Origin: Wenjunlia vitaminophila DSM 41686
GTDB lineage: Bacteria; Actinomycetota; Actinomycetes; Streptomycetales; Streptomycetaceae
Assembly: GCF_000380165.1 (NCBI RefSeq)
Contig: NZ_KB904661.1
Coordinates: forward strand, 1 to 64,000
DNA: 64,000 nucleotides
Reading direction: 5' to 3'
Each line of letters starts with the position of its first letter. The stretch's first letter is position 1. A program made the translations under genes and the position numbers. The notes below the pieces were generated by a model. It did no database searches, was not told the origin of the DNA, and was given only the letters and a program-made list of their open reading frames with translations. Below, piece after piece: positions 1-64,000 of the stretch.

Positions 1-301
1 GCCAAAGGCCGCGCCCCTGCCGAAGAGACGAGACCAAGCGACCGAGGCACGAGGGAGCGCAGCGTCGAGGAACGCCGGCAGGGGCTCCCCAAAGCGGCCG
101 GCGGCGAGCGAACACAAAAGGGCAGCCGGCGGCAAACCCTTGACGTTCGACGTGGGGAGTAGAAAACTGTCGCCCAGAAGTCGACATTGTCGAACGCACG
201 TCGGCAGCCCCCGACAACGTTCGTTGACTTCCCTCCCATGCAGGACGCTGGCCGGACCACCAGGCCGGCACACGGGGAGCAGCCGGTCCTAAGGAGCAAC
301 G
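1..301. other. Intergenic region upstream of glpF
   Basis: No gene is visible in these 301 bases. A perfect 10-base inverted repeat pairs 13-22 with 76-85. A second inverted pair, CGTTCGAC at 144-151 and GTCGAACG at 189-196, lies about 105-160 bases before the glpF start. In Streptomyces the equivalent glycerol operon is controlled by the IclR-type regulator GylR, whose gene lies just upstream, so this pair could be part of an operator. That is inference; no -10/-35 box stands out. Confidence 0.35.
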
Positions 302-1096
302 GTGTCCAGCGAAGAGATCTTCACCGGGGAACTGATCGGCACCGCGCTCCTGATCCTGCTGGGCGGCGGCGTCAGCGCGGCCGTCGTGTTGAAGCACTCC
401 AAGGCACGGAGCGGCGGCTGGATCGTGGTCGCCTTCGGATGGGGTCTCGCGGTGATGTCGGGGGCGTACGCGGCGAACGAGCTGTCCGGGGCCCATCTGA
501 ACCCCGCGGTCACCCTGGGGCTGTCGATCAAGTCCGGCGACTGGAGCCACGTGCCGGTCTACCTGGGCGGGCAGATGGCCGGGGCGATGGTGGGCGCGTT
601 CCTGGTGTGGCTCACCTACCTGGGGCAGTTCCAGGCGCACCTGCACGACCCCGAGGTGCTGCGGGGCACGGACGTCGATCCTGCCGGTCCGGTCACCAGG
701 CCGGTGGACGCGCCGAAGTTGCCCGGTGGGCCGGTGCTCGGGGTGTTCGCCACCGGCCCGGAGATCCGGAACCCGGCCCAGAACGTGATCACCGAGACCA
801 TCGCCACCACGGTGCTCGTCCTGGTCATCCTGACCCTCGGGCTCAACCCGGGGCTGACCCGCTCGGGCATCAGTCTGCTGGTGGTGGGGCTGCTGGTGGT
901 CAGCATCGGCCTCTCCCTCGGCGGTCCGACCGGCTACGCCATCAACCCGGCGCGCGACCTCGGCCCCCGGATCGTGCACGCCCTGCTTCCCCTGCCCAAC
1001 AAGGGCAGCTCGGACTGGTCCTACGCCTGGGTCCCCGTGCTCGGCCCGCTGGCCGGGGGCGCCGCGGCGGGAGGGATCTTCCGTCTGGCCTTCTGA
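302..1096 (+). CDS. glpF: Glycerol facilitator (MIP/aquaglyceroporin family)
   Basis: Membrane channel of 264 residues that passes glycerol down its gradient. Both family signatures are visible: GAHLNPAV near residues 63-70 and GYAINPARD near 212-220. The Asp right after the second NPAR marks glycerol facilitators rather than water-only aquaporins. The hydrophobic segments fit the usual six-helix, two-half-helix fold. The GTG start at 302 follows AAGGAG at 291-296. It is the first gene of glpF-glpK-glpD, an order matching the gylCABX glycerol operon of Streptomyces, so uptake is coupled to phosphorylation by GlpK. The 120-base gap to glpK holds no clear promoter or terminator, so co-transcription is likely. 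Confidence 0.95.
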
Positions 1097-1216
1097 TCCC
1101 CGGCCGCACCCGTCCGCCTCGCCCGACCGCGCCCGCACCCGTCCCACGACCCGCCCCGCGGCGCCGCAGCGGAGAGTCCGACCCGCAGCGCGCGGCCAGG
1201 AGCCACAGGAGGCACC

Positions 1217-2764
1217 GTGACCCCCCAAGCCCCCGCCACCGGCGGCACCGCCCGCCGCGAGTTCGTCGCCGCCATCGACCAGGGCACCACCTCGAGCAGG
1301 TGCATCGTGTTCGACCGGGACGGCGAGGTCGTCTCGATCGACAGCCGGGAGCACGCGCAGATCCTGCCCAGACCCGGCTGGGTGGAGCACGACGCCACGG
1401 AGATCTGGGAGAACGTCCGGAGCGTCGTCGACGGCGCGCTGCGGAAGGCCGACGTCCCGGTCAGCGCGATCAGGGCGTTGGGCATCACCAACCAGCGGGA
1501 GACCACCCTGCTGTGGGACCGGGCCACCGGTCAGCCCGCCCACAACGCCATCGTCTGGCAGGACACCCGTACCGATGCGCTCTGCCGGGAGCTGGGCGGC
1601 GACATCGGCCAGGACCGCTACCGCCGGGCCACGGGTCTGCCGCTGGCCAGCTACTTCGCCGGCCCCAAGATCCGCTGGCTGCTGGACAACGTGCCCGGGC
1701 TGCGTGAGCGCGCCGAGAACGGCGAGTTGCTCTTCGGCACCATGGACTCGTGGGTCATCTGGAACCTGACCGGTGGCACGGAGGGCGGCATCCACGTCAC
1801 CGACGTCACCAACGCCTCCCGCACCCTGCTGATGGACCTGCGCACCCTCCAGTGGGACGAGGAGATCTGCGCCAGCATGGGCGTGCCCATGTCCGTGTTG
1901 CCGGAGATCCGCTCGTCGGCCGAGGTGTACGGCACCGCCACCGGCACCCTGGACGGGGTCCCGGTGGCGTCCGCCCTCGGCGACCAGCAGGCGGCGCTGT
2001 TTGGTCAGACCTGCTTCACCCGCGGCGAGGCCAAGTCCACCTACGGCACCGGCACCTTCCTGCTGTTGAACACCGGCGAGGACATCGTGGGGTCCACCAG
2101 CGGCCTGGTGACCACCGTGGGGTACCGGATCGGTGCCGAACCCGCGGTCTACGCGTTGGAGGGTTCCATCGCGGTGACCGGCTCCCTGGTGCAGTGGATG
2201 CGCGACCAGATGGGCGTGATCAGCGACGCGTCCGAGATCGAGGCCCTGGCCAGGACCGTCGAGGACAACGGAGGCGCCTACTTCGTCCCGGCGTTCTCCG
2301 GCCTGTTCGCCCCGCACTGGCGCTCCGACGCCCGTGGAGTGATCGCCGGCCTGACCCGCTACGTGACCAGGGCGCACCTGGCCCGCGCGGTGCTCGAGGC
2401 CACCGCCTGGCAGACCAGGGAGATCGTGGACGCGATGACCCAGGACTCCGGGGTTCGGCTGGCCACGCTCCGGGTGGACGGCGGCATGACGGCCAACGAC
2501 CTGCTGCTCCAGATCATCGCCGACTTCGTCGACGCGCCGGTCGTGCGCCCGGTGGTCACCGAGACCACCAGCCTGGGCGCCGCCTACGCGGCCGGCCTGG
2601 CCGTCGGCTTCTGGCCGGACACCAACGCGCTGCGTGCCCACTGGAAGAAGGACGCCGAGTGGGTCCCACGGATGGACCCGGTGATCCGCGACCGCGAGTA
2701 CACCTACTGGCTGAAGGCCGTTGACCGGACCATGGGCTGGCTGGACGAGGAGGAGACCCGATGA
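1217..2764 (+). CDS. glpK: Glycerol kinase
   Basis: Cytoplasmic ATP-dependent kinase (FGGY family, 515 residues) converting glycerol to sn-glycerol 3-phosphate and so trapping it in the cell. The N-terminal phosphate-binding segment [18 protein letters not shown] is clear, followed by the NQRET and IVWQDTRT motifs and the C-terminal [16 protein letters not shown] segment. Length is normal. The GTG start at 1217 is preceded by CAGGAGG with good spacing. The stop codon overlaps the glpD start (ATGA at 2761-2764), which indicates translational coupling and a single operon. Confidence 0.97.
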
Positions 2765-4362
2765 GCACCGCACAGAGGTTGCCGAGCCTGGGCACCCACC
2801 AGGCGACCAACCGCAAGGCGAGCCGCGCCGAGACCAGGGCGCTGCTGGACGGCGCCACCTTCGACCTGCTGGTGGTCGGCGGCGGCATCCTGGGCATCTC
2901 GGCGGCCTGGCACGCCGCGCAGTCCGGCCTGGCGGTGGCCATGGTGGACGCGGGCGACTTCGCCGGGGCCACCTCGTCGGCGTCGTCCAAGCTGGTCCAC
3001 GGCGGGCTGCGGTACCTCCAGACGGGGGCGGTGCGGCTGGTGGCGGAGAACCACCACGAGCGGCGGGTGCTCAGCAGGGACGTCGCCCCGCACCTGGTCA
3101 ACCCCCTCACCTTCTACCTGCCGGTGTACCGGGGCGGCCCGCACGGGGCCGCCAAGCTGGGCGCGGGGGTGTTCGCCTACTCCGCGCTGTCCGCGTTCGG
3201 TGACGGGGTGGGGCGGGTCATCAGCCCGTCCAAGGCCGCCCGGGACGTCCCCGGGCTGCGCACGGAGAGCCTCCGGGCGGTCGCCGTCTACGGCGACCAC
3301 CAGATGAACGACTCCCGGATGGCCCTGATGACGGTGCGGGCCGCGGTGGAGGCCGGTGCCGTGGTGCTCAACCACGCCGAGGTCACCGGGCTGCGCTTCA
3401 CCGGGGGCCGGGTCACCGGAGCCGACCTGCGGGACCGGATAGACGACGTCGAGTTCGGCGTGGACGCCCGACTGGTGCTCAACGCGACGGGCCCCTGGGT
3501 GGACCGGCTGCGACGGATGGAGGACCCGGGCGCCGCCCCGAGCGTGCGGCTGTCCAAGGGGGCCCACCTGGTGCTGCGGCGTCGGGCCCCGATGCGGGCC
3601 GCGCTGGCCACCCCCGTGGACAAGTACCGGATCACCTTCGCCCTGCCGTGGGAGGACCAGCTCCTGCTCGGCACCACGGACGAACCGTACGAGGGCGACC
3701 CGGCCGACGTCCGGGCAACGGACGCGGACATCGAGCAGATCCTGCACGAGGCGTCGTTCTCGCTGCGCGACGAGCACCTGGACCGGTCACTGCTGACCTA
3801 CGCGTTCGCCGGACTGCGGGTGCTGCCGGGCGGTCCCGGGGACACCGCGTCGGCGAAGCGGGAGACCGTGGTCACCGAGGGCCGCGGCGGGATGCTCTCC
3901 GTGGCCGGGGGGAAGTGGACCACCTACCGGCACATCGGCCGCACCGTCCTGCGGGCCCTCGCCCGCCAGCCCCGGGGGCCGCTGGCCCGGGAGATGGAGC
4001 CGCCGTCCCGGCTGCCGCGCCGGGTGCCCCTGCCGGGTGTGGCCAACCCCAACGCGGTCGCCCACCGGCTGCTGGTGGACCGGGAGGCCGGGGCCGGCCT
4101 CGACCCGGTCACCGCCCGTCACCTGGCCACCCATTACGGGGCGCTGTCCTTCGAGATCGCCCGCCTGGTCAACGAGGACCCGTCGCTGGGGCAGCGCATC
4201 CACCAGGACGGCCCGGAGATCTGGGCCCAGGTCCTCTACGCGCGGGACCACGAGTGGGCGGTCAACGTCGATGACGTGCTGCGCCGGCGCACCACGCTGA
4301 CCATCCGCGGTCTGGACACCGAAGAGGTGCGGGCCCGGGTCGGGGAGATGCTGAAGGGCTGA
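2761..4362 (+). CDS. glpD: Glycerol-3-phosphate dehydrogenase (FAD-dependent)
   Basis: Membrane-associated flavoenzyme of 533 residues oxidising sn-glycerol 3-phosphate to dihydroxyacetone phosphate and passing electrons to quinone. The Rossmann FAD motif [15 protein letters not shown] lies near residues 38-52, followed by [17 protein letters not shown], typical of GlpA/GlpD. A C-terminal dehydrogenase domain is present (residues ~400-520). The ATG start overlaps the glpK stop by four bases. It completes the glycerol pathway and is the last operon gene; a 276-base gap follows in which I see only weak hairpins. Confidence 0.96.
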
Positions 4363-4638
4363 GGGAACGGGCCGGGCCCTGTGGGGCCGGGCCGCCGCGT
4401 CCAGCCCGGTGCGGCAGCCGCACGAGGGGCCGCGCGTCCTCCCTGGAACGAGTGGACTTGCCGGCACGGCCGGGGCCTTCCGAGCACCTGGGCGCGACCG
4501 GGCGTCCCCGGCGCCCCACCGACCGGATCCACCGGCTCCGGGGGCTGCGGCAGCGCACGGGGAACAGCTTAGGCTTGGCAGGTACGGCTGCCCGCGGATG
4601 GCCCGCGGCGGCGTTGGCAACGGCAAAGGAGGCGCTGG

Positions 4639-5622
4639 GTGATCGAGCTCGAGGGTGTGCCCGAGCTGATCGACCCGGTCATGGTGGCCGCGTTCGAGGG
4701 CTGGAACGATGCCGGGGACGCCGCCTCCACCGCGGTCGCGCACCTGGATCGGGAGTGGAAGGGCGAGGTCTTCGCGGCACTCGACGCCGAGGACTACTAC
4801 GACTTCCAGGTCAACCGGCCCCATGTGTGGCTGGACGGCGGGGCCCGCCGGGTCACGTGGCCGACCACGCGTCTGTCCGTGGTGCGGGTCACCGAGCCCA
4901 AACCCCGCGACCTGGTGCTGGTGCGCGGCATCGAACCCAGCATGCGCTGGCGTTCGTTCTGCAACGAGCTCCTCGGTTTCGCCCACGAGCTAGGCGTCGA
5001 GCTGGTCGTGGTGCTGGGCGCGCTGCTCGGGGACACCCCGCACACCCGTCCGGTCCCGGTGAGCGGCACCACCTCCGACCCGGAGCTGGCCAGGACCCTG
5101 CACCTGGAGGAGAGCCGCTACGAGGGGCCCACCGGGATCGTCGGCATCCTGCAGGAAGCGTGCACCCACGCGGGCGTGCCGGCGGTGAGCCTGTGGGCCG
5201 CGGTGCCGCACTACGTGTCCCAGCCACCCAATCCCAAGGCCACGCTCGCCCTGCTCAACCGGCTCGAGGACCTGCTCGACCTGCGGATGCCGCTCGGCGA
5301 GCTCCCTGAGGACGCACGGGCCTGGCAGCTCGGGGTGGACCAGCTCGCGGCGGAGGACAGCGAGGTCGCCGAGTACGTCCAGTCGTTGGAGGAGGCCAGG
5401 GACACCGCCGAGCTGCCCGAGGCGTCCGGCGAGGCCATCGCCCGGGAGTTCGAGAAGTACCTGCGCCGCCGTGACGGCCACGGCTCGCACGCCCGGGAGG
5501 GCGGTGACCCAGCCGAGGGGCGCGACCTGGGGTCGTTCCGGCGGGGCGGCCCCGGCCCGCAGGGCCCGGCACAGCGCGCCGAGGACCCCGGACCCGAGGG
5601 CGAGCCGGACGAGGACCGGTGA
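4639..5622 (+). CDS. PAC2-family protein
   Basis: A 327-residue protein of the PAC2 family, named after a eukaryotic proteasome assembly chaperone; its role in actinobacteria is not established. The PAC2 fold covers about residues 5-270, beginning with ELIDPVMVAAFEGWNDAGDA. The last ~60 residues are Gly/Pro/Asp-rich and probably disordered. The GTG start is preceded by AAAGGAGG. A PAC2 gene beside mshC is a conserved actinobacterial arrangement, here tail to tail with mshC across a strong hairpin. Family assignment is confident; function is unknown. Confidence 0.9.
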   Translation: MIELEGVPELIDPVMVAAFEGWNDAGDAASTAVAHLDREWKGEVFAALDAEDYYDFQVNRPHVWLDGGARRVTWPTTRLSVVRVTEPKPRDLVLVRGIEPSMRWRSFCNELLGFAHELGVELVVVLGALLGDTPHTRPVPVSGTTSDPELARTLHLEESRYEGPTGIVGILQEACTHAGVPAVSLWAAVPHYVSQPPNPKATLALLNRLEDLLDLRMPLGELPEDARAWQLGVDQLAAEDSEVAEYVQSLEEARDTAELPEASGEAIAREFEKYLRRRDGHGSHAREGGDPAEGRDLGSFRRGGPGPQGPAQRAEDPGPEGEPDEDR

Positions 5623-5628
5623 CCGCCG

Positions 5629-5658
5629 GGTGACCGGGCCGCGGCCGGCCCGGTCACC
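5629..5658. terminator. Bidirectional hairpin between the PAC2 gene and mshC
   Basis: A perfect 13-base-pair stem (5629-5641 with 5646-5658) with a 4-base loop CGGC lies between two convergent genes. There is no T-run, as is common for terminators in very G+C-rich genomes. Confidence 0.75.
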
Positions 5659-5778
5659 TTCCCCGTGGTGCGGGCCGGTCCTGGGCGCGCGGCCGCGGCC
5701 CGCTCGGGGGCGGTTCCGCACCGGGGACGCCGGCGTCCCTCCCGCTCGAGGGTGCACGCCGGTGTCCCTGGTGGACCG

Positions 5779-7008
5779 TCAGAGCGCCACCCCGAGCAGC
5801 GCGTCCACCGTGCGCGAGAGCAGTCCGGGTGCCCCCGTGTCGGTGCCGCCCCGATCCTCCTGACGTTCCACCCAGCGGTCCACCGCAGCAAGTGCGGCCG
5901 GCGCGTCCAGGTCGTCGGCGAGCGCGGCCCTCACCTGCTCGAGTGCCTCCAGTGCCGACGGGCCCTCCGGCCTGGCGACCGCGGACCGCCAGCGCGCCAG
6001 CCGGGCCCCGGCCTGCTGGAGCACCTCGTCGGTCCACTCCCAGTCCGACCGGTAGTGGTGGGACAGCAGGGCCAGCCGGATCGCCATCGGGTCGGTCCCG
6101 GCCCGGCGCAGCGTCGAGACGAAGACCAGGTTCCCCCGGGACTTGGACATCTTCTCGCCGTCCAGGGCGACCATCCCGGAGTGCACGTACGCCTGGGCGT
6201 AGGGGTGTTCGCCGGTCACCACCTGGGCGTGCGCCGCGCCCATCTCGTGGTGCGGGAACGCCAGGTCGCAGCCGCCGCCCTGGACGTCGAAGCCCATCCG
6301 GAGGTACTCCAGGGCGATGGCCACGCACTCGATGTGCCAACCGGGGCGGCCCGGCCCCAGCGAACCGCCGTCCCAGCTCGGCTCGCCCGGCCTGGCCGCC
6401 ATCCACAGCAGGGGATCCAGGGGGTCCTTCTTGCCTGGCCGGTCCGGGTCGCCGCCGCGCTCCGCGGACAGTCGTCGCATCGTCGACTGGTCCAGGCCCG
6501 ACACCTCACCGAACCGCGGGTCGCTGGCCACCCAGAAGTACACGTCGCCGTCGAGCTCGTAGGCCGCGCCCGCGGCCAGCAGGCGCTCGACCAGAGGAAC
6601 GATTCGGCCGATGGCCTCCACCGCGCCCACGTAGTGGTCCGGGGGCAGAATCCGCAACGCCGTCATGTCCTCGCGGTACAGGGTGGTCTCGCGGTCGGCG
6701 AGGGCCGCCCAGTCCTCACCGGTCTGTTCGGCGCGCTCCAGCAGCGGGTCGTCGATGTCGGTGACGTTCTGCACGTAGAGGACGTCGTGCCCCGCGTCTC
6801 GCCAGACCCGTTGCAGCAGGTCGAACGCCGTGTAGGTGGCGGCGTGTCCCATGTGGGTGGCGTCGTAGGGGGTGATGCCGCAGACGTAGAGCCGGGCCAC
6901 CGGGCCGGGGCTCAGGGTGAGGGGACCACCGGTCGCGGTGTCGTGCACCCGCGGGGCCGGTCCGTGACCGGGCAGGGCGGGTACGTCGGAAGCGGGCCAG
7001 GCATACAT
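5779..7008 (-). CDS. mshC: Mycothiol cysteine ligase MshC
   Basis: ATP-dependent ligase of 409 residues joining L-cysteine to the amine of glucosaminyl-inositol in mycothiol synthesis, the main low-molecular-weight thiol of actinobacteria. It is related to cysteinyl-tRNA synthetase. The HIGH-like motif THMGH is at residues 51-55, with Cys43 just before it as the expected zinc ligand, and the KMSKS loop is near 287-291. The length suits MshC and is shorter than CysRS because the anticodon-binding end is absent. The start at 7008 gives MYAWPASD, a typical N-terminus. It is followed on the same strand (upstream) by the conserved SCO1664-DUF3090-phosphatase genes. Confidence 0.95.
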
Positions 7009-7091
7009 ATCTTGAGGGTAACTGTATGCACGTACATCTTACGAGCGGCCTCTGCCCCGCCGTGCCGGCCCCAACCGGACCGCCGCTCGCG

Positions 7092-7946
7092 TCAGATCGG
7101 GGGCCAGGGCACCGCCGGCCAGGTGTCGCTGGGCTCCGGGTGCCGGCCCGCGGCGAGCAGGCGCGCCACCCGCCGCCGCACCGCCTCCACCTCGGCGGGG
7201 GTGACCAGGGCGGTCAGCCGCTCCCCGAGCCCGGCCGCCAGCTCGCCGCGCAGCTTCTCCAGGACCTCGACGGCCTCGTCGGGCAGCGGTTCGCCGGCCC
7301 AGCCCCACAGCAGGGTGCGCAGCTTGTCCTCGGCGTGGAAGGTGACGCCGTGGTCGATCCCGTAGAGCCTGCCGCCAGGGCCCGGCAGCAGGTGGCCGCC
7401 CTTGCGGTCGGAGTTGTTGATCACGGCGTCCAGCACCGCGAGCCGCCGCAGCCGGGCGTCGTCGGCGTGCACCAGCAGTGCGGTGTCCCCGTTCTCCAGC
7501 CGCACCGGGGCGACGACCCGCCACCCCGGTTCCGGCCGTGTTCCCGGCTGCACGGCCAGCAGCTCCGGCCCCTGTTCGACGTCGATCCAGAGCTGGCACA
7601 TCCCGGGACCGTGCGGTCCCTCGCGGAGCACGGTCGGCGGGACCAGGTCCCAGCCGGTCGCCGCGGAGACCAGGAAGCTGGCCACCTCGCGCCCGGCGAG
7701 CGTGCCGTCCGGGAAGTCCCACAGGGGCCGCTCCCCGACGACCGGCTTGTACACGCACGTCGCCCGCCGCCCGGCGTGCTCGACCGAGCAGTACAGCACG
7801 ACGTTCGAGGCGTCACCGATGCGCCCACGCACCGTCAGCTCGCCCTGCTCCAGCAGCTCGACGGCGTCCTCGCCGGACGGTGGGGGCGCTGTGCTCGCGG
7901 AGGTCAGGACGCGGCCCCCCGCAGGTAGCCGTTCTGCCGCGGGCAC
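7092..7946 (-). CDS. SCO1664-family protein of unknown function
   Basis: Conserved actinobacterial protein usually found between mshC and a DUF3090 gene, as here. The core starts at VELLEQGELTVRGRI and contains motifs reminiscent of a distant kinase-like (PI3/4-kinase) fold: a Lys in CVYKPV, then DAVINNSDRKGGHLL and a later GIDHG. The Asn/Asp arrangement is catalytic-looking, but no substrate is known. The start is uncertain. I chose GTG at 7946, which overlaps the DUF3090 gene by 43 bases. A CTG at 7907 or a GTG at 7988 is also possible, and no candidate has a strong ribosome site. Confidence 0.8.
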   Translation of the reverse strand: MPAAERLPAGGRVLTSASTAPPPSGEDAVELLEQGELTVRGRIGDASNVVLYCSVEHAGRRATCVYKPVVGERPLWDFPDGTLAGREVASFLVSAATGWDLVPPTVLREGPHGPGMCQLWIDVEQGPELLAVQPGTRPEPGWRVVAPVRLENGDTALLVHADDARLRRLAVLDAVINNSDRKGGHLLPGPGGRLYGIDHGVTFHAEDKLRTLLWGWAGEPLPDEAVEVLEKLRGELAAGLGERLTALVTPAEVEAVRRRVARLLAAGRHPEPSDTWPAVPWPPI

Positions 7947-8503
7947 ACATGGCCGTCCGGGTCCAGGGGGAGGTTGCAGAACGGGCACGGCGGGCGGCCG
8001 GCGGCCACCACGTCCAGGGCGCGCTTGGCGAAGCCGCGGGCCATCGCCCCGGTCAGCCGCACCCTCAGCAGAGGCGGCCCGTTCTCGTCGTCCTGGAGCA
8101 GCATCTCCTCTGCGGCCTGGAGGTCCTCCTCGGAGTCCACCTCCACCTCGACCAGCGCCTGCGCCTCGACGACCACCCGCTGGCCCTCACCGTCCCAGGC
8201 CAGGGCCATGGTCCCGACGCGGAACTCGACGGGCTCGACGGGGCTGTGCAGCGGCTCGGTGTCGATCGCCTCGGCGGGCGCCACGGCCGGCACCTGGGCG
8301 TTGCCGCCGCTGCGCCGCACCACTTCGTCGAGCAGCTCGTCAACCCGTTCGGCCAACGCTGCCACCTGGGCTTTTTCCAGCGCGACGCTGGTGATTCTGC
8401 CGGCGCTCGACGCCTGGAGGTAGAAGGCGCGCTCGCCCGGCTGCCCCACCGTCCCGGCGACGAAGCGGTCCGGCGGGTCGTAGAGGAACACCTGACGGGG
8501 CAC
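7904..8503 (-). CDS. DUF3090-family protein
   Basis: A 199-residue protein of unknown function restricted to actinobacteria. The GTG start at 8503 gives the characteristic VPRQVFLYDPPDRFVAGTVG opening and is preceded by GGAG. A C-terminal zinc-ribbon-like stretch, CPFCNLPLDPDGHVC, lies near residues 173-187. The 3' end overlaps the next gene, so the two are probably translated together. A longer reading frame continues upstream but lacks the conserved start and is rejected. Confidence 0.88.
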   Translation of the reverse strand: MPRQVFLYDPPDRFVAGTVGQPGERAFYLQASSAGRITSVALEKAQVAALAERVDELLDEVVRRSGGNAQVPAVAPAEAIDTEPLHSPVEPVEFRVGTMALAWDGEGQRVVVEAQALVEVEVDSEEDLQAAEEMLLQDDENGPPLLRVRLTGAMARGFAKRALDVVAAGRPPCPFCNLPLDPDGHVCPRQNGYLRGAAS

Positions 8504-8643
8504 GTCCTGCTCCGATGACTCGACTCGACTCCACAATGGGGACCAAAGCTTGATCTGTGGTGGATCCACCCTACTGACGCGGGCCGGCCGGCGCGAAGGA
8601 GGGCGGAGGCCAGGGGCCCCCGACGCCGGGGACGCCCCCGGTC

Positions 8644-9351
8644 TCAGGGCGCCCCCGCTCCCCCGCCGACGACCGCGTCGCCCTCCGCCGGTCCGCTGTC
8701 CGGCTCCACCGGCCGGGGGGCGAGGCCGTTCAGGTCCCCGGTGTCCCCCAGCCGGAGCAGGAAGGGACGGGCCGCGGTGTAGCGGATCGCGGTCACGGAG
8801 CAGGGGTCCACGGCGATCCGCTGGAACAGGTCCAGGTGCATCCCGAGCGCGTCGGCGACGACCGACTTGATGATGTCCCCGTGGGAGCACACCACCAGCA
8901 GCGCGTCCGCCCCGTGGTCCCGCTCCACCCGGTCGTTCCACTCGCGGACCGCGTCCACCGCCCGCGTCTGCATCTGCCGCAGCGACTCCCCCTCGGGCCC
9001 GGGGAAGACGGCGCGGGAGGGGTACTGCTGCACCGTCCCCCACAGCGGTTCCTCGACCAGCTCGCTGATCTTGCGGCCGGTCCAGTCCCCGTAGCGGCAC
9101 TCCCCGACCCGTTCGTCGGTGTGCAGCTCCACTTCGGGCCGCGCCCGCAGCAGCGGCTCCAGGGTCTGCTGGCACCGTTGCAGGGGGCTGCTGACCACCG
9201 CGGCGAGCGGCAGGGTGGCCACCCGGGCGGCGAGGGCCACGGCCTGTTCACGCCCGCGCTCGTCCAGGGTCACGCCGGGACTCCACCCGGCGAGGGCTCC
9301 GGAGGTGTTGGCGGTGGAACGGCCGTGGCGCACGAGCAAGACAGTGGGCAT
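8644..9351 (-). CDS. Histidine phosphatase (MSMEG_4193 family)
   Basis: Histidine-phosphatase/phosphoglycerate-mutase superfamily member of 235 residues. The catalytic RHG motif (Arg8-His9-Gly10) opens the protein, and VVCSHGDIIKS holds the second catalytic His. The subfamily occurs beside DUF3090 and mshC in actinobacteria, but its substrate is not established. The last ~40 residues are Gly/Pro-rich and probably flexible. ATG start at 9351. It lies upstream of the DUF3090 gene on the same strand (140-base gap) and is divergent from the CorA-like gene. Confidence 0.9.
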   Translation of the reverse strand: MPTVLLVRHGRSTANTSGALAGWSPGVTLDERGREQAVALAARVATLPLAAVVSSPLQRCQQTLEPLLRARPEVELHTDERVGECRYGDWTGRKISELVEEPLWGTVQQYPSRAVFPGPEGESLRQMQTRAVDAVREWNDRVERDHGADALLVVCSHGDIIKSVVADALGMHLDLFQRIAVDPCSVTAIRYTAARPFLLRLGDTGDLNGLAPRPVEPDSGPAEGDAVVGGGAGAP

Positions 9352-9539
9352 GGCACCACTCTAAGCAGGGCGCCGTTCGGCGCGGCCCGGGCCGTGGTGT
9401 GCGGGTGGGGCGCGGGCAGGTCGGGGCGGGGACCGGGAACCGGGGCGGGAGGTCGGGCGGGGCGCCTCCCCGGGGGAACGGACGGTTGGGAACGTGCCCG
9501 ACGTGGCCCGGTTCGTCGGTTCGGGGCAGAATCCACAGG

Positions 9540-10526
9540 GTGATCGTTGACTGTGCGATGTACCGCGGCGGACGCCGGGTGCCGGGTCCCGAGGACTTCT
9601 CGGAGGCCCTGGCCCAGGCGCGGGCGACCGGCGACGCGTACCTGTGGATCGGCCTCTACGAGCCCACGGCAGCCGAGTTCGACCTGGTCACCAGCGAGTT
9701 CGGACTGCACCCACTGTCGGTGGAGGACGCGCTGAAGGCGCACCAGCGGCCCAAGCTCGAGGCGTACGACGACTCGCTGTTCCTGGTGCTCAAGACGATC
9801 GTCTACGACGAGGAGGCCGCCGGTATCTCCTCCGGCGAGCTGATGGTCTTCCTCGGCGACGCGTTCGTGGTCACGGTGCGGCACGGCGAGGGGAACCCGC
9901 TCACCGAGGTGCGTTCCCGCCTCGAGGGGCACCCCGAGGTGCTGCGGCACGGCCCGGGGGCGGTGATGTACGCGGTCAGCGACGCGGTGGTGGACCAGTA
10001 CGTCCTGGTGGCCGACCAGCTCCAGATGGACCTCGAGGAGCTCGAGGCGGCGGTGTTCGCCCCCCGGGGCAACAGCGACGTGGGAAGCGTGGCCGCGCGC
10101 ATCTACGCCTTCAAGCGGCAGGTGCTGGAGTTCCGCCGGGCCACCGCTCCCCTGCTGGAGCCGATGCAGCGCCTGTCCGGCGGCGTCACCCCGTTCATCG
10201 ACCCGGCGGCCCGACCCTACCTCCGCGATGTCAGTGACCACCTGACCAGGGCGAACGACCACGTGGACGGTCTGGACAGGTTGCTCTCCGACATCCTCGG
10301 CGCCAACCTCGCGCAGATGGGCGTGCAGCAGAACGACGACATGCGGAAGATCTCCGCCTGGGCCGCCATGATCGCGATCCCCACCATGATCGCCGGGATC
10401 TACGGCATGAACTTCCGGCACATGCCCGAACTGGACCAGGTGTGGGGCTACCCGCTGGCGCTCGCCGCCATGGCCGTCGCCTGTCTGGGGCTGCACCGGT
10501 TCTTCAAGCGCCGCGGCTGGCTGTGA
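9540..10526 (+). CDS. CorA-family magnesium/divalent cation transporter
   Basis: Membrane protein of 329 residues forming a pentameric cation channel, mainly Mg2+ or Co2+. A large cytoplasmic N-terminal domain is followed by two C-terminal helices, and the hallmark loop motif YGMNF lies near residues 287-291. The protein ends in the basic tail FFKRRGWL. I chose the GTG at 9540 because the conserved part starts there; the earlier in-frame ATG at 9399 would add a 47-residue Gly/Arg-rich non-conserved leader. The 3' end is only 14 bases from the convergent ferritin-like gene. Confidence 0.9.
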   Translation: MIVDCAMYRGGRRVPGPEDFSEALAQARATGDAYLWIGLYEPTAAEFDLVTSEFGLHPLSVEDALKAHQRPKLEAYDDSLFLVLKTIVYDEEAAGISSGELMVFLGDAFVVTVRHGEGNPLTEVRSRLEGHPEVLRHGPGAVMYAVSDAVVDQYVLVADQLQMDLEELEAAVFAPRGNSDVGSVAARIYAFKRQVLEFRRATAPLLEPMQRLSGGVTPFIDPAARPYLRDVSDHLTRANDHVDGLDRLLSDILGANLAQMGVQQNDDMRKISAWAAMIAIPTMIAGIYGMNFRHMPELDQVWGYPLALAAMAVACLGLHRFFKRRGWL

Positions 10527-10540
10527 CCATGGCGGTCCGC

Positions 10541-11326
10541 TCAGGCGAACTCGGGGTTGGGGGACGGGGCCGGGCCGCCCAGCGCGTTGCGCCGTTGGGG
10601 CATCCGCAACGTCACCATGCGCCGCCACCAGCCCGAGCGTTCCAGCAGGTACATCGTCTGGATACCGAGCCTCAGCAGCGCGGCACGGGCCCTGGACCAA
10701 CCCAGGATTCGCCCCATCTCGGCCATCACCGCCAGGCTGACGTCCCGGTAGACGCGGATCTCGGCGAGGGCGGTGGAACGCAGGGTCCGTCGGATGGCCC
10801 GGCGGTGGCCGGCCCCGGCCAGTCGGAGCAGCTCCTCGTGGCAGTAGGCGAGGTGGTTGTCCTCGTCCGAGGAGATCATCTTCACCGCGCGGCCGATCTC
10901 GGGGTGGTCTCCGAAGATCTTCTTCAGCAGTCGCATCTGTTCGGCGGCCCGTTGCTCGGTGACCCGGCTGTGCGCCAGGTAGACGATGACGTCCTGCTCG
11001 CTCAGCGGCTCGTCCCGGCGCAGCTTGTCGTGGGCCAGCCCGATGCCGGAGCGCTCCAGCGCCATCGTGTAGTCGGTGGCGTCCGGGACCTCGCCGGGTT
11101 CCAGTCCGCGCTTGCGCAGCAGAGCGGTGAAGATGCGCCCGTGCTTGTCCTCGTCGGCGCCGTGCCGGGCGACCTTGGGGGCGAGCTCGGCATCCGTGAC
11201 CAGGCTGGCGATCCTGCCGTTCTCCCAGCCCCCCTGGTCCTCGCCCTTCGCCGCGATGCTGCAGAACAGGCGGAACGACTCGTCGTTGTCGTGGATCTCC
11301 TGGAACAGGGTGCGGGCGGAGAGCAT
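10541..11326 (-). CDS. Ferritin-like di-iron protein
   Basis: A 261-residue, mostly helical protein with two ExxH motifs, EDKH at residues 59-62 and EDNH at 155-158, plus a further conserved Glu near 124. This is the metal-binding pattern of a ferritin-like four-helix bundle. The C-terminal ~90 residues are basic and contain a helix-rich tail (RVYRDVSLAVMAEM). Such proteins can oxidise or store iron or act in oxidative defence; the exact role is unknown. ATG at 11326 follows GGAAGG with 7-base spacing. It converges on the CorA-like transporter. Confidence 0.75.
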   Translation of the reverse strand: MLSARTLFQEIHDNDESFRLFCSIAAKGEDQGGWENGRIASLVTDAELAPKVARHGADEDKHGRIFTALLRKRGLEPGEVPDATDYTMALERSGIGLAHDKLRRDEPLSEQDVIVYLAHSRVTEQRAAEQMRLLKKIFGDHPEIGRAVKMISSDEDNHLAYCHEELLRLAGAGHRRAIRRTLRSTALAEIRVYRDVSLAVMAEMGRILGWSRARAALLRLGIQTMYLLERSGWWRRMVTLRMPQRRNALGGPAPSPNPEFA

Positions 11327-11815
11327 GCAATCACCTTCCGGGGACGGAGAGGTTCGGACAGGAGAGCCGAAAGGGCATCAAACAACACCTTCCCCAACAA
11401 AGTGAAGTGCGACAGCGCCCCCAGAGCAACAGCGGCTCGCCTGGCTTCGCCCGTTAGACCTGACGGCTCGCTCGTCCAGGGGTCCGCCGGCCGGAAGACG
11501 CGGTGCCGGCGCCACGGCCGGCACCGCGCCCGCGCGGGCGTGCGCCGGCCGTACGGGAAGCAGGGCATCTCGCCCCTCACGCCCCGTAACCCCCGGCTCG
11601 ACCCGGCCGTTGTGCGCAGTGACGGCCGTGGCGGGGTGGACCCCGAGCCCCCACCACGGCCGTGAGCACGTCCGGGTGACCGCGCACCCCGGCCCCAGCC
11701 CCTCCCTTCCCACCCCTCGGCCCCCTGGGTCCGCCCGCCGCTGGATAGGGTGCCAGGTGGTCGACGAGCGCCCTCCGGCGCGACGCCACGGTACGGGGAC
11801 GCGAAGCAGGTGGAC
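11327..11815. other. Intergenic region between divergent genes
   Basis: About 490 bases without a supportable gene. It holds the upstream regions of the ferritin-like gene (minus strand) and the next plus-strand gene. Reading frames here lack conserved motifs and look like composition artefacts. I see no clear promoter box. Confidence 0.5.
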
Positions 11816-12427
11816 ATGTTCAGCAGGGCGACGAGGAGCCGTCCGGCAGCCCGGCCGCTGGGCCCGCCGGGTTCCGACTGGTCGTCATACACGCGTCTGC
11901 AGGACGCCGCGCACGCCTACTTCCTGCACGCGGACATCGCCCTGGAGGCGATGCGGGGGGTACTGGGCCGCCGCAGGGTGCGCGGATTCACCCTGGAACG
12001 GGTGGTGGACCTGACCGAGGCGGGCGCCTCGGTGTGGCAGGAGGCAGCGGTGTGCGACGGGCGCCGCCTGGTGCTGTGGCACAGCGAGGAGGTCGCCGAC
12101 GGGGACGCCCCTGGCGGCACGGTGCTCGACTCCTCGGTGCAGGTGCTCCCGCTGGACGCGGTGGTGCACGTGGGGATGCGCACCCTGGTGGGTCGGGACG
12201 AGCAGGGCCGACGGGTGGAGCGGGGGGTGCACCTGGTGGTGGCGACCGGCACGCCGCACGAGCTGACCGCGTTCCAGCCGGAACCCGAACAGTCGGTGCC
12301 CACCGCGACGGCCCGCTTCCGGCCCGAGGCGTTCCGGTTCAGCAAGTCGCTGGAGGACGGGGGGCCGGGCCAGATGGCCCGCCTGGTGGAGTTCGGTCGG
12401 CTACTCGGTCGGCTGGTGCCCCGGTAG
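11816..12427 (+). CDS. Conserved hypothetical protein
   Basis: I do not recognise this protein. It is about 203 residues, soluble, with no signal peptide or membrane segment. The middle (residues ~30-160) reads like a compact alpha/beta domain with alternating hydrophobic strands (VVHVGMRTLVG, GVHLVVATG) and an Arg/Pro-rich N-terminus. Codon use is normal for the backbone and the stop is followed by a strong terminator, which supports a real gene. The start may be ATG at 11816 (after AGCAGG) or GTG at 11810. Confidence 0.65.
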   Translation: MFSRATRSRPAARPLGPPGSDWSSYTRLQDAAHAYFLHADIALEAMRGVLGRRRVRGFTLERVVDLTEAGASVWQEAAVCDGRRLVLWHSEEVADGDAPGGTVLDSSVQVLPLDAVVHVGMRTLVGRDEQGRRVERGVHLVVATGTPHELTAFQPEPEQSVPTATARFRPEAFRFSKSLEDGGPGQMARLVEFGRLLGRLVPR

Positions 12428-12450
12428 CCGACCCCGGGGCCACCGCCGGT

Positions 12451-12487
12451 GCGGTGTGCGGGACCGCGCGGCCACCCCGCACACCGC
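12451..12487. terminator. Bidirectional hairpin
   Basis: Perfect 12-base-pair stem, GCGGTGTGCGGG at 12451-12462 pairing with 12476-12487, loop of 13 bases, between convergent genes ending at 12427 and 12496. Confidence 0.7.
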
Positions 12488-12495
12488 GCCGGGCC

Positions 12496-13548
12496 TCACT
12501 CGGCCAGCCCCGCCCGTTCCAGCGCCTGGACGCCGGCGCGCAGGCCGGCGATCCGCTCGTCCAGGGTGAACCCGGCGGGGCTGAGGGTGAGCGTGGTGAC
12601 CCCTGCTGCGGCGTACGCCTGCATCCGGTCCGCGATCCGCTCCACCGGGCCGAGCAGCGTGGTGGAGTCGATCAGCTCGTGCGGGACGGCCGCCGCGGCG
12701 CCCGTCTTGTCCCCCGACAGGTACCGGTCCTGGATCTCCGCGGCCTGCTCCGCGTACCCCATCCGCACGGCGAGCCGGTTGTAGAAGTTCTGCTTGCGGC
12801 TGCCCATGCCGCCCACGTAGAGCGCCGTGTACGGGCGGAACTGGTCAGCGAGGGCCGGGATGTCCTCGCCCACCGCCAGCGGCACGGTGGGCACCAGGTC
12901 GAACCCGTCCAGGGACATGCCCGCCTTGGCCCGGCCGGCCCGCACCGCGGCCAGGGTGGTCTCCTCGGCGTGTTCCGGGGCGAAGAAGACCAGCAGCGCC
13001 CCGTCAGCGATCTCCCCGGTCAGCTCGAGGTTCTTCGGGCCGATGGCCGCGATGTAGAGCGGGATGTGCGGGCGCTCCGGGTGCACGATCAGCTTCAGCG
13101 GCTTGCCCGGGCCGTCCGGCAGCGGAAGGGTCCACGTCTCGCCCTGGTGGACGACGCGTTCCCTGGACATGGCCTTGCGGATGATCTCGACGTACTCCCG
13201 GGTGCGGGCCAGCGGACGGTCGAACCTGACCCCGTGCCAGCCCTCGGACACCTGGGGGCCGGAGACCCCGAGGCCCAGGCGGAACCGGCCACCGGACAGG
13301 GCGTCCAGGGTCGCCGCGGTCATCGCCGTCATGGTGGGGGTGCGCGCCGGGATCTGGAAGATGGCCGAGCCCACGTCGATGCGCTCGGTCCTGGCCGCGA
13401 CCCAGGCCAGCACCGTGGCCGCGTCAGATCCGTACGCCTCAGCGGCCCAGCACACGGCGTAGCCGAGCCGGTCCGCCTCCTGGGCCACGGCGAGGTTGTC
13501 CGCGTCCATCCCGGCGCCCCAGTAGCCGAGGTTGATTCCGAGCCGCAT
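12496..13548 (-). CDS. LLM-class F420-dependent oxidoreductase
   Basis: A 350-residue luciferase-like (TIM-barrel) enzyme. The N-terminus MRLGINLGYWGAG, the internal AIFQIPARTPTMTAMTAATLD and the GRFRLGLGVSGPQV segment are typical of the LLM group that uses reduced coenzyme F420 in actinobacteria. The substrate cannot be told from sequence. ATG start at 13548. It lies on the same strand as the upstream Gfo/Idh/MocA gene (82-base gap), possibly one transcript. Confidence 0.85.
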   Translation of the reverse strand: MRLGINLGYWGAGMDADNLAVAQEADRLGYAVCWAAEAYGSDAATVLAWVAARTERIDVGSAIFQIPARTPTMTAMTAATLDALSGGRFRLGLGVSGPQVSEGWHGVRFDRPLARTREYVEIIRKAMSRERVVHQGETWTLPLPDGPGKPLKLIVHPERPHIPLYIAAIGPKNLELTGEIADGALLVFFAPEHAEETTLAAVRAGRAKAGMSLDGFDLVPTVPLAVGEDIPALADQFRPYTALYVGGMGSRKQNFYNRLAVRMGYAEQAAEIQDRYLSGDKTGAAAAVPHELIDSTTLLGPVERIADRMQAYAAAGVTTLTLSPAGFTLDERIAGLRAGVQALERAGLAE

Positions 13549-13630
13549 GCGGTTCCCCTCACATGTCTTACTCGCCAGTAACGTCCTGTCCCCGGGACCC
13601 TAACGCGACGCACCCGGGAAGCGGAACAGC

Positions 13631-14704
13631 TCACTGGCCTCGGCGGACGGCGGCCGGGGAGACGTCGGGCACCGGCACCGGGCGCCCGCCGTTGCGCAGG
13701 GACTCCGCCCCGGCCACCCCGACCAGCGACGCGGCCACGGCGGGGCGCACCGGAACCAGCGGCGGCTCCCCCCGCTCCACCGTCGCCCGGAACGCCCGGA
13801 GCACCAGGACCGTCCCCTCCTCCCCCCGCTCCACCGCCGTCCCGGCGTGGCTCAGCGGCGGCGGGACACGTTCTTCTTCCCGGACCCGACCGTCCGCGGT
13901 GGCCCAGGCCTCCGCCCTCACCCGGACCGACCAGGCACGTTCACCAGGGGCGCGCACCGACTCGGCGAGCCCCCGGGTGCCGCGCGCACAGATCCAGCTC
14001 CAGTGGCTGTCGGGCTCGCCCTGGAGGAAGCCGTGCCGGGTGACGGCCAGCGCGCCGCTGGACAGCCGTACCGTCAGCACCACCGCGGCCCGGGGATCGG
14101 CGACGTCGACGGAGAAGGCAGACACCTCCACGGGCCACGCGTCGGTCAGCGCCAGCACGGGCGAGACGGTGTGGGTGCAGTAGGCGGTCGCGGCGATCCG
14201 CCCCCGCCAGTGGGCGGGGTCACCGATGAGGGCGGCGACCTGTCCTGGCGAGAGGCCGTGCAGGTAGTCGGCTTCGACCAGGCTGATCCGGCCCAGCTCG
14301 CCGGCGTCCACGGCCTGGCGGACCAGTCGCACGTGCGGGTGCGCGACGTAGTTCTCGGCGAACGAGTAGGTCGCCGAGGACCGCTCCACCGCCGCGACCA
14401 GCCGCCGTCCCTGCTCCTCGTCGGCACAGGCCGCGGTCTCCGAGAGCACGTGCACGCCCCGTCGCAGGAACTCCACGGCCACGGGGGCGTGGGCGTCGAA
14501 GTCGTTGGCGACCAGCACGCCGTCGAGGCGCTGCGCCAACAGGTCCCGCCAGTCCCCGGTCAGCTCCGCGCCGGGCAGCAGCCGCCCCGCGTCCTGCAGG
14601 CACCCGGGATCGCGGTCGCAGGCCGCCACCACGTCCATGCCCAGCCGACGACCCCAGGTGGCCATGTGGAGTCCCCTCCGCAGGCCGATCACCCCCATGC
14701 GCAT
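13631..14704 (-). CDS. Gfo/Idh/MocA-family oxidoreductase
   Basis: NAD(P)-dependent sugar or cyclitol dehydrogenase-like protein of 357 residues. The N-terminal Rossmann domain is clear, but its glycine motif is altered (VIGLRRGLHMATW rather than GxGxxG). The family region FLRRGVHVLSETAACADEEQ lies near residue 85 (usually E[KK]P), so the usual catalytic Lys is missing or replaced. This makes normal dehydrogenase activity doubtful. The ATG at 14704 follows GCAGGG; a longer in-frame start at 14764 adds a low-complexity leader. Divergent from the aldo/keto reductase gene across ~200 bases. Confidence 0.8.
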   Translation of the reverse strand: MRMGVIGLRRGLHMATWGRRLGMDVVAACDRDPGCLQDAGRLLPGAELTGDWRDLLAQRLDGVLVANDFDAHAPVAVEFLRRGVHVLSETAACADEEQGRRLVAAVERSSATYSFAENYVAHPHVRLVRQAVDAGELGRISLVEADYLHGLSPGQVAALIGDPAHWRGRIAATAYCTHTVSPVLALTDAWPVEVSAFSVDVADPRAAVVLTVRLSSGALAVTRHGFLQGEPDSHWSWICARGTRGLAESVRAPGERAWSVRVRAEAWATADGRVREEERVPPPLSHAGTAVERGEEGTVLVLRAFRATVERGEPPLVPVRPAVAASLVGVAGAESLRNGGRPVPVPDVSPAAVRRGQ

Positions 14705-14906
14705 CCCTGCATCCTGCCCCTCGCGGTCGCCTCCGCAAAACGCGCTCCCGCGCTGCTCCCCCACCCCGGACCGAGCCCGGTGCGGAACGCAGGAACGTCA
14801 CTCCCCAGGCGTGGCCGCCGCCCCGCCTCCCCACCGGCCCGCGGGACACGGCCAATGGCGCCCCGCGCCGTGTACGCGGGCGCCGTGACCAGTAATCTTC
14901 GCGGAC

Positions 14907-15887
14907 ATGGAGCGAAGGCACCTCGGCCGCACCGGGCTGCGCGTGTCCCGACTGGGTCTGGGCACGCTGACCTGGGGTCGGGACACCGGCGAGCACGACG
15001 CCGCCGACATGGTGAAGGTGTACCTGGAGGCCGGCGGGAACTTGGTCGACACCGCCGACGTCTACGCAGACGGGGGTGCCGAGTACCTGCTGGGACGCCT
15101 GCTGGACGGGGTGGTGCCCCGCGAGGAGCTCGTCATCGCCACCAAGGCGGGCAGCGTCCCCGACCCCGACCGGCGCTTCGACGCCTCCCGGGGACACCTG
15201 TTGTCCGCGCTCGACGCCTCGCTCCGGCGGCTCGGCACCGACTACGTCGACGTGTGGCAGGTCCATGCGTTCGACCACGCCACCCCGCTCGAGGAGACCC
15301 TCCAGGCCCTGGACATCGCGGTGGCGTCGGGGCGGACCCGCTACGTCGGGGTGTCCAACTTCTGCGGCTGGCAACTGGCCAAGGCGGCGGCCTGGCAGTT
15401 GGCCGCTGCCGGCCGCACCCCCCTGGCCAGCATCCAGATGGAGTACTCCCTGCTGCAACGCGGGATCGAACGTGAGGTGCTGCCCGCCGCGCTTGACCTG
15501 GGCGTCGGCCTGCTGCCGTCCTCGCCGCTGGGCCGGGGGGTGCTGACCGGCAAGTACCGGCACGGCGTCCCCCAGGACTCGCGCGGCGCGTCGGAGCACC
15601 TCGCCGCGTTCGTCGAGCCGTACCTGGACGCCGAGGCCAGGGGCATCGTGGACGCCGTGACCACCGCCGCCGACGGACTGGCGGTCACGGCGCTGCACGT
15701 GGCACTGGCCTGGGTGCGGGACCGACCGGGCGTGGTGGCGCCGATCGTGGGGGCGCGGAACGCCAAGCAGCTCTCCGCGGCGCTGTCGGTGGAGGCCCTT
15801 ACCCTTCCGGGGGAGATCTGCGCGGCGCTGGACGACGTCTCGGCGCCGCTGCACCGCTACCCCGACCAGGACTGGAGCACGCTGTGA
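14907..15887 (+). CDS. Aldo/keto reductase
   Basis: NADPH-dependent carbonyl reductase-like protein of 326 residues with a TIM-barrel fold. The catalytic tetrad is visible as Asp48, Tyr53, Lys80 and His120. The start MERRHLGRTGLRVSRLGLGT is the usual family opening. The C-terminal cofactor segment APIVGARNAKQL is intact. The stop overlaps the next gene by four bases (GTGA), so it is translationally coupled to the RecD-like gene, a pairing with no obvious functional logic. Substrate unknown. Confidence 0.92.
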   Translation: MERRHLGRTGLRVSRLGLGTLTWGRDTGEHDAADMVKVYLEAGGNLVDTADVYADGGAEYLLGRLLDGVVPREELVIATKAGSVPDPDRRFDASRGHLLSALDASLRRLGTDYVDVWQVHAFDHATPLEETLQALDIAVASGRTRYVGVSNFCGWQLAKAAAWQLAAAGRTPLASIQMEYSLLQRGIEREVLPAALDLGVGLLPSSPLGRGVLTGKYRHGVPQDSRGASEHLAAFVEPYLDAEARGIVDAVTTAADGLAVTALHVALAWVRDRPGVVAPIVGARNAKQLSAALSVEALTLPGEICAALDDVSAPLHRYPDQDWSTL

Positions 15888-17794
15888 CGAGCGACCCCGT
15901 GGCCGCGGGCCCGTCCCCTTCGGTCCCGCCCCAGCCGGAGCAGGCCCGGCCGGCCCGCGCCCCACGCGGGGCTCCCCCGGACGCCGCGGTCGCCGAGGTC
16001 GGCGCGGTGTTGGCGGAGGGCGGCGCCCCGGCGGCGCTGGCCGGGCCCGCCGTGGCGTCCCTCGGGGCGGGCGCGGCGGGGGTGCTGCGGGAGGACCCCT
16101 GGCAGGTGCTGTCGCTGGCGGGGGTACGGATCGAGCAGGCCGACGCGTTCGCCAGGGCGTTGCTCGGCGCCGAGTGCGGTCCGGGCGACCCGCGGCGGGC
16201 ACGGGCCCTGGTGGTGTGGCTGCTGGAGCGGGCCGCGGTGGAGGGCCACACCGCCATCGATGCGGCCGGTCTGCGGGCGGCCCTTGAGCGGCACGCCGTC
16301 CCGGACCCCGACGAGGCGTTGCGGGAGGCCGTCACGGACGGCCGGGTCCTGGTGTTCCGCGACGACGACGAGGACGCGGCCCCGGGTCGCGGGGGTCCCC
16401 AGGCGGACGAGGACGCCGAGCCCCCGGTGCGGGTGCTGCTGGCCCTGGACCGTTACGCGCTGGCCGAGGAGAGCCTCGCCGACGGGTTGGTGCGGCTGCT
16501 GTCCACCCTCGATCCGGACGCCGGCCCGCCCGTGTCCGCCTGGGGGGACGCGGCCGACCAGGCCCCGACCGGCTCTGCCGCCGACCTGCTGCGTGCCACG
16601 GCCAGCAGCGGTGTGGTGCTGCACACCGGCGGTGAGGCGGCCCGTGCGGAGCCGGCCGCCCTGACCGCCTCCGCACGCAGGCTGGGGCTGCGGGCGTGGG
16701 CGGTGACCGACTCTGAGGACAGCCGCCGCCGACTGGGGACCCTGCTTGGCCCCGGCCGCACGGAATCCCCGCCCACGGACTCCACCCCCGCGGGCCCCGA
16801 CGGCGCGTCCGCGCACCCGGACGCGCCGGGTGGACAGGACACCGCCGTGGTCACCCTGGACGGGTTGCTCGCCGGGCGGGAGGGCCCCGCACGGGAAGCG
16901 GACGGTTCCCTCGCCGTGGATCTGCTGGTCGTGTGTGACGGCCCCCAGCTCGACGTGGAGAGGGCCGCCACCCTGGTCGAGTCCCTGCCCGACGGCGCGC
17001 GGCTGGTCCTCAGCGGCGACCCGGGGCTGCTGTGGTCGGCCGCGCCCGGGCGGGTCTTCGCCGACCTGTTGGCCGCCCGGGTGTGTCCACACGTCTCCTC
17101 ACGCACCCCGGACCCGGGGCCGATCGGAGAGCTGGTCTCCGGGATCGGCATCGGGGAACTGGCCGCCGTCCCGGCCCCGGAGAAGGAAGTCGTGATCGTC
17201 CCCGCTCGGGACGCCGGCGAGGCGGTGCACCGCACCGTCCAGCTCGTCGCCGACGCGGTGCCGCGCGCCCTGGGGGTGCCGGCCGAGCAGACACAGGTGA
17301 TCACGCCTGGCCATGCGGGGGCGGTGGGCACCCGGGCACTGAACGCGGCGCTGAAGGCCCGGCTCAACCCCGGCCCCGGACGGTTCGGGGGGTTCGACCC
17401 GGGGGACCGGGTGGTACACGTGCCGGCGCCCGGCCGAGCCGTGCCGTGCACGGTGGCCGCCGGTGACGAGCAGGGACTTCACCTCGACGGTCCCCGTGGC
17501 CGGATCACGGTGCCGCAGGACCGGATCGCCGAGGTGCGCCACGGCTGGGCGTTGACCGCGCACCAGGCGGTGGCGACGCGCTGGCCGGCCGTGGTCGCGG
17601 TGCTTCCCGGCGACGCCGGCCCCGGGCTCACCCGGCAGTGGGTGTACACGGCCTTCGGGCGCGCCGAGCGGCACCTGTCGGTGGTCCAGGGGGTGGAGCA
17701 GGCACTGCCACGAGCCGTGGCCGAGGTTCCGGCCAGGCCACGCACCACCAGGCTGCGCACGATCCTGCGCGAGCAGGTCCCGTCCGAGGCCTGA
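15884..17794 (+). CDS. RecD-like helix-hairpin-helix protein, probably ATPase-dead
   Basis: A 636-residue protein arranged like RecD2-type SF1B helicases. A helix-hairpin-helix segment, LREDPWQVLSLAGVRIEQAD, lies near residues 67-86. A nucleotide-fold segment at ~240-400 includes LVLSGDPGLLWSAAPGRVFADL, resembling helicase motif III. An SH3/1B-like C-terminal part ends in HGWALTAHQAVATRWPAVVAVLP. At the Walker A position the sequence reads VVLHTGGEAARAE, lacking GxGK[ST], and the DEAQ box is replaced by CDGPQ. So ATP hydrolysis is unlikely although the fold is kept. The GTG start overlaps the aldo/keto reductase stop. Confidence 0.75.
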   Translation: MTSDPVAAGPSPSVPPQPEQARPARAPRGAPPDAAVAEVGAVLAEGGAPAALAGPAVASLGAGAAGVLREDPWQVLSLAGVRIEQADAFARALLGAECGPGDPRRARALVVWLLERAAVEGHTAIDAAGLRAALERHAVPDPDEALREAVTDGRVLVFRDDDEDAAPGRGGPQADEDAEPPVRVLLALDRYALAEESLADGLVRLLSTLDPDAGPPVSAWGDAADQAPTGSAADLLRATASSGVVLHTGGEAARAEPAALTASARRLGLRAWAVTDSEDSRRRLGTLLGPGRTESPPTDSTPAGPDGASAHPDAPGGQDTAVVTLDGLLAGREGPAREADGSLAVDLLVVCDGPQLDVERAATLVESLPDGARLVLSGDPGLLWSAAPGRVFADLLAARVCPHVSSRTPDPGPIGELVSGIGIGELAAVPAPEKEVVIVPARDAGEAVHRTVQLVADAVPRALGVPAEQTQVITPGHAGAVGTRALNAALKARLNPGPGRFGGFDPGDRVVHVPAPGRAVPCTVAAGDEQGLHLDGPRGRITVPQDRIAEVRHGWALTAHQAVATRWPAVVAVLPGDAGPGLTRQWVYTAFGRAERHLSVVQGVEQALPRAVAEVPARPRTTRLRTILREQVPSEA

Positions 17795-17864
17795 GCGCGG
17801 CGGAACGGGCTGGCCCGCACCCGGCGAGGCCCGGCGCTCACCCCTGCCCGGACCGGCGGGGCGG

Positions 17865-18491
17865 CTATCCCTCCGACTCGGGAGTGCGCGGTTCGTCGTC
17901 GTAGACCGCGCTGACGTCGAACCGGCAGATCAGGGTCTGTGGGTCGGCGTCGTCAAAGGGGGCGGCCAGCCACTCACCCGGCTCGGCCAGTTCGGCGGCG
18001 GAGACCCACAGCGTGGAGTCGCCCTCTTCCAGGCCGAACTCCTCGTAGCGGGACGCGATCTCATCGGGCTCGTACTCGCCGAAGAGCACGGCGACCGCGG
18101 CGTTCAGCCGGAAGCCGGGCGCCGCGCCCGAGTCGTCGACCCTGACGACCCGCGTGGCCTGGGCGATCAGCCGCTCCGGCTCGGCCACGGTGTAGTCGCG
18201 CCTGATCAGCACGCTGATCGCCTCGGGTTCCTGCGGCCCGCGGTAGGTGGAGGAGGCGCTGCCCGGCACCTCGAAGGGAGTCACCTCGTCGTAGACCACG
18301 TCGAGGATCTCGTCATAGGCGACGGCGGCGGCAGCGAGGGCGTCATAAGCGGCGAACACCTCGGGGTCCTGCCCTCCCCGACCAACGGCGGCGCTCTTCT
18401 CCACCGCGGCAAGATGACGGTCCAGGGCAGCTTTCACCGCCTCAGCGGCGGTGCGTACCTCAGCAACGGTGGGCCGCGCGGCATCAGACAT
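17865..18491 (-). CDS. Conserved hypothetical protein
   Basis: A 208-residue acidic soluble protein that I cannot assign to a function. It starts MSDAARPTVAEVRTA at the ATG at 18491. An N-terminal helical part (residues 5-70) is followed by an alpha/beta part with ISVLIRRDYTV and LNAAVAVLFGEYEPDE, and an acidic C-terminus. It is divergent from the small DUF5703 gene, with starts only ~40-50 bases apart, so the two promoters must overlap. A longer frame start at 18587 would run through that promoter and is rejected. Confidence 0.75.
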   Translation of the reverse strand: MSDAARPTVAEVRTAAEAVKAALDRHLAAVEKSAAVGRGGQDPEVFAAYDALAAAAVAYDEILDVVYDEVTPFEVPGSASSTYRGPQEPEAISVLIRRDYTVAEPERLIAQATRVVRVDDSGAAPGFRLNAAVAVLFGEYEPDEIASRYEEFGLEEGDSTLWVSAAELAEPGEWLAAPFDDADPQTLICRFDVSAVYDDEPRTPESEG

Positions 18492-18529
18492 GGTGCAGAC
18501 GCTATCCGTACTCGGGCGATGCCCGCACA

Positions 18530-18724
18530 ATGGATTCGATGCCGGAGTATGAATTTCAAGAGTTGTACGTGCCTCGTGGGGTTTCACGTAACGCCGCGCG
18601 GCAGTTGCTGACCGACCACGCCGAGTACGGGCACTGGGAGCTGGACCGACTGCGGTTGTACGCGGACGGCAGCCGCCGGGTTCGGCTGCGCCGACGCATC
18701 ATTCGTGCGGTGCGCACCTGGTGA
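18530..18724 (+). CDS. DUF5703-family small protein
   Basis: A 61-64 residue basic protein matching a small actinobacterial family of unknown function. The core YEFQELYVPRGVSRNAAR is followed by LLTDHAEYGHWELDRLRLY and a basic tail with repeated Arg (RRVRLRRRIIRAVRTW), which could bind nucleic acid. Two ATG starts are possible, 18530 and 18539. The second gives the more usual MPEYEF start, but neither has a clear ribosome site and the message may be leaderless. Confidence 0.8.
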   Translation: MDSMPEYEFQELYVPRGVSRNAARQLLTDHAEYGHWELDRLRLYADGSRRVRLRRRIIRAVRTW

Positions 18725-18727
18725 GTA

Positions 18728-18758
18728 CCCCGGTGGCCCGCCGTACGGGCCACCGGGG
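18728..18758. terminator. Bidirectional hairpin after the DUF5703 gene
   Basis: Perfect 13-base-pair stem, CCCCGGTGGCCCG at 18728-18740 pairing with 18746-18758, 5-base loop. It begins three bases after the DUF5703 stop and faces the convergent chaplin gene. Confidence 0.75.
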
Positions 18759-18765
18759 AGCGGTG

Positions 18766-18792
18766 GGCAGGGACGGTGGACCTGTCCCTGCC
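18766..18792. terminator. Second hairpin, tandem with the previous one
   Basis: GGCAGGGAC at 18766-18774 pairs with GTCCCTGCC at 18784-18792. Flanking GGTGG and CCACC can extend the stem after a small bulge. It probably serves the minus-strand chaplin transcript. Confidence 0.5.
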
Positions 18793-18838
18793 GACCACCC
18801 TCATCCCCCGCGTGTCAAAGGTCGGCGAGCGGTGCGAC

Positions 18839-19450
18839 TCAGTCGCGGGCCAGCCGCCGGCTCTTGCGGTACAGGATGGCGCCGCCGAGCAGCGCCCCCG
18901 CGCTCAACGGGATGGTCAGGCCGAGGGAGGAGCCGGTCTCGGCGAGCTCGGCGGTGGGTTCGGAGGCCACTTCGTGGGCGGCCGGGGCCTGCTGCCCCTT
19001 GGCCCCGCCCTCATCGTTCGTCCGGGGACCGGAGTGCGACACCGGGGGCATGTGGACGCCCGAGTCCCCCGGCGTCTGGCCCGACGGCTCCTCCTCCCCT
19101 GGGCCCGGCTCCTGCGGCTGCTCCGGCTCCTGCTCACCGGGCACCTCGGGAGCGTGGCTCCCGCCCGGCTCCTGGGGGGGCTGGGAGGGCTGGGAGGGCT
19201 GGCCCCCCGGGTTGTTGGCGCAGGTCTCGCCGAACGAGGGGTTCAGCGCGGCGATGACGTTGACGGTGTTCCCACAGACATTGACCGGGGCATGGACCGG
19301 GACCTGGATGGAATTGCCCGACGCCACCCCCGGAGACCCCGAGACCGCCGCGTCCGCTCCGCTCTCAGCGTAGGCGTAGCCCGACACGGCTGCCAGCATG
19401 CCGCCGGCGGCCACTGCCGTGACCAGGCTTCGCTTGGCGATCTGTCGCAT
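18839..19450 (-). CDS. Long chaplin with sortase anchor (cell-surface amyloid protein)
   Basis: Secreted 203-residue chaplin. Residues 1-29 are a signal peptide (basic MRQIAKR, hydrophobic core, AYA). One chaplin domain follows at ~36-80: SPGVASGNSIQVPVHAPVNVCG, then NTVNVIAALNPSFGETC, with the two Cys (59, 77) that form the usual disulfide. Residues ~80-165 are a Pro/Glu/Gly wall spacer. The end has LAETG at ~169-173, a hydrophobic helix and the basic RKSRRLARD tail, which is a class E sortase signal. Known long chaplins carry two chaplin domains; this has one. Chaplins coat aerial hyphae and lower surface tension. Confidence 0.93.
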   Translation of the reverse strand: MRQIAKRSLVTAVAAGGMLAAVSGYAYAESGADAAVSGSPGVASGNSIQVPVHAPVNVCGNTVNVIAALNPSFGETCANNPGGQPSQPSQPPQEPGGSHAPEVPGEQEPEQPQEPGPGEEEPSGQTPGDSGVHMPPVSHSGPRTNDEGGAKGQQAPAAHEVASEPTAELAETGSSLGLTIPLSAGALLGGAILYRKSRRLARD

Positions 19451-19900
19451 GTGTTTTCCCTGCCTTCCGGAATACTCACGGAACGTGTGCCCGCGTGGAA
19501 AACAACGCGATTGCCCTCCTCATGGTTATGGCCCTATCAGCTTTCATCCGATCGCGTGAATTATCAATCTTTCGGCTCCACCCAGCCGCCAACAGTTGAT
19601 ATCCTCATGAATTAACAAACCGGACATATCGCTAGATACAGTCGCTAGATATAGTCAGTGCATATATGCAGTCAGTGCACCATGTGCAGTCAGTGCACTA
19701 GACACCGTCGGCGGTACTCGATGCTCGGCGCTTCCCCCACCGGTTCCCCCCGCCACCGTGCCCCAACCTCGAACCACCCGCCCGGTCGGTCACCCGTGGG
19801 CCCCGCCACGTTCACACCGCACGACCTCCTGCCACCGCAGCAGGACGCCTCTCACGCGATCGAGGCATATCCGACCCCCCCCGTGCACGGTATACAGACG
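19451..19900. other. AT-richer region between the two chaplin genes
   Basis: About 450 bases with no gene. The part 19500-19690 is much richer in A+T than its surroundings. It is upstream of the long chaplin (minus strand) and probably holds its promoter. It contains the short repeat cluster annotated separately. Confidence 0.5.
19631..19697. repeat. Cluster of short direct repeats, TGCAGTCAGTGCA type
   Basis: GCTAGATACAGT (19631-19642) is followed by GCTAGATATAGT (19644-19655). AGTCAGTGCA then occurs three times, at 19653-19662, 19670-19679 and 19688-19697, with 17- and 18-base periods. The last two copies lie in a perfect 13-mer TGCAGTCAGTGCA whose ends are inverted (TGCA). The even spacing suggests a multi-site protein-binding region about 200 bases upstream of the long chaplin start. 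Function is not known. Confidence 0.6.
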
Positions 19901-19937
19901 ACAACCCCGGGGCGCATGGCTCGCGCTCCGGGGTTGT
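19901..19937. terminator. Hairpin downstream of the short chaplin
   Basis: ACAACCCCGG at 19901-19910 pairs perfectly with CCGGGGTTGT at 19928-19937, with an inner GCGC/GCGC pairing. It lies 34 bases after the short chaplin stop on the minus strand. Confidence 0.75.
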
Positions 19938-19971
19938 GCGGGGTCTGGCTACTCGTTCAGCCCGTCACCGT

Positions 19972-20205
19972 TCAGCGGTTGACGCAGTCGGCGCCGAACG
20001 CGGGGTTGAGCAGCGCGATGACGTTCACGGTGTTCCCGCAGGCGTTCACCGGAACGTGCACCGGCACCTCAACGACGTTTCCAGAGACCACACCCGGGTT
20101 GCCGATCGCGGAACCACCCGCACTCGAGTGGGCCGCGGCAACGCCCGCGCCCGCCATGACCAGACTGCCGGTGAGCGCCGTGGCGGCGACAACCTTCTTA
20201 ATCAC
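19972..20205 (-). CDS. Short chaplin
   Basis: Secreted 77-residue chaplin: signal peptide (MIKKVVAATALTGSLVMAG to about residue 29, AAA-H), then a single chaplin domain with NPGVVSGNVVEVPVHVPVNACG and a second Cys in NPAFGADCVNR. No sorting signal, so it would be free and assemble into amyloid on the hyphal surface, anchored by long chaplins. The GTG start at 20205 is supported by AAGGAGG eight bases upstream. It faces the same way as the long chaplin but is separated by a terminator and ~450 bases. Confidence 0.93.
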   Translation of the reverse strand: MIKKVVAATALTGSLVMAGAGVAAAHSSAGGSAIGNPGVVSGNVVEVPVHVPVNACGNTVNVIALLNPAFGADCVNR

Positions 20206-20350
20206 TGTTCCTCCTTGTAGACCATGCGATCTCAACGACCGCCACACGAGTCAACGAGGAGGGAGTAATAGAGCTACGAACCTACAGACTGCTTCACTCA
20301 TTTCAGCTAAATCAGCACGAGTGCACGATTTGTGGTCACTGAAAAGCGGC

Positions 20351-21676
20351 TCAACAGGCGTCGAGGAACCGGTCGAGCACCCGCACCCCGAACCGCAGTC
20401 CGTCCACCGGCACCCGCTCGTCCACGCCGTGGAACATCCCGGCGAAGTCCAGCTCGGGCGGCAGCTTCAGCGGGGCGAACCCGAAGCAGCGGATACCCAG
20501 ATCGGTGAAGTGCTTGGCGTCGGTGCCCCCGGACAGGCAGTACGGGACCGCCCGCGCGATCGGGTCCTCGGCACGCAACGCCGACTGCATCGCCTCCACC
20601 AGCGCGCCGTCGAAGCCCGTCTCCAGCGCCTTGTCCGCGTGCACGTCGGTGCGCCGCACCCGGGGGCCGAGGACCTGGTCGAGCTCGGCCAGGAACTCCT
20701 CCTCGTACCCGGGCAGGAACCGGGCGTCCACGTGCGCGGTCGCCTCACCGGGGATCACATTGACCTTGTAGCCGGCACCGAGCATGGTGGGCGTCGCGGT
20801 GTTCCGCAGCGTCGCCCCGATGATCCTGGCGATGCCGCCCAGCCTAGCCAGCGTCTCGTCCATGTTCTCCGGGTCCAGTTCCACCCCGAGCGCCTCGGAC
20901 AGCTCGTCCAGGAACGCCCGAACCGTCTTGGTGACCCGGATGGGGAACTTGTGCCGGCCGAGCCGCGCGACCGCCTCACAGAGCTCGGTGACCGCGTTGT
21001 CGTCGTTGGTCATCGAACCGTGACCGGCGGTGCCCTGCACGCTGAGCCGCATCCAGTGGATGCCCTTCTCGGCGGTCTCCACCAGGTACAGCCGCAGGTC
21101 GTCGTTGACCGTGAACGAGAAGCCGCCGACCTCACCGATGGCCTCCGTCACCCCCTCGAACAGCTCCGGGTGCCGGTCCACCAGGTAGCGTGCGCCGAAG
21201 AGACCACCGGCCTCCTCGTCCGCGACGAACGCCAACACCACGTCCCGCGGTGGCCTACGCCCACTGCGCAACCGGTCGCGGACCACGGCAAGGGTCATCG
21301 CGTCCATGTCCTTCATGTCCACCGCGCCCCGGCCCCAGACACAGCCGTCCGCCACCTCCCCGCCGAACGGATGGTGCGTCCAGTCCTCCGCGTTGGCCGG
21401 AACGACGTCGGTGTGCCCGTGGATCAGCAGCGCCGGACGCGAGGGGTCCTCCCCGGCGATCCTGGCCACGGTCGAGGCCCGCCCCCGTTCCGACTCGATC
21501 ACCTGCGGCTCGAGCCCGACCTCCGCGAGCTTCTCGGCCACGTACTCGGCGGCGGCCCGCTCCCCCGTCCCGGACCCGTCCCCGTAGTTGCTGGTGTCGA
21601 TCCTGATCAGTTCCCGGCAGAGGTCAACGACCTCGTCCTCACCCGTGACCCCGGGCGCCGTTCTCGACTCGCTCAC
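20351..21676 (-). CDS. M20/M25/M40-family metallopeptidase
   Basis: Zinc-dependent amidohydrolase/peptidase of 441 residues, cytoplasmic. Metal-binding segments are visible: LLIHGHTDVVPA (His and Asp, residues ~84-95), GRGAVDMKDMDAM (bridging Asp) and FVADEEAGG (catalytic Glu pair), plus the dimerisation insert and a C-terminal His (MFHGVDERV). Members act as dipeptidases, carboxypeptidases or acylases; the substrate is not clear. ATG at 21676. It is the last backbone gene before the tRNA and island. Confidence 0.92.
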   Translation of the reverse strand: MSESRTAPGVTGEDEVVDLCRELIRIDTSNYGDGSGTGERAAAEYVAEKLAEVGLEPQVIESERGRASTVARIAGEDPSRPALLIHGHTDVVPANAEDWTHHPFGGEVADGCVWGRGAVDMKDMDAMTLAVVRDRLRSGRRPPRDVVLAFVADEEAGGLFGARYLVDRHPELFEGVTEAIGEVGGFSFTVNDDLRLYLVETAEKGIHWMRLSVQGTAGHGSMTNDDNAVTELCEAVARLGRHKFPIRVTKTVRAFLDELSEALGVELDPENMDETLARLGGIARIIGATLRNTATPTMLGAGYKVNVIPGEATAHVDARFLPGYEEEFLAELDQVLGPRVRRTDVHADKALETGFDGALVEAMQSALRAEDPIARAVPYCLSGGTDAKHFTDLGIRCFGFAPLKLPPELDFAGMFHGVDERVPVDGLRFGVRVLDRFLDAC

Positions 21677-21930
21677 GCTGCCTCCTCATGTCCCGCTCAC
21701 CGTTCCCGCCATCCTCCCCCGACCGTCCCCCGCACCCAAGACCACCCCTCCCACCAGCCGTTGTCCCACTCCCGCCCCGACCTCGCCCCCGCAAGGACAG
21801 GTCCTCGAAGCGCCCCGGCGAGGTCCCCGCGAGGCGGGCCCACCGGCGGCCGTCCACGGTGATCGGCGGCTCGCATTTCTTTGCTATGGTTGTCCCCGTC
21901 GCGCGGGGACCTAGGCCCGCGGGTCATCCG

Positions 21931-22015
21931 GTCCGGGTGGCGGAATGGCAGACGCGCTAGCTTGAGGTGCTAGTGCCCTTTATCGGGCGTGGGGGTTCAA
22001 GTCCCCCCTCGGACA
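21931..22015 (+). tRNA. tRNA-Leu (anticodon GAG)
   Basis: 85-base class II tRNA. Acceptor strands GTCCGGG (21931-21937) and CTCGGAC (22008-22014) pair, allowing one G-U. The anticodon stem CTAGC/GCTAG encloses the loop TTGAGGT, giving GAG. A long variable arm (TGCCCTTTATCGGGCG) and a T arm GGGGG-TTCAAGT-CCCCC follow. The discriminator is A and CCA is not encoded. Its 3' end is the integration site of the island. Confidence 0.97.
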
Positions 22016-22016
22016 C
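21998..22016. other. Left attachment site (attL) in the tRNA-Leu 3' end
   Basis: CAAGTCCCCCCTCGGACAC here recurs at 55536-55553 with one C fewer. The tRNA copy stays complete, as expected when an element integrates into a tRNA 3' end and restores it. Confidence 0.7.
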
Positions 22017-22037
22017 GTACCATACGTACATGAATGA

Positions 22038-22067
22038 GCGGGTTGTGATGTGACCATCACAACCCGC
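22038..22067 (+). terminator. Rho-independent terminator at the island's left end
   Basis: Perfect 13-base-pair stem (GCGGGTTGTGATG at 22038-22050 with 22055-22067), loop TGAC, then TTTATT. It lies 23 bases after the tRNA and could terminate both the tRNA and the leftward recombinase remnant. It came with the island and replaces the tRNA's own terminator. Confidence 0.85.
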
Positions 22068-22074
22068 TTTATTG

Positions 22075-22620
22075 TGTCGTAGGTCAGGGAGAGGCCGAAC
22101 GCCTCGTAGAGCGGCCGTTTGCGCTCGGGTTCAGCCGCCAGGAGCCGGTCGGTCAGTGAGCCGAGTTGGACGATCAGGCGCTCGATCTGTTCGGTGGTGA
22201 GGGCTTGGTAGTGGTGCTGGTTCGGCGACGCTGCGAGGGGATCAGTGGCTCGTGGACGGGGTGGGTGGACCAGACCCACTCGTCGGGGTTGTTCCAGACG
22301 AGTTTAGTGCGGTGGCGGAGGGTGACGTCTTCGACGTCGAGGAGGACTTCCTCCTTGCGTTGCCGGTTCCAGATCTGGTGGCCGGTGTAGCGCGAGTTGG
22401 TCAGGATGGCGCGGACGGCGCCCTTGGACCAGGCGAGGCCGTCGCGGGGGGGTGCGGGCACGGTCATGGGCGGAAGGGCAGGGAGTATCGTCGCGGGTAA
22501 GGCCTTCGGCGATGGCGTACCAGCCGTGGCCCCGCGGGTATTCGGCGAAGACGCGCTGGACGACCGGGGAGGTATCGGGGTAAGCCCTGGTCCACGCCCG
22601 CTTACGGGAATCAGCCGTAT
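22075..22620 (-). pseudogene. Large serine recombinase, C-terminal remnant
   Basis: Pieces of a large serine integrase are readable in three frames on the minus strand. One holds KRAWTRAYPDTSPVVQRVF (about 22600-22450). A second holds KGAVRAILTNSRYTGHQIWN and then NPDEWVWSTHPVHEPLIP (about 22460-22225). A third holds TTEQIERLIVQLGSLTDRLL (about 22205-22075). These are the recombinase domain and C-terminal end of the family. The N-terminal catalytic resolvase domain is missing and there are at least two frameshifts, so it is inactive. It probably once drove integration here or nearby. Confidence 0.8.
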
Positions 22621-22972
22621 ACCTCGGGCCCTCAATTGCAGGCCCGGAGCCAGCGTGACTCTTCTTGACTACTCCCCGCCCGGCACGAGCACGAGATGGA
22701 CGCCTGACGAGTTTGCCGCGCAACTCTTACCAGTCGCGCTCCCGCCGTTCGCCCTGGCGGATCCGCGCGACCGGTACCGGCGGACGAGCTGCTCAAGCTC
22801 GGCGAAAGGCCGGGCCCTCGAGACGAGCGCCGGTGGATCCACGAAGCAATCGCGGAACTCGCCGCGAACTCGGTGTCGCCTGCGACACGCAGGCGGTTCC
22901 CGCCGAGGGCCTGGTGCAGCGGCTCGCCGCCCGCGCGTTGATCACTCGACGACGCGTCAAGCAAGAGAGTCC
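22621..22972. other. Unrecognised sequence at the island's left end
   Basis: No intact gene is supportable. On the plus strand near 22790-22850 a short stretch reads like coding sequence (ELLKLGERPGPRDERRWIHE) but breaks off, so this may be a decayed gene. The rest is the upstream region of the kinase-helicase gene. Confidence 0.4.
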
Positions 22973-22987
22973 GTTGACGATGTCAAC
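22973..22987. promoter_or_regulatory. Candidate operator GTTGAC-GAT-GTCAAC
   Basis: Perfect 6-3-6 palindrome 91 bases upstream of the kinase-helicase start. The same architecture recurs in front of mcrB (47515-47529), degenerate in front of the sigma gene (47463-47477) and as a half-site before the HTH-methylase (54610-54624). TTGAC could also be read as a -35 box, but no -10 box is seen at 16-18 bases. Confidence 0.55.
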
Positions 22988-23078
22988 GTGTGTATGCAAC
23001 CCTCGGCGGCAAGTGAAAGTGTACGCTCCCTGCGGGGTGTAACTACCTTGTACGCGACGGGTGAAACGAGGAAGGGCA

Positions 23079-26000
23079 GTGGACCTGGTGACGGTCGACG
23101 GACGATTCCGGATCACGGGGATCGTAGGGCGCGGGAACATGGGCGAGGTGCACCGGGCTGAGGACCTTCAGGCCACCCTGGACTCCCCGCACCGGGAGGT
23201 CGCGGTCAAGACCGTGTTGCGCAGCCGGACCGGAGTCGCGCTTGACGCGTCCGGGTCCGGCAAGGAGATCGACCGCTTCCGCCGCGAAGTGCGGATCATG
23301 CGCATGCTCTCCCAGGGCCACCCGAACCTCACCCTGCTGATCGACGGCGGCGTGGACGGAACACCGGGCGGCAGCGGCCTGCCTTACCTGGCCATGGAGC
23401 TGCTGGACGGTCATCCGCTCGCGGACCTCATCGACGAGGAGCCCCAGCTCCCGCTCTCCTGGGTCGCTGCCGTCGGCGCGCAGCTCGCCGCCGGTCTCGC
23501 TGCCGCGCACACTGCCGGGGTCGTCCACCGCGATCTGAAGCCGGCCAATGTGATGCTGACCCGTGACGGCACCGTCAAGGTCCTGGACTTCGGCATGGGC
23601 TCGGTCGTCGACGACCCCGACCAAACGCGGCTGACCAGCACAGGCGTCAGCGTCGGCACGGCCCGCTACATGGCGCCCGAGCAGTTCCGTGCCGAGCGGG
23701 TCTCCGCATCGGCCGACCTCTACGCGCTCGGCTGCATCCTGTACGAGCTGCTGATCGGACGGCCGCCGTTCTCAGCCAGGACCCCGTACGAGCTTTCCGA
23801 GCAGCACCAGCACGAGCGGCCGCCGGAGCTGAGCCTCGTGCGCCCGAAGCTGCCCGCCGAGCTGGTCCGACTGGTGGACCGCCTCTTAGAGAAGGACGCC
23901 GAACTGCGGCCCGAGAACGCCGCCCTGGTTCGTGAGGCACTGGTTCCGCTCGCACTCGCGCCGGACGACACGGCCGCCCTGCTGGCTCCTCACTGGCAGG
24001 TGATGGACCCGGTGGCGCGGCTGCGTGCCCTGCTCCCCGAGCCTGCCCCGGCCGCACCCGCACCCGTGCCGCGCAGGCAGCCGCGCCTGCCCGAGGCCAT
24101 GGACGTCTTCGGTATCCACGCCGACCTCATCAGCGAGTACGAGAGCTTCACCAAGAGTGCGACGGTGATCCGCGACGCCCGGATCGCCGGCTTCGTCGAG
24201 GACGATCTGGCGGCCAAGTCACAGTGGCCCGACCCGTGGCTGTCGCTGAACCCGTTCTTCGCCGACGGCGGCCAGGTCACCGACCTCGTGCGGGACGGAG
24301 TGCTGCATCCCAGGTGCGCGGGGATCTTCCAAACCGGCAAGAAGGAGGCCTCACTTCGCCCGGACGGCCGGCCGCTGACCTTCCACCTCCACCAGCGGCA
24401 GGCGATCGAGGCCGCGCAGGCGGGCGACTCCTACGTGCTCACCACGGGCACCGGTTCCGGCAAGTCTCTGTCGTACATCGTCCCGATCGTGGACCATGTA
24501 CTGAGGGAGCGTCAAACGGCTGGAGCGGACGCCGGGGGCCGGGTGCGCGCGATCATCGTCTATCCGATGAACGCGCTGGCCAACTCGCAGATGGAGGAGC
24601 TGAAGAAGTACCTGCGCCACGGCTTCGGAACGGGCCGCGAGCCGGTCACCTTCGCCCGCTACACCGGCCAGGAGTCCGACGAGCAACGCCGCGAGTTGCG
24701 CAGGAACCCGCCGGACATCCTGCTGACCAACTACGTGATGCTGGAGCTGATGCTGACCCGGCCGGACGACCGGTCCAGCCTGATCCGCATGGCCGACGGG
24801 CTGCAGTTCCTCGTGTTCGACGAGTTGCACACCTACCGGGGCCGGCAGGGCGCGGACGTGGCGTTCCTGATCCGCCGGGTCCGTGAGGCCTGCCGGGCCT
24901 CCGCGACCCTGCAGTGCATCGGCACCTCGGCGACCATGTCCAGCGAGGGCTCCTGGGAGGACCAGCAGCGTGCGGTGGCCAGGGTCGCCAGCCGGCTGTT
25001 CGGTACGACCGTGCTGCCGAAGCGGGTCATCGGCGAGACCCTGGTCCGGGCGACCGAGGAGCCCCCCGCGACCGTACCCGCTGAGCGGCTGCGGGTGCCA
25101 GCGGCGCCCCGCTCGTACGAGGCGCTGACGAAGGACCTTTTGGCCCGCTGGGTGGAGTCCCGGTTCGGGCTGGAGCGTGAGAAGGGTACGGGGCGGCTGC
25201 ACCGCTGTGCCCCGGGCACGGTCGAGGAGGCCGCAGCTGAGCTGGCCGACCAGTCCGGGGTGGCCGAGGAGAGCGTGCGCGAGGCGATCCGGACGACCCT
25301 GGAGGCAGGTGCGCAGGCCAAGCATCCGGTAACGGAGCGGCCGCTGTTCGCGTTCCGGCTGCACCAGTTCCTCTCCAAGGGCGACACCGTCTACACGACG
25401 CTGGAGGATCCGCTCACCCGGCCGCTGACCCGCACCTACCAGCTGGAGCAGCCCGACAGCGACGGCAAGCCGCTGTTCCCTCTGGCCTTCTGCCGTGAGT
25501 GCGGCCAGGAGTATCTGACCGTCTGGCGCACCGAGGAGGGCGGCGCGTTCCGGTACGAGCCGCGTCGGGACACCTCTGCGTCCGGGGGCCGCGAGGGCGA
25601 GGGGTACCTGTACCTGGGCACACCCGGGGAGGACTACGAGTGGCCGACCGATCCACAGAGGGCCGTGGACGACAGGCGGTTGCCGGAGTCGTGGCTCGAG
25701 CCGGACGCGCAGGGCGTAACGGTCGTCAGGAAGTCCTACCGGCCTCGGGTGCCCAAGCGCATCGTCGTGGATGCCCACGGGAACGAGTCAGGCGAGGGGC
25801 TGGTGGCGGCATTCGTCCCGGCGCCGTTCCTGTTCTGTGTGCACTGCCAGGTCTCCTACGAGCAGACCCGTGGCCGGGACTTCGCCAAACTGGCCACCCT
25901 GGATCAGGAGGGGCGTTCTTCGGCAACCTCGCTGATCTCTGCGTCGATCATGAGATCCCTGCGGGCGGTACCCGAGGAGAGCCTGGGCAAGGAGGCGCGC

Positions 26001-29000
26001 AAACTCCTCACCTTCGTCGACAACCGCCAGGATGCCTCGCTGCAGGCCGGGCACTTCAACGACTTCGCCCAGGTGACCCAGTTGCGCGGCGCCCTGTACC
26101 AGGCGGCGCTGCAGGCCGGTGAGGAGGGGCTGCGCCACGACGACCTTGCCGAGGCCGTGACCGGAGTGATGGGAGTGTCGGTGCGCGAGTATGCGGCGGG
26201 CACGGACCTGCCCCCGTCCATGGAGCGCCGGGCGGTGAAGACTTTCGGGGACGTCGTCGGGTACCGCCTCTACCGCGACCTGGAGCGCGGCTGGCGTATC
26301 ACGATGCCGAACCTGGAGCAGACGGGGCTGCTGCGGATCGACTACGAGGATCTGGACTGGCTCGCCACCCGACCCGAGCGTTGGCAGTCCTCCCACGCCG
26401 TGCTGCGCGACGCCGACCCGGCGCTGCGCGAGGAGATCAGCCGTACGCTGCTCGACTTCATGCGGCGTGCCCTCGCCATCGACGTGCAGTACTTCCGTGA
26501 CGACTTCGACACCCTGCAGCGGGCCAGCGAGGGACGCCTCACCGGTCCGTGGGTGCTGGGCGACAGCGACCGGCCGACCGTCGGAACTGCCTACCCGTAC
26601 GGCTCACGGCCGGGCATGGAGCGCTCCGCGCTGTTCCTGTCGGCTCGCGGCAAGTTCGGCAAGTACCTCCGGCGGAACATGCCTGAACTGCGCGACCTTC
26701 CCCTGGACGACGTCCAGTGCGTCATCGAAGACTTGTTGAAGGTGCTGCGGGACGCGGACCTGGTGCGCGAGGTGGAGGCCACCCCTGAACGCTCCGGCCC
26801 AACTTACCGCCGCCGTGCGGCCGAGAGGCGCACTGGTTACCGGGTGTCGGCCGCTGCCCTGGTCTGGCGGGCCGGGAACGGCGAGCGGGGCGCGGTCGAC
26901 CCTCTGGCGCGCACATACAGCAGCGGCGAGGGTCCGCGCGTCAATCCGTTCTTCCGCGACCTGTACCGGACTGCGGCCGCCGAGTTGGCTGGCCTGTACT
27001 CGCGGGAGCACACCGCGCAGGTCACGCCGGAGGAGCGGCTGGAGCGTGAGAAGTTGTTCCGTGACGCCGAACTGCCCCTGTTGTACTGCTCGCCGACGAT
27101 GGAGCTGGGCGTGGACATCTCCTCGCTCAACGCGGTGCTGATGCGCAATGTGCCGCCGACCCCGGCGAACTACGCCCAGCGTTCCGGCCGGGCGGGCCGC
27201 TCCGGCCAGCCCGCGCTGGTGACCACGTACTGTGCGACGGGCAACAGCCACGACCAGTACTATTTCCGCCGCTCCCAGGACATGGTGTCGGGGCAGGTGG
27301 CCCCGCCACGTCTGGACCTTGCCAACGAGGATCTGGTCCGCTCCCATCTGCAGGGCATCTGGCTGGCGGAGACCGGCATGAAGCTCGGCACCGCGATCCC
27401 GGACGTCATCGATGTCGCCTACGACCCCGACGGCGACGACCGCCCGGATCCGCAGATGCCGCTGCCGCTCCTCCAGCACATCCGCGACCTGTCCCTGGAC
27501 GAGGGCGCCCGCCGACGCGCGGTCGCAGCCGCCCGTACAGTCCTCGCGCCGCTGATCACGGACTTCGAGGCCACCACCTGGTGGTACGACGAGTGGATCG
27601 AGGACCGGATCGAGCGGGCCCCCGACAAGTTCAACGAATCCTTCGAGCGGTGGCGGCAGCTGTTCCGGGCGGCCGTCATCGACCAGTACGAGCAGAACAA
27701 GCGCGTCGTCGACCACACCCTTTCCTCTGGCGAACAGAGCCGGGCGCGTACCCGCCGCCGGGAGGCCGAGACGCAGACGAACCTGCTGCTTAACCGCTCC
27801 GTCGACAGCAAGTCCGTGATGAGCGACTTCAATCCGTACCGCTATCTGGCGTCCGAGGGGTTTCTGCCCGGCTACAGCTTCCCGCGGCTCCCGCTGGCCG
27901 CGTACATCCCGCGCTCGGGCAACCGTCGCAACGCCGACGGCGACTACCTGCAGCGTCCCCGGTTCCTCGCGATCCGCGAGTTCGGCCCCGGTGCGCTCAT
28001 CTACCACGAGGGCGCCCGCTACCAGGTCACCCGCGTGCAGCTGCCGCCGGACGCCTCGGGCGACCTGGCGACGGCGGAGGCCAGGCGCTGCGACGGCTGC
28101 GGCTACCACCACGCCGTCAAGCCCGGCATCGACAGGTGCACGATGTGCGGGGAGGAACTGAGGAACAAGCGCACCGGCCTCCTCCACCTGCACACCGTCT
28201 ACACCACGTCGCGCGAGCGGATCTCCTCCGACGAGGAAGAGCGCCGCCGGGCCGGTTTCCGCCTCGAGACCTCGTACGCGTTCCAGGACCACGGCGCCCG
28301 CAAGGGACGCCTCACCTCGCACGTCAGCGACATCGACGGTGCGCCCGTCCTCGACCTGGACTACGGCGACTCGGCGACCGTCCGGATCACCAACCTCGGT
28401 CGTGTCCGCGACAAGGAAGGCGAGCCGGACGGCTACTGGCTGGACCTGGGCGACGGCCGCTGGCTCAACGACCGGGCCGCCGCGGACGCCATCGAGGGCA
28501 CCGGCATGCCGGTGGTCGACGATGACGGCAACGAGAAGCGCCGCAAGATGCGGGTCCTGCCCTATGTGGAGGATCGCCGTAACATCCTCGTGGTCACCCT
28601 GAACGAGCCGCAGCCCGAGGCGGTGGCGTGGTCGTTCCTCTACGCGCTGGAGCGGGGCATCGAGGCGGCGTTCGAACTGGAGGACTCCGAGCTGACCGCG
28701 GAGCTGCTACCGCCGGATGACGGCCCGCGCCGCCGCATGCTGTTCACCGAGGCCGCCGAGGGCGGCGCCGGTGTCCTGCGCCGGATCCAGCACGACAAGG
28801 ACGCCCTCGCCAAGGCCGCCCGCACCGCCCTGGAGATATGCCACTTCAACCCGGACACCGGCGAGGACCAGGGCGGGCCGGCGGACGACGAGAGGTGCGC
28901 CCGCGGCTGCTACGCCTGCCTGCTGACCTACGCCAACCAGGCGCACCACCGCCGGCTGAGCCGGCACGCCGCCCACCCGCTGCTGGTGCGCCTCGCCGGC

Positions 29001-29426
29001 GCCCGCACCGAGCGGGAGGAGCGCGGCGAATCCCGCAGCGAACGCTTCCGCAGGCTCGCTCCTGCAGTCAGCAGCGGAAACGCCACCTCCGAGCACATCT
29101 CTCTGACCCCGGTGGAAGCGAATCTGGCGACCCTCGTCGCGCAAGGCGATCTGCTCGGCTGGCTGCGAGCGAAGGGCTACCGGCTGCCGGACGCGGTCAA
29201 GGTCCTCATACCGGAAGCGGCGGCGTGCCCCGATCTGGTGTTCCACCTGGACGGCGCCAACGTCGCCGTGTTCGTCGACATCCCCGGCCACCCGGCCGAC
29301 TCCACCCGCGATGTCGAGGCCGGCTATCGCCTGGAGGAAGCCGGGTGGGACGTCCTGCGCTTCCCGACAGACGCGGACTGGGACGGCATCACGGAAAACA
29401 ACGCCGCCTACTTCCAGATCCGTTGA
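23079..29426 (+). CDS. Ser/Thr protein kinase-DEAD/DEAH helicase-DUF1998 fusion
   Basis: Giant 2115-residue protein. Residues ~8-290 are a complete PknB-like kinase: P-loop GRGNMGEV (17-24), Lys44, HRDLKPAN (150-157), DFG (170-172), APE (199-201). A Pro/Ala linker follows. The SF2 helicase has Walker A TGTGSGKS (456-463), DELH near 580 and GTSATM, with a C-terminal helicase lobe. Cys motifs lie at ~804 (CRECG) and ~1670 (CDGCGYHH...CTMCG). A DUF1998 Cys cluster (ERCARGCYACLL) is near 1938-1949, as in MrfA/YprA-type helicases. The last ~70 residues (PDLVFHLDG...VAVFVDIPGH) resemble a Vsr-like nuclease fold. GTG at 23079 follows GAGGAAGG. Codon 270 is TTA. First gene of the plus-strand arm. Confidence 0.88.
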   Translation: MDLVTVDGRFRITGIVGRGNMGEVHRAEDLQATLDSPHREVAVKTVLRSRTGVALDASGSGKEIDRFRREVRIMRMLSQGHPNLTLLIDGGVDGTPGGSGLPYLAMELLDGHPLADLIDEEPQLPLSWVAAVGAQLAAGLAAAHTAGVVHRDLKPANVMLTRDGTVKVLDFGMGSVVDDPDQTRLTSTGVSVGTARYMAPEQFRAERVSASADLYALGCILYELLIGRPPFSARTPYELSEQHQHERPPELSLVRPKLPAELVRLVDRLLEKDAELRPENAALVREALVPLALAPDDTAALLAPHWQVMDPVARLRALLPEPAPAAPAPVPRRQPRLPEAMDVFGIHADLISEYESFTKSATVIRDARIAGFVEDDLAAKSQWPDPWLSLNPFFADGGQVTDLVRDGVLHPRCAGIFQTGKKEASLRPDGRPLTFHLHQRQAIEAAQAGDSYVLTTGTGSGKSLSYIVPIVDHVLRERQTAGADAGGRVRAIIVYPMNALANSQMEELKKYLRHGFGTGREPVTFARYTGQESDEQRRELRRNPPDILLTNYVMLELMLTRPDDRSSLIRMADGLQFLVFDELHTYRGRQGADVAFLIRRVREACRASATLQCIGTSATMSSEGSWEDQQRAVARVASRLFGTTVLPKRVIGETLVRATEEPPATVPAERLRVPAAPRSYEALTKDLLARWVESRFGLEREKGTGRLHRCAPGTVEEAAAELADQSGVAEESVREAIRTTLEAGAQAKHPVTERPLFAFRLHQFLSKGDTVYTTLEDPLTRPLTRTYQLEQPDSDGKPLFPLAFCRECGQEYLTVWRTEEGGAFRYEPRRDTSASGGREGEGYLYLGTPGEDYEWPTDPQRAVDDRRLPESWLEPDAQGVTVVRKSYRPRVPKRIVVDAHGNESGEGLVAAFVPAPFLFCVHCQVSYEQTRGRDFAKLATLDQEGRSSATSLISASIMRSLRAVPEESLGKEARKLLTFVDNRQDASLQAGHFNDFAQVTQLRGALYQAALQAGEEGLRHDDLAEAVTGVMGVSVREYAAGTDLPPSMERRAVKTFGDVVGYRLYRDLERGWRITMPNLEQTGLLRIDYEDLDWLATRPERWQSSHAVLRDADPALREEISRTLLDFMRRALAIDVQYFRDDFDTLQRASEGRLTGPWVLGDSDRPTVGTAYPYGSRPGMERSALFLSARGKFGKYLRRNMPELRDLPLDDVQCVIEDLLKVLRDADLVREVEATPERSGPTYRRRAAERRTGYRVSAAALVWRAGNGERGAVDPLARTYSSGEGPRVNPFFRDLYRTAAAELAGLYSREHTAQVTPEERLEREKLFRDAELPLLYCSPTMELGVDISSLNAVLMRNVPPTPANYAQRSGRAGRSGQPALVTTYCATGNSHDQYYFRRSQDMVSGQVAPPRLDLANEDLVRSHLQGIWLAETGMKLGTAIPDVIDVAYDPDGDDRPDPQMPLPLLQHIRDLSLDEGARRRAVAAARTVLAPLITDFEATTWWYDEWIEDRIERAPDKFNESFERWRQLFRAAVIDQYEQNKRVVDHTLSSGEQSRARTRRREAETQTNLLLNRSVDSKSVMSDFNPYRYLASEGFLPGYSFPRLPLAAYIPRSGNRRNADGDYLQRPRFLAIREFGPGALIYHEGARYQVTRVQLPPDASGDLATAEARRCDGCGYHHAVKPGIDRCTMCGEELRNKRTGLLHLHTVYTTSRERISSDEEERRRAGFRLETSYAFQDHGARKGRLTSHVSDIDGAPVLDLDYGDSATVRITNLGRVRDKEGEPDGYWLDLGDGRWLNDRAAADAIEGTGMPVVDDDGNEKRRKMRVLPYVEDRRNILVVTLNEPQPEAVAWSFLYALERGIEAAFELEDSELTAELLPPDDGPRRRMLFTEAAEGGAGVLRRIQHDKDALAKAARTALEICHFNPDTGEDQGGPADDERCARGCYACLLTYANQAHHRRLSRHAAHPLLVRLAGARTEREERGESRSERFRRLAPAVSSGNATSEHISLTPVEANLATLVAQGDLLGWLRAKGYRLPDAVKVLIPEAAACPDLVFHLDGANVAVFVDIPGHPADSTRDVEAGYRLEEAGWDVLRFPTDADWDGITENNAAYFQIR

Positions 29427-29468
29427 TCGCCTCACCAGCCCCTGACCTCTAGGAACCTAAGACATCTC

Positions 29469-32407
29469 ATGAGCCTCACGTACACAGCCGGCTCCCTGGT
29501 CGCCGCCCGCGGCCGGGAATGGGTGGTCCTGCCCGAGAGCGCGCCCGACATGCTGGTACTACGCCCGCTGGGCGGGAGCGAGGACGACATCGCGGCCGTC
29601 TTCCCCGCGTTCGAAGATGTGCGGCCCGCCGAGTTCGCGGCGCCGAGCCCGGCCGACCTGGGCGACCAACGCGCCGCCGGACTGCTGCGCACGGCACTGC
29701 GCATCGGGTTCCGCTCGGGTGCTGGCCCGTTCCGCTCCCTGGCGGCGATCGCCGTGGAACCCCGCGCCTACCAACTGGTCCCGCTGCTCATGGCGTTACG
29801 ACAGCGCAACGTGCGGTTGCTGATATCGGACGACGTCGGCATCGGCAAGACCGTCGAGGCGGGTCTGATCGCCAAGGAGCTCCTCGCACAGGGCGAGGCA
29901 ACTCGGCTGGCCGTGCTGTGCTCCCCGGCGCTGGCCGAGCAGTGGCAGGGTGAGCTGCGGGAGAAGTTCGGTATCGACGCCGAGCTGGTGCTGGCCTCAA
30001 CGGTGCCGCGTCTGGAGCGCGGTCTGGAGCTCGGTCAGTCCCTGTTCGACAAGTATCCGTTCACGGTCATCTCGACGGACTTCATCAAGTCGACCCGCCA
30101 CCGCGAGGACTTCGTACGGCACTGCCCCGACCTGGTGATCGTCGACGAGGCACACACCTGTGTGGCCGCCGACGACACCGCGCAGGGGGCCTCGTCGTCT
30201 TCCTCGAACCAACTCCGCTACGAGCTGCTGCGGAGGATCTCCACCGACACGGACCGCCACCTGCTGCTGTTGACCGCTACCCCGCACTCCGGCAAGGAGT
30301 CCGCGTTCCGCAGCCTGCTCGGTCTGGTGCGGCCCGAACTGGCAACGGTGGACCTGGAATCCCCGGCAGGGCGGGCGAAGCTCGCCGAGCACTTCGTGGC
30401 CCGCAAGCGCGCCGACGTCCGCGACTACCTCACCAGGGAGGACGGCCTCGCCGACGACTCCCTGGCTGAGCGAACCGCCTTCCCCTCCGACCGCTGGACG
30501 AAAGACGAGCCGTACAAGCTGACCCCGGCCTACCGGGCGCTGCTCGACGACGCCATCGCTTACGCCAGGGACCGCGTCGAGGCGGCAGGCGAGCAGGGCA
30601 GGCGGGAGGCCCGTGTCGCCTGGTGGTCGGTGATCGCGTTGCTGCGTTCCTCGCCAGCCGCCGCCGCGCAGACCCTGAAGACCCGCTCCGAGTCCGCCGC
30701 CGCCCGCACCGCGCACGAAGCGGACGTGCTGGGCGCCCCGGTGGCAGCCGATTCCGCCGACAACGACCGACTCGAAGGAATGGACGTCGCGCCCGGCGCC
30801 GCCGAGACGGAGGAAGCGGGAGCCCGGCTGCTGGAACTGGCTGAGCGGGCCGGGCGGCTCGTGGGCCCGGCCGAGGACGCGAAGGTGAAGGCGCTCACCC
30901 GGCACCTGAAGAAGCTGATTGCCGACGGCTACCACCCGATCGTCTTCTGCCGCTACATACCCACCGCCCACTACCTCGCCGAGCAGCTCGAGGGCAAGCT
31001 CGGCAAGAAGACGAAGATCGCCGCTGTTACCGGCATCCTCTCCCCTCAGCAGCGCTTGGAGCGCATCGAGCAGCTAGCCGCCGATTCCCTCGAGGAGGGG
31101 GACACTCCGGCCGGCCACCGCGTGCTGATCGCCACGGACTGCCTCTCCGAGGGCGTCAACCTCCAGCACCACTTCGATGCCGTCGTCCACTACGACCTGG
31201 CCTGGAACCCGACCCGCCACGACCAGCGTGAGGGCCGCGTCGACCGCTACGGACAGAAGCGCGACCAGGTCCGTGTCATCACCATGTACGGCGAGGACAA
31301 CGGCATTGACGGCAAGGTTCTGGAGGTGCTGTTCAAGAAGCACCGGCAGATCAAGAAGGACCTGGGCATCTCCGTCTCCGTCCCCGACGAGACCGCCTCC
31401 GGCGTCACCGACGCCGTCGTGGAGTGGCTGCTGCTGCACGGACGGCGGGGCAGCCAGGAGAGCCTGTTCGACCTGGACGGCCACCAGGAGTCCTTCGACC
31501 GCGTCGAGCGCGAGTGGAACTCGGCCGCCGAGCGGGAGAAGACCTCCCGCTCCAAGTACGCCCAGCGTGCCATCCACCCGGAAGAGGTGGCCCGCGAGGT
31601 CGCCGCCGTTCGGGCCGCGCTCGGTGGCTCCGAGGAGGTTCGCGGCTTCGCCCTGGCTGCGCTGCGCGACCTGGACGCCCTGGTCCGCGAGCCGCGCGAC
31701 GGCACCGGTGACTTCACCGCCCAGGTCGGCGGCACCCCGGCCGGCCTGCGCGATGCGCTCGCCGCCACTCTCGGCGGCCGACTCGTCGAAGAGGACCGCG
31801 AGATCCAGTTCCGCAGCACTCCGGCAATCGCCCGTGGCGAAGCCGCGCTGGTCCGTACCGACCCGGCGATCGGGGCCCTCGCCTCGTACGTCCTGGACTC
31901 GGCGCTGGACGTGAACGCCCTCGGCCCCCGCCCGGCCCGCCGCTGCGGTGTGGTCACCACGGACGCGGTCAACACCCTCACCACGCTCCTCCTGGTCCGC
32001 TACCGCTTCCACCTCACCCTGCCGTCCCGCACTGGCGAGCGGCAGTTGGTCGCCGAGGACGCCCGCCTGCTCGCCTACGAGGGCCTGCCGTCACGCGCCC
32101 GCTGGCTGGACACCGACGGTGCCCACGCCCTCCTCACGGCCCGCGCCGCCATCAACACCCACGAACAACGCGCCCGCAACCAGATCACTCGCGCCCTGGA
32201 CGGTCTGCCGGGCCTCACCGGATACCTCACCGACTACGGCAAGAGCCTGGCCGCCGAACTCGATGCCTCCCACCGCCGCGTCCGCAGGGCCAATGAGGAG
32301 ATCGTCCGCGGTCTGAAGGTCGTCCCGCAGGACCCTGCCGACGTCCTCGGCGTGTACGTCTACCTGCCGCTGCAGTCCGTTTCCATCTCGTCGGGAGCCG
32401 AAGCCTG

Positions 32408-32408
<1 letters not shown>
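29469..32408 (+). CDS. drmD: DrmD-like SNF2-family helicase
   Basis: A 979-residue SWI2/SNF2-type DNA translocase matching DrmD of class 1 DISARM, an anti-phage system. Motif I is DDVGIGKT (~118-125), Walker B is VDEAHTC (~225), and TATPHSGKE follows. The second lobe carries [12 protein letters not shown] and [18 protein letters not shown]. The C-terminal third is family-specific. ATG at 29469 has only a weak ribosome site (AGGAACC, ~14 bases upstream). It starts 42 bases after the kinase-helicase and overlaps the methylase by one base (TGATG), so the three genes are one operon. Codon 110 is TTA. Confidence 0.87.
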
Positions 32409-36529
<4,121 letters not shown>

Positions 36530-36560
36530 CAGTCCGATCCCGGCCAGTTCGAGGGCCTGC

Positions 36561-36585
36561 GCGGGCCCACCGTGCCTGGGCCCGC
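36561..36585 (+). terminator. Hairpin after the methylase gene
   Basis: GCGGGCCCA at 36561-36569 pairs perfectly with 36577-36585, 7-base loop, no T-run. It lies 31 bases after the stop, so the following PASTA-like gene may be partly separated from the operon. Confidence 0.55.
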
Positions 36586-36606
36586 ACTTGAGGAGTTAGG
36601 CGTCAC

Positions 36607-37701
36607 ATGAATCCCAACCCCCCAGTTCCACCCCGCCCCTGGTGGAGGACCACACCGGCCGCGTTCGGCGTCCTCGCGCTGGTCGCCCTGCTCGGCGCGT
36701 TCAGTTTCGCCCTGGGTTTCCTCGTGATGATCGCCGCCATGGTGGCCGTGTGGGTGCTGCCGCCATGGCGGCGGCTCTCCAGGCTCAGCGCGACATTAGG
36801 AGCCTTGGTGCTCCTGACGGTCGGCGCGGGCTTAGGCGGACAGCTCGACGAGGACGAGACGGGCAAGTCCGACGCCAAGTCCGCGGATGCGGGCAGGGCA
36901 AGCCCCGAAGCCGTCTCCGCATCCCCGACCGTGTCCAAGCCCGCCAGAACCGCTGACTACGTCGGACACCCGCTGGACGAGGCCGAGAAGCAGGCGCGCT
37001 CCGCAGGCTACGCCGCTGCCCACCATGACGCGGCTGACGAAGATCGCACGATCGTCCTCCGCTCCGGGTGGACGGTGTGTTTCCAGAAGGCCGACGCCGC
37101 AGCGAAGACGATCGACTTCGCCGCCGTCAAGAGCAACGAGCCGTGTCCCGAGAAGGACGGGGGCACACTCCCATGGCCGAAGATGCCAGACGTCATCGGC
37201 GCGACCTACAACACGGCCATCGCGGATCTGAAGCGGGCTGGTGTCAACCCCGACCGCGTCACGCTCGACGACGTCTACCTCGACATCGACACTCCGACCG
37301 CCGAGGAAGCCGCAGAGGAAGGCGACGAGTGGCGGGTGTGCTTCCAGTCTCCGGACGAGGAGGCCAAGGTCACCGCCACCACCAACGTCCACCTCGACCT
37401 GGGCCGGTGGAGCGACATGGACCTCGTCCAGCGCTGTCCGTCGGCGAAGGGCACGACCTACAAGATCCCAGCCAACGACCCCGACTACGGCAGTGACGAG
37501 AGGCCCACCACCCCAGGCGGCGGTACCACCGACGGTGGCTCCTCGTCCTCCTCGGGCGGTTCCACCGGAGGCAGCAGCGCCGGCACTGTCCACCCCGGCT
37601 CGTTCTGCTCTCCGAGCGGAGCGACCGGCGTCACCGAAGCCGGAACCGCCATGGTCTGCGGCCCCGGCTCCGACGGCCGTAACCGCTGGCACAGCGCCTG
37701 A
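36607..37701 (+). CDS. Membrane protein with PASTA-like domains
   Basis: A 364-residue protein: Pro-rich N-terminus, two or three hydrophobic segments (~18-80), then an exported part. Two repeats follow. One starts VGHPLDEAEKQARSAGY (~118). The other is MPDVIGATYNTAIADLKRAG (~197), closely like a PASTA repeat, the domain that senses cell-wall fragments. Each repeat contains a VCFQ segment and paired Cys. A Gly/Ser-rich linker and a Cys-containing end (CSPSGATGVTEAG) common in Streptomyces proteins follow. Codons 64 and 76 are TTA. It follows the kinase-helicase operon, so it could be a separate sensor partner of the kinase; that is inference. Confidence 0.65.
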   Translation: MNPNPPVPPRPWWRTTPAAFGVLALVALLGAFSFALGFLVMIAAMVAVWVLPPWRRLSRLSATLGALVLLTVGAGLGGQLDEDETGKSDAKSADAGRASPEAVSASPTVSKPARTADYVGHPLDEAEKQARSAGYAAAHHDAADEDRTIVLRSGWTVCFQKADAAAKTIDFAAVKSNEPCPEKDGGTLPWPKMPDVIGATYNTAIADLKRAGVNPDRVTLDDVYLDIDTPTAEEAAEEGDEWRVCFQSPDEEAKVTATTNVHLDLGRWSDMDLVQRCPSAKGTTYKIPANDPDYGSDERPTTPGGGTTDGGSSSSSGGSTGGSSAGTVHPGSFCSPSGATGVTEAGTAMVCGPGSDGRNRWHSA

Positions 37702-37719
37702 CCTGCCCCCACACACCAG

Positions 37720-37757
37720 GATCCCCGCAACTCCCCGAACAGGGTGTTGCGGGGATC
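37720..37757. terminator. Bidirectional hairpin
   Basis: Perfect 12-base-pair stem, GATCCCCGCAAC at 37720-37731 with 37746-37757, between the convergent PASTA-like and DUF397 genes. Confidence 0.75.
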
Positions 37758-37768
37758 AGGGGCGTGGC

Positions 37769-37981
37769 TCACCCGTGGCGCTTGGCGAACTCCACGAGAC
37801 CGGCGAATCCCTCACGGGTCAGGGTCAGGTGCGGGCCGTTCGGGTCCTTGCTGTCACGGACCAGGAACTCACCCGTCGCGCGCGCGTGGTCGGGCGCCCA
37901 TTGCACGCAGTTGCCGCCCTGACCATCGCTGTACGTGCTGCTGATCCAACGTATGTCACGCGGGTTCGGCGTGCTGATCAT
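37769..37981 (-). CDS. DUF397-family protein
   Basis: A 70-residue member of the DUF397 family, small proteins paired with WhiJ-type XRE regulators in Streptomyces and relatives, where some act as partner or anti-regulator. Typical features are WISSTYSDGQGGNCVQWAP and the later VRDSKDPNGPHLTL. ATG at 37981 overlaps the end of the upstream XRE gene by 26 bases, so the two are translated together. Confidence 0.9.
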   Translation of the reverse strand: MISTPNPRDIRWISSTYSDGQGGNCVQWAPDHARATGEFLVRDSKDPNGPHLTLTREGFAGLVEFAKRHG

Positions 37982-38804
37982 TCGTGTGTTCCTTCATGAT
38001 CGAGTGGATAAGGCGCAGTGACCGGGCCTCGGACTCGGCCGAAGCGCGCATGCGCTCATACGTGGCCGACCAGTACTGTACGGCCGTTGTGGAGTCGTTC
38101 ACCTGCCCCTGCCCCGTCGTCTCCGAGTACAGGACCGTTGTCCCGTCGGCTTGCGTAAGCAGGATAAACGGGAGCCCCGCTGCGGGGGCGCCCGCTGTGA
38201 ACCGCAGGACTTGCAGGGAGACATGAGGGCTCGCGGCCATCGCCAGCAGGTGCCCAAGCTGTCCGGCCATCACGGCAGGGCTGCCGACCACCGTCCGCAG
38301 GACCGATTCGTGAAGGATCACCCACAGCAGCGGCGGAGCCTCACGCTCAAGGATCTCGCGACGGCGCAGTCGGACTTCAACCCGGTACTTGAGCTGCGCC
38401 TCGGTCTCGCGCGGGTGTGCTGCTCGGAAGACAGCTTCGGCGTAGTCCTCGGTCTGTAGCACCCCCATGATGAACGCGTTCGAGTAGTCCTCGATCTTCG
38501 CCGCGGCCTTCTCCAGCTCGACGTAGGGGATGAACCACTCAGGGTGGCCCTGCTTGCTCAGCTTGGCCCGCAGCCGGGCGTACACGCCCGGCGTACCAGC
38601 CACACGGTCCATGGCCTCCGCGAAGGCTTCGGACGCGAGCACGGTGCCGTTCTCCACCTTGCTGATCTGTGCCTGCTGATAGTGCACCTGATCCGCGAAC
38701 CTCTGCTGGGAGAGCCCCAGAGCATCCCGCAACGCCTTCGTCTCCCGCCCGAAGTACGCGGCACCGTTCGCGGGCTCGCGCGCCTGGTCGGCTCCCTCGT
38801 CCAT
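37956..38804 (-). CDS. WhiJ-like XRE-family transcription regulator (DUF5753)
   Basis: A 282-residue DNA-binding regulator. An N-terminal helix-turn-helix (LRDALGLSQQRFADQV, then QAQISKVENG; residues ~25-60) is followed by the DUF5753 ligand-sensing-like domain, containing EDYSNAFIMGVLQTEDYA and the C-terminal SATYERMRASA. These pair with DUF397 proteins in developmental switches such as whiJ. ATG at 38804 follows GGGAAG; a longer frame start at 38930 enters the promoter and is rejected. GTGA...TCAC at 38882-38897 in its upstream region could be its own operator. Divergent from the small 40-codon gene. Confidence 0.88.
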   Translation of the reverse strand: MDEGADQAREPANGAAYFGRETKALRDALGLSQQRFADQVHYQQAQISKVENGTVLASEAFAEAMDRVAGTPGVYARLRAKLSKQGHPEWFIPYVELEKAAAKIEDYSNAFIMGVLQTEDYAEAVFRAAHPRETEAQLKYRVEVRLRRREILEREAPPLLWVILHESVLRTVVGSPAVMAGQLGHLLAMAASPHVSLQVLRFTAGAPAAGLPFILLTQADGTTVLYSETTGQGQVNDSTTAVQYWSATYERMRASAESEARSLRLIHSIMKEHTNDQHAEPA

Positions 38805-38942
38805 CTGTTCAACTTCCCGGCATTCCGCCTGCGTTGGAATGGCTTCGGACCTGTTGAGCGTACGCACTGCGAGGTCATCGTGTGAGTCAGTAGTCACGCA
38901 GAGCAAGCGAACGAGTGACCAATGACGCACGGAGTAGCAGGC

Positions 38943-39065
38943 ATGGCGACGACAGACAGGCGGCGGAAGGCTACGGGCAGGGTCAGCGACGCCGAGACGG
39001 CATGCGCGCTCGCCGTCGCTCTCCAGACCGGTGGGAGCATCCGGCGGCAGGAGGCGAGCGCATGA
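38943..39065 (+). CDS. Small hypothetical protein
   Basis: A 40-codon frame (ATG at 38943, GGAG eight bases upstream) encoding a basic peptide, MATTDRRRKATGRVSDAETA and onward. Its stop overlaps the next ATG by four bases (ATGA), and third codon positions are strongly G+C-biased, as in real genes here. Small proteins in this position are usual in whiJ-like clusters. Function unknown. Confidence 0.5.
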   Translation: MATTDRRRKATGRVSDAETACALAVALQTGGSIRRQEASA

Positions 39066-39511
39066 CCCGGCGCGTGTTCCGCTACGTCCCGTTCACCATC
39101 GAGCAGGACCAGACGGCAGAGCCCGAGTACGAAGCGCGCTGCGTGTCCGGCGACGATGCCGAGTGCGGGGCGCGGTCCGGCACCCACGGTCGCCCGGAGG
39201 GTGTCGAGGAGTGGCAGCGCAAGCACACCCAGGACACCGGACACCGGCGCTACCGCCGGAACTTCGGTGACTACGCCGTGATGCGGCCGGCGGAGGAACG
39301 ACCCCCGGAGCGAGGGGCACTTGTCTACGACCCGGGGACGCGCAGGGTCGGGGAGTACCAGGCCACGGTGGGGCCGTACGCACTGCTGCGCCCCGTGGGC
39401 GGAGGCCGCGAGTGGGAGGCCGACCCGGGGCGGATTCGGCCTGCCACGCAGGCGGAGCGGCTGAGCGCCGGAGTGAAGGCAGCGAACAGCCGCGCCGTGC
39501 GGAGGCCGTGA
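39062..39511 (+). CDS. DUF7848-like protein with an appended second small-protein domain
   Basis: A 149-residue protein. Residues 1-75 match a Streptomyces small-protein family seen near whiJ-like genes (RVFRYVPFTIEQDQTAEP, then GHRRYRRNFGDYAVMRP). Residues ~82-149 (ERGALVYDPGTRRVGEYQ, then YALLRPVGGGREWEADP) resemble another Streptomyces small protein that is usually separate, so this looks like a fusion. No membrane segments. It is translationally coupled to the 40-codon gene. Role unknown. Confidence 0.65.
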   Translation: MTRRVFRYVPFTIEQDQTAEPEYEARCVSGDDAECGARSGTHGRPEGVEEWQRKHTQDTGHRRYRRNFGDYAVMRPAEERPPERGALVYDPGTRRVGEYQATVGPYALLRPVGGGREWEADPGRIRPATQAERLSAGVKAANSRAVRRP

Positions 39512-39605
39512 CCGGGCTGTGTTCGCGTGGCGGTCGCGGCGGCCGAATCGGTGCGGGGCGGCTCGGGACAGGCGTTATCGCAGACTCGCAGCCGCAGCCG
39601 CGCCA

Positions 39606-40727
39606 TCACCGCTCGTCCACCCACCCCCGCAGCCCCTCCAGGTGTCGCGGCAGTCGGGTGCCCTGCCAGCCCAGCACCAGCCGCTGGCGGGCGCGGGTGA
39701 TCATCACGTAGTAGGCCATCCGGAGGGCCGCCGCCGTGGGGTCGGTGCCGGAGTCGGACTCCGCGTCCGCGATGACGACGGTGTCGAAGTCGAGGCCCTT
39801 GGCGCTGGCGCGGTGGACGACGACCACGCCGGGGCGGTCCAGGTCGAGGTCGCGGTAGCGGCCCGCGGTGGCCGTCGAGTTGTAGAGCTGGGGTTCGTGG
39901 GCGAGGCCGGCGCGTTCCAGGCGGCGCATGAGTTCGGCGGCGGTGCGCAGGGATTTGACGATGACGCCGACGCGGTCTGCCGGGTGCCGCGCCGCCATGG
40001 TGGCGATGTCGTCGGCGAGGTGCCTGGTGCCGGAGTAGTGCCGGACCGCGGGTAGCTGTCCACAGCGGACGGGGATGTCGGGGTTGCCGCCGCCAGTGCG
40101 GAAGTGTTCGGCGAGGGAGGCGATCTCGCGGGTGTTGCGGTGGTTGCCGGCGATCTCGACGCGTCCGGTGGAGCGGCCGAGGGCCTCGGTGATCTCGGTG
40201 AGGGTGGAGTTGGTCTCGGTGAGGCGCTGGCACTCGTCGGCGAAGACCGTGACGGAGGCGGCGACGAGGCGGACGAGCCGGTAGAAGCCCGGGGACAGGT
40301 CCTGGCCCTCGTCGACGACGAGGTGGGGGGCGGTTGCCTCGTTCTCGCCCACGGTGGCGGCGGCCTGGTGGGTGAGGGTCGTCCAGTCGAACCAGCCATC
40401 CTGGGTGCGCGGCGCGCCGTACCCGAAGTGGCGCAGGACCCAGCCGTGCACGGTAGCGGCCTCGACGGGTGCGCCGGGGACCGTGAGGCCCTGGAGGGTG
40501 TCGTGCAGGAGCTGGCGCAGGAGGTTGGAGCGGGACAGCAGCAGGGTGGGGTGGCCGGTGAGGGCGAGGTGCACTGCGCGGTGGGCGGCGAGCAGGCTCT
40601 TGCCGCTGCCGGGCGGGCCGCTCACGACGTGGTTGCCGGTCAGCGGCAGGGCGTCCAGGCAGTCGCGCTGCGCGGCGGTGAGGTCGGGGTGGAGGACGGG
40701 GGCGTTCGCAGGGGTCACGGGTGTCAT
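39606..40727 (-). CDS. SF1 (UvrD/DUF2075-like) helicase of the drm operon
   Basis: A compact 373-residue superfamily 1 ATPase. Walker A is GPPGSGKS (~residues 35-42), Walker B is VVDEGQDLSPGFYR (~137), and motif VI-like parts (HRASAKGLDFDTVVIADAES, YYVMITRARQRLVLGW) are intact. It is about half the size of UvrD and lacks large 1B/2B insertions. The ATG at 40727 overlaps the drmB stop by four bases, so it is made together with DrmA and DrmB. It takes the place where class 1 DISARM normally has drmC, a phospholipase-D-like nuclease, but it shows no nuclease motif. Confidence 0.82.
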   Translation of the reverse strand: MTPVTPANAPVLHPDLTAAQRDCLDALPLTGNHVVSGPPGSGKSLLAAHRAVHLALTGHPTLLLSRSNLLRQLLHDTLQGLTVPGAPVEAATVHGWVLRHFGYGAPRTQDGWFDWTTLTHQAAATVGENEATAPHLVVDEGQDLSPGFYRLVRLVAASVTVFADECQRLTETNSTLTEITEALGRSTGRVEIAGNHRNTREIASLAEHFRTGGGNPDIPVRCGQLPAVRHYSGTRHLADDIATMAARHPADRVGVIVKSLRTAAELMRRLERAGLAHEPQLYNSTATAGRYRDLDLDRPGVVVVHRASAKGLDFDTVVIADAESDSGTDPTAAALRMAYYVMITRARQRLVLGWQGTRLPRHLEGLRGWVDER

Positions 40728-42607
40728 CCCAGGGCGGTGGCAGCCGCGCACTCGCGGCTCGCGGTGAGGACGTCGGTGAAGTAGCCGGGGACCCGGGCCG
40801 AGCCGACGACCAGGGCCCGGTCGAGCAGGGTGTTGCCGGTCTCGCAGCTCGTCTCGGGCAGCAGGGTGCAGGCGTGGCAGGCGGCCCGGTTGAGGTTGCC
40901 GAAGCCCTGGCCGGTGTGTTCGGCGCACAGCGGGTCGGCGGAGCACCAGGCGGCCACCTCCAGCATCCGGATGAGCGTCTCGGCGAAGTGCGGGGCCTCG
41001 CCCTGCCGTACCAGGCCGCCGAGGGTGCCCTCCGCGTCCCCGGCGGCCGTGTAGATCAACAGTCCGTGCTGGCCGTACTCGGGGCGGCCGTAGACGCGCT
41101 CACGGAGGCTGGCGGTGGTGTACCCGGAGTCGAAGGAGAGCTGGCGGATGAGGAGGTGGGCGACGGTGTGCAGCAGCAGGAAGCGGGGGGAGAGTTCGTC
41201 GCCCACGGCCTCGGTGAGCTGTTCCGCGCGGAACGAGGCGTCAAGGTCGGCGCGGACACCGCGTACATGGGCCTGGACCTGGGGGTCGTTCTCCCAGGTG
41301 GTCAGGCGCTGCTCGTCGAGGGTGAGGACGATGCCCTCGCCGTACACCTCGGTCGCGGGCAGCCAGCGCAGACGGCCGCTGGTGTCGGCGGGTACGACGG
41401 TCCCGTCCGGGGAGTGGCGACGGAAGCCGGTCAGCGCCCGCACCTCGCGGAGCCGGTCCGCGAGGACGACTCCGCCGATGTGCGCGTCCAGGACAGCCCA
41501 GGGCTCCTCCTGCTCGCCGTCGAGGCCGAGGCCGCTGCGGCGGATCGCGAACTCCTTCGTGGGCTCCGGGAACCGGGTCGCGTCGAAGGCGTACCACTCG
41601 TCGCGGCTCAGGTCGATCCTGCCGGAACTTCCGGGCTCCGACGGTGCGGTGGGCGACGGCGTGGGGGCGCCGGTGGCCTCCGCGACGAGCTGGTCGATGA
41701 GGCTGTCGGGTGCGCCGGTGTCCTCCTCGATCATGCCGCGGAAGACGTCGGCCCGCGGCGTGCCGAGGGCGTCGAGAAGAATCGGCCAGTACCCGTGCCC
41801 AAGGACGGCCTCCGCCATGGTGTGCTCCGCCCGCGGGGCCTCGGTGGTCTGCGGGATGTCGAGGGCCGAGTAGACGACCGGGAAGTAGACGTTGCCGGCG
41901 GTGCGCTGCACGATGTGCGCCTGCTGGCCGCAGGAAGCCCTCGCCTGCCAGTGCTGCCAGGGGTTGCGGCCCGAGCAGCGTCCGCCCTGAGGGCCGAGAA
42001 CGTTGAGCAGGTCGCGTTCTGCGCGGCAGGGTTTGCCGCCCTCCCTGGTCGCTCCGCAGCTCACCGAGAGGGCCTGTAGTCCTGAGGCGCGGTCGGCGAC
42101 GCGGAAGCTGAGCCGGCGTGCCTTCCAGGCATGCTGTGACTCGGTGCAGGAGTCCCGTAGTTCTGGGGTGAGCTTGGAGTGCGCCCAGTACCACCAGTCG
42201 ACGTCGTCGAGGTGGCCGTCCGGGCAGATGCGGACGAACCGCATCGGGGCGAGGCGGGGTCCGGCGGCGCAGGACCTGCAGACGGGTGGCTCGCCCGGCT
42301 TCTCGTTCTCCCGCATGAAGCGGACCATGGCCCGGCAGGAGCCGCAGAACAGCCAGCCGGGGAAGCGCACATAGGGGACGCCGGGGCGGTCGGGCATGTC
42401 GTAGCGGTCGTTGAGGGTGTGGGGCGCGGCGAAGAAGCCGGTCACGCCGAGCCGGGCGGCGAGTCGTTCGGCGGGGACGGGGGTCTTCAGCCTCGGCCAG
42501 TTCTCGATGCCGGCGGCGACGAAGGACTCGCCCTGGACGTCGAGGACGGCGCCGACGCCGAACGGCAGCACGGTCTGCGCCTGGCGGACCCGGAGTGTGC
42601 GCTTCAC
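40724..42607 (-). CDS. drmB: DrmB, DUF1998 protein of DISARM
   Basis: A 627-residue protein of the DrmB type, which forms a complex with the helicase DrmA in DISARM and loads on phage DNA. Cys pairs for zinc are visible: FCGSC and CRSC near residues 87-112, and a C-terminal DUF1998 cluster, CSADPLCAEHTG and then CHAC (~570-600). The N-terminus VKRTLRVRQAQTVLPFGVGA is typical. The GTG start at 42607 overlaps the drmA stop (GTGA) and follows GGGAGCGGG. No ATPase motif of its own. No TTA codon. Confidence 0.88.
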   Translation of the reverse strand: MKRTLRVRQAQTVLPFGVGAVLDVQGESFVAAGIENWPRLKTPVPAERLAARLGVTGFFAAPHTLNDRYDMPDRPGVPYVRFPGWLFCGSCRAMVRFMRENEKPGEPPVCRSCAAGPRLAPMRFVRICPDGHLDDVDWWYWAHSKLTPELRDSCTESQHAWKARRLSFRVADRASGLQALSVSCGATREGGKPCRAERDLLNVLGPQGGRCSGRNPWQHWQARASCGQQAHIVQRTAGNVYFPVVYSALDIPQTTEAPRAEHTMAEAVLGHGYWPILLDALGTPRADVFRGMIEEDTGAPDSLIDQLVAEATGAPTPSPTAPSEPGSSGRIDLSRDEWYAFDATRFPEPTKEFAIRRSGLGLDGEQEEPWAVLDAHIGGVVLADRLREVRALTGFRRHSPDGTVVPADTSGRLRWLPATEVYGEGIVLTLDEQRLTTWENDPQVQAHVRGVRADLDASFRAEQLTEAVGDELSPRFLLLHTVAHLLIRQLSFDSGYTTASLRERVYGRPEYGQHGLLIYTAAGDAEGTLGGLVRQGEAPHFAETLIRMLEVAAWCSADPLCAEHTGQGFGNLNRAACHACTLLPETSCETGNTLLDRALVVGSARVPGYFTDVLTASRECAAATALG

Positions 42608-45600
42608 TTTCCCGCTCCCGTCACAGTGATCTGGCACTCGCGGTCGACGCTGCGCATGGAGTTCAGGGTCTCCCACAGGCCGTAACGCTGTTCGAAGGTC
42701 TTGAGCAGGTGGTGCTGGCCCTTGCCCTGGCTGCGGTAGTGGAGGGCCTTGCCCTCAGCGGCGGCGGCGTCCGCCTGCCGGTACCAGTCGTCCAGGAGGT
42801 AGCCGAGGTCCGCCCGTACGTCGGCGCGTACGGCGTCTGCGTCGGCTCCCGTGGCGCCGCGCTCGGCGGTCGCGGCGCGCTCAGCCAGGGCGTCGGCGAT
42901 CCGCCCTGCCTCTTCCTTGTGGTCGGTGATCCGTCCGGCCCGGTTCTCGGCGGCCAGGCCGAGTCGGTGGCGGACCAGGATGACGAGCGCGGCGTGCAGG
43001 GCGCGGCGGCGCGCGGGCAGAGACCAGGGGGTGACGCTGGCGGGTTCGACGTACCGGTAGAGCGCCCGGTGGTAGTCGATGAAGGTCTCGTAGTGGGACC
43101 GGTCGCGCGGGCGCGTGGCGTGGAAGTAGGTGACGACGAGCCCGGGCACGTGGTGGCGGCCGACGCGGCTGGTGGCCTGGATGTACTCGGCGGTGGTCTT
43201 GGGCTGGCCCTGCATGAGCAGGTACGCGAGCCGCTTCACGTCGACGCCGACGGAGAGCATGTTGGTGCACGGCAGGAACGACACCGACCGGGGGTCCCTC
43301 CAGGGCTTCTCGAGGCGGTCGAGGAGGATGGGCTGATCGGCGCGCGGCACGCTGCTGTCGAGTTGTTGTACCTGCTCGCCGACCAGCTCGCGGGTGCCCG
43401 CGCCCTCGTCGAGGCCGCGGAGCTGGGCGGGGATGTCATCGCCGGCCGCGGTGCCGGTACGGCCGAGTTCGCGCAGGCTGTGATGGTAGGCGACGAGCGT
43501 CCAGTAAGCGTCGCGGTGTTCCTCGGGGAGCTGGTGGACACCCTGGAGCATGGCCGCCGTGGTGGCGACGGCGCCGCGGCCCGCGGTGTGGCCCTGCGCC
43601 ATGACGCCGAGGTAGAGGCGGCCGGGGCGGCCGGTGTCGGGGACGGCGAAGAAGCTGTCGCGGGCGTCGAGTCCGGGCGGCGGGAACAGTTGGACGTCCT
43701 GGAAGTGCAGGGCGCGGACCTGTTCGGCGGAGCGCCGGATGGTGGCCGTGGCAGCGATGATCTTGGGCGGGCGACCGTCAGAGTCGGTGCACAGCTCCAG
43801 GATGGCCGCCTCGTAGAGGCCGACCGTGGTGCCGAGCGGCCCGGTGAGCAGGTGTAGCTCGTCCTGGATGATCAGGGACGGGGGCCGGTTGCCGGTGCCC
43901 GCGCCGAAGAGGCTGCCGGAGTCCGGCTCCCAGGCGAGCCGGGCGAACTTGTCGACGGTGCCCAGCACGAAGGTGGGCGGATGCTCGTAGAGGTGCTGGT
44001 CGACGACGGCGACCGGCAGGACGTCGTGGAAGGAGCACTCGTCACGGGTGCAGGAGAAGGCGAACTCGTCCGTCTCGGCCCGGACCCCGTATTCGGAGCG
44101 GTCACGGGACCGCGTCTCCGGAAGGATGCGGGTGCCGCACCACGGGCAGCGGTCGAGAATGAAGACGTCCTCGGGGTGGCTGGCCTCGCGCTGTTCGCCG
44201 AAGGCGTCCTTGGCCGCCTGGAACTTGTTCGGGGTGGTGGCGTCGCCGACCCACAGGCCGATGGTGATGGGTTCGCCACCGAGGCCCAGTTCGGGTGCGG
44301 TGCGGCGAAGGTGCTCCAGGGCGCAGATCGTGGTGGCGGCGCGCTGGAACTGCTGGGTGGTGAGCAGACTGAGGGTGTAGCGGCTGAGCACGGTGGTCCC
44401 GCCGCCTTCGCCGCGGATCCGGCGCAGGGCGATGGCGAAGGCGGCCAGGAGCAGGTACGCCTCCGTCTTGCCACCACCGGTGGGGAACCAGATCAGGTCG
44501 GTGGTCTCGCGGTCGCGGTGTCCGGGGTCGGCGACACCGTCGAGGGCGAGGAGGAAGAAGGCGAGCTGGAATGGGCGCCAGGTGGCCTTGGGGTCGACGG
44601 GCGGGTCGAGGGCCACGGCGTCCGCGCGGTGCCGCCGCTGACCGGCCTGGTCGGGGGCAGAGTGCCGCATCTGCAGCAGCATGGCGCGCTGGGCGATGCG
44701 GAAGGCATCGAGGAGTTCGGGCCGCTCGGGGTCGCACAGGGTACGCACGCCGGCCTCGATGCGGGTGACCGCCTGGCGGACGCGGTCGAGGATCCGTTCC
44801 GCGGCTTCCCGGCCCCAGGGCGGCACCTCGACGGCTCGCTGGCCCACGTACCAGGCGTGGTAAGAGGCGGCGAACTCAGCTAGTTCCTCGCGGAGTTGGT
44901 CCCTGTCGACGGCCGGATCGGCGAGGTGGGAGATCGTGAGCGCGGGGGCGTCGAGCGGGCCGCCGGCCCGGATAGCGGGTACCTCCGCGCGGGGTAAGGC
45001 CTCGCAGACGAGGAGTTCGACACCGCCGTCCTCGCCGCGGTCCGCCCGGACGGCGCAGCCGTGGCCGACGGCGTGGGTGACAACGTGCCGGTACTGAAGG
45101 CGCAGTTCGCGCTCCTCCGGGTCACGGCTGGCGAGCCGCACACTGGGGTACGGCAGCACCGCGGCGCCAGCGGCGGGGCGGACGCTGAGTTGGCACTGGA
45201 ACAGCATGTCGTCCCAGTTCGGCGTCCTGTCGTCGGCCCCGCCGTGATGTTTCCCGTTGACCAGGGCCACGGTGATGAGGGTGCCCGCACCGTAGGAGCG
45301 GCGGGTCAACTGGATCTTCGCGCGGCCGTCGAGGACGGGCACCTCCTTCCGGTCGGGGCCGATGGTGTGCGTCTCTGGTGTGAGGGGGACGCGCTGCCAG
45401 CGCCGCCCGCGCCCAGGTTCGTTCCGCCGCGTCTCGTAGCGGGCGGCGGCACAGCTCACCTCGATGTACACGGCATCCGTGTAGAAGCTGAGGCCGAGGG
45501 ACGCGGGCAGCCAACTGTTGGTCTCGGGCACCGGGTCGGTGGCCGGGTCCGCGTCGGGGGCGTCCTGCTCGGCACCAGGTGCCTCCGGATCGTCGGCGGC

Positions 45601-45756
45601 GAGGTCGAGCTGGCGCTGACGGTCCGCCTGTTGCGGGTAGAGCGTGCCCATCAGGTACTGCTGGTCCGGCGGTGCGTCGAGCACCTCGCTGTCCTCCCCC
45701 GCGGGGCCGACGAGCTGGCGGGTGAGGTAGTCGACCAGCTCCTGGCGCGGATCCAT
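42604..45756 (-). CDS. drmA: DrmA, DISARM helicase
   Basis: A 1050-residue SF2 helicase of the DrmA type, core of all DISARM systems. The acidic N-terminal region carries the motif LVGPAGEDSEVLDAPPDQQY. Walker A is WFPTGGGKTEAYLLLAAF (~422-439), followed by a zinc-binding Cys group (CPWCGTRI, later CTRDEC) and DELH near 632. The C-terminal helicase lobe has NMLSVGVDVKRLAYLLMQGQ and ATSRVGRHH. The ATG at 45756 is set by GAAGGAAG upstream; the earlier in-frame start at 45834 overlaps the sigma gene and lacks a ribosome site. Codon 254 is TTA. It is coupled to drmB by GTGA and lies 74 bases after the sigma gene. Confidence 0.9.
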   Translation of the reverse strand: MDPRQELVDYLTRQLVGPAGEDSEVLDAPPDQQYLMGTLYPQQADRQRQLDLAADDPEAPGAEQDAPDADPATDPVPETNSWLPASLGLSFYTDAVYIEVSCAAARYETRRNEPGRGRRWQRVPLTPETHTIGPDRKEVPVLDGRAKIQLTRRSYGAGTLITVALVNGKHHGGADDRTPNWDDMLFQCQLSVRPAAGAAVLPYPSVRLASRDPEERELRLQYRHVVTHAVGHGCAVRADRGEDGGVELLVCEALPRAEVPAIRAGGPLDAPALTISHLADPAVDRDQLREELAEFAASYHAWYVGQRAVEVPPWGREAAERILDRVRQAVTRIEAGVRTLCDPERPELLDAFRIAQRAMLLQMRHSAPDQAGQRRHRADAVALDPPVDPKATWRPFQLAFFLLALDGVADPGHRDRETTDLIWFPTGGGKTEAYLLLAAFAIALRRIRGEGGGTTVLSRYTLSLLTTQQFQRAATTICALEHLRRTAPELGLGGEPITIGLWVGDATTPNKFQAAKDAFGEQREASHPEDVFILDRCPWCGTRILPETRSRDRSEYGVRAETDEFAFSCTRDECSFHDVLPVAVVDQHLYEHPPTFVLGTVDKFARLAWEPDSGSLFGAGTGNRPPSLIIQDELHLLTGPLGTTVGLYEAAILELCTDSDGRPPKIIAATATIRRSAEQVRALHFQDVQLFPPPGLDARDSFFAVPDTGRPGRLYLGVMAQGHTAGRGAVATTAAMLQGVHQLPEEHRDAYWTLVAYHHSLRELGRTGTAAGDDIPAQLRGLDEGAGTRELVGEQVQQLDSSVPRADQPILLDRLEKPWRDPRSVSFLPCTNMLSVGVDVKRLAYLLMQGQPKTTAEYIQATSRVGRHHVPGLVVTYFHATRPRDRSHYETFIDYHRALYRYVEPASVTPWSLPARRRALHAALVILVRHRLGLAAENRAGRITDHKEEAGRIADALAERAATAERGATGADADAVRADVRADLGYLLDDWYRQADAAAAEGKALHYRSQGKGQHHLLKTFEQRYGLWETLNSMRSVDRECQITVTGAGK

Positions 45757-45830
45757 GTGCGGCTTCCTTCGATCGGGTGGTGTGGCGTTGAGCGGGAACA
45801 GTGGTGGGTCCGCCGTGAAACGCGGGCGGT

Positions 45831-47369
45831 TCACAGGTGCGGCGGGATCACCCCGTGCCGGATCAACTGGTCACGAAACCCCGGCTTGATCTTCGATTCG
45901 ATCTGGCGGATGCGCTCACGCGAGACACCGAAGACGGCCCCGATGACCTCCAGCGTGTCCGGCTCGTCACCGTCGAGACCGGTCCGCCGGACCAGGACGT
46001 GCCGCTCACGCTCGGAGAAGTGCTCCAGCACGTGCCGCAGGCTCGCCTGAAGCTCCTTGCGGATCAACACCACAGCGGGTCCGGGCAGTCGGCTCGGCCC
46101 CATGAGGAGGTCACCGAGGGCGGTGTCGTCGCCGATGATCCGGTCCAGAGAGTCGGTGGGCCGGCTGACCCTGCGCACCTGCTCCACTTCGGCGAAGGTG
46201 AGGCCGGTGGTGTAGGCCACGTTGGCAACGGTTCTGGCTCGGCCCTCGCTCAGCAGCCTGCGCTCGGCCGCGGCCACCTTGCCGACCTTCTCGTGCACGT
46301 GCACCGGCAGCCGGATCAGCGTTCCCTCGTCAGCGACCGCACGGGTGATGGCCTGTTTGATCCACCACGTCGCGTAGGTAGAGAACTTGTAGCCCCTGGT
46401 GGAGTCGAACTTGCGCACCGCGCGCATCAGTCCGATGGTTCCGTGCTGGACGAGGTCCTCGATGTCCAGTCCCTGTCCCTGGTAGCCCTGCGCAATCTTC
46501 CAGACGAGCCGCTTGTTGTGGCGGACCAGGCACTCGTAAGCGCGCCACCGTTCGCCGTCGCGGGACAGGGCGATTATCTCCTCCGGGGGGACGTCGCGGC
46601 TGAGGCGGTCCGTGCCGCCCCGCAGCAGCACGGCGAGCCCGACTTCCTCATCCGCCTTGAGCACCACCTTGGCCGGCTCCCGCCGCCACCGATCCTCCTC
46701 CAGCACGGCCCGAGCCGCGCGCACGGCGTCGGCCAGTCCTGCGTCCTGGGCGGTGGGCGGGACTCGGGCACGCTTCCCGCCGATCGGCCGTCTCTGGGGC
46801 GCGGCCTGGGACGTTGGAGCAGGCACGGGCGCAGCAGAGTGGGCCTCACCAGGCTCCACTGGTCCGGTGGTGGGCACGTGGGGCGTTCCGGGGCCGGTGA
46901 CGGGGAAGTCGGCGATCAGCTCACGCGCCTCGGCCGGGCTGAGCCGGTGGAGCCGTACCACGCCGTCGTGGGCGAGCCTACTGACGGTGCCGTCGGCGTC
47001 GACGTAGCGGGCGAGCATGCGGCGGACCTGGGCCAGGCGGCTGGCCGTCCCGGCCCCGGTGAGCCCGGGTTCAGAGGCGGGGGTCGGTGGGGCGGACGCC
47101 TTCGTCGGCGGGGGCGCGGCCCACGTTTCAAGGTCGGCGGCAGGTACGGAGCGGTGGTTCGCTCGTCCTCGGGTCACCGGCTCCACGTGGATACCGATAG
47201 TAGCGAGCCCATTACGAAACCTTCGCTGCTGTTCGTCGGTCCTCAGTCCGAGGCGGTCAGCCTCCAGGGAGAAGTCCCGCTGACTGATCACGCCTGCACG
47301 GGTCGCGCAGCTCTTCAGCCTTTCGATAACGGACGGTAACTCTGCCTCGATGTCACCTTGTTCGGCCAC
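45831..47369 (-). CDS. Sigma-70-family RNA polymerase sigma factor
   Basis: A 512-residue sigma factor of the RpoD/HrdB-like class. Region 2 is near-canonical at ~275-345: DIEDLVQHGTIGLMRAVRKF and GYKFSTYATWWIKQAITRAV. Region 3 is at ~350-410, and region 4 at ~440-500 includes TLEVIGAVFGVSRERIRQIE, almost that of housekeeping sigma factors. The first ~60 residues resemble region 1.1, and a Pro/Ala-rich linker (~85-230) separates them. GTG at 47369; codon 11 is TTA, so translation could depend on the rare tRNA-Leu(UAA). It is the first gene of the drmA-drmB-helicase arm. Targets are unknown; RpoD-like region 4 suggests TTGAC-type promoters. Confidence 0.9.
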   Translation of the reverse strand: MAEQGDIEAELPSVIERLKSCATRAGVISQRDFSLEADRLGLRTDEQQRRFRNGLATIGIHVEPVTRGRANHRSVPAADLETWAAPPPTKASAPPTPASEPGLTGAGTASRLAQVRRMLARYVDADGTVSRLAHDGVVRLHRLSPAEARELIADFPVTGPGTPHVPTTGPVEPGEAHSAAPVPAPTSQAAPQRRPIGGKRARVPPTAQDAGLADAVRAARAVLEEDRWRREPAKVVLKADEEVGLAVLLRGGTDRLSRDVPPEEIIALSRDGERWRAYECLVRHNKRLVWKIAQGYQGQGLDIEDLVQHGTIGLMRAVRKFDSTRGYKFSTYATWWIKQAITRAVADEGTLIRLPVHVHEKVGKVAAAERRLLSEGRARTVANVAYTTGLTFAEVEQVRRVSRPTDSLDRIIGDDTALGDLLMGPSRLPGPAVVLIRKELQASLRHVLEHFSERERHVLVRRTGLDGDEPDTLEVIGAVFGVSRERIRQIESKIKPGFRDQLIRHGVIPPHL

Positions 47370-47462
47370 GGCCCCCCACCCATTACGCCCTCACTCCGGC
47401 AACCGCGCGCCAGATCCACCCGACAGAGTCGGCCGGACAGATCCACACTCTAGGATCAGTCC

Positions 47463-47477
47463 GTTTGCATCGTCAAC
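47463..47477. promoter_or_regulatory. Candidate operator, degenerate copy, facing the sigma gene
   Basis: On the minus strand this reads GTTGAC-GAT-GCAAAC, matching the site at 22973-22987 at 13 of 15 positions. It lies ~95 bases upstream of the sigma gene start. Confidence 0.45.
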
Positions 47478-47514
47478 GTGGTACACGAAAGCTGCACATA
47501 GAGAAACTAAGCGA

Positions 47515-47529
47515 CTTGACAGTGTCAAC
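47515..47529. promoter_or_regulatory. Candidate operator CTTGAC-AGT-GTCAAC
   Basis: Near-perfect 6-3-6 palindrome with the same architecture as 22973-22987, 53 bases upstream of mcrB and 38 bases from the degenerate copy. The two sites could jointly control the divergent sigma/drm and mcrBC transcripts. Confidence 0.55.
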
Positions 47530-47582
47530 AGGTAGAGTGTGCGGTGTTCGCACAGGTCCCGTCCAATCTCGGAAGGTCACCC

Positions 47583-49409
47583 ATGCCGCACCCCGACCGC
47601 CTCCCCGGTTCCCCCGAGTTCCGCATCAGGCTTCCCAAGGACGGTGGTGAGGCGCGCGGGTATCTGCTCGCGGAATTCGGCGGCAACGGAACGCACATGT
47701 TCCTCCTGCAAGAGGGTTCGTTGGTAGTCGCCGAGGCACGGCCCGGGCTTGGCGACCACGCCCGCCGGTTGCGCGCAGATCTGCGCGCAACCGGCGGGCT
47801 GGTCGACACGCCTCCCGATCCCGACCGGCCGGAGACACCGCCGCGTTGGGTGACGACCCGAGACGTCGTGTGTAATTCCTCCTCAGCCGCCGCCGCCCTG
47901 GTGTATGGCTACAACGCAAACGGACCGGAAGCCTGGCGAACCGCCGAGGGCCACCCACTCGCCGACTACCTCTCCACTGGCTGGCGAGCCCCGCGCAAGG
48001 CGTGGCTGGTGCGCGGCTCCAATGTCTCTGGGCACAACCTGGTGCGGCTGTTGTGGCTGAAAGAGGGGTTCATCTCGCTCTCGGGCGAGCACCTCCCACT
48101 GCTTGAGGAGACCGATCCGACCAAGAGCGTGCTGCGCCGCTACGTGGAGGAGGGGTACGAGGGGGCAGCCTCGTACAACCAGAAGCGGGGCCTCGTCGAC
48201 GAGTTACACGCATTCCTGACACAGATGCGTGTGGGCGACACCGTGGTTACCTTCGACAACAGCCGACTGCACATCGGGCGGATCACGGGGGAAGCTCTGC
48301 AGACGTCCTCAGCAGGCGGGCTGTCCAATCTGCGAAGGACCGTCGGCTGGCTGCCGCAGAGCCATGCCTACGAGGAGCTGCCGGACGAGATACAGCAGAA
48401 GCTGTCTGTTCAGCATGACGTCGTCGACCTGACTGGTGTCCTGGACACGCTGGACGGGCTCAAGGGACCCTCGGAGCGTTCGGGCTCGGCGGCGGCCAAC
48501 GACATCGGCGAGTACCCCACCCTCGAACGGCCAACACCGCGGGAGCTGTATCTGCCGGACATCACCGACGTGCTGGCCGCGGACCTTCTGGTCCACGACC
48601 GCGCCTGGCTGGAGGAGATACGTGGACTGCTTCTCGATGACCGACAGATGGTGTTCTACGGGCCGCCGGGCACAGGCAAGACGTATCTGGCGATGAGGCT
48701 GGCCGAGTTCTTCGGCGGCGGCCCAGCACAGGTCAAGATCGTGCAGTTCCACCCTTCGTACGCCTACGAGGACTTCTTCGAGGGGTTCCGCCCCGTGGAG
48801 GATCCCGAGACGAGGGAGGTTGCCTTTCGGCTCACCGCGGGCCCACTGAGGGAACTCGCCGATCTCGCCTCCCGCGAGGGCAACCGGCACATCCCGCACT
48901 TTCTGATCATCGACGAGATCAATCGCGCTAATCTGGCGAAGGTCTTCGGCGAGCTGTACTTCCTCCTGGAGTACCGGAAGAAGTCCGTGCGCCTCACCTA
49001 CTCCGGAGACGACTTCGCACTGCCGCCGAATCTGTTCGTGATCGGCACCATGAACACTGCCGACCGGTCGATCGCCCTGGTCGACGCGGCGATGCGGCGC
49101 CGTTTCGCGTTCGTGGAGCTGTCACCGCGCGCCGAGCCGACCGCCGGGCTGCTGGCACGCTGGCTGCAGCGCGAGGGCAAGGCTCCGGGGCCAGCCCATC
49201 TCCTCGACGCCCTCAACGCCCGTATCGACGACGCGGACTTTGCCATCGGTCCCTCGTACCTGATGAAGCCGGGTGTGTACCGCGACGGCGGTCTCGAACG
49301 GACCTGGCGCACGAAGATCCTGCCGCTGCTGGAGGAGCACCACTACGGCGAGGGCATCGACATCACCAACCGCTACGGCCTCGATTCGTTGCGCGAGCAG
49401 CGTCCGTGA
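47583..49409 (+). CDS. mcrB: McrB-type GTPase/AAA+ subunit of a McrBC restriction system
   Basis: A 608-residue AAA+ protein. The N-terminal ~100 residues look like a DUF4357 domain (SSSAAAALVYGYNANGPEAW). Residues ~130-260 (KAWLVRGSNVSGHNLVRLLW, then VGDTVVTFDNSRLHIGRI) resemble an EVE/PUA-like domain that could recognise modified bases. The motor has GPPGTGKT (360-367), DEINRANLAKVFGELYFLLE (~443) and the McrB signature GTMNTADRSIALVDAAMRRR. With McrC it would cut DNA with modified cytosine or other marks. ATG at 47583 follows GGAAGG. Codon 208 is TTA. The stop overlaps mcrC (GTGA). Confidence 0.9.
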   Translation: MPHPDRLPGSPEFRIRLPKDGGEARGYLLAEFGGNGTHMFLLQEGSLVVAEARPGLGDHARRLRADLRATGGLVDTPPDPDRPETPPRWVTTRDVVCNSSSAAAALVYGYNANGPEAWRTAEGHPLADYLSTGWRAPRKAWLVRGSNVSGHNLVRLLWLKEGFISLSGEHLPLLEETDPTKSVLRRYVEEGYEGAASYNQKRGLVDELHAFLTQMRVGDTVVTFDNSRLHIGRITGEALQTSSAGGLSNLRRTVGWLPQSHAYEELPDEIQQKLSVQHDVVDLTGVLDTLDGLKGPSERSGSAAANDIGEYPTLERPTPRELYLPDITDVLAADLLVHDRAWLEEIRGLLLDDRQMVFYGPPGTGKTYLAMRLAEFFGGGPAQVKIVQFHPSYAYEDFFEGFRPVEDPETREVAFRLTAGPLRELADLASREGNRHIPHFLIIDEINRANLAKVFGELYFLLEYRKKSVRLTYSGDDFALPPNLFVIGTMNTADRSIALVDAAMRRRFAFVELSPRAEPTAGLLARWLQREGKAPGPAHLLDALNARIDDADFAIGPSYLMKPGVYRDGGLERTWRTKILPLLEEHHYGEGIDITNRYGLDSLREQRP

Positions 49410-50665
49410 CCGTGCCCGTGCCCGTGCCCGAGGTGACGCTACGCGAGCACGGGCCTGCCGTCTCCGTCCCTCTGGGGCCTGCGGCCGGGCGGGCCCTCGC
49501 CGCCTCCGGCATCCTGCGGAGTGCGACCCCGGACCCCGGCCGGGACGGGCACTGGCTGCTCCGTGCGGGCAGCAAGGTCGGCGCCGTACGGACGCCCAAC
49601 GGCCCAGTCGTACGGATCACGCCCAAGACCCCCGTGAGCCGCCTGTTCTTCCTTCTCGGGTTCAGTCTCGACCCGGCACGCGCCTGGCGTGACAACCGGG
49701 AGGGCGCCGTCGACACCGGGACGTACGACGATGTCGTGCCCGCGCTTGCGCACGCCGTGGAGCGGCAGATCGACGCGGCGCTAAGGCTGGGGGTTCTCCA
49801 GGGCTACCGGGAGGTGGAGGAGTCCGCGCTGGTCATGCGCGGGCGGCTGCGCGAGGCCGAGCAGATTCGGCGGCACTTCGGCCGTACGCCGCCCGTGGAG
49901 ATCGCCTACGACGCGTACACCGCCGACACCGCCGAGAACCGCATTCTGCGCGCCGCCACTGAGCGATTGCTGCGGCTGCCGGGAGTTCCCGGTCCTGTCC
50001 GACGGCGCCTCGCCCATCAACGCGTACGTCTCGCCGACGCACTGCCGCTGGTATGGGGGCAGGAACTGCCGCGTTGGCAGCCGTCACGCCTGAACTCCCG
50101 CTACCAGCCCGCGCTGCGGCTCGCCGAGGCCGTCCTGCGCGGCACCTCACCGGAACACCGGCCGGCCGGGTCCAAACCGCTCACCGTCGACGGTTTCCTG
50201 CTCGACATGAACCAGTTGTTCGAGGACTTCGTCACGGTCGCCCTGCGTGAGGCCCTCCAGGAACACGGCCGGACCGCGCACCTCCAGGACCCCCATCACC
50301 TCGACACCGCTGGTCTCGTACGGATACGGCCCGATCTCGTCGTCCGCACCGGTGACGGCCGCACGCCACTCGCCGTCGTCGACGCCAAGTACAAGGTCGC
50401 GAAGGCCGTCGGACTCCTCAACGCCGACCTGTACCAGGCGCTGGCGTACGCCACCGTGCTCGGTCTGCCCGAGGCACACCTGGTGTACGCGGCCGGACGG
50501 CAGCCTGAGCGCTTCCATGAGGTGCGCGGAACGACGGCAGGGCCGGGCGGACGGGGAGTGCGGCTGTACCAGCACAGCCTCGACCTCTCCCGCGAACCCG
50601 GACAGCTCCTGTCGGCTCTGAAGGAGATCGCAGGACGGCTGGCCGGAGCCACCCCACATCCGTGA
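49406..50665 (+). CDS. mcrC: McrC-type nuclease subunit
   Basis: A 419-residue McrC-like protein. The N-terminal half binds McrB (VTLREHGPAVSVPLG, KTPVSRLFFLLGFS). The C-terminal half holds a PD-(D/E)xK nuclease: RIRPDLVV near residues 305-312 and AVVDAKYK near 323-330, giving the catalytic Asp and the Asp-x-Lys pair. The expected DMNQLFEDFV segment is present (~267). The GTG start overlaps the mcrB stop by four bases. No TTA codon was seen. It makes a type IV, modification-dependent restriction enzyme with McrB. Confidence 0.9.
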   Translation: MTVPVPVPEVTLREHGPAVSVPLGPAAGRALAASGILRSATPDPGRDGHWLLRAGSKVGAVRTPNGPVVRITPKTPVSRLFFLLGFSLDPARAWRDNREGAVDTGTYDDVVPALAHAVERQIDAALRLGVLQGYREVEESALVMRGRLREAEQIRRHFGRTPPVEIAYDAYTADTAENRILRAATERLLRLPGVPGPVRRRLAHQRVRLADALPLVWGQELPRWQPSRLNSRYQPALRLAEAVLRGTSPEHRPAGSKPLTVDGFLLDMNQLFEDFVTVALREALQEHGRTAHLQDPHHLDTAGLVRIRPDLVVRTGDGRTPLAVVDAKYKVAKAVGLLNADLYQALAYATVLGLPEAHLVYAAGRQPERFHEVRGTTAGPGGRGVRLYQHSLDLSREPGQLLSALKEIAGRLAGATPHP

Positions 50666-50701
50666 CCAGGAAGCGCCGTCAGGCCGAAAGGAAGGGACTT
50701 A

Positions 50702-52837
50702 ATGCCCCGGCTCGCCTTCTCCCAGAGCTTCTGGGACGGCTACGACACCCTGCAGAAGCCGGTTCGAGCCGGAGTACGCAAGGCCATGGCGAAGTTCCAG
50801 GCCATGAGCATCGCCGAACTCAACGCGGACAAGGGACTGCACCTGGAGTCCGTGGAGAACGCCCGTGACCCGCGCATGCGCACCATTCGCATCACCGACT
50901 TCTGGCGGGGCGTCGTCCTCGCCCCTGACGACGGCAGCGACATGTTCCTCCTGGTCAATGTCCTGCCGCACGACGATGCCTACACCTGGGCGGCGAAGCG
51001 CTTATATAGCGCGAACTCCGCGACCCGGGCCCTGGAAGTACGTAACGCGGTCGCCCTGGACGAGCTGACACCGCTGTACGAGACGGCCGCACGCTCGGCT
51101 CCACGGCTGATGTTCGCGGACATCTCCGACGGCACACTGCGCGAACTCGGCATCGACGACCAAGTGCTGCGCGCGGCACGTTCACTGGTGGACAAGGCTC
51201 AACTGGAAGCGTTTTCCACGCTCCTGCCGGAGGACCAACTGGAGGTGCTGCAGTACCTCGCCGAGGGGTTCAGCCCGGAAGAGATCTACCGGGACGTCGT
51301 GGCCGTCCGTAGGCCCGCCGATGCGCCCGCCGAGCCGGTTGAGGACCTGGCCACGGTGATCGCCAACACTCCCACACGCGTCCACCTGGTCACCGGGCCG
51401 CAGGAGCTGGAGGAGATGCTTCAGAAGCCGTTCGAGGCCTGGCGGGTCTTCCTCCACCCCTCCCAGCGGCGCGTCGCCTACCGCACCTCGTACGGGGGGC
51501 CCGTCCAGCTCACCGGCGGACCCGGAACGGGTAAGACGGTGGCGGCCCTGCATCGGGTCAAGCACCTGCTCGGCCGTTCCGAGGACAGCCGGGTCCTGCT
51601 CACCACGTTCACGAACGCGCTGGCAGCCGGACTGCGTGAGATGCTCGGGCTGCTCCTCGACGAGGACGAGAAGCTGTTGGCCCGGGTCGACGTGACGACG
51701 GTCGACGCCTACGCGAACGGCGTCGTGCGCACGAAGTCCGCGGCCGCACCCAGACCGATCGGGGACCGGGAACAGCAGCAGTTGTGGGAGAGGGCTGTCA
51801 AGCAGCTCGATCTGCCGTTCACCGCTCAGTTCCTGGCCCAGGAGTACCGGCACGTCGTTCTCGGCCAGAACCTCCGCGATCTCGATGCCTACCTCGGCGC
51901 AAGCCGCCGCGGCCGCGGCATCGGCCTCGGACCCGCGCGCCGCCGAGAGGTCTGGAACGCCACGGAGCGGTTCGAACAATTCCTTCGCGACCGCGACGAG
52001 ACCACCCACCTGCGGATCTGCGTCCGTGCGGCGGAACTCCTCGCAGACGGGCCGCCTCCGTACGCCCACGTCGTCGTCGACGAGGCACAGGACCTGCACC
52101 CCGCGCAGTGGCGTGTGCTGCGTGCGGCTGTGTCTCCTGGCCCCGACGACCTGTTCGTCACCGGCGACCCACATCAGCGGATCTACGACTCCCGGGTCTC
52201 GCTCGGCTCCCTGGGCATCACCACCGCCGGCCGCAGTTTCCGACTGCGGGTCAACTACCGCTCCACCGAAGAGATCCTCGCATGGTCTGCGCGGCTCCTC
52301 GCGCCCGTCACCGTCGACGCGCTCGAGGGCGAGGGAACGGACTCACTGGCCGGGTACCGTTCCCTGCTCCACGGGCGCCGCCCCCAGGCTCAGGGGTACG
52401 CGTCCCGACGGGAGGAGAGTGAGGCCCTGGTGGACCGGGTCCAGGCGTTGCTCGCCGAGGGCCTCGCGCCGCACGAGATCGGCGTGTGCGCACGTTTCAA
52501 TCTTTCCCTGGACATGGCCGAGGAGAAACTGTCGGCCGCGGGCGTCCCGGTGCTACGTGTCAGAGGGCAGGTCACGCACGGGACGGAAGGAGTGCGGCTG
52601 GCAACGATGCACGCGATGAAAGGTCTAGAGTTCCGCGCGGTGTCCGTCCTCGGTGTCAACGAGGGCACCGTCCCGTTCGCCCGTGAAATCACCCCACGCG
52701 AAGTGGACCCGCTGCAGCACGACGCCGACCTGCTCCGGGAGCGGTGCCTGTTCTTCGTCGCCTGTACTCGCGCTCGCGAAGCACTGAGTGTGACATGGAG
52801 CGGAACTCCGAGCCCGTTCCTACCACGCTCAGCCTAA
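50702..52837 (+). CDS. RelE-like domain fused to UvrD-type SF1 helicase
   Basis: A 711-residue protein. Residues 1-100 read as a RelE/ParE-fold domain: FSQSFWDGYDTLQKPVRAGV, then RTIRITDFWRGVVLAPDDG and a final HDDAYTWAAKR, as in RelE-type mRNA interferases. A helical linker follows. The helicase has Walker A GGPGTGKT (~272-279), VDEAQDLHPAQWRV (~459), NYRSTEEI, ATMHAMKGLEFRAV and VACTRAREALSV. An isolated RelE fold may be a substrate-binding or toxic module here. ATG at 50702, 36 bases after mcrC. Codon 101 is TTA, at the junction of the two domains. No separate antitoxin gene is visible. Confidence 0.82.
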   Translation: MPRLAFSQSFWDGYDTLQKPVRAGVRKAMAKFQAMSIAELNADKGLHLESVENARDPRMRTIRITDFWRGVVLAPDDGSDMFLLVNVLPHDDAYTWAAKRLYSANSATRALEVRNAVALDELTPLYETAARSAPRLMFADISDGTLRELGIDDQVLRAARSLVDKAQLEAFSTLLPEDQLEVLQYLAEGFSPEEIYRDVVAVRRPADAPAEPVEDLATVIANTPTRVHLVTGPQELEEMLQKPFEAWRVFLHPSQRRVAYRTSYGGPVQLTGGPGTGKTVAALHRVKHLLGRSEDSRVLLTTFTNALAAGLREMLGLLLDEDEKLLARVDVTTVDAYANGVVRTKSAAAPRPIGDREQQQLWERAVKQLDLPFTAQFLAQEYRHVVLGQNLRDLDAYLGASRRGRGIGLGPARRREVWNATERFEQFLRDRDETTHLRICVRAAELLADGPPPYAHVVVDEAQDLHPAQWRVLRAAVSPGPDDLFVTGDPHQRIYDSRVSLGSLGITTAGRSFRLRVNYRSTEEILAWSARLLAPVTVDALEGEGTDSLAGYRSLLHGRRPQAQGYASRREESEALVDRVQALLAEGLAPHEIGVCARFNLSLDMAEEKLSAAGVPVLRVRGQVTHGTEGVRLATMHAMKGLEFRAVSVLGVNEGTVPFAREITPREVDPLQHDADLLRERCLFFVACTRAREALSVTWSGTPSPFLPRSA

Positions 52838-52907
52838 GGAGGCATCTGACCAGCCGGCTGGCACGGGCCGGTGCGGGGCGCCCATCCCGGAGTACCCCGC
52901 AGCGTCC

Positions 52908-54563
52908 TCACTCCTCCGGGGCCAGGGCGCCCGTGGCAAGGCCGTCACGGGCGACTTCGGCGAGCTGCCGGCTCAACTCGTCGACCTTGCGCATCCCTTC
53001 CTCGAATGCGGACAGGGCCCGGAAGGCAGAGCCGTACCGACGCTGTTCGTCGATGCTCATGCGGGGGATGCGCGAACCCCTGCCGTCAAGACGGTAGGTC
53101 CCGCTGGTACTTGTGGACCGGCGGGTGTTCACAGAGCTGCGCAGGAATCCCCGCAGATATTCCGTGTCCAGCTGTTCGCTGGCCGACACTGGTTCCGGAC
53201 CGTCGTACGTGACGAGTCCGGCGCGGGCGAGATCCGCGACGCTGGTGGTAGCGCTGTGCAGTGAGTCCGGTCCGCCGTCCGCCGCAAGTTCGGGTAGCAG
53301 TGCGGCAAGTCGGCGGAGCTGGTCTTCGAGCTCCTTGCGCAGAGCGGCGTACTCGCCGGGATAGTCGCGGTGCCGGGATCGGATGTGGCTGCCGGGGGTC
53401 AGATCGACGATGTCATCGAGGAGTTCGATCAGGGGCACGTCGGCGACCTGGTGGGGGCGTGGTTCCAGGCTGCCGTCGGGGCTGTTGCCGGTCAGGTCGA
53501 CCATGCGCACGGTGTGGTTCGTCTCCGCACCTGCGGTGTTCTCGGGACGCCGCAGGCACCACAGGTGGACGGGCAGGGCGTGAGAGGTCGCGGTCCCGGG
53601 CGGCAGGGCGACCACTTGGCGCACGATGCCCCGGCGTACGAGTTCTGATCGGATGCGACGGCCTGCCTTGCGGTAGGCGACCGAGGCCGGCATGACCATG
53701 AGGACCTGGCCGCCGGGCCCGGTGTGCGCATAGGCATGCTGGAGCCACGCGAGCTCCCCTTCGGCCTTGGACGGGGTACCGAATTCCCAGCGGGAGTCGA
53801 GCAGCAGCTCCTCCCGCCCCCACTCGGTAACGCCGGCCGGCGGGTCGCAGACCACCAGATCCGCCTTGAGGTTCGGCCACTCGTCCGTGCGAAGGGAATC
53901 ACCTGCCACAATGCGCACGCCTGATCGGCCCAGGAGGTCGGCACGGAGCTGTGAGAAACGGGCACTGTCGGCATCAATCTCCTGGCCACAGCAGCGCGTC
54001 CCGGCTTCGGAGGCGACCGACAGGAGCAGCCTCCCGATTCCGCAGGCTGGGTCGAAGACTGTGGTGTCGGCCGGCAGCTCGGGAGCGAAGTGGCACACGG
54101 CCCGCACCACGCGCTCGGGAGTCACCTGGTCTGATCCCGCACGCCGAGCGGAATCCAGGAACCGTTCAGTCAGCCCATTCACGAGGTCGACGGGCGCTTC
54201 GGTTCGAACGAGCGCCTGTGCACGGGTGGCAACGTCATCCGGCAGTCCGGGCCCGTGTTCTCCGGCCAGCACCGCGGCCACCTCTGCCAGGCCCGCGATC
54301 ATCTGTTCCCCGTACGCTGCCCGCATGGCCTGCCACAGCTCGACCTCGGGTGACACCTCCTGCCCTTTGCGCTGCTTGTCCAGCCATTCCTGGACCTCGG
54401 CAAGCGCATAGAGCGGACTGTTAGCTGCACCTCCCGCCGGCACGGGGAAGTCGTCGTAGCGCCGACGCCAGTTGGAGACGGCGGCCCGAGTGACTCCGGC
54501 CAGCCGAGCGATCTCGGAACCGGTGACAAGTGGTCCGACCGATGAAGCGGCATTGTCCGTCAT
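52908..54563 (-). CDS. HTH-N6-adenine methylase-like protein
   Basis: A 551-residue protein. Residues ~10-65 form a DNA-binding helix-turn-helix (VTGSEIARLAGVTRAAVSNW). The methylase domain has motif I FDPACGIGRLLLSVAS (~165-180) and motif IV VVCDPPAG (~230). The usual aromatic residue after [ND]PP is Ala, which may weaken or remove base-flipping and catalysis. The C-terminal ~150 residues form helices with LEDQLRRLAALLPELA, like an HsdS/HsdM coiled segment. ATG at 54563. It converges on the RelE-UvrD gene. It may act as regulator and methylase together; a half-copy of the island operator lies 47 bases upstream. Confidence 0.8.
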   Translation of the reverse strand: MTDNAASSVGPLVTGSEIARLAGVTRAAVSNWRRRYDDFPVPAGGAANSPLYALAEVQEWLDKQRKGQEVSPEVELWQAMRAAYGEQMIAGLAEVAAVLAGEHGPGLPDDVATRAQALVRTEAPVDLVNGLTERFLDSARRAGSDQVTPERVVRAVCHFAPELPADTTVFDPACGIGRLLLSVASEAGTRCCGQEIDADSARFSQLRADLLGRSGVRIVAGDSLRTDEWPNLKADLVVCDPPAGVTEWGREELLLDSRWEFGTPSKAEGELAWLQHAYAHTGPGGQVLMVMPASVAYRKAGRRIRSELVRRGIVRQVVALPPGTATSHALPVHLWCLRRPENTAGAETNHTVRMVDLTGNSPDGSLEPRPHQVADVPLIELLDDIVDLTPGSHIRSRHRDYPGEYAALRKELEDQLRRLAALLPELAADGGPDSLHSATTSVADLARAGLVTYDGPEPVSASEQLDTEYLRGFLRSSVNTRRSTSTSGTYRLDGRGSRIPRMSIDEQRRYGSAFRALSAFEEGMRKVDELSRQLAEVARDGLATGALAPEE

Positions 54564-54609
54564 TGTCTCAGCGTACACGGACCGTCGACCTTGAGCGATA
54601 GAAAAATGC

Positions 54610-54624
54610 GTTGACATGATACAC
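54610..54624. promoter_or_regulatory. Half-site of the island operator before the HTH-methylase
   Basis: GTTGAC-ATG-ATACAC: the left half matches the motif exactly, and the right half matches 3 of 6 positions. It lies ~47 bases upstream of the start on the minus strand. Weak alone, but it fits the pattern of the other three sites. Confidence 0.3.
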
Positions 54625-54839
54625 GCGCTAGGATCGGCATAGTGTGTATACTTTGTTCTCCTGAGGTAAGTGCGCATCGGCCCACCCTCGACTCAGCTGC
54701 CCCCATCCCTTCCCGTCCAGCCACGGCCCGATGGTCATGCTCAAGGCTCTTTGCGCCGAACTGCTGGATGGGCTCGGTGCCGATCCGCCTTCCCTGAGGT
54801 GCTCGGGGTTTCGGCCGTGTACATCACCTGCGGGATGGA

Positions 54840-55417
54840 CCACACCAAGGTCCACGGTGTGTCTGGGACCGGCTGCACCGTGCCGTGCTCGACGAACTCG
54901 CCACCAGAAATCTTCCCGACCTGACCCGCGTCATCTTTGACTCCGCTCACGTGCAGGCTGAAAGGGGGCGAACACGCAGGTCCGAACGACCAAGTAAGCC
55001 GGGCTCCAAGCTGCACATGCTGTCCGACCAGCCGGGACGGCCTGTCCGCTGTCTCAGGTGGCAACGTCCACGACAGCGAGGGCTTGAGGCGTCTGCTCGC
55101 TGGCCTCCAACCGAGACATGACCCCGACCACCGTCGGCACCACCGGCCTGGCAAGATCCACGCCGACAAAACTCACGACCGCCCTGATCTGCGACAATGA
55201 CTGAGTGGCGAGTGCATCGCCGTCCGCGTCGCCCACAAGGGGGTCGAGGCCTACCGGCGATCGGGCCGACATCAGTGTGATCGAACGGACCAAGTTCTGG
55301 CTGTCCGGCTCCCGCTGACTCTCGCCCGCTACGAACGCCGCCTCCCGCAACTACCTGGCCTTCATTGGCCTCGACACCCTGTGCTGCTACAAACGACTCA
55401 CCCGCCTCACCACGTAG
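54840..55417 (+). pseudogene. IS5-family transposase remnant
   Basis: Pieces of an IS5-type (DDE) transposase are readable with frameshifts: LDELATRNLPDLTRVIFDSA and KPGSKLHMLSDQPGRP (with the DSAHV catalytic-Asp region), PGKIHADKTHDRPDLR, and the end AFIGLDTLCCYKRLTRLTT before a stop at about 55417. Weaker similarity may extend left to ~54745. No terminal inverted repeats were found by eye. Inactive. Confidence 0.75.
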
Positions 55418-55535
55418 TACACGGCCTCAGGGCATCGTTACGACGGTGCCCATGTGAGCAGCATCAAGTCGGTGTGTCCAGCAACGCCCTATGGCAGCTG
55501 CAACTTCCCCGCATCACCGGCATGTGCGTATGGGG

Positions 55536-55553
55536 CAAGTCCCCCTCGGACAC
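55536..55553. other. Right attachment site (attR), partial tRNA-Leu 3' end
   Basis: CAAGTCCCCCTCGGACAC repeats the tRNA-Leu 3' end at 21998-22016 with one C fewer. No other part of a tRNA is present to the left of it, as expected for the displaced end after integration. Confidence 0.7.
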
Positions 55554-55559
55554 TCACAC

Positions 55560-55582
55560 AAACCCCAGTTGACCTGGGGTTT
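55560..55582 (+). terminator. Terminator beside attR, probably the original tRNA-Leu terminator
   Basis: AAACCCCAG (55560-55568) pairs with CTGGGGTTT (55574-55582), loop TTGAC, followed by more T. It lies seven bases after the tRNA 3' copy, a normal distance for a tRNA terminator, so it was probably displaced by the island. Confidence 0.75.
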
Positions 55583-55639
55583 TCTGTTCTGGTGGGGCAC
55601 TCAGAGACGCCACGTTGCCAACCGCGTTGCCAACGGAAA

Positions 55640-56030
55640 CGATCTTGCTTGTCAGGCGACCGTGACCAACGCGCCGAGGCTCGGCACGACAGTCGAGAGC
55701 CCCAGCCGGGCGGCGGAGTCAGCAGCCATCCGCTTGGCTGCCTCGGTCCGGCTCCGTCCGCACTTCTCCATGGTGAAGCCCGGCCCCTGTGCCGGGCGTT
55801 GGCCGAGACCTCCACGGGGCTGTGCCCCGCCTCCGGTTCGTGATCTTGCTTGCCCATAGGTCATGCAGCCGGAAGTTGTCCGGCAATCCGAGTCGGGTTC
55901 GCAGGGTCCGCCACCGAGCTGTGACCTTGTCCGGGTCCTGGAGGGCCGAGCAGAGCACGTTCAATGCTTGCTGCCCACGGGCGGTCCCACCGGCACCGCC
56001 GCAGAAGCACTCGACCGCGCCTGCCAGCTC
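55640..56030 (-). pseudogene. Tyrosine-type integrase remnant
   Basis: On the minus strand, RWRTLRTRLGLPDNFRLHDL followed by WASK reads like the region around the first catalytic Arg of a phage-type integrase (HDLRHTWAS), with the RHT part lost. Downstream sequence is frameshifted and short. It points toward attR, the usual place for an integrase beside a tRNA site, so an older element probably used the same tRNA. The rest of 55.4-56.26 kb shows no gene. Confidence 0.5.
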
Positions 56031-56260
56031 CACCTCGCCGCATCCAGCATCTGACCAGACACCGACCGCGACTGTCCTGTCTCATTCGACCTTGCTGCCG
56101 GGGGATGCTCTGACCTGCGGAGACATCAGGCCGGGTGCTACACCGGATCTTGCCGTCTCGCTCGAGGTTGTCGGCAGAGCGGGAACGGCGGCCTCCCTTC
56201 GTGCGAGGCTTGTGGTGGACTGTCCCGACATCATCCGTACACGACAGTGGGGCGAATGCG

Positions 56261-56737
56261 ATGCCTCTTGAGGGCGAGTACGAGCCGAGTCCGGCGCAGT
56301 GGGTGCGTGAACAGGTCGAGTTGTATGAGAGTTCGGGTGGCACACGGGGCACAACGCTCTGGGACACGGGCCTGCCGGTCGTCATTGTCACGATGCGCGG
56401 CGCGAAGAGCGGCAGGCTCCGCAAGATTCCGCTGATGCGCGTGGAGCACGAGGGGCGGTATGCGGCGGTGGCCTCGAAGGCCGGCTTCCCGCGGCACCCG
56501 GTCTGGTACTTCAACCTCAAGGCCGACCCGCACGTGGATCTTCAAGACGGCCCCGAACGTCAGAGCATGATCGCCCGCGAGCTCACCGGGGAGGAGAAGG
56601 CCCGGTGGTGGCAGCGCGCGGTCGCCGCGTATCCGCCGTACGCCGAGTACCAGGAGAAGACCCACCGCGAGATCCCGGTCTTCCTGCTGGAACCCGGGCA
56701 CCCGGCCGGGCCGGCGAAGGCGCCGACGAGGAAGTGA
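56261..56737 (+). CDS. Deazaflavin-dependent nitroreductase-family oxidoreductase
   Basis: A 158-residue split-barrel protein of the F420-binding family related to mycobacterial Ddn. Typical parts are WVREQVELYESSGGTRGTTL, then GLPVVIVTMRGAKSGRLRKI and RYAAVASKAGFPRHPVWYFN, followed by an RELTGEEKARWWQR helix. It would use reduced F420 to reduce quinones or nitro compounds. ATG at 56261 gives the expected MPLEGEY start; the earlier frame start at 56135 runs into non-coding remnants. First intact gene right of the island. Confidence 0.9.
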   Translation: MPLEGEYEPSPAQWVREQVELYESSGGTRGTTLWDTGLPVVIVTMRGAKSGRLRKIPLMRVEHEGRYAAVASKAGFPRHPVWYFNLKADPHVDLQDGPERQSMIARELTGEEKARWWQRAVAAYPPYAEYQEKTHREIPVFLLEPGHPAGPAKAPTRK

Positions 56738-56899
56738 GCTTCGGACCCCGTGTGCTCGGTCCGGCGGGGCGCCGCGCGGCTGGGGACAGGGGCCTCACGT
56801 TCCGTCAAGCCCGGGGACGCTCACCTGCTCCATCGGTCAGTTCTGCGTGCGCACGTCACATCGCGAGCCCTTCGTCCTCGATCCGGTGCCGACGCGCCG

Positions 56900-58129
56900 T
56901 CACGCCACTTCCTGCGGGCTCGTCGGCACCGTCGCGGCCATGCGGTGGCGGTGGAGCACAGTGATCGTGCCGGCGGCGCCTATGGCCAGAGCCGCGGCCC
57001 CGGCCGTGACGGACCAGCCGATCCATTCGACTGCGGCAGCGCCGAAGGCGGTTCCCAGGCTCCCTCCCACGAAGTAGACGAGCATGTAACCGCTGTTGAA
57101 GCGGGCCGGGGCGGCCGGGTCGATCCCGAGAACGGTGCTTTGGTTGGCGACCTGGGCGGCGAAGAGGCCGGCGTCGAAGAGCACGAGGCAGGTGACGGTG
57201 ACGAGGGTGTTCGAGAGGGAGGAACTGAGGACGCCCGCCGAAACGGCGGCCAGGGCGAGGCCCACCAGGATGACCCGCCTGGCACCCACACGGTCGGTCC
57301 AGGTTCCCGAGACCTGGGTCGCCACGATTCCCGACAGACCGGCGAGCGCGTACAAGCCGATCCGCTCCGACGAGTAGGAATACGGGGGTTCGGACAGGGC
57401 GGCCGCCAAGCCCGCCCACACCGCGCAGAACGCGAAGAACCACAGGGCGCCGCAGACTGCCGCGAGCCGGAGCGCTGCGTGTCGGACGAACAGTCCGGGG
57501 AGTGACCGCAACGTCGCAAGGGAGCCACGCTCGGCCGCGCCTACGGCGGCGGGGAGCACCGCCGACGAGCAGACCGCGACGACGGCGCAGGCGGCGGCGA
57601 ACACCAGGAGCATGCCGCGCCAGCCGATCTCGTCGGCAAGCCATCCGCCGACGATTCTGCCCGCGAGGATTCCGGCCGAGATCCCCGCGGTGACGATGCC
57701 CAGCACGGTCGCGCGCCGCTGCGGGGGCGCGAGTCGGCCCGCCACCGAACTGAGGCCAGCCCCGACCGCCGAGCACGCACCGACGATGCTGATCACGGGT
57801 CCCAGGACCCACACGCTGCCGGCAGCGGCATTCAGGACCAGCACGGCCGCCAAGGCACCGAACTGCGCCGCGAGTACCCGAGCGGGCGGGTAACGGTCGA
57901 CCAGGGGAACGAGGAGGGCGAGGCCGAGCATGTATCCAACCGGTCCGCACGCAAGGGCGAAACCGACGGCGCTGGTCCGGGCACCGAAGGAGTCCGCGAC
58001 ATCGGCGATCGCGGGCTGGAGCAGGTAGATCGTCGAGGTCCCCAGCGCGGCGGCGAGGGACATGAACCAGACGACGGGACGGCGGAGCTGCGTGCTCTGA
58101 GGAGTGACAGCGGCATGGTCGGCCTTCAC
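56900..58129 (-). CDS. MFS transporter (drug/metabolite exporter type)
   Basis: A 409-residue integral membrane protein with about 12 hydrophobic helices. The loop-2/3 motif PLVDRYPPARVL, a drug-antiporter-like motif C (ISAGILAGRIVGGWLADEIG, helix 5) and the second-half copy TDRVGARRVILVG are visible. These support a proton-coupled exporter of unknown substrate. The GTG at 58129 (after GGGCGAC) fits the topology; the longer start at 58285 adds a basic, non-membrane leader. No regulator is adjacent on the same strand. Confidence 0.88.
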   Translation of the reverse strand: MKADHAAVTPQSTQLRRPVVWFMSLAAALGTSTIYLLQPAIADVADSFGARTSAVGFALACGPVGYMLGLALLVPLVDRYPPARVLAAQFGALAAVLVLNAAAGSVWVLGPVISIVGACSAVGAGLSSVAGRLAPPQRRATVLGIVTAGISAGILAGRIVGGWLADEIGWRGMLLVFAAACAVVAVCSSAVLPAAVGAAERGSLATLRSLPGLFVRHAALRLAAVCGALWFFAFCAVWAGLAAALSEPPYSYSSERIGLYALAGLSGIVATQVSGTWTDRVGARRVILVGLALAAVSAGVLSSSLSNTLVTVTCLVLFDAGLFAAQVANQSTVLGIDPAAPARFNSGYMLVYFVGGSLGTAFGAAAVEWIGWSVTAGAAALAIGAAGTITVLHRHRMAATVPTSPQEVA

Positions 58130-58590
58130 GTCGCCCAACCGTAGGGAGCAGCGATTCCCAACGCTGGCGGCAAACAGACACCACCGTCGGCGCGAGGTGT
58201 TGCCCCGGAAACACCGGGTTCGTTCACTGTGGGCGGCCGTGCGACGCACGCCGGAGAAGCCGCGACACGAAGGCGTCGAGCGCACACCGGAGATGACCCG
58301 TGGGCGCCTGACGCTCTGGTGACCGGCGGGCGGCCTTCATGTCGCTCCTCCCTTCTCCAGGAGCGACGAAGGCCCACGCCACGGATGGTCGGTCCTCCAC
58401 AGCGCGGGGCCACGGACACTCCCGCGAGTGTCCGTGGCCCGCTTCCTGAGTCCTCAGGCCCCAGCCGCCCTGCCGGAGCTCGGCGCCGGCGGTCGGGCGG
58501 CGGCGAGGAGGGAGGCGCCGGCGTCCGGCTCCTCGTCCCCGTCCACGGAGAACGCGACGGTGGGGGAACCGCCCACCGCGCCGACCGTGC
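58130..58590. other. Intergenic region between the MFS and lipoprotein genes
   Basis: About 460 bases. Apart from the strong hairpin at 58407-58440 there is no supportable gene; the short reading frames here look like composition artefacts. A smaller inverted repeat (GTCGCTCCT / AGGAGCGAC, 58342-58367) may be part of the MFS gene's upstream region. Confidence 0.45.
58407..58440. terminator. Strong hairpin
   Basis: Perfect 15-base-pair stem (58407-58421 with 58426-58440) and 4-base loop CCGC. It is about 150 bases after the lipoprotein stop on the minus strand, which it most likely serves. Confidence 0.7.
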
Positions 58591-59241
58591 TCACTTGGCC
58601 CGGACGCTGGTCCTCGCCAGTTCGTACGCCGGGAGCATCTTCTTGTGCTCCTTGGAGTCCAGCCCGCCCAGGTGCAGCAGGACCACTCCCTTCGGCGTGG
58701 TGAAGGCGAGCGCCCGTTCCTTCTTGGGCTCGTTGAGGAACTCGTTCGTGCTCAGGTAGTCGGCCTCCACCGCCGAGTACGGGCCCGCTTTCGTCTGGAT
58801 GAACACGGCCTCGTCCGGGTCTTCCGCCTCCTTCTCGACGAAGGCTTCGAGTGTCTCGCGCGGATCGTCGTCGGCGGAGCCGCCGACCCAGACGCGGATG
58901 AATCCGATGTTCCCGGCGGGCTTGGCGTCGATCTCACAGGTGAGCGTGACGTTGGCCTGTTGGGTTACCTCGAGAGTGGAGTTGCCCTTGACCGCCTTCG
59001 GTTTCCACTTGGCGGCGATGTCGAACGAAACGGGCAGAACGCACCCCGAGCCCTCGTCACCGACGGATCCGCCCTTGGCCGCGGCCTGCACCTTGGCCCT
59101 TGCTGTGGCGTTTGCGGCTCCCATTCGGTCCGCCTCGGGATCCGAATCCGACGAGCAGCCACTCAACGCCACCCCTACCACCAGCGCGGCAGGAAGCACT
59201 CCGGCACCGACACCGAGCCGCAGACCTCGCCCTCGCACCAC
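58591..59241 (-). CDS. Secreted lipoprotein of unknown function
   Basis: A 216-residue exported lipoprotein. The signal has basic residues, a hydrophobic core (LRLGVGAGVLPAALVVGVA) and the lipobox LSGC, so the Cys at about residue 30 would be lipidated. The mature part contains two Cys (SGCVLPVSF, TLTCEI) that may pair, and no enzyme motif. GTG at 59241 follows GAGGGGG; a longer start at 59283 gives a less usual signal. I do not recognise the family. Confidence 0.8.
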   Translation of the reverse strand: MVRGRGLRLGVGAGVLPAALVVGVALSGCSSDSDPEADRMGAANATARAKVQAAAKGGSVGDEGSGCVLPVSFDIAAKWKPKAVKGNSTLEVTQQANVTLTCEIDAKPAGNIGFIRVWVGGSADDDPRETLEAFVEKEAEDPDEAVFIQTKAGPYSAVEADYLSTNEFLNEPKKERALAFTTPKGVVLLHLGGLDSKEHKKMLPAYELARTSVRAK

Positions 59242-59878
59242 GATCGTCCCCCTCAAACTCGGTTCGAGCGGTCGCTCGACCACGGAGAGGTTAACAGTCG
59301 TGACTGGCTAGGGAACTGATGTCGGGGAAGGCCGTACGAGCGCGCGACCGGGCCTAGAGGATTCCGCGTGCCGGCGGGCCGTGACCGGTTGCCGTTGGGT
59401 GTGGACCCGTGGTCGTGTGGTGGGGACCGCGCGCGTACGGTGACCCCTCGGTTGCGGCACGCTCCGCTCGCGTGGGACGTGTCCCGGGTGCGCTGTGCCG
59501 GGTGCCTCAACCTGCGGCGGGCGGCTGGGTGCGGAGCGGAACGCCTGCCATGGGCCCCTGGATCTCCGCAACGGTGAGTGGTGCGAGGGCCTCGGACCCG
59601 ACGCGGACTCGAGGTCGGCCCGTCACCATCGCGCACGAAACGCGGCGGTCGTGTCATTTCCCACCACACACCGCCAGGAAGGATCACGGCCAGAACAGTG
59701 ACGAACACGCCAAAGCGCGTCCGCTTCCGGTCATGCGTTGGGGGACGCCAAGCGGGTCAAGGCAGCCGCGGGACCATTCAGGCGGAGGCACGGTGTGGGA
59801 TGCCCGACTAGGGCCGGGTCTCGAGGGGTTTGGGCACCCGCTACGGCCCGGATCACCCACGAGCCGCCGGAGGGGATC
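59242..59878. other. Intergenic region upstream of the AraC-type gene
   Basis: About 640 bases with no gene I can support. Frames in this stretch have no conserved motif. It includes the divergent promoter regions of the lipoprotein and AraC-type genes; no clear boxes. Confidence 0.5.
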
Positions 59879-60835
59879 GTGGAGAACGTCTTCGACAGCA
59901 GGGACCACACGGCACGGGATGCTCTTGCCGCGTGGGCAGAGGTCATCCGGAACGCGGTCATGCTGACGACGTTCCGACTTGTCGACACCGACGTCTTTGA
60001 CGGGTGGCTCAAGACGATGCCGCTGGGGCCCGTGCAGCTCTCGGCAATGGGGTACTCCTCTTTCTGCTCGATCCGGACCCCCAAGCTCATTCGTGCCTCG
60101 GACCCGGAATGCCTCCAGATCTCCCTCATACGTTCCGGCTCCCACGTGATCGAACAGAACCGGCGCAGCGCGACAGCGGGCGCGAGCGAACTTCTGCTGT
60201 TCGACAGTTCAAGGCCCTTCCACTCCTGTGCCGACGGTGGGTCACTCCTCTTCCAGTTCCCCCGGCCCCTGCTTCCCCTGCCCGCCCACCATCTCGACCG
60301 GGTCATCGCCCGCCCCCTCCCGGGTGACAGGGGCCTCGGACGGCTACTGGCGGATTTCATGATCACGATGACGGAGGACGGTGCCTGTCACACGCCGCGG
60401 GACGCCGCGCCGCTCGGCATGGTCGGCCTTGACCTGGCTGCCGCGTTCCTGGCGCACCACCTGGGCCGCGAGGACGACGTTCCAGCCGACTCCCGGCAAC
60501 GTGCCCTGTACGTACGCATCACCTCGTTCGTCCAGCAGCACCTGGGCAACCCCGACCTCACTCCTGGCGACATAGCAGCAGCCCACCACATATCGGTCCG
60601 CTCGCTGCACCGACTGTTCCAGCAACACGGGGTGAGCGTGTGCTCGTGGATGCGTGGCCAGCGCCTGGGGCGCTGCCGCCGGGACCTGGCGGACCCCCTG
60701 AAGCGTCACATCCCCATCCGAACCATCGCGGCCCGCTGGGGCTTTGTTCGCCCCGCGGACTTCACCAGGGCGTTCAGCGCGCTGTACGGCACCTCGCCCA
60801 GCGAGTACCGACGCCAGGCGTTCCACAACGACTGA
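59879..60835 (+). CDS. AraC-family transcription regulator
   Basis: A 318-residue regulator. Residues ~1-180 form an AraC-binding-like sensor (AWAEVIRNAVMLTTFRLVD, LLLFDSSRPFHSCADGG). The C-terminal ~100 residues carry the double helix-turn-helix: DIAAAHHISVRSLHRLFQQ and then IPIRTIAARWGFVRPADFTR with the typical ending FSALYGTSPSEYRR. GTG at 59879 follows CGGAGGGG; the longer frame start at 59738 lacks a ribosome site. It lies ~200 bases before the cupin gene, which it may control. Confidence 0.9.
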   Translation: MENVFDSRDHTARDALAAWAEVIRNAVMLTTFRLVDTDVFDGWLKTMPLGPVQLSAMGYSSFCSIRTPKLIRASDPECLQISLIRSGSHVIEQNRRSATAGASELLLFDSSRPFHSCADGGSLLFQFPRPLLPLPAHHLDRVIARPLPGDRGLGRLLADFMITMTEDGACHTPRDAAPLGMVGLDLAAAFLAHHLGREDDVPADSRQRALYVRITSFVQQHLGNPDLTPGDIAAAHHISVRSLHRLFQQHGVSVCSWMRGQRLGRCRRDLADPLKRHIPIRTIAARWGFVRPADFTRAFSALYGTSPSEYRRQAFHND

Positions 60836-60984
60836 CCCCGACCCGCCTTGCTGAGCGTCCAGCGACCACGCGACGCCGTTTGTCCTCAGCCCGTGACGAA
60901 CTCGCTCGCTCCGGCGTCACGGCATGGGCGTCGCGGGACGGTGTCGGTGCCGCGCGGGACTTATCCACAGGGCATCACCGCTCC

Positions 60985-61012
60985 TTGTCGCTTCATTTCA
61001 GCCGGTTATAAC
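60985..61012 (+). promoter_or_regulatory. Candidate sigma-70 promoter for the cupin gene
   Basis: TTGTCG (60985-60990) and TATAAC (61007-61012) are separated by 16 bases. This would start transcription about 61019, just before the chosen cupin start, and stands out in an otherwise G+C-rich region. Confidence 0.45.
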
Positions 61013-61042
61013 CTGGGTGGCAACGCGCCTCCCGTCCCTCGT

Positions 61043-61528
61043 GTGGACCGGTTGCCGGAAGGCGAATTGCAGCGCACGAAGACCGAAGGGATCCGCTTCG
61101 TGGGACATGACTCTTACTTCGATCCTCCTCTTGCCGCCACCGTCGTCGCCGAGGGATTCGCTCGCTGGAGCCCCGAGCTGCGGAAGGAATTCGACACCAA
61201 CGCACACAACGGTCAGATCGGCCAGTTGTTGGTGAAGGAGACGGATCTGCTGCGCATCTGGGAGACGCATCTTCGCCCGGGTGAGCGGGTCCCTGTTCAC
61301 CGACATGTGCTCGACTACTCCTGGATAGCCCTCACCGGCGGCCGGGTCCGCCAGCACACGAGCGACGGCACCACTCGCGAAATAACCCTTGTCCGCGGCC
61401 AGGACCTCCATTTCCACCTCTCCCGGGGGCAGTACCACCTCTATGACGTGAAGAACATCGGCGATGAACTCCTGTCATTCCTGACCGTCGAGATAAAGGG
61501 TGGAGAGAACGAGCCCCTCGACCTGTGA
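61043..61528 (+). CDS. Cupin-domain protein
   Basis: A small beta-barrel protein of about 161 residues. The cupin core runs from RPGERVPVHRHVLDYSWIAL to DLHFHLSRGQYHLYDVKN, with His residues (HRH, HFH, YHLY) placed to bind a metal ion. The first ~55 residues are an extra alpha/beta part. Function unknown; cupins range from isomerases and dioxygenases to binding proteins. The start is uncertain: GTG at 61043 follows the candidate promoter closely but lacks a ribosome site, and in-frame starts exist further upstream. Confidence 0.75.
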   Translation: MDRLPEGELQRTKTEGIRFVGHDSYFDPPLAATVVAEGFARWSPELRKEFDTNAHNGQIGQLLVKETDLLRIWETHLRPGERVPVHRHVLDYSWIALTGGRVRQHTSDGTTREITLVRGQDLHFHLSRGQYHLYDVKNIGDELLSFLTVEIKGGENEPLDL

Positions 61529-61562
61529 CCACGGGGCCCGGGTGCGGGTCGTGGGCGGTCCT

Positions 61563-61612
61563 GGGTGGGGCGGGCGCCGGTGTCGTCGACGACACCGGCG
61601 CCCGCCCCACCC
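61563..61612. terminator. 50-base perfect palindrome, bidirectional terminator
   Basis: Positions 61563-61587 and 61588-61612 are exact reverse complements (25 base pairs, centre GTCGAC). It lies between the convergent cupin and aminotransferase genes, which fits a two-way terminator. It is unusually long and has no spacer beyond the central bases. Confidence 0.75.
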
Positions 61613-61630
61613 GACGGCTGCGGGAGCTGA

Positions 61631-63592
61631 CTACACGGCGGAGGAGAGCGCCCGGAGCAGGGCGGTGTTCGCACGCCGGTCCCCGACGGAGATACGGCAG
61701 GTGTCCGGGACGAGGTGGCCGGTGTCGGCGACCAGGATTCCCGCGCCGCGCAGCTGTTCCATCACCCGCTCGTGCTTGTGCAGCCGGACCATCAGGAAGT
61801 TGGCCTCCGAGGGGAACACCCGGTCCACCGCGGGGTGGCCGTCCAGTGCCGTGGCCAGCCGGTCGCGCTCGGCGCGGATGAGCGGAATGCTGGCGAGTGC
61901 CCGTTGGGAGTTGGTCAGCCTGTCCCGCACGGCGTGCTGCGCCGCGTCGGAGAAGACGAAGGGCAACTGCACCCGCCGCAGCGAGTCGATGACCCCGGGG
62001 CGGGCCAGGACGATCCCACACCGCGCGCTGGCGAGCCCCCATGCCTTGGACAGGGTCCGAAGGACGACGAGGTTCTCGTGCTGTTCGACCAGTCCGGCGT
62101 ACGAGGGCTTCTCGCTGAACTCGACGTAGGCTTCGTCGATCACCACGAGGCCGCGGCTGCGGGCGATGAGGTCGTGCACCTGCGTCTGGTCGAGCCTCGT
62201 CCCCACGGGGTTGCTCGGATCACACAGGATGGTCACCCGCGCATCAGCCTCGAGGATGCGCTCGGTGTCGAGTTCCGACAGGTCCGCGCCGCGCAGCGGT
62301 ACCTCGACGACCGGCAGGCGCAGGAGGTGGGCCCAGTGGGCGTAGAGTTCGAAGGTGGGTGGTGTGACGCAGGCGCGTTCGCCGGGTGAGGTCAGCGCCG
62401 CGAGGAGCAACATGGCGCCGTCAACCGCCCCGCTGCTGAACAGGACGTGGTCCGGGCCCAGGGCGGCGAGGTCACCGTGCCCGGGCAGCTTCGACACCGT
62501 GGCCAGGTACGTCCTGGCGAGGTCGGCCGTGTCCAGGTTGGGGTAGTGGCTCTCGGCCCCCAGGAACGGGTTGGTGTTGCTCGACAGGTCGACCATGTCG
62601 AACCGTGGCCGGTGGCGGTAACGGACCGGGCCGGGGACCGGCACCCCCGTGACGGGGGGAGCCGCGAAGTGGGACAGCCCTCCTTCCTCTTCCTCCTCCG
62701 CGGGCGCGAGGTCCGGGGCGCGGAGCCAGTGGTCGAGGGGGACGAACAGGTCGGCTCCCAGGCGGCGCTTGTGGTGGACGTCCCCCCGACCGAGGTGGAC
62801 CCAGTCCAGGCCGGAGCGCCGGGCGTCGAGGTACAACTGGTACGGGGTCGCCACGTGGAGGTCGCCTGCCGCGGGGTCGTCGAGGTCGGTGGTCTGGGCG
62901 AGGTGGTAGAGGCCCCTGCCGTTGTGGGACACCGTCAGGAGCGCGACCTGGACGACGGTGTCCTTCCGACGGCGCACCAGCATCTCGGTGCGATCGGCCA
63001 GCGCGCCACCCACCAGTGCCTCGAGGGCCGCGGCGTTGTACGGGTTGCGGCGACCGCCGAAGCGTTCCGCCTGGCGCTGGTGGAGTTCCACGAAGGCGTC
63101 CCTGGCCCACGGACTGCCGTCGAGCTCGCTCAGGCGGACCCGCTCCCAGGTGGCTTCCTGGGACGCCGCGTGGTGGCGATGACGCAGGTCGCGGAGCTGG
63201 TCGGCGCCGACGCGGTTCCGCAGCACCTCGTCCACGTCCCCGGGCAGCCGGGCGACGCACTCGGTGTCGGCGGCGACGGGAACGAAGCCGGCGGCCCGCA
63301 GGGCGCGGGTGTCGTCGCTGCGGCGCACGTTGGGCACAAGGATCTGCGGCACGTCCAGCCGCTCCGCGCGGCGGACCAGTGCGTCGAGGGCGTGGGGGGT
63401 GGGGGCGGGACTCGTCGGGTTGTACGGGGTGCCGCCGCCGACGAGGGTGGGGCGCTCGAGCGCCGCGGGGGCCAGGGAGACGAACGCACCGGTGTCCCCT
63501 GCCAGGTCGGCCAGGGAGCACACGGGCACGCGGGAACCGAGGGCGGCGCACAGCACGTGCTGGAGCGCGTCGATGTCTGCGGACCTGCGCAT
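61631..63592 (-). CDS. GNAT/FemAB-like acyltransferase fused to HisC-like aminotransferase
   Basis: A 653-residue two-domain protein. Residues ~1-320 look like a GNAT/FemAB acyl- or aminoacyltransferase (LRNRVGADQLRDLRHRHHAA, then GLDWVHLGRGDVHHKRRLGA). Residues ~340-653 are a fold-type I PLP aminotransferase like histidinol-phosphate aminotransferase: CDPSNPVGT, VIDEAYVEFSE, and the PLP lysine in TLSKAWGLASARCG. The fusion suggests sequential transamination and N-acylation (or peptide modification) of one substrate. The ATG at 63592 is one base after the stop of the upstream 52-codon gene, so they are co-translated. Probably a specialised-metabolite gene. Confidence 0.83.
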   Translation of the reverse strand: MRRSADIDALQHVLCAALGSRVPVCSLADLAGDTGAFVSLAPAALERPTLVGGGTPYNPTSPAPTPHALDALVRRAERLDVPQILVPNVRRSDDTRALRAAGFVPVAADTECVARLPGDVDEVLRNRVGADQLRDLRHRHHAASQEATWERVRLSELDGSPWARDAFVELHQRQAERFGGRRNPYNAAALEALVGGALADRTEMLVRRRKDTVVQVALLTVSHNGRGLYHLAQTTDLDDPAAGDLHVATPYQLYLDARRSGLDWVHLGRGDVHHKRRLGADLFVPLDHWLRAPDLAPAEEEEEGGLSHFAAPPVTGVPVPGPVRYRHRPRFDMVDLSSNTNPFLGAESHYPNLDTADLARTYLATVSKLPGHGDLAALGPDHVLFSSGAVDGAMLLLAALTSPGERACVTPPTFELYAHWAHLLRLPVVEVPLRGADLSELDTERILEADARVTILCDPSNPVGTRLDQTQVHDLIARSRGLVVIDEAYVEFSEKPSYAGLVEQHENLVVLRTLSKAWGLASARCGIVLARPGVIDSLRRVQLPFVFSDAAQHAVRDRLTNSQRALASIPLIRAERDRLATALDGHPAVDRVFPSEANFLMVRLHKHERVMEQLRGAGILVADTGHLVPDTCRISVGDRRANTALLRALSSAV

Positions 63593-63593
63593 G

Positions 63594-63752
63594 TCAGCTC
63601 CGTCCGGGTTCGAGCGTGACCGGGGCCGGTACCGGTGCCGGGTGTGCCCGCGCGCGCCGCGGTGCGACGGCGCGGAAGGCGGTCACGGGGGGCTGGTGGG
63701 GTCTGGTCCGTTCCCCTTCGTCGACGTGTACGCCGTGGGGGTGCCCAAGCAT
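63594..63752 (-). CDS. Small peptide gene coupled to the fusion enzyme
   Basis: A 52-codon frame with an ATG at 63752 and GAGGAG eight bases upstream. The peptide begins MLGHPHGVHVDEGERTRPHQ (His-rich) and ends Pro/Ala-rich with APVPAPVTLEPGRS; it has no Cys. It has no similarity I recognise. Its position, good ribosome site and one-base gap to the GNAT-aminotransferase gene suggest a peptide substrate, carrier or leader; it could also be only a translational leader. Confidence 0.5.
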   Translation of the reverse strand: MLGHPHGVHVDEGERTRPHQPPVTAFRAVAPRRARAHPAPVPAPVTLEPGRS

Positions 63753-63895
63753 GTCGTCTACTCCTCTTCGTCGCTCCGAGGCCCTTCGTGGACGGCGTGG
63801 GTCCGTCCGTCCCGGGCATGGCCACAGGTCGCTCGCGCTTCGGGCGCGGTCGTTCGCGGCGGGCCGCGTACGCGCGTCGGTCAGCGGTGGAACAG

Positions 63896-64000
63896 CTACT
63901 CCGGCTCGGCCCGGCGCCGCTCGAGGTGGTCCTCGATGCGGTCGCGGTACTCCTCGAACAACTCGGCCAGGGTGCGGGCGACGCCGGTCCTCCAGCCGAT
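63896..64000 (-). CDS. 3' end of an unidentified gene (cut by window edge)
   Basis: The last 34 codons plus stop (TAG at 63896-63898) of a minus-strand gene that continues beyond the window. It reads IGWRTGVARTLAELFEEYRD and onward, ending in a basic helix (RRRAEPE). Codon bias fits a real gene. It lies 143 bases upstream of the peptide gene on the same strand. Too short to assign a function. Confidence 0.6.
   Translation of the reverse strand: MGWRTGVARTLAELFEEYRDRIEDHLERRRAEPE

Follow-up and report, generated by a model that had tools for sequence, protein, structure and literature searches.

Several natural-product pathways employ GNAT-fold transferases that depend on aminoacyl-tRNA, including VlmA, PacB, DhpH-C, DhpK, and BD-12 Orf11, and DhpH-C is the C-terminal domain of the dehydrophos enzyme DhpH and uses Leu-tRNA (PMC12945691). 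Sba18 and Sbb17, which have a double-GNAT fold, are aminoacyl-tRNA-dependent peptide synthases that bind streptothrisamine. The other half of DhpH is a PLP enzyme. HisC is a fold-type I aminotransferase with a PLP lysine. Here we analyzed a stretch of 64,000 nt from Wenjunlia vitaminophila DSM 41686 (the window; C27:1-64000 of a 96-kb contig), near the edge of which a FemX-like double-GNAT half and a HisC-like aminotransferase half are joined in one protein, encoded directly downstream of a 52-codon ORF (Table 1). A first-pass annotation of this DNA had read the ORF as a His-rich peptide gene coupled to the fusion, suggesting a peptide-based metabolite pathway.

Table 1. Coordinates of the features discussed (window positions, or contig positions where marked C27).
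Feature	Position	Strand	Remarks
52-codon ORF	63594..63752	-	lineage-restricted; ATG start; 1 base between its stop and the fusion
AGGAG ribosome site of the 52-codon ORF	63761..63765	-	8-nt spacing to ATG
Spacer, epimerase stop to fusion start	63593..63895	-	303 nt; -17 to 121 nt in relatives
Fusion, 653 aa	61631..63592	-	residues ~1-295 FemX-like double-GNAT; ~330-651 HisC-like PLP aminotransferase (K516)
NAD-epimerase, 317 aa	C27:63896-64849; 3′ end in window 63896..64000	-	
Adenylation-carrier-thioesterase protein, 912 aa	C27:64894-67632	-	upstream, past the window edge
ATP-grasp ligase, 386 aa	C27:67834-68994	-	upstream, past the window edge
Cupin-like gene	60848..61528	+	3′ end faces that of the fusion; uncertain start codon

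The fusion enzyme

The C-terminal half of the fusion is a class I/II aminotransferase (PF00155 at residues 349-649, 132.8 bits against a cut-off of 19.7), and the PLP lysine K516 is kept in 22 of 22 aligned fusions, an alignment that leaves out the frameshifted L009. Like HisC it is of fold type I with a PLP lysine, scoring 229 bits with TIGR01141; however, the equivalog cut-off for HisC proper (276.55) is not reached, and unlike HisC it is fused to a FemX-like domain.

That the other half is a GNAT, as the first-pass annotation proposed, is borne out by its predicted fold, whereas the sequence match to PF13480 is weak and below the family cut-off (E 0.0042), and three of seven fusion homologues match this family (best E 3e-4). 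Since the structure model of the whole fusion is poor (pLDDT 51), conclusions on this half are drawn from a separate model of residues 1-300, which is of moderate quality (pLDDT 72, pTM 0.71). The tandem two-GNAT fold is found in this model, matching Sba18, FemX, and MprF over 223-258 residues with Z 13.6-15.5. The top Foldseek matches are Sba18/Sbb17 and FemX (E 1.8e-11 to 8.6e-10), with Sba18 and Sbb17 at E 1.8e-11 and 2.4e-11 and Z 15.3-15.5 over 242-243 residues at 4.0-4.1 Å; CoA-using tandem GNATs also match the model, at a lower Z of about 12-13 (top about 15). A PDB profile search with the sequence of the same domain gave no match up to E 10.

The P-loop that binds acetyl-CoA has the motif R/Q-x-x-G-x-G/A, and none is present after strand 4 in residues 226-256 of the 22 fusions; matches of this type are scattered elsewhere in the N-terminal half of 15 of them. 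Position 275, the by-eye counterpart of FemX Lys305 and DhpH-C Lys329, is Lys in 3 of 22 fusions with the adjacent Arg276 in all 22, and the FemX-type lysine is in this respect not clearly conserved, in contrast to GNAT-fold aminoacyl-tRNA-dependent transferases. The FemX/Sba18-like fold and the lack of a P-loop after strand 4 give good motive to infer that the N-terminal half may use aminoacyl-tRNA, despite the doubtful conservation of the FemX lysine.

Residues 1-292 share the double-GNAT fold with Sba18 and Sbb17 at 15-16% identity, and the fusion sits, as such transferases do, in a Streptomyces-type metabolite operon, but it carries an aminotransferase on its C-terminal side. DhpH also contains a GNAT-fold domain, in its case aminoacyl-tRNA-dependent, with the order of parts reversed: that domain is C-terminal in DhpH, whereas the fusion starts with its GNAT half and ends with its PLP half. 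Unlike in the dehydrophos system, no phosphonate gene was identified in the window operon. It is conceivable, and we propose it tentatively, that the fusion represents a new architecture of natural-product assembly in which a FemX-like tRNA-dependent transferase, joined to a HisC-like aminotransferase, makes and aminoacylates an amine, in an undescribed conserved operon with an NRPS-like adenylation-carrier-thioesterase protein and one or two amino-acid ligases. If so, amino acids would be drawn from tRNA instead of an NRPS by the two-part enzyme of a compact operon.

Plasmid sequences searched with the fusion yielded 466 records, and coverage of the query stayed below 80% in every one. In two related loci the fusion gene is apparently frameshifted (L009:10001-11976 and L011:10001-11961), perhaps due to sequencing errors in draft assemblies.

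The short ORF in related loci

Twenty-two related loci were compared, comprising eight from Streptomyces obtained in one scan (L006-L013) and 14 (L089-L102) from overlapping draws of 394, 391, 392, and 199 genomes, of which some are possibly the same species as the former eight; because the fusions of L013 and L091 are identical, the set holds 21 different fusions. The alignments A1 and A3 comprised 6 of the 8 loci L006-L013. The enzymes are conserved among these loci (60-74% identity for the fusion, 75-84% for the epimerase), whereas a comparable ORF, sought among ORFs of at least 12 codons ending near the fusion start, is absent in 21 of the 22. In 20 loci the fusion starts -17 to 62 nt after the epimerase stop; the distance is 119 nt in L100 and 121 nt in L096, against 303 nt in the window. 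L100 holds an unrelated 34-codon GTG frame, without a Shine-Dalgarno (SD) sequence, that ends 18 nt upstream of the fusion, and the ORF near the fusion start of L099 is the tail of the epimerase frame. A search with the peptide in 297 family genomes gave a match at E ≤ 0.01 in ten, of which the window's own genome had 9.5e-30; the other nine, at 0.001-0.009, are taken for chance matches to Pro/Arg/Ala-rich sequence. An enzyme kept while the peptide is not is the outcome that the first-pass annotation had itself named as counting against its reading. The peptide was therefore rejected as the precursor of the pathway product, and the idea of a peptide-based metabolite is not supported; a peptide-antibiotic precursor is unlikely since the ORF almost never stands beside the same enzymes in relatives.

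The single counterpart, in L096, has 33 codons, begins with GTG, and meets the fusion as TGAG-ATG, which reproduces the window's geometry; it is the only homologue of the peptide found beside a fusion. Seven of its first 20 residues are identical to those of the window peptide, and the DNA around the ORF start is homologous (local score 55; 1000 shuffles gave a mean of 23.4, sd 3.9, max 42). The start region and the stop position are kept, and the length difference is divisible by three. Changes at codon positions 1/2/3 number 8/10/10 over the 26 aligned codons of the ORF pair, against 95/97/184 in the fusion, and the two ORFs appear to have diverged with no visible codon constraint, in a small test where 16% of 26-codon fusion blocks show an equally low third-position share. 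In a concatenated tree computed without L009 and L011, the window and L096 are neighbors on a branch that is not firm (support 75/87); they are probably sisters, and this grouping fits a single recent origin of the ORF. Likeness of the C-terminal ends (EPGRS and EPERG) was considered as a sign of peptide conservation and rejected, as an ER-S/G ending is also seen in the epimerases of L008, L009, and L099, and the short ORFs would share it because of the SD of the fusion. These three loci place that SD within the end of the upstream cistron and have a coupled stop-start, without the ORF. Elsewhere, CGAAGAGGAGT, the context of the ribosome site of the window ORF, is the ribosome site directly 5′ of the fusion in L094, L095, and L098, and CGAAGAGGAG is the corresponding site directly 5′ of the fusion in L010.

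Origin of the short ORF

In the layout of its signals the ORF is as the first-pass annotation described it, with AGGAG at good spacing and its stop TGA followed by a single base, C, and then the fusion ATG at 63592. It could still be a chance open frame in a GC-rich spacer, not meaningfully translated, with the fusion served by its own GGAG, located 5 nt 5′ of its ATG. When the 303-nt spacer is shuffled by dinucleotides, 4% of the resulting sequences have a closed ATG ORF of at least 52 codons, or 27% when GTG and TTG starts are included. Of the 101 ATG-first ORFs with 40-80 codons in the window, 8 are accompanied by an SD-like 4-mer. By these rates, frame and ribosome site together exceed chance expectation somewhat, though not compellingly. 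The GC content by codon position (0.87/0.62/0.79) is not gene-like, compared with 0.77/0.49/0.92 in the fusion and 0.74/0.47/0.94 in the epimerase, and the peptide has no match in Pfam or NCBIfam. An accidental frame would nevertheless have to account for an AGGAG at ideal spacing, for a context in common with the ribosome sites of the fusions of relatives, and for L096 retaining both the frame and the stop-start geometry, and we regard it as unlikely.

Far less probable is a RiPP-like role in which, in this lineage only, the 52-aa peptide serves as a substrate or scaffold that the FemX-like half extends or acylates, as peptide aminoacyl-tRNA ligases do, while relatives use free small molecules. 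Such a role would suit the excellent ribosome site, the tight coupling, the relative in L096, and an adjacent half resembling aminoacyl-tRNA-dependent transferases; it is difficult to reconcile with 21 of 22 loci having the same enzymes without the ORF, with the lack of visible codon constraint between its two copies, and with the flanks of the window and eight loci, among which no conserved protease or transporter gene was seen. That the ORF is an attenuator leader sensing histidine or charged tRNA is hardly credible, for although five His codons precede a HisC-like gene, they form no run and five of 52 residues is unremarkable (shuffling this DNA gives at least five in 9% of cases, which also makes “His-rich” a weak description), no terminator-like site was found by a simple consensus scan, RNA folding is no stronger than in shuffles (z +0.63), and a single base separates the ORF stop from the fusion. 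The same kind of scan found no promoter-like site.

What we consider probable is that this is a young spacer ORF, likely a translational bridge, in an operon that makes its metabolite without a gene-encoded peptide and whose fusion makes and acylates an amine. Because the CGAAGAGGAGT context stands directly 5′ of the fusion in three relatives, one lineage would have gained inserted sequence that parted the fusion start from an ancestral ribosome site, and the short ORF would have arisen there; loss of the ORF in other lineages may be an alternative to such insertion. If translated, the ORF would carry ribosomes over the unusually long spacer to the fusion at TGAC-ATG, and bridging is probably the most that a young, lineage-restricted ORF would do, if it does anything. 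The locus would then illustrate that spacer DNA can acquire a stop-start coupling and an appealing ribosome site although no peptide is conserved there. A false lead, the peptide precursor, is removed, and the operon with its fused aminoacyltransferase-aminotransferase is the lead that can be tested.

The operon and its neighborhood

As had been anticipated, the metabolite operon continues past the window edge, where the ATP-grasp, adenylation-carrier-thioesterase, and epimerase genes are found; of the genes suggested to lie there, those for metabolite enzymes are present, but the gene groups shared between the flanks of the window and eight loci revealed none for a conserved transporter or protease, in a comparison of rough gene calls by GC3 in which part of the shared groups was identified. 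The cupin homologue adjoins the fusion in all 22 related loci (23 of 23 with the window), in either orientation. The operon is uncommon; in the sampled genomes of the family its share is a few percent at most (5 of 394, and 11 of 392 in one genus), and no published account of it was found in open-license PubMed Central texts; it is apparently an undescribed, conserved small-molecule operon of Streptomycetaceae.

The best PDB match of the ATP-grasp family profile is to L-amino acid ligases (4wd3, E 3.4e-14). The 912-aa protein has the order of NRPS-like adenylation-carrier-thioesterase enzymes, with GGTS and GYSYG motifs, and its nearest solved adenylation domains are those of McyG (4r0m) and 6ulw; unlike such enzymes, it shares its operon with genes for an ATP-grasp protein, an epimerase, and a cupin. 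McyG-type adenylation domains load aryl or keto acids, not amino acids, and from this general preference we infer that the window domain may act on the same class of substrate. The product would be a small amino-acid-derived metabolite, formed by the L-amino-acid-ligase-like ATP-grasp enzyme, the adenylation-carrier-thioesterase protein, the NAD-epimerase/dehydratase, and the fusion, whose HisC-like half would install an amino group and whose FemX-like half would then acylate the amine; the amino acid for this step would most likely come from aminoacyl-tRNA.

The ATP-grasp gene, single in the window operon, occurs in two tandem copies in L008:3560-5936, L009:3635-6009, and L013:3325-5978. A 593-aa carbamoyltransferase adjoins the operon in five of nine loci (L007, L009, L011, L012, and L013; L012:12477-14258 on the minus strand), two of the five having been checked with Pfam; as the window genome has only 37-39% relatives of it, located elsewhere, it was rejected as a member of the operon. 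Beyond the ATP-grasp gene, L005:8615-11488 (plus strand, C27:69614-72487) encodes a protein of 957 aa that includes an eCIS core domain (PF13699). Just past the convergent fusion and cupin genes, positions 61563-61612 of the window form a perfect 50-base self-complementary stretch, presumably a bidirectional terminator.
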